The notes under the pieces: model-generated
What the model was told of the DNA's origin: nothing
The model's database searches: none
Seen by the model: only the letters and a program-made list of their open reading frames with translations
In this document: piece by piece, positions 1 through 33,192 of the stretch
Position numbering within the stretch: the first letter of the stretch is position 1
Layout: each line of letters starts with the position of its first letter
Assembly (NCBI GenBank): GCA_017645905.1
Contig: JAGCNO010000014.1
Span: 1 to 33,192 of the forward strand
Direction of reading: 5' to 3'
Source: Prevotella sp.
Lineage (GTDB): Bacteria > Bacteroidota > Bacteroidia > Bacteroidales > Bacteroidaceae
DNA: 33,192 nt
Made by a program: the position numbers and the translations under genes

Positions 1-1
1 C

Positions 2-577
2 CTCTACCCTAATGTCACCATCTATCAGGGCTGTAAGATTGGCAATGCCGTGACCATCCACTCCGGCAGCGTCATTGGTGCCGACGGCTTCGGCTTCGCT
101 CCCAGCACCGAAGGCTACGACAAGATTCCGCAGATAGGCATTGTCATCATCGAGGACAACGTCGAGATAGGTGCCAACACCTGCATAGACCGCTCTACGA
201 TGGGCGCAACCATCATCCGTTGTGGCGTGAAGCTCGATAATCTCATCCAGGTGGCCCACAACTGCGAGATAGGCGAGAATACCGTTATGTCTGCACAGGC
301 AGGCATGGCCGGCAGCACGAAGATTGGCCAGTGGTGCATGGTAGGCGGTCAGGCAGGCTTTGCCGGACACATACAAGTGGCTGACAAGACCTTCGTCGGT
401 GCACAATGCGGCGTCATCAGCAACACCAAGGGCAACGAGCAGCTCATCGGCTCGCCGGCTATGGAGCCTAAGACCTACTTCCGGGGCATGGCCGTGCTCA
501 AACACCTCCCCGAGATGTATCGCGAGCTGGCACAGCTGAAGCGGGAAGTGGAAGATCTGAAAAAGAGTGATAAGTGA
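2..577 (+). CDS. lpxD: LpxD, UDP-3-O-acylglucosamine N-acyltransferase (5' truncated)
   Basis: Transfers the second 3-hydroxyacyl chain, from acyl-ACP, to the 2-amino group of UDP-3-O-acyl-glucosamine in lipid A synthesis; acts in the cytoplasm. The reading frame is open from base 2, so the N-terminal domain lies outside the window; a GTG at base 50 is only an internal Val. Visible are left-handed beta-helix hexapeptide repeats, the family stretch GADGFGFA followed by KIPQIG, and VAHNCEIG, whose His corresponds to the catalytic His of LpxD. The C-terminal tail ([20 protein letters not shown]) is a short helical, coiled-coil-like end as in other LpxD. The gene ends in short AGTGATAAGTGA-type repeats and then a hairpin. 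Identification is secure; only the 5' part is missing. Confidence 0.95.
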
Positions 578-611
578 AAAGTGATAAGTGATAAGTAAAG
601 AGTGAATAATT

Positions 612-650
612 AAAGCGGCACCTCAATAGCTATGAGATGCCGCTTTTCTT
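612..650. terminator. Bidirectional terminator between convergent genes
   Basis: Arms AAAGCGGCACCTCA (612-625) and TGAGATGCCGCTTT (633-646) pair over 14 positions with one C-A mismatch and a 7-nt loop. T runs follow on the plus strand and A runs precede the stem, so it can end both lpxD and the minus-strand gene that stops at 668. Confidence 0.85.
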
Positions 651-667
651 ATTCCATCACTTTCAGA

Positions 668-3178
668 CTATTCTCCTGCCTCGTAAATCTCGGGCGAGAC
701 GAACTTCACGTAGTAGATGTAGCGCTGGTCGTTGACCTCAAGGCAGAACTGTCCGTCGACACTGAAGTCAGTGTCCACGTCGCCCACGCAACTGATGGTG
801 ATGAACACATCGTCGCCGTCCTGCTCCAGGATGAAGTAGATGTCGCCGTAGCCGTCGAAGCCTCCTTCCATGTTGAAGCTCAGACCGTTATCGGCATTGG
901 CTGCCTCGCCGAACAATCCTTCTGCAGTCAGTCCGCGCAGATAGTAGTTGTTGGGATTCATCAGGTCGTCGACAGAGATGTTCAAGGCTTCGCAAGCCTT
1001 CGTCACATCAAACTTGACGGGAGTTTCCTCGGCCGGGAGCGGCAACGTGATGTTCTCGCTGCCCACCACCTCGATAGGCGTCAGCTTCTCCACGAAGTTC
1101 ACGGTGAAGTTAATGGTAATCATCTTCTCCGTCTCCTCGTTCACCAAGAAAAGGGTGGTCTTGAAGGCATCGCCAATGCTATTTCTGCCGGGGTACTGGA
1201 AGAACTGGAACTCTCCGTTGGCATAGCTGATACCCACACGGGCATTGGGGTCGGCCCAGATGGAGACATAGCCGTCCTTGTCGAGCCAGAAGCCGGGCTT
1301 CGGGTCGCAGCTGTAGGCATCGGAGTACGTTCCCTTGATTGCTGCTATGGAGTCGTTGTTCAGACCGAAGAGCGTGGGACTGCTGGTGCCGATGAGGGCC
1401 TCGATGTCCTCAATGGCAATGTTGTACCTCTCATCGATGGGATAAACACTTGCCGATGTCAGCGTCTGAATCATGGCAGCTCGTGTGGCCACGCTCTGGA
1501 ATCCGTGCTCTATAAGCTGCGGCTCCACAATCTTCAGGACGACGGTGTACTGGTAGTAGTTCTCGCCGTTCATGAAATATACGCTGGCGCTGGCCTCATC
1601 GCCGATGGCGAAGCGGTTCTCATACTGTCCTACATTAAGCACAGAGAAGTCGTTGGCCGTCATCGGCTCGATGAACATGGCAGCGCTGGTACCCCATGCC
1701 ACCACCGTGCCGGCATCGCTAAACCAGAAGCCGCCGTTGTTGGCCGTCGAGTTGGCGAAGTTGTCCTTGTCGTCCAGTGCCGACATGCCAATAGCGCTGA
1801 TCTCACAGCCCAGGGCAGCGGCAATAGCCTCCAGGTCGGGCTTGACAGAGATAGTAGCATAGTCACTTGTCGGTTCCTGCTCCACGGTCACGGTCTCTTC
1901 GCCCACCTTCGTATAGGTGCTCATGCCTGTGCCCTGCTCCTTCTCCAGCAGGTTCAGGATGTACTTGATGCGGTAGGCCTTGTCGGCGTAGATGATATAG
2001 ACGTTGGCAAACCATTTCTCGTTGTCCTTGCACACGCCGGGGTACTGTCCCAGCTGGCAGGTCAGCGTGTTTCCGTCGGCATTGTAGGTGAAGTTGTTCA
2101 GGAAGAACTTGTCTGTTCCGCCCCAGTCAGCAGCCGACACCTCACCGTCTTCCTCACCCTCGGCGTTCTGCACGGCACGATACCAGAATCCGTGGCCCTC
2201 GCCGGTGGGAGTGTTGGTCAGCGAGTCTTTCTTCATGCCGCCGCCAGCTTCAACGTCGCCATTGTTATACCAAGTAGTATAGAGCATGGAGTCGATCTGG
2301 TCTGTCATCACGCCCATGTCAGGGATGCCGAGCAAACTTGCGAGGTCGTCAAGTTCAACGACCACCTGGTCGCTGCTGTAGTCACCGCGTGGATACTGCT
2401 CCACGACCATCTCCTTCTCGCCCACTATGTTGAGGTTTGCCTCGATGAGCGTAGGCTGCGGCACGTTGTAGACGGGCTTCTGCTTGACCACGAGCTCGAG
2501 CTTAAAGGAGGCCACCTTTCCGTTGAACGTCAGCTTGACGACCACCGAGAGCGTTTCACCGCCCTGCAGCACCTCGGGCATCTGTCCCATGGTGAAGGTC
2601 AGTTGGGCATTGTCGGCACCGCCACCGGCCATGATGGTGATAACGGCCGAGATGTCGGCCACATCGACCGAGCCGTCGCCGTTCACGTCGGCAGCGTCAT
2701 ACTCGGCACTACCGGCCATGACGCTGATGATAGCCGAGATGTCGGCCACGTCGACCGAGCCGTCAGCGTTCACGTCGCCGGCGTTGTCTGCGCCGTCAAC
2801 ACCCGGGCTGACAAACCACACGCTGCCATTTTCCTGGCCATGACCCACGGGAACACCCTGTGCGTCCATCCAGAAGCCGTGGCTGTTGGCTTCGGTAGCG
2901 GCCGTCCAGGGAAATTCGCTGCCTTCTGCGGAGACGACGGAGAAGAGCACGGGGTCGGGAGTCTCTGCCGCAATGTAGTCATTGACGGCCTTCGTCAAGG
3001 TAGCTGCATCGGTGTCCAGCACCTTCGCCACTTCGGCCATGCTGAACGAGACAGTCTCGCCCTCATAGCCCTTCGTGGGATACTGGCTCACGCTACCTTC
3101 AAACTGTGCCTGTGCCGTTGTGCCCATCAACAGGCACAATGCAGCAACAAACAGACTTTTTGCTTTAGTAATCATCAT
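668..3178 (-). CDS. Secreted multi-DUF4859 protein with internal dockerin-like EF-hand pair
   Basis: 836 aa. Residues 1-24 form a signal peptide (MMITKAKSLF..., cleavage probably after AQA). The mature part consists of about five diverged DUF4859-like units, roughly 30-231, 253-413, 425-551, 575-697 and 702-830. They share a start like VEQYP..DY, a GFWxxxxGxVxxWG centre and an (N)VGQYPG/FQYPG motif. Residues 134-186 are two calcium-binding loops (DVNADGSVD and DVNGDGSVD, each followed by VADISAxIxxMAG) lying inside unit 1 rather than at the C-terminus. No catalytic signature is visible; DUF4859 occurs on Bacteroidota surface and carbohydrate-related proteins, so a binding or surface role is an inference. 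Start at MMITK fits the promoter about 50 bp upstream; the second Met is equally possible. Probably monocistronic. Confidence 0.85.
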   Translation of the reverse strand: MMITKAKSLFVAALCLLMGTTAQAQFEGSVSQYPTKGYEGETVSFSMAEVAKVLDTDAATLTKAVNDYIAAETPDPVLFSVVSAEGSEFPWTAATEANSHGFWMDAQGVPVGHGQENGSVWFVSPGVDGADNAGDVNADGSVDVADISAIISVMAGSAEYDAADVNGDGSVDVADISAVITIMAGGGADNAQLTFTMGQMPEVLQGGETLSVVVKLTFNGKVASFKLELVVKQKPVYNVPQPTLIEANLNIVGEKEMVVEQYPRGDYSSDQVVVELDDLASLLGIPDMGVMTDQIDSMLYTTWYNNGDVEAGGGMKKDSLTNTPTGEGHGFWYRAVQNAEGEEDGEVSAADWGGTDKFFLNNFTYNADGNTLTCQLGQYPGVCKDNEKWFANVYIIYADKAYRIKYILNLLEKEQGTGMSTYTKVGEETVTVEQEPTSDYATISVKPDLEAIAAALGCEISAIGMSALDDKDNFANSTANNGGFWFSDAGTVVAWGTSAAMFIEPMTANDFSVLNVGQYENRFAIGDEASASVYFMNGENYYQYTVVLKIVEPQLIEHGFQSVATRAAMIQTLTSASVYPIDERYNIAIEDIEALIGTSSPTLFGLNNDSIAAIKGTYSDAYSCDPKPGFWLDKDGYVSIWADPNARVGISYANGEFQFFQYPGRNSIGDAFKTTLFLVNEETEKMITINFTVNFVEKLTPIEVVGSENITLPLPAEETPVKFDVTKACEALNISVDDLMNPNNYYLRGLTAEGLFGEAANADNGLSFNMEGGFDGYGDIYFILEQDGDDVFITISCVGDVDTDFSVDGQFCLEVNDQRYIYYVKFVSPEIYEAGE

Positions 3179-3227
3179 AGCATTAAGATTTAGTTAGTAA
3201 TTTATAAAAGCGGTTAATAATTTGCGG

Positions 3228-3261
3228 CAAAGATACAATAATTATTTGAAAGACAATCAAA
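3228..3261 (-). promoter_or_regulatory. Bacteroidota-type promoter of the DUF4859 gene
   Basis: On the minus strand TATCTTTG (3235-3228) fits the -7 consensus TAnnTTTG. A TTTG at 3261-3258 stands 22 bp upstream, slightly more than the usual 19-21. Predicted start of transcription is near 3221, giving a leader of about 43 nt. Confidence 0.6.
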
Positions 3262-3355
3262 TTTAACAAAGATTTAATATTCCCGCACCTGCTTGACTAT
3301 AGGAATTTTTATTCGTCTCATATAGCTCCTGTTTCCAGAACAAATGCATCCTGGA

Positions 3356-3466
3356 GAAAGAACGGCTTTTTCTCATGGAAAGAACGGCTTATTCTCATGG
3401 AAAGAACGGCTTATTCTGGTAGAAAGAACGGCTTTTTCTCATGGAAAGAACGGCTTTTTTTTTCCC
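3356..3466. repeat. 22-bp tandem repeat array, five copies
   Basis: GAACGGCT starts at 3360, 3382, 3404, 3426 and 3448, an exact 22-bp period. The unit reads approximately GAAAGAACGGCTTTTTCTCATG. The array lies between the uvrD stop and the divergent-side promoter of the DUF4859 gene; the rest of the 339-bp gap shows only AT-rich sequence. The same family recurs, inverted, at 11893-11980 and, as a variant, at 15636 and 24698. Confidence 0.9.
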
Positions 3467-3517
3467 AAACAAATACCCTACACCATTTTAACGGCTGGGA
3501 TTTGGTAGTGTTCCTGT

Positions 3518-5980
3518 TTACTTCACGATGCTGTACTTGGCAAATTTCAGCAGCAGCTGTTTGGTGCCGGCATTACGGAACTCGACGGTGGCCTTGGTGT
3601 TCTCTCCCTCACCATCTACACGAAGGACGGTGCCGAGACCGAAGCGCTGGTGATCGATGACAGACCCCTCGTGGAGAGTGGAGAGTTGAGAGTTGAGAGT
3701 TGAGAGAGGTTTGAGATTTGAAGCTTGTTGCAACTGACGCTTGAAACTGTTGGAGAAGGGGTCTACAGGGGGCTCCTCACGACGGGGAGGTATAGCACGG
3801 GGCTTGGGGTCGGCACGGAACTGGGTGGCTACGGGGTGAGGGTTCTGCATCCAGGGGTTAGAAGCGTGGCGGGCTGACACGGGGTCTGCCTCTACATAGC
3901 CAGACCTGCGGCCACCATAATTCTTCTTCCAAGGCAGGTTGGATGAGCCGAAATCATCGTCGTCGGCGACTCCCTTTCTTGACTCCACGCTGAGGAGCTT
4001 CGGGTCGATGTCGCGGATGAAACGCGAGGGGGTGTCGTACTCCATGCGGCCGTAGCGGAAACGGCTCTGGGCACAGGTGAGGATGCAATGGCGCTCGGCA
4101 CGGGTGATAGCCACATAGAACAAACGTCGCTCCTCCTCCAGCTCACGCATGGTGCCAACAGACATGGGCGAAGGGAAGATGTTCTCCTCGAGGCCCACGA
4201 CGAAGACGGTGGGAAACTCGAGGCCCTTTGCGGAATGAATGGTCATGAGCGACACCTTGGGCTGGTCATCGTTGCCGTCGCTATCGAGGTCGGTCAGCAG
4301 GGCTACCTCCTGGAGGAAATCGGAAAGAGAGACTTGCTCGCCCAGACCTTCCTCACGACGTCCCTCTACAAAGTCGTGGACGCCACCAAGAAACTCCTGC
4401 AGGTTCTCCTGACGGGAAATGTCTTCGGGGTCGTGGCCGCCATAAAGGTCCTTGGCCACACCGCTCTCGTGAACGATAACATGGCCCAGCTCGTAGGCAT
4501 CCTGGGTGGCAGAACGGGCTTTCCAGTCGTCTACCAGCTGGCGGAAGGCCTTCAGTTTGCTGACGGTGGCGGGAGAGATAGAAGGGGGAGTGAAAGAGGA
4601 GTGAAGGGGGAGTGAAGAGGGAGTGAAGGTGACGTTAGTATCGGGGGTGAGACTGGTAATGACCGTCCAAAGGGAGAGACCGCTCTCGGTTGCGGCAGAG
4701 ATAATTTTGTTGAGCGTGGTGTCGCCTATGCCTCGAGTGGGATAGTTGATGATGCGCTTCAGGGCCTCCTCGTCGTCTGGGTTGGCCACGAGACGGAAGT
4801 AGGCGATGACATCCTTGATCTCCTTGCGCTGGTAGAAGCTCAGTCCGCCGTAGATGCGGTAGGGGATAGTGTCCTTGCGCATCTGCTCCTCGAAGGAACG
4901 GCTCTGGGCGTTCGTGCGGTAGAGGATGGCGAAGTCGCTATATTGTCCGCCCTCCTTCTTCATAATGCGCTTGATGTCGCCACACACAATCATGGCCTCC
5001 TCCTTGTCGCTGGTAGCAGGCTTGAGGGTGACACGCTCGCCCTCATCGTTCTCGCTGAACACGTCCTTGGGTATCTGTCGCTCGTTCTTGCGGATGAGAC
5101 TGTTGGCAGCCTTCACGATAAGTTGTGTAGAGCGGTAGTTCTGCTCCAGTTTGAAGAGACGGGCGTTATCGTACATCTTTTGGAAATTCAGGATGTTATC
5201 GATATTTGCTCCACGAAAGCTGTAGATACTCTGGGCATCATCTCCCACCACACATACACGTTGTCGCTCACGGGTAAGCTGGTATACAATCTTCTGCTGG
5301 GCGAAGTTAGTGTCCTGATACTCGTCGACGAGGACGTAGAGGAATTTTTCTACGTACTTCCGACGGATATCCTCATGTCGCTCAAAGAGCAGGAAGGTCT
5401 GCACAAGCAGATCGTCAAAGTCCATGGCGTTGGCCTGCCGGCAGCGGGCGACATAGCGACGGTACACCTCGTGGACCTTGGAACGCTTGGAGTCGTAGAG
5501 TGAGCTCTGGGGGAACTGGTCGGGAAGGATGAGATGGTTCTTCGCCATCGATATCTGGTCGCTGACGCTGTTGGGCTTGTAAACCTTGTCATCGAGGCCC
5601 ATCTCCTTGATAATGCTCTTGGTGAGCGAGCGGGCGTCAGCCTGGTCGTAGATGGTGAAGCTGGGATTATATCCGATATGTTCGGCCTCCACACGGAGGA
5701 TACGGGCAAAGACAGAGTGGAAGGTCCCCATCTGAAGGTAGCGGGCACGCTCTTCACCCACCAGCCGTGCTATGCGTTCCTTCATCTCACGTGCCGCCTT
5801 GTTGGTAAAGGTCAGGGCGAGAATGTTCCAAGGCTTCAGGTCTTTCTCCTGCAAGAGGTAGGCAATCTTGTAGGTCAGCACACGTGTCTTTCCCGAGCCG
5901 GCACCGGCAATGACGAGCGATGCTCCGTCGCAATACTCCACAGCCTCGCGCTGGGAGCGGTTCAAATCATCAAAGAGCAT
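3518..5980 (-). CDS. pcrA: UvrD/PcrA-type superfamily 1A DNA helicase
   Basis: 820 aa ATP-dependent 3'-5' helicase for repair and replication-fork maintenance in the cytoplasm. Motifs: Q-motif LNRSQREAVE; Walker A GAGSGKT (26-32); motif Ia ALTFTNKAAREM; DEYQDT (219-224); GDDAQSIYSFRGA (246-258); QNYRST (280-285); TIHSAKGLEF; VAITRAE. The C-terminal GSVIDHQRFGLGTV tail is the PcrA-type module. Two segments look like in-frame repeat insertions: 444-470 (TPDTNVTFTPSSLPLHSSFTP) and 756-771 (LKPLSTLNSQLSTLHE), encoded by GAGAGTTGAGAGTT-type DNA. The start codon lies 2 bp after the glycosidase stop, so translation is probably coupled to it; no own promoter or clear ribosome site is seen. Whether to call it UvrD or PcrA is a matter of naming. 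Confidence 0.96.
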   Translation of the reverse strand: MLFDDLNRSQREAVEYCDGASLVIAGAGSGKTRVLTYKIAYLLQEKDLKPWNILALTFTNKAAREMKERIARLVGEERARYLQMGTFHSVFARILRVEAEHIGYNPSFTIYDQADARSLTKSIIKEMGLDDKVYKPNSVSDQISMAKNHLILPDQFPQSSLYDSKRSKVHEVYRRYVARCRQANAMDFDDLLVQTFLLFERHEDIRRKYVEKFLYVLVDEYQDTNFAQQKIVYQLTRERQRVCVVGDDAQSIYSFRGANIDNILNFQKMYDNARLFKLEQNYRSTQLIVKAANSLIRKNERQIPKDVFSENDEGERVTLKPATSDKEEAMIVCGDIKRIMKKEGGQYSDFAILYRTNAQSRSFEEQMRKDTIPYRIYGGLSFYQRKEIKDVIAYFRLVANPDDEEALKRIINYPTRGIGDTTLNKIISAATESGLSLWTVITSLTPDTNVTFTPSSLPLHSSFTPPSISPATVSKLKAFRQLVDDWKARSATQDAYELGHVIVHESGVAKDLYGGHDPEDISRQENLQEFLGGVHDFVEGRREEGLGEQVSLSDFLQEVALLTDLDSDGNDDQPKVSLMTIHSAKGLEFPTVFVVGLEENIFPSPMSVGTMRELEEERRLFYVAITRAERHCILTCAQSRFRYGRMEYDTPSRFIRDIDPKLLSVESRKGVADDDDFGSSNLPWKKNYGGRRSGYVEADPVSARHASNPWMQNPHPVATQFRADPKPRAIPPRREEPPVDPFSNSFKRQLQQASNLKPLSTLNSQLSTLHEGSVIDHQRFGLGTVLRVDGEGENTKATVEFRNAGTKQLLLKFAKYSIVK

Positions 5981-5982
5981 AA

Positions 5983-8733
5983 CTATTCTGCCATGATGGA
6001 GATTACGGTTGAGATGTCGGCCACGTCAACTGCCCCGTCGCCATTAACGTCGGCACGTTCGTATTCATCTGTTCCTGCCATAACGCTGATGATGGCTGAG
6101 ATGTCGGCCACATCTACCGCTCCGTCTTCGTTCACGTCGCCTTCCAGCACGGCTGTCTCAACTTCCATCGACATCGCTTTCTTGACTTCATCGGCAGAGA
6201 GGGCATAGTTATAGATGCGCACGTCCTGGATGGTCCCCAAGAAAGCGGGGTCGGCATCAAACTGGCTACGTCCCAAGTAGTTCATTGCCGGGCAGATGTC
6301 GCTGGGACGTATGGTGATGTTGGTGGTCGAAGCTGCTTCCTCTCCGTCGATGTAGATAGCCGTCCTTCCTTGACCTATCGTCACGGCGACATGGCGCCAT
6401 TTTGCTACCGGCAGCTTATCACAGTCGAGTGTCTGCTCGTCGCCTCCGTTCTTGATGGCGAAGCGCATGGAGTTGCCTGCGTTTGCGGTGAGGAACATGT
6501 ACTGCGAAGTGCCGTTGCCGAAGTCGAAGATTCGCTGCCATGTTGATGATAAGCTAAGGCATTTTACCCAAGCGCAGAAAGTGAGCTCGTCGTGGCTGGC
6601 CACCTCGTAGGGCAACTGGATGTAGCGCCTCGAGCCGAGACTGAAGCCTTTGTAGGTGATGTCGTCGGTATTGAGGTCGGGGTTACCGGCGGCGTACGAT
6701 TCGTTCTCGTATGCTGCGGCGTCCATCATGTTCACGGTAGTGTCATTGAGCGTGTCGTTCATCGTCCAGCGGGCAATGAGCGCCGGGGCATCGGTCACTG
6801 CCGACGTTACGGTCTCGCTGGCTTCTGAAAGGTTGAGCGCTTCGTCAAGTGCCTTCACTATATATATATAGTTGTGGCCCGGACGGCAGTTGTTGTCGAC
6901 GAACGATGGGGTCTTCACGTCGCGGGCTATGACGCTCCACGCCTCTTGGCCGGCTTCTGTTCTGAAGATGTTGTAACCCCGAAGGTCCTTGTCGGTATTG
7001 GCCTGCCACGTCAGGCTTATGGATGCCGGCTGTGCCTTTGCTGTCAGTCCTGCGGGCTTTGCCGGAGCCTCGGTGTCGTAGACAATTCCTGCAGGCAACA
7101 GACGCCACATCTGGCGCTCACGGTCTTGTGGGTCTGACTGCAGCTCGTTAGTCTGAACAGCTATTTTGTTGGTGTTGGCAGTGAGGTAGAGCGCCGTCTC
7201 TCGGTTGCGTATGTAGAAGAATCCGTCGCCAGCATACTCAAAGTACCATTGCTCGTTGCTGTCGGGAGTGGTGTTATTCATGTAGGGTATCACCTTTGCA
7301 CCGTCGAAGGTGGAGAAATTCTGCACGTTGATGTGTAGGTGTTCGTTCTTCACCTGCTCTATGTCAAAGAAACTGTAGTCACCACCAATGCGGGAGTCTA
7401 CACGTTTAACATTCCATTGCTGTGTCTGCGACTTTATGAAGTTTTGCTGCATAGCGATGGTGCTGGTGGTTGCGTTAAGATAGTTTCCTGTGTACTTGTT
7501 CACAAAGCGGTAGATGCCGTCGGTGATGGCTACGTGAGGCACGTCCTCTCCCCACTGGATGTCTATCACTCGCTCGGCATTGGTCTGTCCTTTCTGATAG
7601 CCTGTGCCGCCGGGTATCTCCATGCAGAAGGTACGAAGAGGCCCTTGGGTGTCGTAATAGACATCGCGGTCGGTGCTGACAAAGCCGTAGGTGGTGGTCT
7701 TTGCCTGTCGTTCGCTACTGCCGATAAAGGCCTTCACCCGTCCGTCATCATGACGATAGACCGAAGCAGCCGTCCAGTTTTCGCGGTGCTCACCGTAAGC
7801 CAGTCGCTCACCGTTACGTGAGATGTCGCAAAACTCTCCTCGGGCACGGCTGTCGAAGCCCCACCATATGCCGACCGACATGCCATACTCCAGGCCGACC
7901 ATAGCCTCGCCCACGTTGTGCATCTCGTCTCCATATCCCGTCTTGCCGTCGGCCTTCAGCTGCTGGTAGAAAGCGGCAAAGGTGTCAAAGGAGCCTGCCA
8001 GCTGGTGGGTGTTGCCCCAGCCGTAGTAGCTCTTACCCGTCTGATACCATTCCAGAGCCTTGTCGTTGTTCAGCGTGTTGCCTCCCACGATGGCAACGTC
8101 CTTCATTGTCTCGGCGTAGTTCTCACGCAGTTTCCTGGCCACCTCCACCTGTCTTGCCACAGAAGCACCTTCCTCAACTGACCAGTAGTCGGGCTCGTTA
8201 TAGGGCGAGACGCCTACGACGGGGTGCTGGCTGTTCTTCTGCATCCATGCCACATGGGCGTTGATCATCGCAGCCCAGTGGTCTGTGTTGCAGACTTTGT
8301 TCTTCACATAGTAGTCTCCTGCCTTCTGGGCAGGAGTATTTGCAGCCTCCTGGTCGGCTGTAAGCACCAGTGGCAAAGTGTTTCCGCAGACGGTGTTGAA
8401 GAGGTTGCTGCGCTCACGCAGGGTCGCAATCTGGCCGCTACCCAGGTCGGTATCGTTGACCAGCACCTCGGTGGCACGGAAGGCTGATCGTCCTATACCC
8501 ACGTTGTCCTTTCCCATGTGGCGCACACCCTTGCGGAGGTTCTGCTCGCTGATCCATGCCAGGTCGAGTCCCCACGTGGGCTGGAAGCGCGTTCCCTCGC
8601 CGTCGACGCTGTAGAAGAGCATCACGTCTGACTTGGCCTGCGGTTGTAAGTACATGCTCGAGGATGAGCGTTCCTGGCTCATTGCCGGTAGCACCATCGC
8701 CATCATCATGGCTGAAAGGAGAAATCGGTTCAT
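5983..8733 (-). CDS. Secreted multidomain glycoside hydrolase (clan GH-A-like, ricin-type, Fn3, LamG, dockerin-like)
   Basis: 916 aa. Signal peptide 1-20 (cleavage near AMSQ). A TIM-barrel-like catalytic region covers about 30-390, with VVGVSPYNEPDYW giving a candidate acid/base Glu180; GDEMHNVGEA offers Glu270 or Glu276 as nucleophile. Then a ricin/CBM13-like beta-trefoil (about 395-555, repeated QQW/EQWYF/RQMWRL), a fibronectin type III domain (about 565-650, SLTWQANTDKDLRGYNIFR), a LamG/concanavalin-like domain (about 655-845, FCAWVK, WRHVAVTIG, YIDGEEA) and a C-terminal dockerin-like EF-hand pair (864-916). I cannot assign the GH family; the downstream position after a pectinesterase suggests a pectin side-chain or other plant-wall substrate (inference). 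It lies 55 bp after the pectinesterase and 2 bp before the helicase. Confidence 0.8.
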   Translation of the reverse strand: MNRFLLSAMMMAMVLPAMSQERSSSSMYLQPQAKSDVMLFYSVDGEGTRFQPTWGLDLAWISEQNLRKGVRHMGKDNVGIGRSAFRATEVLVNDTDLGSGQIATLRERSNLFNTVCGNTLPLVLTADQEAANTPAQKAGDYYVKNKVCNTDHWAAMINAHVAWMQKNSQHPVVGVSPYNEPDYWSVEEGASVARQVEVARKLRENYAETMKDVAIVGGNTLNNDKALEWYQTGKSYYGWGNTHQLAGSFDTFAAFYQQLKADGKTGYGDEMHNVGEAMVGLEYGMSVGIWWGFDSRARGEFCDISRNGERLAYGEHRENWTAASVYRHDDGRVKAFIGSSERQAKTTTYGFVSTDRDVYYDTQGPLRTFCMEIPGGTGYQKGQTNAERVIDIQWGEDVPHVAITDGIYRFVNKYTGNYLNATTSTIAMQQNFIKSQTQQWNVKRVDSRIGGDYSFFDIEQVKNEHLHINVQNFSTFDGAKVIPYMNNTTPDSNEQWYFEYAGDGFFYIRNRETALYLTANTNKIAVQTNELQSDPQDRERQMWRLLPAGIVYDTEAPAKPAGLTAKAQPASISLTWQANTDKDLRGYNIFRTEAGQEAWSVIARDVKTPSFVDNNCRPGHNYIYIVKALDEALNLSEASETVTSAVTDAPALIARWTMNDTLNDTTVNMMDAAAYENESYAAGNPDLNTDDITYKGFSLGSRRYIQLPYEVASHDELTFCAWVKCLSLSSTWQRIFDFGNGTSQYMFLTANAGNSMRFAIKNGGDEQTLDCDKLPVAKWRHVAVTIGQGRTAIYIDGEEAASTTNITIRPSDICPAMNYLGRSQFDADPAFLGTIQDVRIYNYALSADEVKKAMSMEVETAVLEGDVNEDGAVDVADISAIISVMAGTDEYERADVNGDGAVDVADISTVISIMAE

Positions 8734-8787
8734 AGTTTTATAGACAGTTAATTTAATAATGTGTTGTTTTTATGTTTGAAGCTAAGC

Positions 8788-9792
8788 CTACTTACTGAGG
8801 TTGAATGGCGTCACCTGGACGTTGAGGACGTTCTGTAGCGTCACCTTGTCCGCTTCTTTCTTGGTAAGCTGTCGGCTCCAGACCACTCGTTTGCTGGTGT
8901 CGGCACCCTCGCCCTTGTTCTCATACTCCATATATCGGGCGGTCTTTTCACGTTCTTTCTGCCAGAAATGCCATCCCTCGGGACGTATCTGACGGGGCAG
9001 CGAGCAATGCATGAAGAGCGTGTAGCCGTAGTCTCGCCAAGGACGGCCCAGGTAGACCTTCTCCACATCGGGAGCGGCTGTGACGGTACAGTCGTTGAAC
9101 ACGTAGCCGTAGGCAATCTCCTTAGGCGTCGAGGCGGCCGTGATGTAACTGTTGGCCTTGCAATGGATGGTACAATGCTCGAACCAAGCCGTCGAGGGAC
9201 CGAAGATAAAGTCGGTAGTGCCCTCAATGTAACAGTCCTTGAAGAAAAGACGGGTGTTGGTTCCGCCAGTATAGACCGTGTCCTGATGTCCGAGGAAACG
9301 GCAATTGATGAATTTCAGACAGTCGCCCTCTGTATGCAGGGCAACGGCCTGACCCAGACGGGCAGCATTGTTCTCGATGGTGATGTTCTTCAGCGTGATA
9401 TCGTTGCCCTCAATCTTCAAGGTGTAGGTGCGGAAAGTGCCGATGCCATTCGGACGCTCTGGGGTACGAATGTTGGCGTGGTCGTCGTAAGTGATGATGG
9501 TCTGGTCACGGTCTTCACCACATATTTCTATATTCTGCAGCCATGAGGGCAGGATGAGCTTTTCCTTGTACGTGCCCCGCTTCACGAAGATGACCTTGTG
9601 ATAGTCCATGAAAGCACGGCAAACCTCGATAGCCTCGTCTACGGTTCGGAACTGTCCCGTGCCGTCCCGTGCCACGAAAAGAGTGTCGGGGTTGTCATAA
9701 TTGTTAGCAGCAAAAGCCGTATTCGTGCCTATGGTATATAATACTATGAATAAAGCTGTTAAGGCCAAATGCCTAAAAGTAATATTTGCCAT
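8788..9792 (-). CDS. Pectinesterase (carbohydrate esterase family 8), secreted
   Basis: 334 aa; removes methyl esters from homogalacturonan. Signal peptide at 1-28 (hydrophobic LALTALFIVLY, cleavage after AFA). The right-handed beta-helix carries all family motifs: GQAVAL (148-153), LGHQDT with Asp171, DFIFG with Asp194 and YLGRPWRDYG with Arg250, matching the two catalytic Asp and the substrate-binding Arg of CE8. Length is normal for a single-domain bacterial enzyme. First gene of a run continuing into the glycosidase and the helicase. Upstream on the minus strand TACCTTTC (9828-9821) resembles a -7 box, but no TTTG at proper spacing is seen, so its promoter is unresolved. Confidence 0.94.
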   Translation of the reverse strand: MANITFRHLALTALFIVLYTIGTNTAFAANNYDNPDTLFVARDGTGQFRTVDEAIEVCRAFMDYHKVIFVKRGTYKEKLILPSWLQNIEICGEDRDQTIITYDDHANIRTPERPNGIGTFRTYTLKIEGNDITLKNITIENNAARLGQAVALHTEGDCLKFINCRFLGHQDTVYTGGTNTRLFFKDCYIEGTTDFIFGPSTAWFEHCTIHCKANSYITAASTPKEIAYGYVFNDCTVTAAPDVEKVYLGRPWRDYGYTLFMHCSLPRQIRPEGWHFWQKEREKTARYMEYENKGEGADTSKRVVWSRQLTKKEADKVTLQNVLNVQVTPFNLSK

Positions 9793-9878
9793 CTTAGGTT
9801 ATGCTTTACGTTTTAACGCCGAAAGGTACGAAAAATATTCCAAACTGCCGTTCTCTTTTAAGTTTTTTTAGTAAGTTC

Positions 9879-9940
9879 CTGGGTCATGGGGACAGGATCC
9901 TGACTCAGGCCTGGGTCAGCATGCATATCCCCTGACCCCA
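9879..9940. repeat. Nested palindromic (REP-like) element
   Basis: Outer arms GGGTCATGGGGA (9881-9892) and TCCCCTGACCC (9928-9938) pair with a one-base bulge. Inside sits a near-perfect head-to-head palindrome CTGACTCAGG/CCTGGGTCAG (9900-9919). T runs flank it. It may act as a transcript-end or REP-type element; no coding potential. Confidence 0.65.
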
Positions 9941-10042
9941 CTACTTTTTTGTACATTTTTTTCAAAGGAAAGGCAAAAACGGACAGTACTTCGAAAATGT
10001 GTGCCCGCACATTATTTTATATCAAAAAAATGTCAGAAAAAA

Positions 10043-10074
10043 TTTGGAGGATATAAAAAAAAGGCTTACCTTTG
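10043..10074 (+). promoter_or_regulatory. Orphan promoter driving a candidate small RNA
   Basis: TTTG at 10043-10046 and TACCTTTG at 10067-10074 are separated by exactly 20 bp, the same spacing as the trp, GHL10 and phytase-like promoters in this window. It points to the plus strand, where no protein gene follows before a terminator. Confidence 0.7.
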
Positions 10075-10080
10075 CAGCGT

Positions 10081-10166
10081 TATCCTGAAAACAATCTTTT
10101 TACCTTAAAAGAACTAATACCTATTGAAGATAAAAGCGACTGGCTGTGAAGCTCGTCGCTTTTTCA
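10081..10166 (+). ncRNA. Candidate small RNA of about 85 nt
   Basis: The predicted start is 7 nt after a full promoter and the end is an intrinsic terminator 51-86 nt later. No ATG-led frame with a ribosome site occurs inside. The body is A/U-rich and unstructured (ACCUUAAAAGAACUAAUACC), followed by the hairpin, a layout usual for trans-acting sRNAs. It is antisense to any read-through from the GHL10 gene towards the pectinesterase gene. Function unknown; it could also be a vestigial leader whose gene was lost. Confidence 0.5.
10132..10166. terminator. Intrinsic terminator (sRNA end and probable GHL10 end)
   Basis: Arms AAAAGCGAC (10132-10140) and GTCGCTTTT (10155-10163) pair perfectly over 9 bp around a 14-nt loop, followed by a T run on the plus strand; the minus strand also ends in a short T run, so it may work both ways. 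Confidence 0.75.
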
Positions 10167-10169
10167 TGT

Positions 10170-10304
10170 TTGGAGTGAAAGGGAAGTGAAAAGGAAGTGA
10201 AGGGGGAGTGAAAGGGACATTACCTTTTCCAGTAGCAGTACTATCGTCCCCTTCACTCCCCTTTCACTCCGCCGACGAAGTCGGCTCAATCCCCTTTCAC
10301 TCCC
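10170..10304. repeat. Inverted GGAGTGAAAGGG repeat element
   Basis: Several GGAGTGAAAGGG-type units on the left, ending in GGGACATTA, face TATCGTCCCCTTCACTCCCC on the right; a small hairpin CCGACGAAGTCGG sits near the right end. The same left and right ends occur inside the first ABC transporter gene (26681-26752), and a left-half copy lies inside pcrA (about 4586-4650). It lies between the sRNA terminator and the GHL10 stop codon. Confidence 0.75.
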
Positions 10305-11789
10305 TCAAAGCTTCACCTTCTTCTTTACCGCCTTGCTCTCGTTCGCCATACGGTCGAGGGCGGTAACGATGTAGGTATATTTATTGTTCCCGTGAATGTA
10401 TGGCAGCTTATAGAACGTGTTTGTCGTAATGGCCACGATGTTCGAAGCGTTATCGGTGCTCACCTTGTCTCCCTTTTCGAAACGGTAGACGACATATTTT
10501 GTGGCCTCATCGCTCCACTTCTTGGCCTTCGGAGCCTGCCAGAAGAGCACGGGGCCGTCGGCGGTCTTTATCTGCTTCACCTTAACAGGCTTGCCGGGAG
10601 CCTTCTTGTCGATGAACGGCATGAGCGGTTGCAGGGCGGGATGTCGCCAGTAGTTCTGCCGCAGCGTGGCAGCATAGTTGCCGGTATTGTCTACGGCAGC
10701 CTTAGCATACCATAGCACGGTGCCCTTCACGTTCTTCATCTGTGTGTGCAGCTGGTGCTTGGCCCACTGCTGGTTGCGTTGAGGATACTGCGGGTCGGGA
10801 GCCTTTACCGTGCGCTCAATGTCCTCACCGATGTAGAGTGGACGGTTGCCGCAATAGTGGTCCCACCAGCGGATGAGCGTGTCATAGTCGGCAGCCTTGT
10901 TGCCTATCTCCCAATAGATTTGCGGCACGCAGTAGTCCAGCCATCCGTTGTTCACCCATAGCAGCACGTCGGCATAAAGGTCATCGTAGTTCTGTGTGCC
11001 ATTGGTCTCGCTGCCGATGCTGGCAGAGCGTTTGTTGCGATAGATGCCGAAGGGCGAGATACCCACCTTCACCCATGGCTTAGCCTGATGGATGGTCTCG
11101 TAGAACTGCTTGATGAACATGTTCACGTTATAGCGTCGCCAGTCACCACGGTCGGCAATACCGTTGGAATACTGACCGTACTCAGCGTCGTCGGGAATGT
11201 TCAGGCCTGCCACGGGGTAAGGATAGAAATAGTCGTCCATGTGAATACCGTCCACGTCGTAGCGTGTCACGATGTCGCGTGCCACCTGACAGATGTAATC
11301 GCGGTTCTCGGGAATTCCCGGGTTCAGGAGCATCAGCCCGTCGTACTCGAAACAGCGCTCAGGATGCTGAGCCGTAACGTGTGTGACAGCCACCGCCGTC
11401 GTGCCCTTCGTCTTGGCACGGTAGGGGTTTATCCAGGCGTGCAGCTCCATGCCGCGCTTGTGGCACTGGAAAATCATCCATTGCAGGGGATCCCAATAGG
11501 GCTTCGGCGGACGACCCTGCTGGCCCGTAAGGAAGCGGCTCCACGGCTCAAGACTGCTCTGATAAAGGGCGTCGCACTCCGGGCGCACCTGGAAGATGAT
11601 GGCGTTGGCTCCCATCTTCTGCAGCTCGTCCAGCTGATAGCTCAGCGTCCGCTGCATCTGCTCGGTACCCATACCCTGAAACTGACCGTTGACGCATTGA
11701 ATCCAGGCACCACGAAACTCACGCTTCTGCTGCGCCATGAGGCTGACGCAACAGGATAATACAATAATCAGTAATAATACTTTTTTCAT
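10305..11789 (-). CDS. GHL10 family (glycosyl hydrolase-like 10) secreted protein
   Basis: 494 aa. REFRGAWIQCVNG, then ANAIIFQVRPECDALY, LHAWINPYRA and VDGIHMDDYFYPY (about 179-191) are hallmarks of the GHL10/DUF187 TIM-barrel family, some members of which (DigH/YddW type) cleave denuded peptidoglycan glycan strands. A C-terminal Fn3-like domain follows (about 405-494). The open frame extends 42 codons further upstream, but the promoter at 11811-11842 predicts transcription from about 11804, so the start is MKKVLLL at 11789 (MKSG at 11801 would be almost leaderless). The N-terminus is a signal peptide; LSCC leaves a lipoprotein possible. Substrate not determinable here: peptidoglycan or a plant polysaccharide. 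Confidence 0.88.
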   Translation of the reverse strand: MKKVLLLIIVLSCCVSLMAQQKREFRGAWIQCVNGQFQGMGTEQMQRTLSYQLDELQKMGANAIIFQVRPECDALYQSSLEPWSRFLTGQQGRPPKPYWDPLQWMIFQCHKRGMELHAWINPYRAKTKGTTAVAVTHVTAQHPERCFEYDGLMLLNPGIPENRDYICQVARDIVTRYDVDGIHMDDYFYPYPVAGLNIPDDAEYGQYSNGIADRGDWRRYNVNMFIKQFYETIHQAKPWVKVGISPFGIYRNKRSASIGSETNGTQNYDDLYADVLLWVNNGWLDYCVPQIYWEIGNKAADYDTLIRWWDHYCGNRPLYIGEDIERTVKAPDPQYPQRNQQWAKHQLHTQMKNVKGTVLWYAKAAVDNTGNYAATLRQNYWRHPALQPLMPFIDKKAPGKPVKVKQIKTADGPVLFWQAPKAKKWSDEATKYVVYRFEKGDKVSTDNASNIVAITTNTFYKLPYIHGNNKYTYIVTALDRMANESKAVKKKVKL

Positions 11790-11810
11790 TCCACTTTTCA
11801 TAAACGGCTG

Positions 11811-11842
11811 CAAAGTTACGGATTTTTTGCGAATAATACAAA
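11811..11842 (-). promoter_or_regulatory. Promoter of the GHL10 gene
   Basis: On the minus strand TTTG (11842-11839), 20 bp, TAACTTTG (11818-11811): a full match to the Bacteroidota consensus. It sets the start codon of the gene to 11789. Confidence 0.75.
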
Positions 11843-11892
11843 CGAAGCGCGTTTTTAATATAACTTTAACAGCCAGGTTCAAAAGGGCTCGG

Positions 11893-11980
11893 AAGAATAA
11901 GCCGTTCTTTCTCATAGAATAAGCCGTTCTTTCTATGGGAAAAAGCCGTTCTTTCTATGGGAAAAATCCGTTCTTTCTAA
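11893..11980. repeat. 22-bp tandem repeat array, four copies (inverted relative to 3356)
   Basis: AAGCCGTTC-type cores begin at 11899, 11921, 11943 and 11965 (the last reads AATCCGTTC), a strict 22-bp period. On the opposite strand the unit is GAAAGAACGGCTTATTCT, the family seen at 3356-3466. The array fills the gap between the hutI stop and the GHL10 promoter. Confidence 0.9.
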
Positions 11981-11983
11981 AAG

Positions 11984-13306
11984 TCATATTTCCTGCCCGG
12001 AAAGGAAGACCTGTTTAATCAGCGGAGTGGTATAGGCGTAAGGGAGGAAATCGAGGCAGGGAATGGGCTCGGTAATATAGAAATTAGCAACTTTGCCTTT
12101 GGCAATGGAACCGTAGTCGTGGCTGAGTCCCATAGCACAGGCGGAGTTGAGGGTGGCGGCATGAAGGGCCTCTACAGGGAGCAGCCGCTGCTTGATGCAG
12201 GCCAGCGAGACGACAAACTTCATGTCGCCAGAGGGTGTGGAGCCGGGGTTGTAGTCGCTGGCGATGGCTACAGACAGTCCGCTGTCTATCATCTTACGAG
12301 CAGGGGCAAACGGCATGTTCAGGAAGAACGAGGTGCCGGGGAGGACGGTAGGGATGGTGGGCCCAAGCCCCCACCAACCTCCCCCCGAGGGGGAGGCTAT
12401 CTTCGCGTCAATTTTCTGAGGCAAAAGCCTCCCCCTCGGGGGGAGGTTGGTGGGGGCAAGTAGTTCTATATCCTTGTCTGTCATGCTCTCCAGATGGTCC
12501 ACGCTGAGGGCACCACACTCGACGGCTACCTCTACGCCGCCGCTGTCGGCCAGCTCCTGTCCGTGAATCTTACCCCGCAGACCGTACTTCAAGCCGGCCT
12601 CGAGGATGCGACGAGTCTCGGCAGGAGTGAAAAAGCCCTCGTCGCAGAACACATCGATGAAGTCGGCAAGTCCTTGTCGGCCCACCTCGGGAATCATCTC
12701 GTTGACCACCAGGTCGACATACTGCTCTTGCGTATAGCCACGACCAACGGCATGGGCACCAAGGAAAGTGCTCACCACCTTGAGCGGAGCAGTCTCCTTG
12801 ATGCGGCGGATGACACGCAGCATCTTCAGCTCGTCGTTGGTGTTCAGGCCGTAGCCGCTCTTTATCTCCACAGCTCCCGTACCCTTCTTGATAATTTCGT
12901 CGATACGGGTCATAGCCTGACGGTACAGCTCGTCCTCGCTCATATCGTGCAGACGGTCGGCGCTGTTCAGGATGCCTCCGCCACGACGGGCAATCTCAGC
13001 ATAGCTCAACCCCTGAATCTTGTCGACGAACTCACCCTCGCGGCTCCCGGCATAGACCAGATGGGTGTGAGAGTCGCAGAACGAAGGGAGAACGGCACCG
13101 CCGTGAGCATCCAACCCACCCCCATCCCCTCCCCAAGGGAGGGGAGAAGGATGCCCTACTCCAAAATCCTTTATTCGTCCTTCCTCTACCAGCAGCCAGG
13201 CATCGTGGAGGATTTCTGCCTCGGCCATCTCCCGCCCGGCAAGGAAAGGCTTGTGTTGGTTGTCCACCAGCAGTATACCTATATTATATATAAGGAGCTG
13301 TTTCAT
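11984..13306 (-). CDS. hutI: Imidazolonepropionase
   Basis: 440 aa amidohydrolase; hydrolyses 4-imidazolone-5-propionate to N-formimino-L-glutamate, third step of histidine degradation. Metal-binding and active-site motifs: DSHTHLVYAGSREGEF (78-93), VEIKSGYGL (147-154), GAHAVG, KIHGQE (246-251), SVDHLE (268-273) and SDYNPGSTP (350-358). Its ATG overlaps the hutH stop by 4 bp (ATGA). Two segments break family alignment and are encoded by palindromic DNA: residues about 52-64 (HPSPLPWGGDGGG) and about 285-315 (NLPPRGRLLPQKIDAKIASP... up to WWGLG). Both are in frame and lie between conserved blocks, so the enzyme may still fold. Last gene of the hut operon. Confidence 0.95.
   Translation of the reverse strand: MKQLLIYNIGILLVDNQHKPFLAGREMAEAEILHDAWLLVEEGRIKDFGVGHPSPLPWGGDGGGLDAHGGAVLPSFCDSHTHLVYAGSREGEFVDKIQGLSYAEIARRGGGILNSADRLHDMSEDELYRQAMTRIDEIIKKGTGAVEIKSGYGLNTNDELKMLRVIRRIKETAPLKVVSTFLGAHAVGRGYTQEQYVDLVVNEMIPEVGRQGLADFIDVFCDEGFFTPAETRRILEAGLKYGLRGKIHGQELADSGGVEVAVECGALSVDHLESMTDKDIELLAPTNLPPRGRLLPQKIDAKIASPSGGGWWGLGPTIPTVLPGTSFFLNMPFAPARKMIDSGLSVAIASDYNPGSTPSGDMKFVVSLACIKQRLLPVEALHAATLNSACAMGLSHDYGSIAKGKVANFYITEPIPCLDFLPYAYTTPLIKQVFLSGQEI
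12367..12457. repeat. 91-bp palindromic element inside hutI
   Basis: Perfect 32-bp terminal inverted repeats (12367-12398 and 12426-12457; outer end GCCCCCACCAACCTCC) flank 27 bp. Each arm itself contains a smaller palindrome CCTCCCCCCGAGGGGGAGG. It is translated in frame as part of HutI. Its size and symmetry suggest a MITE-like or REP-like element without its own genes. Confidence 0.9.
13107..13154. repeat. Second palindromic insert inside hutI
   Basis: Outer arms GCATCC (13107-13112) and GGATGC (13149-13154); inner arms TCCCCTCCC (13125-13133) and GGGAGGGGA (13137-13145) with a 3-nt loop. Encodes the low-complexity HPSPLPWGGDGGG of HutI. Confidence 0.75.
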
Positions 13307-14781
13307 CGGCGCAGGAACTGTATGGCCTTCTCGATATGGGGATACATCAGCTCGTCGTTAAGGATGAAAGGCACCACCTTGCGGAAGGCGTCATGGATGG
13401 CACAGATCTTCGGCGACGACTTCAACGGCAGGCGGAAGTCGAGGGCCTGGGCGGCGTTGAACAGCTCGATGGCCAGCACTCGTTCGGTGTTATGGATGAC
13501 GCGGTAGAGCTTAATAGCCGCATTGGCACCCATCGACACATGATCCTCCTGGTCCTGACACGAGGGGATGCTATCGACACTCGACGGCATGGCCAGCGAC
13601 TTGTTGAGCGATACGACCGATGCCGCTGTATATTGGGTAATCATAAAGCCGCTGTTCACACCCGGGTTGGCCACCAGGAAATTAGGCAGGCCACGTGTGC
13701 CCGAGACGAGACGGTAGATGCGCCGCTCGGAGATATTCGCCAGTTCGCTCATGGCGATGGAGAGAAAGTCGATGGGCAGGGCAATAGGCTCGCCATGGAA
13801 GTTACCGGCCGAGATAATTTGGTCTTCGTCGGGACAGATGGTGGGGTTGTCGGTGGCGGAATTGACTTCGATTTCTATGACCGACTTCACATAACGGATG
13901 GTGTCCTTCACCGCGCCGTGCACCTGTGGCACACAACGGAAGGAATAGGGGTCTTGTACGTGGGCCTTGATGTTTGTGATGAGCTGACTGCCCTCGAGCA
14001 TCTCTCGCATCTTGTCGGCCGTCTCTATCTGTCCGACATGCGGACGAACGGTCTGCACCACGTGCTGGAACGGCTCTATACGACCATCGAAGGCATCGAG
14101 GCTCATGGCGGCAATCTTGTCGGCCCAGTTGCTCAGACGTTGGGCGTTGAGCAGCGACCACACGGCAAAGGCCGACATATTCTGCGTGCCGTTAAGCAGG
14201 GCGAGGCCTTCCTTGGAACCCAGCACGATGGGCTTCCAACGCTTCTTTCGCAGCAGTTCGGCACCGGGGATAATCTTCCCCTGATATTCCACCTCGCCGA
14301 GGCCCAGCAGAGGCAGACACATGTGAGCCAGCGGCACGAGGTCGCCAGAGGCTCCGAGCGAACCCTGACGGAGTACTACGGGAAAGACATCGTTGTTGAA
14401 GAACTGTATTAGGCGCTGTACAGTGTCCATCTTACAGCCGCTGTAGCCGTAGCTGAGCGACTGGATTTTGAGGAACATCATCATCTTGACGATGTCATTG
14501 GGCACACGCTCACCCGTTCCGCAGGCATGACTCTTGATGAGGTTCACCTGTAACTGTGAAAGCTGGTCGCGGCCGATGGAGACGTTGCACAACGAACCGA
14601 AGCCCGTAGTGACGCCGTAGATGGGCGCGTTGCCGTAGCCTATTTTCTTGTCAAGGTAATTCCTGCACTTACGGATGCGCTGTTTTGCATCCTCCGATAG
14701 TTCCAGCTTGTAGCCGCCATAGACAATCTCGCCGATGCGCTCAATGGTCAGGTGGTCAGAAGAAATATAATGTATGTTCAT
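13303..14781 (-). CDS. hutH: Histidine ammonia-lyase
   Basis: 492 aa; deaminates L-histidine to trans-urocanate, first step of the pathway. The MIO cofactor triad Ala144-Ser145-Gly146 sits in GSLGASGDLVPLAHM, at the spacing seen in characterised enzymes. Other family blocks: YGVTTGFGSL (55-64), NLIKSHACGTGE, NGTQNMSAFAV, VQDPYSFRCVPQVHGA, SATDNP, GNFHGEP, SCQDQEDHVSMG. The frame is open 41 codons further upstream, but that part overlaps the preceding gene and lacks family similarity, so MNIHYISSDH at 14781 is taken as the start. Its stop overlaps the hutI start (ATGA), indicating translational coupling. Confidence 0.97.
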   Translation of the reverse strand: MNIHYISSDHLTIERIGEIVYGGYKLELSEDAKQRIRKCRNYLDKKIGYGNAPIYGVTTGFGSLCNVSIGRDQLSQLQVNLIKSHACGTGERVPNDIVKMMMFLKIQSLSYGYSGCKMDTVQRLIQFFNNDVFPVVLRQGSLGASGDLVPLAHMCLPLLGLGEVEYQGKIIPGAELLRKKRWKPIVLGSKEGLALLNGTQNMSAFAVWSLLNAQRLSNWADKIAAMSLDAFDGRIEPFQHVVQTVRPHVGQIETADKMREMLEGSQLITNIKAHVQDPYSFRCVPQVHGAVKDTIRYVKSVIEIEVNSATDNPTICPDEDQIISAGNFHGEPIALPIDFLSIAMSELANISERRIYRLVSGTRGLPNFLVANPGVNSGFMITQYTAASVVSLNKSLAMPSSVDSIPSCQDQEDHVSMGANAAIKLYRVIHNTERVLAIELFNAAQALDFRLPLKSSPKICAIHDAFRKVVPFILNDELMYPHIEKAIQFLRR

Positions 14782-15071
14782 AGTAAAATTTAAGTTATCT
14801 GATATATTTCTTTCCGTTGCGGATAAAGATGCCCTTGGTGGTGGGTGTTGGGGTCTGGAATTGCAAATCCCGGTCAGCAGCAAATCCCTGGTAGCGACGG
14901 CCATCGAGAGTGAACCACAAGGGAGAGTAGTTTCCGTCTTTTATTGGTTCTTTGATGGACACGGCGTCAGTCTGCCCGGCAATGTAGAGCAGACGGTCGT
15001 AGTTGTAGTAGCCGCCGTTGACGAAGGGCATGATGCCGGTGAGCAAGTCGTGGTTGGTGAAGATTATCTCA

Positions 15072-15094
15072 GTCGGGGATTGCAAATCCCCGAC
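15072..15094. repeat. Perfect short palindrome inside the GH127 C-terminal part
   Basis: GTCGGGGATT (15072-15081), GCA, AATCCCCGAC (15085-15094). A degenerate relative lies near 14868-14882 (AATTGCAAATCCCGGTC). Translated as GDLQSP in the minus-strand frame. Confidence 0.7.
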
Positions 15095-15635
15095 AACAGA
15101 CTCATCGGCACTAAAGGCAGGACTTGTCCAGCGCCAAATGTTGCGGCCGTTTGCCGTCGTTCCCACTAATTCGCAGAGGTCTCCACCTTCGCTGCTATGC
15201 AGGTCGACAAGCGTTGGCGAAGTCAAGGGCCATACATGGTCGGCGGTGCTCACCTTGCAGTAGACAGGTGCATCCCAGCAGAAGCGAGGCAATTCAAAAT
15301 AAGCGTAATAAACGCCGTCGATGGTCTCCACACAGTCGGGGGCATCGGCAGGACGGGTATAGTCGGGTTCCTCGGGAGCGGGCAGTGGCTTGGCATCAGC
15401 AGCGGGGAAGACGGTGAGGCGAAGCTCGGTACAGCCGTAGGGCACGAGGTCGATGTACTGCGTTTTGTCACTGAGCAGCTTCAGGTGTCCCTGCTCGGGC
15501 AGGACGGGAGTATAACGGTTGTCCACGAGGTCCCATTCTATCTGCTTCACAGGGATGCGCAGGATGGAGGGAGCATTGGATAAGTCAAAGGGGAAGGAAC
15601 TGCCGTCGGAAGTCTCAGTCGCAACGGACCCTTCT

Positions 15636-15706
15636 CCCAGTCCGAACGGTTCGGACTTCCAGTCCGAACGGCTTAAACTCCCAGTCCGAACGGTTCGGAC
15701 TGTAGG
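15636..15706. repeat. 22-bp repeat variant, three copies, inside the GH127 gene
   Basis: CCGAACGG cores at 15642, 15664 and 15686 (G of GAACGG at 15644, 15666, 15688), period 22. The unit is CAGTCCGAACGGCTTAAACTCC; two of the three carry AGTCCGAACGGTTCGGACT, which is almost fully palindromic. Read in the GH127 frame it encodes Ser/Arg-rich filler (TVRTVRTGSLSRSDWKSEPF). Confidence 0.85.
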
Positions 15707-15820
15707 AATGCTCCGTTCAGACTTATCTTCAAAGTAGACCTGTTGCCCATCATCAGCGTAGGCAAAGTTAAAGCTGCCCGTAGGCGTGATGTTCCAACAC
15801 CTGAATTCCGGGTTTTCGGG

Positions 15821-17434
15821 TTACTTGCCATGCATATTGGCATACTCCTCGGTGTCCTCGGTCATCTGCTGAGGGATGGCATGGGCATAGAGCAGCGGAC
15901 CACGCTGGAAGAAGACGCCCTGGCCCTCGAGCACTTTCTTCTCCACCGTCATGGGCAGGGTGAGGGTGACGACGTCGCCATCCTTTACTGCTGACGACAC
16001 TTTGCAGAAGGTGCCGGCCGACAGGCGACGGTCAATGGGAGAACCGTTGACCGAGAGTGATGGCAGGCTGCACCATGAGGGGATGCGGAGCGTCAAGGGG
16101 ATGGCAGCACCTGCAGCGCCGTTCACCTTGAACGTCAGCTTTTCATCGAAGGGATAAGCAGTCTCGCAGGTGATGGTGATGTCGCCCTTCGCTGTGCGGA
16201 ACGTGGCCGAGCTGGGCCCATAGATGGCCGCCACAGCACCGCCATCGCTGTCCGTCATCCACATACGACTGACGAAATTGGGCAACATGCGGTTCACATT
16301 GCCCGAGCAGCACTCCGTCTCATGCGTCGGACGATAGGCCATCCAGGTGGAGCCGTGCTTATAGATGTTATGGTTCGACGTGCCGGTGGCGATGAACTGG
16401 TTGACCGACGAGAAATACTGCAACGAGCGGAAGTCCTTGGTGATAGAGCCCATGCCGGCATTATAGATGGCCTTCTCTATCTTGTCGGCCCACTCGGCCT
16501 CTCCTGTAACGGCCAGATAGTGCATCAGCGTCCAGGTGAAGTCCACGATGTCGCAGGTCTCATGGCTGATGCTGATGTCGTTGCCTAAGAGGAACTCAGC
16601 GCTCGACGGAACGCCGTCGGGCAGCATCGACTCGCGCTCCACCTTTCGGACGGCGGTCATGGCCAGGTCGAGGTAGTGCTGCTTGCCGGTGTAGGCATAG
16701 AGCAGGAGCGGCAGCTTGAGCATCTCGCAAAACGTCACGCTGTGCATGTAGAACGGCTCGTCGCTCAGGATGGCGGTCTCGTCGACGGCGAACTTATCTT
16801 GCACGGCCCAGGATTCCTCGGCCAGCTGCAGCAGCTTGGCGTTGCTTGTCTTGCCGTAGGTCCAGAGGATGCCCTCAAGCGACATGATGTTGCGTCCTCC
16901 CACGATGCCGCCGGCCAGGTCGGAAGGGGTGAAGTTCAGGTAGTGCCTCTCCAGTGCGGCGGGTATTCTCTCGTCGCCGTCATGCTCGTATTTTGCCTGT
17001 AACACGCGGAAGAACACCGACATGGGCCAGGTGATGCCCACCAGCGTGGAGTTGCCCAGCACACCGTTCCCATCGGGATGTGCCAGGGTGTATTCGATGC
17101 CCTCCATCGCCTTGCTGACCATCTCGTCGGCCCCCAGCTCATAGCCTAAGCGCAGAAGACCGTCAGTATAGTAGGCCGTCTGCTCATAGCGCCACCAGTT
17201 GTCGCCGTAACTCTCGTCAGACCGTGAGATTTCGCCTGCCCAAAGGCATGAGTTGTAGGGATAGCAAAGAGCCTCGGGATGACCCGTCAGACCGTCGTGC
17301 TGACGCTGGAGCAAGGTGTTCAGCCATCCCTGCGGATGAATATCGGAGACCTCACCAGTCTTGAAAGTGCCGGCAACTTGTGCCACAGCCATCATCGGCA
17401 GGATGGTGGCGAAGAGGAGAAACTTTTTGACCAT
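15821..17434 (-). CDS. GH127 (DUF1680) beta-L-arabinofuranosidase-type protein, N-terminal part
   Basis: 537 aa to the TAA. GH127 enzymes release L-arabinofuranose from arabinan or extensin-type glycans. Signal peptide 1-18 (FLLFATILPMMAVAQ). The zinc-site pattern of the family is present: ETC (Glu292, Cys294 in ISHETCDIVDF) and ETECCSGN with Cys375-Cys376. Other blocks: PEALCYPYNSCLWAGE, GDNWWRYEQTAYYTDGLLRLG, RGPLLYAHA near the end. The (alpha/alpha)6 catalytic part is complete, so activity without the C-terminal beta domain is conceivable, but the same frame continues for 342 codons after the stop, so a nonsense mutation, read-through or sequence error must be considered. It lies 36 bp after hutU, inside the hut operon, an unusual place for a glycosidase. 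Confidence 0.88.
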   Translation of the reverse strand: MVKKFLLFATILPMMAVAQVAGTFKTGEVSDIHPQGWLNTLLQRQHDGLTGHPEALCYPYNSCLWAGEISRSDESYGDNWWRYEQTAYYTDGLLRLGYELGADEMVSKAMEGIEYTLAHPDGNGVLGNSTLVGITWPMSVFFRVLQAKYEHDGDERIPAALERHYLNFTPSDLAGGIVGGRNIMSLEGILWTYGKTSNAKLLQLAEESWAVQDKFAVDETAILSDEPFYMHSVTFCEMLKLPLLLYAYTGKQHYLDLAMTAVRKVERESMLPDGVPSSAEFLLGNDISISHETCDIVDFTWTLMHYLAVTGEAEWADKIEKAIYNAGMGSITKDFRSLQYFSSVNQFIATGTSNHNIYKHGSTWMAYRPTHETECCSGNVNRMLPNFVSRMWMTDSDGGAVAAIYGPSSATFRTAKGDITITCETAYPFDEKLTFKVNGAAGAAIPLTLRIPSWCSLPSLSVNGSPIDRRLSAGTFCKVSSAVKDGDVVTLTLPMTVEKKVLEGQGVFFQRGPLLYAHAIPQQMTEDTEEYANMHGK

Positions 17435-17470
17435 ACTTACGAATGAATTGTCGGTAAACAGTTTATTAGA

Positions 17471-19489
17471 TTAGAATAGCGTGCTGAGGATATCGTCGTC
17501 CACGAGGTTGGGCATGGTGACCTGCAGTTCGGGGGTGCGGGCCATCTCACGGCGAATGGTGTCCATAGAACCGGTGTTGCGGGCCCAAGAGCGACGGGCA
17601 ATGCCGTTGTTCACGTCCCAGAAGAGCATCTGACGGATGCGGCGGTCGCAGTCTTCCGAGCCGTCGATGACCATACCGAAGCCACCGTTGATGACTTCGC
17701 CCCAACCTACTCCGCCGCCGTTATGCAGTGATACCCAAGTAGCTCCACGGAAGCTGTCGCCGATGACGTTCTGGACAGCCATGTCGGCACAGCGGTTTGA
17801 ACCGTCGTAGATGTTAGAAGTTTCTCGGTAAGGGGAGTCGGTGCCGGAGACATCGTGGTGGTCGCGGCCAAGGACTACGGGACGGGATATTTCGCCACGA
17901 CGGATGGCATTGTTGAAGGCAAGGGCGATACGGGTGCGGCCCTCGGCGTCGGCATAGAGAATACGAGCCTGTGATCCCACGACAAGGTTGTTACGGCCAG
18001 CCTCACGAATCCAATGGAGGTTATCGGCAAGCTGTCCGTGGATGTCAGCAGGAGCAGTCTTGAGCATATCCTCGAGCACTTCGGCAGCAAGGCGGTCGGT
18101 AACGGCCAGGTCCTTCGGGTCGCCGCTGGAGCACACCCAGCGGAAGGGACCAAAGCCGTAGTCGAAGAACATTGGGCCCATGATGTCCTGAACGTAGGAG
18201 GGATAGCGGAAAGAAGCTCCCACGGCTACATCGGCACCGGCACGGCTGGCCTCTAACAAGAAGGCGTTGCCATAGTCGAAGAAGTACATGCCACGGTCGG
18301 CAAGACGATTGATGGCAGCCACCTGCCGACGTAGGGAGGCTTGTACAGCCTCACGGAAGCGCTCAGGCTCTTCGGCCATCATACGCTTCGACTCCTCGAA
18401 AGTGTAACCCACGGGGTAGTAGCCACCCGCCCAAGGGTTGTGGAGAGAGGTCTGGTCGCTGCCGAGGTCTACGTGAATGTTCTCGTCGGCCAAGCGTTCC
18501 CAGAGGTCAACGACATTGCCAACGTAGGCCAACGACACTACACGCTTGTCGTCTACAGCCTTGCGGATGACAGGTATCAGCTCGTCAAGATTCTCATGCA
18601 GCTCATCCACCCACCCTTGGTCAAAGCGTTTCTTTGCAGCCTTCGGGTTAATCTCAGCGGTGACGCTCACCACTCCGGCGATGTTGGCGGCTTTCGGCTG
18701 TGCACCACTCATGCCTCCGAGACCAGCGGTAACGAAGAGGGGGATTCTACCAGGGTGTTGGGTGGTGGGGGTTGAGTGTTGGGTAATCTTCCGGGCGGCA
18801 TTTAGCACGGTAATAGTAGTGCCGTGGACGATGCCCTGCGGACCAATGTACATATAGGAACCGGCAGTCATCTGACCGTATTGGCTTACGCCGAGGGCGT
18901 TGTCGCGCTCCCAGTCGTCAGGCTTGGAGTAGTTGGGGATGACCATGCCATTGGTGACGACTACACGCGGAGCATCTTTGTGGGAGGGGAAGAGGCCGAG
19001 CGGATGACCGGAATACATGACAAGCGTCTGCTCGTCGGTCATCTCAGAGAGGTACTTCATCACCAGCCTATACTGCGCCCAGTTCTGGAACACGGCACCG
19101 TTGCCGCCGTAGGTAATCAGCTCATGAGGGTGTTGCGCCACACGAGGGTCAAGGTTGTTTTGTATCATCATCATGATGGCAGCAGCCTGCGTAGAGCGGT
19201 GAGGATAGTCATCGATAGGCCTGGCGTAAATCTCATACGTAGGGCGGTAGCGATACATATAGATGCGACCATACTGCCGCAGCTCCTCGGCAAACTCTGT
19301 TGCCAGCACTTTGTGCAGGTGCTTTGGGAAGTAGCGCAGAGCGTTACGCAAAGCCAGCCGCTTCTCATTGGGAGTGAGGATGTCCTTACGTTTCGGTGCG
19401 TGGTTCACGTTGGGGTCGTAGGCCTGTGCCTCAGGCAGGGTTTCGGGAATGCCCTGACGAATATCTTTGATGAATTCTTCGTGTGTCAT
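17471..19489 (-). CDS. hutU: Urocanate hydratase
   Basis: 672 aa, the long form of the family (classical proteobacterial enzymes are about 555 aa). Uses tightly bound NAD+ to hydrate urocanate to 4-imidazolone-5-propionate. Blocks: ITYGGNGAVFQNWAQY (about 125-140), MYSGHPLGLFPS, NYSKPDDWERDNALGVSQYGQMTAGSYMYIGPQGIVHGTT, the nucleotide-binding TAGLGGMSGAQPKAA (254-267), GSDQTSLHNPW and SLHNGGGVGWGEVINGG. Residues about 236-246 (TQHSTPTTQHPG) form a simple-repeat insert just before the nucleotide-binding loop. Starts 2 bp after the ftcD stop. Confidence 0.97.
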   Translation of the reverse strand: MTHEEFIKDIRQGIPETLPEAQAYDPNVNHAPKRKDILTPNEKRLALRNALRYFPKHLHKVLATEFAEELRQYGRIYMYRYRPTYEIYARPIDDYPHRSTQAAAIMMMIQNNLDPRVAQHPHELITYGGNGAVFQNWAQYRLVMKYLSEMTDEQTLVMYSGHPLGLFPSHKDAPRVVVTNGMVIPNYSKPDDWERDNALGVSQYGQMTAGSYMYIGPQGIVHGTTITVLNAARKITQHSTPTTQHPGRIPLFVTAGLGGMSGAQPKAANIAGVVSVTAEINPKAAKKRFDQGWVDELHENLDELIPVIRKAVDDKRVVSLAYVGNVVDLWERLADENIHVDLGSDQTSLHNPWAGGYYPVGYTFEESKRMMAEEPERFREAVQASLRRQVAAINRLADRGMYFFDYGNAFLLEASRAGADVAVGASFRYPSYVQDIMGPMFFDYGFGPFRWVCSSGDPKDLAVTDRLAAEVLEDMLKTAPADIHGQLADNLHWIREAGRNNLVVGSQARILYADAEGRTRIALAFNNAIRRGEISRPVVLGRDHHDVSGTDSPYRETSNIYDGSNRCADMAVQNVIGDSFRGATWVSLHNGGGVGWGEVINGGFGMVIDGSEDCDRRIRQMLFWDVNNGIARRSWARNTGSMDTIRREMARTPELQVTMPNLVDDDILSTLF

Positions 19490-19491
19490 AA

Positions 19492-21252
19492 TTATGCTTT
19501 GATTTTACCCGTAACTATTTCCATGATTTCTCGCTCGGCCTCGTTAGCCTGGGCAATGAGTGCATCGGCCTCAGCAACAAGTTTCTCAGCAACGTCGCGG
19601 TCGGAAAGCTGTGCGGCATTAATCTTCACATTCAGTCCGGCACCGAGCACGGCGGCGCGGGCGGCCAGTGCACCGACACCGGCATCGCTGACGCTGGCGG
19701 GATTGCCCTCCTCGGCCATAGCCTTGCAGAGCAGGAAAACTTGCATGGCGGTATCCATAGTAAGCAAGGGCACATTGGCTGCTTGGAACGTGGCAGCCTC
19801 GATGGCTTCCTGACGGGCAGCACGTTCGGCATCGGTGTTCTTCGGCATGTGTAGGGCTTCCATCACGTCGTTGAAGGCCATTGTGTCGGCTTCGACGAGG
19901 TTGAGCAGCAGACACCTGAACGCCTGGCCCTGATCAGCCCAACGGGAGAACTCTTGCCAGCGGTCATCCCAGCCAGCCTTGTGGGAAGATAGGTTGGCCA
20001 CCATCGTACCGAGAGCAGCTCCAAGAGCACCCATATAAGCTGCAACCGTACCACCGCCGGGGGCAGGACTCTCTCGGGAGGTCTCCTCAGCAAAGGCTTT
20101 CACCGAGAGGTCTGTCAGAGAGGAAGAACCGCTCTGCTCGGACGCTTCAATCAGATACTCGATGACCTTCTCCTTCGGGTTGAAGGGACGGAGGTCGTCA
20201 AGACTCATCGACTTGATGGCGATCTTCAAAATGTCGGCTTCAGGGATGCCTGTTGAGCGGTGCTGTTTCTCCAAGAAGTAGCGGCCGGCGTCGATGAGCG
20301 TCTGTTTGGGCACGAGACCCACAATCTCAGTTCCTGTAACTCGGACTCCACGATTGGCAGCACAGCGGCACACCTCGTCGAAGGCTACATGCAGGGGCGT
20401 TACCTTCAGGTTGGTCATGTTCATCGACACCTGGGCGATGCCATACTCGTCGATGTACCAACCGATAGCCTTGGTACATTTCAGCGTGCCGGGAATCATG
20501 ACGGGCTTGCCGTCCTTGTCTCGGACAATGGTTCCAGTGATGGGATTGCCCTCGCGCTTGGGACGACCTTTCTCACGGACGTCGAAGGCGATGGCGTTGG
20601 CACGGCGCGTGCTGGTGGTGTTAAGGTTGAAGTTTACGGCAATGAGGAAGTCACGGGCACCGACCACAGTACAACCTGTCTTCAAGAGGTGGGTGGTGAG
20701 GGGTGAGGGGTGAGAGATTTGTTTCTTCAACTCTTCAGGGTCGAAGCCAGGTGGCATGAAGTCCGGTCGTTTATCGGGGTCAGTGAGCTTCTGGGGCAAT
20801 GCCTCATACTCTCCGGCACGGCAGACAGCGAGGTTCTTACGTTCGGGTCGGAAGGCCGAAGCCTCGTAGCAGTAGCAGGGGATGTTAGCCTCTTCAGCAA
20901 TTCGACGTGCCAGTTCTCGCGCCAGTTCGGCACATTCCTCAAGGGTGATACCGCTGACGGGAATGAGGGGCAGCACGTCAGTAGCTCCCATTCGGGGATG
21001 TGCTCCGTGATGCTTCCGCATGTCAATCACCTCGCCCGCTTTCTTCACAGCACGGAAGGCAGCCTCCACAACAGACTCCGGCGAGCCCACAAACGTCACA
21101 ACAGTGCGGTTTGTGGCCTCGCCGGGGTCTACGTTGAGCAGACTGACGCCTTCTACGGATTCTATCTCATTGGTTATCTGTTTGATAACACTCATGTCGC
21201 GCCCTTCGCTGAAGTTGGGCACGCACTCCACAATTTGTTTCTTGTCTACCAT
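19492..21252 (-). CDS. ftcD: Fused glutamate formimidoyltransferase / formimidoyltetrahydrofolate cyclodeaminase
   Basis: 586 aa; moves the formimino group from formiminoglutamate to tetrahydrofolate and then releases ammonia, giving glutamate and methenyl-THF. N-terminal transferase domain about 1-335 (VECVPNFSEGR; His82 in KHHGAHPRMGATDVLP matches the catalytic His of the mammalian enzyme). C-terminal cyclodeaminase domain about 375-586 (ESPAPGGGTVAAYMGALGAAL). The two activities are fused as in animal FTCD. Residues about 180-191 (SHPSPLTTHLLK) look like a simple-repeat insert encoded by GTGAGGGGTGAGG-type DNA. An upstream in-frame ATG at 21291 lies in the promoter, so MVDKKQ at 21252 is the start. 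First gene of the hut operon. Confidence 0.95.
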   Translation of the reverse strand: MVDKKQIVECVPNFSEGRDMSVIKQITNEIESVEGVSLLNVDPGEATNRTVVTFVGSPESVVEAAFRAVKKAGEVIDMRKHHGAHPRMGATDVLPLIPVSGITLEECAELARELARRIAEEANIPCYCYEASAFRPERKNLAVCRAGEYEALPQKLTDPDKRPDFMPPGFDPEELKKQISHPSPLTTHLLKTGCTVVGARDFLIAVNFNLNTTSTRRANAIAFDVREKGRPKREGNPITGTIVRDKDGKPVMIPGTLKCTKAIGWYIDEYGIAQVSMNMTNLKVTPLHVAFDEVCRCAANRGVRVTGTEIVGLVPKQTLIDAGRYFLEKQHRSTGIPEADILKIAIKSMSLDDLRPFNPKEKVIEYLIEASEQSGSSSLTDLSVKAFAEETSRESPAPGGGTVAAYMGALGAALGTMVANLSSHKAGWDDRWQEFSRWADQGQAFRCLLLNLVEADTMAFNDVMEALHMPKNTDAERAARQEAIEAATFQAANVPLLTMDTAMQVFLLCKAMAEEGNPASVSDAGVGALAARAAVLGAGLNVKINAAQLSDRDVAEKLVAEADALIAQANEAEREIMEIVTGKIKA

Positions 21253-21280
21253 CTTTGTTTTAGGTTTTGTAATACTGGTG

Positions 21281-21314
21281 CAAATATACACTTTTTATTC
21301 AAAACCCACCCAAA
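21281..21314 (-). promoter_or_regulatory. Probable hut operon promoter
   Basis: On the minus strand TATATTTG (21288-21281) matches TAnnTTTG; TTTG at 21314-21311 is 22 bp upstream. Predicted start near 21274, about 22 nt before the ftcD ATG. No obvious operator was recognised. Confidence 0.6.
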
Positions 21315-21341
21315 CGATGAGACTAAAAAAACTTAAATCTT

Positions 21342-23594
21342 TTAGAGGCTGAAATCTGCTGTACCCTTGATGTCGGCTGAAGAGGCTCCAATGTATGCTC
21401 TGTACTTGCCTGTAGGTGTGGTCCATTGGTGAGTAGCCTCGTCCCAGATGGCCAGTTCGGCAGCGGTAATGGTAAAACTTGCCGTCTTGGTCTCGCCAGG
21501 CTTCAGGCTCAGCTTGGCAAAGTCCTTCAGTTCCTTTACCGGACGTTCGGTCTGGAAGTTCAGTTTCTTTGTGACCTTAGCGAAACGCTGCTGACCCACG
21601 TAGAGCTGCACAGTCTCCTTGCCCTCACGGCTGCCGGTGTTGGTCACGCTGACGGAGATCTTCCAGTTGCCATTAGCAAGTTGTTCTATGGCAGGCTTGG
21701 AATACTGGAACGTGGTGTAGCTCAGTCCAAAGCCGAAGGGGAAGTTTGACTTCACGCCAAGTTTGTCAAAGCCCCGATAGCCTACGAAGATGTCCTCATC
21801 GTAATACACCTGACGGCGGGGCACCTCTCCTGCGCTGTTGGCAGGAGCCTCAACGCCCGTCAGTCCGGGATAGGCCCGTTCGCCAAAGCTGGTAAAAGGA
21901 TAGTCGGTGTAGTTCTTGGCAAAGGTGACGGGCAGCTTACCGCTGGGGTTCACCTTTCCTGTGAGCACATTGGCCAGCGCCGTGCCAGCCTCGCTGCCCA
22001 GATACCAGCAATGTAAGAAGGCGTTAACCTGCTGCAGCCAAGGTGTGGCGAAGGGGTTGCCACCGAAGGTCACGACGATGAGTTTAGAGTTGAGAGTTGA
22101 GAGTTGAGAGATTAGCTCGTTCTGTCCGAACGACAGGTCGTAGGACTCGCGGTCGCCGTTCTCACAGTCCTGATGGTGGTTCTTGTTCATGCCACCGATG
22201 AAGATAATGAGGTCGGCATCCTTAGCTTTCTCCAGCGCCTCTACCTTCAACTTCTCGTTCAGAGCCGGGTCAACCTTGTCCACATGGTCGTACATGGCAC
22301 GGCCTGAGGCGTAACCTTGGGCGAAATCTATTTTACAGTTAGACAATTGGCTGCGCAAAGCGTCTAAGGGCGAAATATCACGCAGGGTCTTCAGCTCACT
22401 GGAGCCGCCACCCTGGGTAAGTGAGCGTGTAGCATTCTCACCTACCACTAATATATTATTGTATAAGGAAAGGTCGAGAGGGAGCACTCCTCCGTTGGTG
22501 AGCAGCACGATACCCTCCTCGCCTATCTGACGGCAGACATCGTAATGGTCTTCCGAGCATTGCTTTCCGATGACTTTCTGCGGGTTCATCGCCGTGCGGA
22601 AGATGGTACGCAGCACTCGGGCAGCCTTATCGTCAAGCACCGACATAGGCACCTTACCATCCTTGATAAGCTGTTCGAACTTGTCGGCCAGGTAGTAGTC
22701 GTTATAACCGAACTCTGCCTCCCTCACCTTACCGTCAGTGAAGGTTCCCATCTCTATGTCCAGGCCTCCGTTGACAGCCTGCCATGTGTCGGTAGTTCCG
22801 CCCCAGTCGCTGATGAGAGCTCCGTCCCATTGCCACTCACGCTTCAGCACGCCGTTGATGAGCTCGTCGTTTTGTGTGACGTGCACACCGTGCCACAGGT
22901 TGTACGAGCCCATGACGGTCCACACATTTGCCTTCTCCACGGCCCGACGGAAGGGAGCCAGATAGATCTCACGCAGGGCACGTTCCGAGACGTTCACGTT
23001 CACATTGAAGCGGTCCACCTCCTGGTCGTTCAACACGAAATGCTTCAGACAGCAGGCCACGCCATTCTTCTGGGCAGCCTGAATATAGGGCACGACCATC
23101 TCGCCGGCCAGGTAGGGGTCTTCACCACAATATTCGAAAGCTCGTCCATTCATTGGCGTTCTGGCAATATTCACGCCAGGGCCGAGCAGGATATCCTTTC
23201 CGCGGAAGGCGAACTCCTCGCTGAGACTATGACCATAGAGGCGGGCAAGGTCACGGTTCCAAGTTGCTGCCAGACAGGTGAGCGACGGGAAAGCCACAAT
23301 GGAGTCGTTGCTCCAGCGGGCAGGGCTCCAGGTGTTCCACTCCAGCTCCTCACGTACTCCGTGAGGGCCGTCGTCCATGTTCAGCTGACGTATGCCCAGA
23401 CGTGGCACGCCAGCCGATGTGAACTTGCTCTGAGCATGGAGAATCTGAATCTTCTCATGCACGGTCATGCGGCTAAGGGCGTCCTTCACGCGCTCCTCAA
23501 GTGGGGCTTTTGTGTCAAGATACTTGGCCGCCTGCTGCGCGGCAGATGTAATCGTTACGAATACAAACAATGCAAAGACAAACAGTTTTTTCAT
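21342..23594 (-). CDS. GH3 beta-glycosidase, secreted
   Basis: 750 aa. Signal peptide 1-19 (MKKLFVFALFVFVTITSAAQ). The N-terminal (beta/alpha)8 domain has MDDGPHGVREE, GRAFEYCGEDPYLAGEM, KHFVLNDQEVDR and the nucleophile Asp263 in ALISDWGGTTD. The alpha/beta sandwich domain has IVLLTNGGVLPL and VVGENATR; an Fn3-like C-terminal domain begins with FGFGLSYTTF. It probably trims beta-linked glucosides or xylosides in the periplasm; exact specificity cannot be read. Residues 496-504 (SQLSTLNSK) are a GAGAGTTGAGAGTT-type simple-repeat insert. Upstream Met codons at 23633 and 23600 exist; the first lies in the -7 box, so 23594 (or 23600) is preferred. Confidence 0.93.
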   Translation of the reverse strand: MKKLFVFALFVFVTITSAAQQAAKYLDTKAPLEERVKDALSRMTVHEKIQILHAQSKFTSAGVPRLGIRQLNMDDGPHGVREELEWNTWSPARWSNDSIVAFPSLTCLAATWNRDLARLYGHSLSEEFAFRGKDILLGPGVNIARTPMNGRAFEYCGEDPYLAGEMVVPYIQAAQKNGVACCLKHFVLNDQEVDRFNVNVNVSERALREIYLAPFRRAVEKANVWTVMGSYNLWHGVHVTQNDELINGVLKREWQWDGALISDWGGTTDTWQAVNGGLDIEMGTFTDGKVREAEFGYNDYYLADKFEQLIKDGKVPMSVLDDKAARVLRTIFRTAMNPQKVIGKQCSEDHYDVCRQIGEEGIVLLTNGGVLPLDLSLYNNILVVGENATRSLTQGGGSSELKTLRDISPLDALRSQLSNCKIDFAQGYASGRAMYDHVDKVDPALNEKLKVEALEKAKDADLIIFIGGMNKNHHQDCENGDRESYDLSFGQNELISQLSTLNSKLIVVTFGGNPFATPWLQQVNAFLHCWYLGSEAGTALANVLTGKVNPSGKLPVTFAKNYTDYPFTSFGERAYPGLTGVEAPANSAGEVPRRQVYYDEDIFVGYRGFDKLGVKSNFPFGFGLSYTTFQYSKPAIEQLANGNWKISVSVTNTGSREGKETVQLYVGQQRFAKVTKKLNFQTERPVKELKDFAKLSLKPGETKTASFTITAAELAIWDEATHQWTTPTGKYRAYIGASSADIKGTADFSL

Positions 23595-23630
23595 TGTCAT
23601 AAAAAATAAGGTTATTATACAAATTTCCTG

Positions 23631-23638
23631 CAAAAGTA
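23631..23638 (-). promoter_or_regulatory. Promoter -7 element of the GH3 gene
   Basis: TACTTTTG on the minus strand (23638-23631) fits TAnnTTTG; the TTTG box at the expected distance is not evident (nearest at 23654-23651, only 12 bp away). Confidence 0.45.
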
Positions 23639-23699
23639 CAAAGTTTTTTTCAAACCACCGCTTACTTTAGTTAAAAAATGGTTTATTATGGAATAAATA

Positions 23700-23731
23700 T
23701 TTGTTGATGTTGGCGTAAATGGCTATCTTTG
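23700..23731 (+). promoter_or_regulatory. Promoter of the phytase-like gene
   Basis: TTTG 23700-23703, 20 bp, TATCTTTG 23724-23731: full consensus. Transcription would start near 23738, which excludes the in-frame ATG at 23719 and sets the start codon to 23749. Confidence 0.75.
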
Positions 23732-23748
23732 TGCGAAATATCTTGACT

Positions 23749-24711
23749 ATGAAGTATCTTATGTCCACCCTCTTTTCCCTTTTCCCGATATTTGGCTGGT
23801 CACAGCCCCCCACCTCTTACCCCTCACCTCCCGCCTACCGTTTGGTACGTCAGCGCTTTCACCGCGAAATTCCGGCGGGCAACTATAGCGGTATCTGTGC
23901 CCTTGGCGACGGACGCTTTGCTGTCGTCGATGACAAAGCTGCGGAGGATGGCTTCTACGTCTTCCGTATAGGTATCGACAGCTTGAAGGGGCGCATCACC
24001 GATGTGGTAAATGAAGGTTACCGTAGCAGCGGACTGCCCAACCGCGACATGGAGGGAATCTGCTACTGCCCGACCACTCAGACCGTCTTCATCAGCGGTG
24101 AGGATGACAACGAAGTCTACGAGTATAGCCTGAACGGACAGCGTACGGGCCGACAACTGGCCATGCCGCCAGAGTTCAAAAAGGCCAACCAGAACTACGG
24201 TCTCGAGGCCCTGACCTACGACAACAGCCGACACCTCTTTATCACCACCTCGGAGCAGCCCCTGCCGGGCGACACGCTCCTGCGCATACAGACCTTCGGA
24301 GACGACCTTCAGCCCCGAGAGCAGTATCTTTACCGGCCCGATGAACCAGACATGGGAAAAAAAGGGAAGCGGACGCGGGGCTACCACGGTGTTTCGGGAA
24401 TGTGCGCCCTTACCGATGGCCGTCTGCTGGTGATGGAACGACAGATACGAGTGCCGCGGATGAAGATTGGTGCTCGTGTCGTGACGCGCATCTATAAGGT
24501 CGTCCTCCCCCCGAATGGGGAGCCTTCACAAACCGTCCTGGAGAAACGTCTCGTGAAGGAAGTCAAGACCCGGCTGACGCTCACCGGAAGGCGCTTTGCC
24601 AACTGCGAGGGCATTTGCGAGCCTTGGCCCGGTCTGCTGCTGATAGTAGCCGACTCGCAGAACAGGTTCCGGGGAGTCTTGCGCGATTGGTTTTTGCTCC
24701 TCAGACTTTGA
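23749..24711 (+). CDS. Secreted esterase-like/phytase-like beta-propeller protein
   Basis: About 320 aa. Signal peptide MKYLMSTLFSLFPIFGWSQ. The rest resembles the 'esterase-like activity of phytase' family: NYSGICALGDGRFAVVDDKA, RDMEGICYCPTTQTVFISGEDDNEVYEY, YGLEALTYDNSRHLFITTSEQP, GVSGMCALTDGRLLVMERQ, NCEGICEPWPGLLLIVADSQN. These repeated E/S-G-I-C plus DGR motifs suggest propeller blades, probably exported to the periplasm; the substrate (phosphoester or other ester) is not known. PPTSYPSPPA after the signal peptide is a low-complexity insert. The stop codon TGA lies within the first unit of a 22-bp repeat array, so the C-terminus may have been reshaped by the repeat. Transcribed divergently from the GH3 gene. 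Confidence 0.75.
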   Translation: MKYLMSTLFSLFPIFGWSQPPTSYPSPPAYRLVRQRFHREIPAGNYSGICALGDGRFAVVDDKAAEDGFYVFRIGIDSLKGRITDVVNEGYRSSGLPNRDMEGICYCPTTQTVFISGEDDNEVYEYSLNGQRTGRQLAMPPEFKKANQNYGLEALTYDNSRHLFITTSEQPLPGDTLLRIQTFGDDLQPREQYLYRPDEPDMGKKGKRTRGYHGVSGMCALTDGRLLVMERQIRVPRMKIGARVVTRIYKVVLPPNGEPSQTVLEKRLVKEVKTRLTLTGRRFANCEGICEPWPGLLLIVADSQNRFRGVLRDWFLLLRL

Positions 24712-24790
24712 ACGGCTCAAACTCACAGTACGAACGGCTTAAACTCATAGTCCGAACGGCTTAAACTCCCAGTCCGAACGGCTTAAACTC
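24698..24790. repeat. 22-bp tandem repeat array, four copies, overlapping a stop codon
   Basis: GAACGGCT begins at 24710, 24732, 24754 and 24776, period 22; the unit is CAGTCCGAACGGCTTAAACTCC, the same variant as at 15636. The first, degenerate unit contains the TGA stop of the preceding gene. Confidence 0.9.
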
Positions 24791-24854
24791 TAAGCATCAT
24801 TTATTACGTTTGAAAAAAAAGTCCCAAGTTATTAGGTTTTTCCATTCTTTTTTG

Positions 24855-24862
24855 TACCTTTG
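24855..24862 (+). promoter_or_regulatory. Promoter -7 element of the export cassette
   Basis: TACCTTTG at 24855-24862 fits the consensus; the -33 region is AT-rich without a clear TTTG. Transcription near 24869 would leave about 14 nt before the GTG start. Confidence 0.5.
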
Positions 24863-24882
24863 CCCCCAAAAACTGTAACAAC

Positions 24883-25710
24883 GTGAAGAAAGAGAGTCCT
24901 TTTTCAGAGAATAGCCGTCAGCGACAACTGGAGTCGCCCGACCACGTGCAGGAATATGTGCGCGTCACTTCTGTTTCGCCCTTCCTCATCGGCCTGACCA
25001 TCCTGCTCCTGCTGGGAGCCTTTGTCGTGTGGGGAGTCTTCGGCACCGTCGCCGACAGGGTGCAGTATACCGGACTTATCTTCCCCCATCATGGCACGGA
25101 CGACGTGACCCTGCAGTCGAGAGGCTCCGTCATTAGGATGCTGGTGCATACAGGCGACTCAGTGGTGGTTGGCCAGGAGGTAGCCTACGTAGAGACGCTG
25201 GGACGCGACAGCGTGATACACAGTGCCATCGCGGGTATCGTGTTGCATACAAAGCAGGACCGCGAGTCGTTTGAACCAATGGAGCCCCTCGTGAGCATGG
25301 TCTGCGAGCATCATGACCACACGGTGCACACCATGCTCCTGGCATACGTGAAGATGGAGACCCACCACGTGCTGAAGGAAGGTATGGAGGCGCAGGTGTG
25401 GCCCATAGGCGACGACCGCGACAAGATAGGCTATGTAAGGGGTGTCATCACTGACATTGACCCCTACCCCACCCCGGTGGCCGAAATCATCAGCCAGCTG
25501 AAGAGTGCTGCTATGGCCGAGCTGCTCTTCGACACCAACGAGCCCGTGTGGCAGGTGGTCATCGAGCTGCGCCATAATCCCGAAGACCCCGAACTGTATG
25601 ACTGGGCCTCAGGTAATCCCGATGATGTGGAGATGACGGTCGGCACGTTCTGCAATGTGCTGACCGAGACGCGCAGCCGCTCCATGTACCAATATCTATT
25701 TAATCTGTAA
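24883..25710 (+). CDS. NHLM/NHLP-type export system HlyD-like membrane fusion protein
   Basis: 275 aa. N-terminal cytoplasmic stretch (RQLESPDHVQEYVRVTSVSP) followed by one membrane helix (33-53, FLIGLTILLLLGAFVVWGVFG) and a periplasmic part with a lipoyl-like hairpin (about 84-109, RGSVIRMLVHTGDSVVVGQEVA). The 'L-x-SP-x-x-x-x-x-x-x-V-T' entry followed directly by the helix is typical of the secretion proteins of NHLP bacteriocin systems. It would link the two ABC proteins to the outer parts of the envelope. Start is GTG; no in-frame ATG exists near it. Its stop lies 3 bp before the next gene. No precursor peptide gene is found upstream. Confidence 0.8.
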   Translation: MKKESPFSENSRQRQLESPDHVQEYVRVTSVSPFLIGLTILLLLGAFVVWGVFGTVADRVQYTGLIFPHHGTDDVTLQSRGSVIRMLVHTGDSVVVGQEVAYVETLGRDSVIHSAIAGIVLHTKQDRESFEPMEPLVSMVCEHHDHTVHTMLLAYVKMETHHVLKEGMEAQVWPIGDDRDKIGYVRGVITDIDPYPTPVAEIISQLKSAAMAELLFDTNEPVWQVVIELRHNPEDPELYDWASGNPDDVEMTVGTFCNVLTETRSRSMYQYLFNL

Positions 25711-25713
25711 AAA

Positions 25714-27480
25714 TTGGAAACGAAGAAGACGACATGGGGATTGCTCTACCGCTTCATGAAGGCGGGTGGCACCCTTTTCTGGATGATTATCCTGCTCTAT
25801 GTCATCACCATTGGCATGGAGCTGTTTCCGCCTTTCTTCCAACAGATCTTTACCGATAACATCATCACGGGGAAGAACCCGGAGTGGTTCACCCCGCTGA
25901 TGATTATCTTCGGCTCGCTGTTTGTTCTCGAACTGATAGCATGGCTGGTGCTCAACAGTCATCGCCGCACGCTGACCATGCGGTTCAGCCTCGTCAGCCA
26001 ATCACGCTACGTGTGGCATGTGTTGCGTCTGCCTATGTCAGCCTTCAGTAAGTTTTCCACGGGCGACCTCATGGTCCGTTACATGGGCATCACCCGTACG
26101 GGCGTGAAGCTCTTCGACCAGGTGCCCGGCATAGTGCTTCTCTTCAACATTCTCATCTTCTCCTACTTGCTGTTCTTCTACAGCTGGCGGCTGGGCATCA
26201 TCGAGATTCTGGCCCTGGCCACCATCATCATGTCCGTACGTCTCAGCGCCAGTTACCAGAAGCGGAAGGCGAAGGACATGGAGGTCACGGAGCGTCACCT
26301 TCAGAGTGCCACTATGGCGGGGATGCGTAACATGGAGACCATCAAGTCGGCCGGGGCCGAACAGGGCTTCTTCCAGCGGTGGGATGCCATCTATGCCTGT
26401 GCCCTCAATGCCCGTGTCACCGCCACCCGTCAGATGATTCTCGTGGCTGCGTTGCCAACGCTGGTGCAACAGCTGAGTAATGCGCTGGTGCTCTGTCTGG
26501 GAGCACTGTTCATCCTCGACGGCGACCTCACGCCCGGTATGCTTTTAGCCTCGCAAGCCTTCATGACTTCCATGCTCTTCCCCGTGACAAAGATTTCCAA
26601 CGTCATGCAGGAGGTGTTCAAGGCCCACTCCGTGCTCGAGCGGCAGGAGGAAGTGCTTGATGAGCCTTTAAATGGGAGTGAAGAAGGAGTGAAAGGGACG
26701 TTAGATAATAAAGCAGACGAGCAGAAGTATCGTCCCCTTCACTCCCCTTCTTCTGTCAAGCTCCTCGGCGAAATCGAGCTCCGCGACGTCACCTTCGGCT
26801 ACGACCGCTCTCAGCCGCCCCTCATCTCCCATCTCTCCCTTCACATCAAGCCCGGCGAGCACATTGCCTTCGTAGGTAAGTCGGGCTGCGGAAAGAGCAC
26901 CATTCTGATGCTCGTCGCCGGACTCTACGAACCCTGGGAGGGCGAGGTGCTCATCGACGGCGTGCCTGTCAGCGAGATTGACCGCATGAAGCTTACTGGC
27001 AGTCTCGGACTGGTCAGCCAGGACGTGACGCTGTTTGAAGGAACGATAGCCGACAATATCCGTATGTGGGACCTGTCGATAGAGGATTTCGCCATAAAAA
27101 CGGCTGCGGCCAATGCCCAGATACACGACGAGATTGCCTGTCGGCCCGATGCCTACGACGGTATCGTCACCACCGGTGGACAGAATTTCTCCGGCGGTCA
27201 GCGCCAGCGACTGGAGATTGCCGCCGCCCTGGCCAAGGAGCCCACGCTGCTCCTGCTCGACGAGGCTACCTCGGCCCTCGACGGGAAGACCGAGGAGCTG
27301 GTCATGAAAGCCCTATACGGCCTTGGCGCCACCCTGCTGATGATTGCCCACCGGCTGGAGACCGTCCGCCAGTGTGACCGCATCTACGTCATGGACTACG
27401 GCAACGTCGTCCAGACCGGCACCCATGACCAGCTGATGGCCGACCCCAACGGAATCTATTACAAACTGCATAACTCATAA
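25714..27480 (+). CDS. NHLM-type ABC transporter, permease/ATPase, without C39 peptidase domain
   Basis: 588 aa. Six-helix ABC exporter membrane domain (about 20-300) followed by an ATPase domain: Walker A GKSGCGKST (388-396), Q-loop Gln436, signature FSGGQ (492-496), Walker B LLLLDEA (512-518), switch His546. The corresponding subunit of NHLM systems carries an N-terminal C39 peptidase of about 150 aa that cleaves double-Gly leaders; here the protein begins almost at the first helix and no Cys/His pair precedes it. Residues 319-345 (NGSEEGVKGTL ... RPLHSPSS) are a translated copy of the GGAGTGAAAGGG inverted element, placed in the linker before the ATPase. The start is a TTG three bases after the previous stop; the first in-frame ATG is 14 codons later and would cut into the membrane domain. 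Confidence 0.85.
   Translation: METKKTTWGLLYRFMKAGGTLFWMIILLYVITIGMELFPPFFQQIFTDNIITGKNPEWFTPLMIIFGSLFVLELIAWLVLNSHRRTLTMRFSLVSQSRYVWHVLRLPMSAFSKFSTGDLMVRYMGITRTGVKLFDQVPGIVLLFNILIFSYLLFFYSWRLGIIEILALATIIMSVRLSASYQKRKAKDMEVTERHLQSATMAGMRNMETIKSAGAEQGFFQRWDAIYACALNARVTATRQMILVAALPTLVQQLSNALVLCLGALFILDGDLTPGMLLASQAFMTSMLFPVTKISNVMQEVFKAHSVLERQEEVLDEPLNGSEEGVKGTLDNKADEQKYRPLHSPSSVKLLGEIELRDVTFGYDRSQPPLISHLSLHIKPGEHIAFVGKSGCGKSTILMLVAGLYEPWEGEVLIDGVPVSEIDRMKLTGSLGLVSQDVTLFEGTIADNIRMWDLSIEDFAIKTAAANAQIHDEIACRPDAYDGIVTTGGQNFSGGQRQRLEIAAALAKEPTLLLLDEATSALDGKTEELVMKALYGLGATLLMIAHRLETVRQCDRIYVMDYGNVVQTGTHDQLMADPNGIYYKLHNS
26674..26752. repeat. GGAGTGAAAGGG inverted element inside the ABC gene
   Basis: Left end GGGAGTGAAGAAGGAGTGAA then GGGACGTTA; right end TATCGTCCCCTTCACTCCCC. 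Both ends match the intergenic element at 10170-10304, while the middle differs. It is in frame and encodes the linker between the membrane and ATPase domains. Confidence 0.8.
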
Positions 27481-27497
27481 CCCTCAAACCTCAACTA

Positions 27498-29642
27498 ATG
27501 GAGACCTTATATGAACAGTTGAAGCGCCGCATCGAAGGCAACCGCCAGGCCGTAGGTCAGGCGGGCGACTTGTTCATGTCTATGGTCAGCCGCGACGTGC
27601 TGCGCCGTATTGTGGGCAATGCTTCCCTGCGCAGCATTACTGGCGCCTCCACGCCCGACGACTTGGAGCAGCAGCTTGCCAAAGAGGGAATCTTCTTCCG
27701 TCAGGTGACCCTGGAAGGCCCTTGGTGGAAGCACACCACCGGCCGGCTCCTGGCTTTCCTGCAGGAAGACGACACGCCCGTCATCCTCATGCCCGGCTTT
27801 GCCAGCTATTCCTTCATCCATCCACACACCAGAAAACGCATCAAGATCAGCGGCCAGTCTACCATCCTGAAACCCGAGGCTTTCTGCCTGACTCAACCGC
27901 TCTCCCCCTCCGCCCCCGTTGCCGAGTCGTCAGCCGAGGGCCTCTCCTCCCCCCTCACCCTTCGTGACTTGGGCCGTTTCGCCTGGCACAGCCTCAGCAA
28001 TGCCGACCTCCTTTATATCTGCCTTGCCTGTATCAGCGTCGTCCTGCTCACCATGTTCACCCCTTACGTCACGAAGCTGGTGTTCAGCGAGGTCATCCCT
28101 TCTGGCGACTCCTCCCAACTTCTGCCCGTGGCCGTGTTGCTGTTCAGCGCCTCCCTCGGCCTGGTAATGCTTCAGGTGACGCGCAGCCTCGTGGTGTTCC
28201 GGGTAAAGGACAAGCTGGAGTATTCCCTGCAGACGGCCCTGATGACCCGCCTGCTCCATCTGCCGGCCACTTTCTTCAAGACCTGGTCGGCAGCCGACCT
28301 GTCCAACCGTGTGCTCTCGCTCTCCCGTTTCAGCGGCCTGCTGACCGAGAATATCCTGACTACGATACTCTCGACGCTGTTCACCGGCATCCTGTTCATA
28401 CAGTTCTTCATCTACGGCGGACCGCTGCTCTTCATTGGCATCGGCGTATTGGCCGTGATGACGTTCTTCATCATGCTCAACTATTACTACACGAAGAAGG
28501 TGCAGGAGCGCGTCACTCCCCAGCGTTCCAGGATGTACGGACTGCTCTACGAGATGCTGGGCGGCATACAGAAGATACGCGTCAACGGTGCCGAGGAACG
28601 TGCTTTCCGCCAGTGGGCCGAGACCCTTGTCGATGCTGAGGAGAACAGCGCCTCACAGCCCGCTATGTATTTCTATACCAGCTCCATAGCCTACGTCGTC
28701 AAGCTGCTGCCGCTACTTGTCACGATGTGGGCTGCCTGGCAATACCGTCTCGGGCTCTCCGACTATATCGCCTACTGCTCCGTCCTCGCCATTGCCGTTT
28801 CCACCATCCAGCAACTGGGCACTATCATGAAGCAGATAGGCCGCCTCATGCCAGAGGTTCGCCAGTGCAGTCCCATCCTGGAGACACCCACGGAAGAGTC
28901 CAGCGAGCAGCATGTCCTGACAAACATCAGTGGCGATATCGAGGTCAGCGGCATCTCCTTCCGCTATCCTCCCCTCCCCACGGAGGAAGGTCCTACACCC
29001 TGGATATTCAACGGTCTCAACCTGCATATACGTCCGGGCGAATATGTCGCCATCATCGGACCCTCGGGATGCGGAAAGTCCACGTTGCTGCGTCTGCTTC
29101 TCGGCTTCGAGGAACCGTCCGAGGGCTCCATCTTCTACGATCATTATAACCTGCGTGATATCAACAAGTCGAGCCTGCGCCGTAACTGCGTGGCCGCCGT
29201 TCTGCAGAACGGTCGCTTAGTGGAGGGCACGCTCCTCGACAACATCCTCTTCACCGCTCCCGCTGCCACCGAGGCTGATGCCTGGGAGGCCGCCCGGCTG
29301 GTTTCGCTCGACGAGGATATCAGCCGCATGCCCTTAGGGATGCTCACCCCCATATCGGAAGACGGACTGGGCATCTCCGGCGGACAGCGACAGCGCATCC
29401 TCCTGGCTCGTGCCCTGGTGCAGCGTCCCGACATCCTGCTGCTCGACGAGGCCACTTCGGCTCTCGACAATGTCACCCAGCAGCAAGTCATGAAACACCT
29501 TGCTCGGATGCGCTGCACCCGTATCACTATTGCCCATCGAAAGGAGACCATCCGCCAGTGCGACCGCATCATAGCCCTTGTCAATGGCCAAGTGGCGAAG
29601 GAAGGAACTTACGACGAAATGGTCGCTGCGGGATACATATAA
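27498..29642 (+). CDS. NHLM-type ABC transporter, second ATP-binding/permease subunit
   Basis: 714 aa. The N-terminal region of about 155 aa contains GPWWKHTTGRLLAFLQEDDTPVILMP, the signature of the second NHLM ABC subunit; it has no peptidase catalytic pair. Membrane helices follow (about 170-435) and then the ATPase: Walker A GPSGCGKST (521-529), signature ISGGQ (626-630), Walker B ILLLDEA (646-652), switch His680. It should pair with the preceding ABC protein as a heterodimer. A low-complexity stretch, 133-151 (QPLSPSAPVAESSAEGLSS), joins the N-terminal and membrane domains. Starts with ATG 17 bp after the first ABC gene. The transported molecule is unknown. Confidence 0.88.
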   Translation: METLYEQLKRRIEGNRQAVGQAGDLFMSMVSRDVLRRIVGNASLRSITGASTPDDLEQQLAKEGIFFRQVTLEGPWWKHTTGRLLAFLQEDDTPVILMPGFASYSFIHPHTRKRIKISGQSTILKPEAFCLTQPLSPSAPVAESSAEGLSSPLTLRDLGRFAWHSLSNADLLYICLACISVVLLTMFTPYVTKLVFSEVIPSGDSSQLLPVAVLLFSASLGLVMLQVTRSLVVFRVKDKLEYSLQTALMTRLLHLPATFFKTWSAADLSNRVLSLSRFSGLLTENILTTILSTLFTGILFIQFFIYGGPLLFIGIGVLAVMTFFIMLNYYYTKKVQERVTPQRSRMYGLLYEMLGGIQKIRVNGAEERAFRQWAETLVDAEENSASQPAMYFYTSSIAYVVKLLPLLVTMWAAWQYRLGLSDYIAYCSVLAIAVSTIQQLGTIMKQIGRLMPEVRQCSPILETPTEESSEQHVLTNISGDIEVSGISFRYPPLPTEEGPTPWIFNGLNLHIRPGEYVAIIGPSGCGKSTLLRLLLGFEEPSEGSIFYDHYNLRDINKSSLRRNCVAAVLQNGRLVEGTLLDNILFTAPAATEADAWEAARLVSLDEDISRMPLGMLTPISEDGLGISGGQRQRILLARALVQRPDILLLDEATSALDNVTQQQVMKHLARMRCTRITIAHRKETIRQCDRIIALVNGQVAKEGTYDEMVAAGYI

Positions 29643-29683
29643 CCTTTCCCATGATAGCCAAAATAAGATAAGGAGGAAAGAAT

Positions 29684-30030
29684 ATGTTACTGACAATTAC
29701 CGACGTGGAATATCTGGGTGACTCTTTTTACCTTCAGCACCGGAGAGCGCCGTAAGGTGGACTCTATGAGCTGGGACAGGCGGCTTGAATGTTTTACGAA
29801 ACTGAAAGCGATATGAGCAGATAGACGACAGACATAGAACGACATAAGGATGCGTTGACTTTTTGATTCTTGATTCAGAAATTTCGCCAAAATATCTCCC
29901 GAGAATTAAAAGTTGATGCTCGCGTTTAGGCGCGGGCTGATACTTTATCTGGGAGAATGGCGTTTGGCGATGCCTCTGAATCGGATGCTGAATCAGTACC
30001 GCGCTTTCTTTGTGCTCATAATTAAGAAGG
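29684..30030 (+). pseudogene. Decayed small gene, DUF2442-like remnant
   Basis: The 456-bp gap after the exporter starts with an excellent ribosome site (AGGAGG, 8 nt before the ATG at 29684). The frame MLLTITDVEYLGDSFYLQHRRAP stops at 29755, but shifting one base after YL continues as FSTGERRKVDSMSWDRR, and further pieces such as YFIWENGV appear near 29942-29965 in yet another frame. VEYLGD...L.FSTGE resembles the start of DUF2442 proteins and FIWENG their end, so this is probably a multiply frameshifted copy. The intact 23-codon frame could still be translated. The rest of the gap holds a short TTGATTC repeat and the regulator's upstream region. Confidence 0.4.
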
Positions 30031-30039
30031 TTTAACTAC

Positions 30040-30056
30040 AAAACATGTCATGTTTT
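30040..30056. promoter_or_regulatory. Perfect 17-bp palindrome upstream of the Crp/Fnr gene, candidate operator
   Basis: AAAACATGTCATGTTTT: 8-bp arms around one central T, 43 bp before the start codon at 30099. Size and symmetry suit a dimeric Crp/Fnr regulator, suggesting autoregulation (inference). No convincing TAnnTTTG box was found next to it. Confidence 0.5.
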
Positions 30057-30098
30057 CGCAATTAGAGCGTATATATTAATGAAACAGACATCATAACT

Positions 30099-30671
30099 AT
30101 GGAACTGAAATTCGGAATCAATAGCATTGACGTGAAGCAGTTGCGCTACTTCTGCGAACAGGAGGGCCAAAACGTTCATTACCAGAAAGGCGAGCAGATA
30201 GAGCTTGAGGGGCGTCCTTCAAAGTGGTTTGGCTATGTGGCCGAGGGATGCTTCAAGTATGTGGCAAAGGGCATTAGCGATGGGAACGAACATATCACGT
30301 GGTTTTCATTTGCCGGAGAGTTCGTAGGCGACTATCCCAGTTGTCTTTACAGTCGCCCGTCGCAAACCACCATTGAGGCAATGATGCCCAGCCACGTGCA
30401 TAGGATCAGCGGTGAACAACTAATGTGTTTCTTCCGTAGGAATATGGAAACGATGGAGCTTCGCAGTATCGTTGGCGAGCACCTGCTCAGTCAGGCACGT
30501 GCTCGTTACCTTGATTTCCACCGTACTGCACCACGCGAACGCTACGAGTTGTTGATGCATCGCTGTCCAGGCATAGTCGAGCATCTGCCACTCAATGTTA
30601 TTGCCTCGTTTCTCAACATCAGTCCGAAAACCATTTCGATGATACGACGTGACATTACCTTCGGGCGGTAA
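30099..30671 (+). CDS. Crp/Fnr family transcriptional regulator
   Basis: 190 aa. N-terminal cyclic-nucleotide-binding-like beta-roll (about 15-115: YQKGEQIELEGRPSKWFGYVAEGCFKYV, SFAGEFVGDYPS) and a connecting helix (116-140). The C-terminal winged-helix part is recognised by LPLNVIASFLNISPKTISMIRRDI (163-186). The consensus cAMP pocket is not conserved, as usual for Bacteroidota members that sense unknown signals. Encoded alone, with a palindromic candidate operator upstream; the preceding exporter and the following lipoprotein are possible targets (inference). Confidence 0.88.
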   Translation: MELKFGINSIDVKQLRYFCEQEGQNVHYQKGEQIELEGRPSKWFGYVAEGCFKYVAKGISDGNEHITWFSFAGEFVGDYPSCLYSRPSQTTIEAMMPSHVHRISGEQLMCFFRRNMETMELRSIVGEHLLSQARARYLDFHRTAPRERYELLMHRCPGIVEHLPLNVIASFLNISPKTISMIRRDITFGR

Positions 30672-30772
30672 TCTGAGGGGGCTGCATTTCCAAATCCTTT
30701 ACCAAAGTAAAGACTTTCATCCTCAGCATGAACTTTTTTGGTTGTGCCGAGGGTGTTTCGTACAGATTGTCG

Positions 30773-30780
30773 TACCTTTG
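30773..30780 (+). promoter_or_regulatory. -7 element of a second candidate small RNA or leader
   Basis: TACCTTTG, followed by CA as at the other orphan promoter (10067). A TTTG at 20 bp is not present, so support is weaker. Confidence 0.45.
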
Positions 30781-30786
30781 CATCGA

Positions 30787-30856
30787 GAGTTTTTCCATAA
30801 AGACTCTCTCGTTTGTTTGAGCAGCTCCCGTCGTGATGACGGGGACTGCTTTTTAA
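30787..30856 (+). ncRNA. Candidate small RNA or attenuated leader, about 70 nt
   Basis: Predicted from the -7 box to a terminator. First hairpin GAGAGT (30785-30790) / ACTCTC (30803-30808); second hairpin AGCAGCTCCCGTC (30820-30832) / GACGGGGACTGCT (30838-30850), 13 positions with one mismatch and one G-U, then TTTTT. It may instead be the 3' end of the regulator transcript, or an attenuator in front of the lipoprotein gene that starts at 30929. Confidence 0.4.
30820..30855 (+). terminator. Intrinsic terminator
   Basis: GC-rich stem of 13 positions (one C-A mismatch) with loop GTGAT and a following T run; ends the candidate RNA and any read-through from the Crp/Fnr gene. Confidence 0.75.
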
Positions 30857-30928
30857 AAGTTTAACGACCGGTGATGTAAGATTCTCGAAAAACTTGCGTT
30901 TATATAGAAAAAAGTATTAACAACAGAA

Positions 30929-31480
30929 ATGATGAAAGCAATAAAGATTTGTAGACTGGTCATGACGATGCTTGCTTTGTTCGTCATCGCCTCCTGTACC
31001 AACGATCCTCAATGGGCTGACCCTGAGGCCCACGAAAAGACGGAGCAACTGCAGGCGCAATACACGCCATTCATCGTAGGCACTTGGCACTATGAGAAAG
31101 TCGGAGATAAGCAAAGGGTATTCGAGCAACTGACGTTTAATACCGACGGAACGATTAGCGGACTGCGCAAATGGCAGGCGCGGCAAGTTGTAACCATCGA
31201 CGGTCAGGAGCAATACACCGACTGGGAGAATCTATCACAGCTAAACGGTCATTTCACGGGTACATGGTCTCTCGTATGGCAAAGAAATGACAAGGGCGTG
31301 GGCGAGAACCGCCTATATCTCTATGGTGAGTACGACGAAACAGACATCGTGTACCTTCCCTATAGTGCTAACGTCCTTTTCGACTATGCCGATTCAACCA
31401 TCCTGCGCTTTGCCGGCCTTTGGCAGAACAATGACGGTTGGACGAGTTACGAGCGAGGAGAAGCCGAACCAAGTTTCTGA
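30929..31480 (+). CDS. Lipoprotein of unknown function (lipocalin-like text)
   Basis: 183 aa. Type II signal peptide with lipobox IASC, lipid-bearing Cys at 23, followed by TNDP. The mature part has FIVGTWHYEK, FEQLTFNTDGTISGLRKW, GHFTGTWSLVW and FAGLWQNNDGW, a strand-rich pattern recalling lipocalin-like small lipoproteins; I do not recognise a named family. Two ATG codons in a row (30929 and 30932) can serve as start; no strong ribosome site, as usual in this phylum. It stands alone between a terminator and the trp leader. Confidence 0.7.
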   Translation: MMKAIKICRLVMTMLALFVIASCTNDPQWADPEAHEKTEQLQAQYTPFIVGTWHYEKVGDKQRVFEQLTFNTDGTISGLRKWQARQVVTIDGQEQYTDWENLSQLNGHFTGTWSLVWQRNDKGVGENRLYLYGEYDETDIVYLPYSANVLFDYADSTILRFAGLWQNNDGWTSYERGEAEPSF

Positions 31481-31634
31481 ATTAATCGAAAGAAAGGGTT
31501 CTTTTGGAAGAGTACCTTCGACGAAATGGATGCTGAGAGATTCATATAAATGTTCCCAATATAATTATTTATTATTGTGTACGAGAACAAAAGTCAATAA
31601 TAATAATATAATCCGTTAAAAATATTGTGAAATA

Positions 31635-31666
31635 TTTGGCAGAAAGAAAGAATTGTCGTAATTTTG
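31635..31666 (+). promoter_or_regulatory. trp operon promoter
   Basis: TTTG 31635-31638, 20 bp, TAATTTTG 31659-31666. Predicted start near 31673, about 26 nt before the leader peptide ATG. The 150 bp between the lipoprotein stop and this promoter are AT-rich and otherwise featureless. Confidence 0.8.
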
Positions 31667-31698
31667 CCGTCGATTTGAAACATATAATCATATATCAC

Positions 31699-31755
31699 AT
31701 GACAAGAATAGCAAACTATTGGTGGTGGCGTAACTCAAGATTCGGAAGATCGTGA
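31699..31755 (+). CDS. trpL: trp operon leader peptide
   Basis: 18 codons: MTRIANYWWWRNSRFGRS. Three consecutive TGG codons (31720-31728) lie between the trp promoter and an intrinsic terminator, followed by trpB. This is the classical arrangement for ribosome-mediated attenuation: charged tRNA-Trp lets the ribosome pass and the terminator form, shortage stalls it at WWW. Too short to be found by length-based gene calling. The competing antiterminator pairing could not be settled by eye. Confidence 0.85.
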   Translation: MTRIANYWWWRNSRFGRS

Positions 31756-31796
31756 GAAGATAGCCGCGTACCTATAGCTTTGCACAAAGAAGATAC

Positions 31797-31836
31797 TGAG
31801 AGGCCTTTCGTTCTTACGAGGGGCCTCTCAAATTTT
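31797..31836 (+). terminator. trp attenuator terminator
   Basis: TGAGAGGCCTTTCGT (31797-31811) pairs with ACGAGGGGCCTCTCA (31816-31830): 15 continuous pairs including two G-U, loop TCTT, then AATTTT. It lies about 70 nt after the Trp codons and 49 bp before trpB. Confidence 0.88.
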
Positions 31837-31884
31837 ATAATAACGTAATATCGAAATAACATAATAACAAATAACAACAAGACT

Positions 31885-33087
31885 ATGAATTATCAAGTAG
31901 ACAAAAACGGTTTCTATGGAGAGTTCGGCGGGGCATACGTTCCCGAGATTCTCTACAAGTGCGTTCATGACCTGCAGGAAGCCTACCTTCCGATTATCGA
32001 GAGCGAGGAGTTCAAGCAGGAGTACCATGCGCTGTTGAAGGACTATGTGGGACGTCCGTCGCCACTCTACTTTGCCAGTAGGATGAGCGAGCGATATGGC
32101 TGCCAGCTTTACCTGAAGCGTGAGGACCTGAACCACACGGGAGCTCACAAGATTAACAATACCATCGGTCAGATTCTCTTGGCAAAGAAGATGGGCAAGA
32201 CACGTATCATTGCCGAGACGGGAGCCGGACAGCATGGTGTAGCAACGGCAACGGTATGTGCGTTGATGAACATGAAGTGCGAGGTATTCATGGGAGCGAC
32301 GGATGTAGAGCGTCAGCACACAAACGTAGAGCGTATGAAGATGCTGGGTGCCGAGGTACATCCCGTTCGTACAGGCAATATGACGCTGAGCGATGCCTGC
32401 TCGGAGGCTATCCGCGACTGGTGCTGTCATCCTGCCGACACCTTTTATATTGTTGGCTCGACAATGGGGCCTCACCCCTACCCCGACCTTGTGGCCAGAA
32501 TGCAGAGTGTGATAAGCGAGGAGATAAAGTGGCAGCTTGAAGAGAAGATTGGGCGTGACTATCCTGACTACCTCATTGCCTGTATCGGAGGAGGAAGCAA
32601 TGCCGCAGGAACTATCTACCACTATATGGATGACGAGCGGGTGAAGATTGTTCTGGCAGAGGCAGGTGGTCACGGCTGGGGCACTGACTATACCGCCGCT
32701 ACCATTCACCGCGGAACCATTGGAATCCTGCACGGAGCGAAGATGCTGGTGATGCAGAACGAGGACGGGCAGATACAGGAAGCGTTCACTATCTCTGCTG
32801 GTCTTGACTATCCGGGCGTAGGGCCTATGCATTGCAACATGGCGAAGAAAGGCCGCACACAAGTGCTGAGCATCAACGATGACGAGGCTATCTATGGCGG
32901 ATATGAGCTCACCCGCATGGAGGGTATCATCCCGGCCATCGAGAGTGCTCATGCCATCGCAGCCCTCTCCAAGCTTAGCTTCAAGAAGGATGACGTTGTC
33001 GTGCTCACCGTCAGCGGACGTGGAGACAAGGACGTGGAAACTTATCTGAAAAACAAACAAATGGCAAAGGAATATGGAAACTTTTAA
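31885..33087 (+). CDS. trpB: Tryptophan synthase beta subunit
   Basis: 400 aa; joins indole and serine to tryptophan with PLP, in the cytoplasm, as the beta half of an alpha2-beta2 complex. PLP lysine Lys89 in HTGAHKINN, catalytic Glu111 in AETGAGQHG, phosphate-binding GGGSNAAG, and ligand-site text AGGHGWGTDYTA and TVSGRGDKD near the end. N-terminal YGEFGGAYVPEIL is typical TrpB1. First structural gene after the attenuator, as usual for trp operons in this phylum. Confidence 0.97.
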   Translation: MNYQVDKNGFYGEFGGAYVPEILYKCVHDLQEAYLPIIESEEFKQEYHALLKDYVGRPSPLYFASRMSERYGCQLYLKREDLNHTGAHKINNTIGQILLAKKMGKTRIIAETGAGQHGVATATVCALMNMKCEVFMGATDVERQHTNVERMKMLGAEVHPVRTGNMTLSDACSEAIRDWCCHPADTFYIVGSTMGPHPYPDLVARMQSVISEEIKWQLEEKIGRDYPDYLIACIGGGSNAAGTIYHYMDDERVKIVLAEAGGHGWGTDYTAATIHRGTIGILHGAKMLVMQNEDGQIQEAFTISAGLDYPGVGPMHCNMAKKGRTQVLSINDDEAIYGGYELTRMEGIIPAIESAHAIAALSKLSFKKDDVVVLTVSGRGDKDVETYLKNKQMAKEYGNF

Positions 33088-33192
33088 ATATACGACAAGT
33101 AGCAAGACGATTCTTGCAGACCTATACACTCCAGTTGGGGTATACATGCGGCTGAGAGACCTTTATCCGCAGAGTGCGTTGATGGAGAGCTC
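33074..33192 (+). CDS. trpE: Anthranilate synthase component I, N-terminal fragment
   Basis: The ATG at 33074 overlaps the trpB end by 14 bp and the frame stays open to the window edge (39 codons: METFKYTTSSKTILADLYTP and onward, VGVYMRLRDLYPQSALMES). ILADLYTPVGVYMRLRD matches the opening of TrpE proteins, including the region that binds feedback tryptophan (xESS follows just outside). The catalytic part is beyond the window. Translation is probably coupled to trpB. Confidence 0.85.
   Translation, partial: METFKYTTSSKTILADLYTPVGVYMRLRDLYPQSALMES

Follow-up and report, generated by a model that had tools for sequence, protein, structure and literature searches.

The stretch of DNA analyzed here, referred to as the window, comprises 33,192 nucleotides of a Prevotella sp. 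contig (JAGCNO010000014.1). Between positions 24883 and 29642 its forward strand carries three intact reading frames, separated by gaps of 3 and 17 bases, that encode a HlyD-like adaptor and two ABC proteins named here ABC1 and ABC2. The features of the cassette are as follows.

24855..24862, + strand: candidate promoter -7 box of the TAnnTTTG type (TACCTTTG), situated 20 bases upstream of the GTG that opens the adaptor gene
24883..25710, + strand: HlyD-like adaptor, 275 aa, GTG start; assigned from TIGR03794 (108.4 bits), the alignment and a structural model with a mean pLDDT of 79.9
25714..27480, + strand: ABC1, 588 aa, TTG start; transmembrane domain plus ATPase, assigned from TIGR03796, PF00664, PF00005 and the alignment
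27498..29642, + strand: ABC2, second exporter subunit, bearing an N-terminal domain of its own, 714 aa, ATG start; assigned from TIGR03797 (594.1 bits) and Pfam
27498..27905, + strand: domain at the N terminus of ABC2, spanning roughly residues 1-136 and predicted to adopt a C39-like fold

The -7 box was called on the basis of TAnnTTTG, the Bacteroidota promoter consensus, and 18 matches to this pattern were found in the window versus 9.2 expected. According to Pfam, the gene upstream of the cassette encodes a Phytase-like protein of 330 aa and the gene downstream a protein of 190 aa with a cyclic-nucleotide-binding domain; positions 29684..29800, between ABC2 and the latter gene, may be what is left of a small gene of the DUF2442 type. 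A role in anti-phage defence was considered and discarded, since the PADLOC matches were of a generic ATPase type.

The first-pass annotation had assigned the cassette to the NHLM/NHLP-type export systems from its gene order and from two signature texts. In agreement with this kinship, the best NCBIfam match of each of the three proteins was a member of the NHLM/NHLP trio, with scores that were all under the curated cut-offs, i.e. 108.4 bits for the adaptor (TIGR03794, cut-off 156.2), 530.5 for ABC1 (TIGR03796, cut-off 853.3) and 594.1 for ABC2 (TIGR03797, cut-off 709.4). Other families matched ABC1 with lower scores, such as MsbA (284.9 bits) and the PrtD-type TIGR01842 (226.7 bits). The signature texts are real, SP..V..YVRVTSV being conserved in the near adaptors and L.G.WW..T.G.LLAF in the near ABC2 proteins. 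The order is also kept, because the adaptor preceded ABC1 in all 42 fetched loci (window included) and ABC2 followed ABC1 in 41 of them, the exception being locus L077, which is cut by a contig end before ABC2. Both ABC proteins contain the ABC_membrane and ABC_tran domains (Pfam, E 0.1), and the Walker A, signature, Walker B and H-loop motifs of ABC1 appeared intact by eye. The alignment and the model indicate that the adaptor has a single transmembrane helix, a mostly beta body and lipoyl halves joined directly without an alpha-hairpin; the C39-type adaptors in the same alignment are equally short.

No C39 leader peptidase is encoded in the cassette. As had been claimed, ABC1 opens directly with its membrane domain, since its match to TIGR03796 begins at profile position 138 of 710 and its start coincides, in an alignment with C39-bearing relatives, with the point where their C39 domain ends. 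The profile search that had been proposed as a check found no PF03412 domain in any of the three proteins (Pfam, E 0.1), and because ABC1 begins 3 bases after the adaptor there is no space for a displaced C39 domain. A survey of 398 genomes of the genus for the ABC1 membrane domain, with E 1e-30 as the weakest match accepted, gave 81 rows in 62 genomes, which split into 45 short frames and 36 frames mostly of C39 length. The short frames (577-596 aa, E 6.7e-72 or better) are free of inner stops and come from 40 of the 398 genomes, that of the window included, and such recurrence of an ABC1 with no room for C39 is not expected by chance. The other 36 rows matched at E 4e-51 or worse; frame length is 696-769 aa in 34 of them, and the remaining two frames are shorter, one of 633 aa that does contain a C39 match and one of 604 aa (genome G380) that lies outside the fetched loci.

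To extend the comparison to whole loci, a C39 HMM was built from 22 C39-type rows and used in a six-frame search of the fetched loci. It matched all 26 C39-type loci, 22 of them by construction, and none of 122 peptidase-free loci, some of which end at contig ends; the neighborhood survey therefore revealed no displaced or adjacent C39 gene. The 122 loci combine the set of 42 with the best 80 of 97 relatives from a genome scan (see below), and 89 remain once 33 repeats are removed, with the near-copies L176/L180 and, as judged by their upstream gene, L162/L163 still among them. In 9 of the 80 loci the gene caller called no ABC1, likely owing to long antisense frames, and these were still covered by the six-frame search. 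Locus L035, whose ABC1 is cut, was left out of the locus counts.

A quick tree of 103 rows, built from the membrane and ATPase parts only and with SH-aLRT support in place of bootstrap, grouped 61 peptidase-free ABC1 proteins in one clade (support 100) and 23 C39-type ABC1 proteins in another (98), the two being sisters at a support of 90 (not starred). Of 82 distinct peptidase-free proteins the tree sampled 61, and of 14 outside rows it sampled 5; a motif filter removed three rows (L124, L127 and L129) that do have C39. Outside both clades stand three rows from elsewhere in the phylum that contain the C39-type Cys motif, which makes loss the simpler direction, and two further exporters in which this motif was not found. 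One ancient loss of C39 is thus the simplest reading of this quick tree. ABC2 shows the same division, with 7 rows on either side. Taken together, the clade and the split of 45 versus 36 rows in the genus support the existence of a real and conserved peptidase-free branch of bacteriocin-type exporters, which the first-pass annotation had only raised as a possibility.

The cassette might nevertheless be a decaying, functionless remnant of an ordinary NHLM exporter, given that peptidase and precursor are gone and that the subclade of the window is also devoid of a linked TolC or lipoprotein gene. However, in four close pairs dN was 0.12-0.16 versus a partly saturated dS above 1.3, and in five near relatives dN was 0.12-0.27 with dS above 1.3 or saturated, so that dN/dS was about 0.1 or less. 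The low dN against the high dS indicates that the genes are maintained, and the cassette is under purifying selection. Together with the stop-free frames in 40 of 398 genomes, the intact ATPase motifs and the long separate branch in the quick tree, this makes decay highly improbable.

The absence of the peptidase is accompanied by that of a linked precursor. When ORFs of 25-130 aa that lie outside large genes were screened with a strict pattern for Gly-Gly leaders, no match was found in positions 20001-33192 of the window, which bears out the earlier statement that no such gene lies upstream or downstream. The same test yielded 22 Gly-Gly-leader ORFs in 19 of the 26 C39-type loci (355 kb), a few of which may be chance, and none in the 42 peptidase-free loci (569 kb) or in the best 80 of 97 relatives (1.08 Mb), two overlapping sets that amount to 0 of 89 non-repeat loci. 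The Gly-Gly-leader ORFs of the C39-type loci (L036-L041 and L112-L131) are very small, several having 3-16 residues after the Gly-Gly.

Leader peptides could still be cut by a separate protease or be encoded far off, in which case the cassette would remain a bacteriocin exporter in function. Consistent with this alternative, 14 of 41 carrier genomes have a PF03412 match above the cut-off, the C39 protein lying in C39-type NHLM operons wherever these were fetched, and five carriers without C39 (G105, G125, G239, G351 and G160) hold Gly-Gly-leader peptides elsewhere, which counts against a perfect rule linking the two. On the other hand, 27 of the 41 carriers, and 9 of the 13 of good quality (C39 match in the other 4), have no C39 over cut-off, so a C39 peptidase acting in trans, the separate peptidase suggested by the first-pass annotation, is unlikely as a rule. 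Moreover, Gly-Gly peptides identified genome-wide by pattern or by eye track C39 among the carriers, being present in 8 of 14 genomes with C39 versus 5 of 27 without it (Fisher p 0.017); these counts leave out G177 (match in a 681-aa frame), G412, and G031, whose C39 locus has a Gly-Gly ORF with no match in the genome-wide search. TIGR04149 gave three weak matches and was over cut-off in none of the 41 carriers. The assembly of the window itself (3.4 Mb, 181 contigs, 87.5% complete) contains no C39 over cut-off, its one PF03412 match (12.3 bits, sub-threshold) being taken as chance, and the genome-wide search found no confirmed Gly-Gly peptide in it. We regard it as unlikely that the cassette exports leader peptides that are cut by a separate protease or encoded far away. 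The two candidates of that search were weak TIGR01847 matches (E 0.875) that were rejected, one lying inside a ClpA-like gene and the other being a 35-residue frame without methionine, whose match recurs in G341 and G364 and was taken for the antisense of a conserved gene. In another carrier genome, a sub-threshold C39 match of 18.2 bits (G267:C61:4558-4890) falls in a frame with three stops and is perhaps a broken C39 gene.

Comparison of the neighboring ORFs (25-200 aa, outside large genes) of the 42 loci revealed no family shared by more than two loci. In 74 loci the upstream gene, which is of many kinds, lies on the same strand in 51 cases, 46 of them within 300 bases, and a loose lipoprotein-signal pattern was matched by 20 of the 74 upstream genes versus 57 of 385 background genes, a mild excess. 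A signal peptide of lipoproteins in which a W and a Cys-Gly are conserved ahead of the lipobox (W..AA.L.CG...SC) was tried as a substrate mark and rejected. Raw matches to its loose pattern, some clearly spurious, numbered 13 in one set of 42 peptidase-free loci and 9 in another of 47, against none in 26 C39-type loci and one in 37 other loci. In 39 genomes, however, cassette-less ones were among the richest (G018 with 24, G316 with 21 and G289 with 18), so the signal follows lineage and not the exporter. The matches to this signal peptide reached 25 per genome at most, in some Prevotella, and 5 of the 39 had none.

The complete lack of a linked precursor in the 89 loci, which include relatives from the best 80 of 97, would also fit a non-peptide cargo, i.e. 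a small-molecule, lipid or glycan exporter grown from an NHLM pair. The resemblance of ABC1 to ABCB-type exporters in a PDB search points the same way, as does the fact that the subclade of the window has no linked outer-membrane channel and no lipoprotein adaptor of more than 31% identity elsewhere. We consider this alternative unlikely, since the NHLM ABC1 family exceeds MsbA by far as the best match of ABC1, the adaptor and a specialized N-terminal domain of ABC2 have been retained, and adaptor, TolC and lipoprotein are kept together in most of the sister group.

This sister group differs from the window type in the genes that follow ABC2. Sister-type loci show the order HlyD, ABC1, ABC2, TolC, lipoprotein adaptor, with Pfam matches to OEP and HlyD_D23 in one example, and a linked TolC was present in 30 of 34 such loci, the remaining four running into contig ends. 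In contrast, none of the seven judgeable window-type loci has a linked TolC, the eighth (L077) ending before ABC2. A search of the eight window-type genomes for the sister-type lipoprotein adaptor gave matches of at most 31% identity, and none in G372; the strongest, in G259, lies within its C39-type operon (L118). Locus L035, with its cut ABC1 left out of the sister-type count, shows no TolC after ABC2. In the sister-type loci L083, L089, L090, L177 and L215 (L169 and L205 repeat L083 and L089) a second ABC1-ABC2 pair without its own adaptor gene directly follows the lipoprotein adaptor gene, an arrangement that would suit a pair of exporters with a common adaptor and a common channel. Additional neighbors were observed by eye. 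A TPR lipoprotein resembling a SpoIIE-type phosphatase is encoded near the exporters, in several cases directly upstream, in L084, L088, L101, L108, L154 and L174 and also in L116 and L122, some of these exporters being peptidase-free and some C39-type. Near the C39-type loci there is a STAS-type gene in 9 of 26 and a histidine-kinase-like ATPase gene in 8 of 26, as in a partner-switching regulator.

Although ABC1 is devoid of the peptidase, ABC2 may keep a C39-like pseudo-peptidase domain. The first 15 VIA rows obtained with the predicted fold of its N-terminal domain were all C39 or C39-like domains, from four proteins. The sole Cys of this domain is residue 130, and hence no catalytic Cys is present near the N terminus. 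No sequence-profile link of the domain to C39 was found, nor any link by sequence to PDB chains.

All observed members of the branch come from Prevotella and other Bacteroidales, largely of the ruminant foregut. A scan of 84,980 species genomes with short patterns matched 97 relatives, of which the best 80 were kept; the patterns were taken from peptidase-free proteins only, so these 80 give no measure of the frequency of the C39 type. Judging from record titles alone, 57 of the best 80 of 97 carry ruminant-foregut words or codes, among them RUG, which stands for rumen genomes, and the titles read Prevotella, Prevotellaceae, Bacteroidaceae, Bacteroidales, Bacteroidia or bacterium. One locus of the branch, L182, is titled Clostridiales and perhaps comes from a bin that is mislabelled or mixed. 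In samples drawn evenly from the order (393 genomes) and the phylum (395), no peptidase-free ABC1 was present besides that of the window; their seven other matches at E 1e-30 were all long frames of 723-784 aa. The rumen commensal Prevotella ruminicola KHT3 is one carrier (L155, with an ABC1 identical to L081 of G293), and its genome, G293, also has the C39-type operon L116, so that both exporter types can be compared within one cell.

With neither a leader-cutting domain nor an adjoining leader-peptide gene, the cassette probably ships something unprocessed. A mechanism can be proposed on this basis in which a heterodimeric exporter, formed by the pairing of ABC1 and ABC2 and equipped with a short HlyD-like adaptor, would descend from a bacteriocin exporter of the NHLM type whose ABC1 lost its C39 leader peptidase. 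The predicted C39-like domain of ABC2 would act as a docking site, as does that of HlyB, and by the same analogy an unfolded, leaderless chain encoded elsewhere would dock at ABC2 and be pushed out uncut. We hold the chances that this mechanism is right to be evenly balanced. In the sister subclade, the linked TolC and lipoprotein adaptor would provide the last step, across the outer membrane; the subclade of the window, with neither of them linked, would borrow a general TolC or deliver its cargo to the periplasm. That a ruminant-foregut branch as a whole lost peptidase and precursors, secretes uncleaved polypeptides by means of ABC2 docking and, in the window subclade, works without a dedicated outer-membrane channel is a more tentative proposal, which we regard as possible but rather doubtful.

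The peptidase and the linked precursor are missing together across the whole clade. This joint absence identifies the peptidase as the leader-linked component and offers a natural test of what the remaining machine does. It also follows that the NHLM or "NHLP bacteriocin export" label that curated models give to genes of this kind should not be read as evidence of a bacteriocin.

No published description of the peptidase-free branch was found in the open-licence literature searched, and the cassette is best compared with four known systems. The NHLM cassette is described as consisting of an ABC protein with a peptidase, one without it and a HlyD homologue, beside Gly-Gly precursors (Haft et al. 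2010, PMC2887384). The families nearest to the window are those of NHLM/NHLP (TIGR03794, TIGR03796 and TIGR03797), with which it shares the order adaptor, ABC1, ABC2, whereas its ABC1 has no C39, no Gly-Gly precursor lies nearby, the scores are under the curated cut-offs, and the adaptor has 275 aa, against the 421 positions of the TIGR03794 profile, and no hairpin. Since the C39 domain and a nearby Gly-Gly precursor are absent, the cassette is not filed as an NHLM member and at most functions in a similar manner. The single C39-bearing ABC1 tested from the genus reached 881.5 bits with TIGR03796, over the cut-off of 853.3, while two peptidase-free ABC1 proteins scored 530.5 and 538.5 from profile position 136-138 only, and therefore the gap is not solely a matter of phylum. 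For the other two subunits the C39-type congeners behaved differently, with two ABC2 proteins scoring 692 and 667.6, also under 709.4, and one adaptor giving no TIGR03794 match at E 1e-30.

In type 1 secretion, the dead C39-like domain of HlyB is reported to be indispensable when an uncleaved protein is exported (PMC8277102, PMC6363468). The cassette would likewise work without cleavage and with docking by a dead C39-like domain, which HlyB carries on its one ABC protein and which would lie here in ABC2 only, as judged by predicted fold alone. A class of ABC exporters lacking an N-terminal domain has also been named (PMC6959600). The PrtD type (TIGR01842) resembles the window in that ABC1 begins at the membrane domain, but the match of ABC1 to that family is far weaker than to TIGR03796. 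Within Bacteroidales, nine clusters are reported (PMC10352776) as consistently linking peptidase-bearing exporters with Gly-Gly precursors, two of the nine being without an exporter. Finally, the C39-type operons of the genus form the sister clade of the branch and share its gene order and short adaptor type; they differ from it by a C39 domain with invariant Cys and His (five rows aligned) and by the Gly-Gly-leader ORFs that most of them contain.
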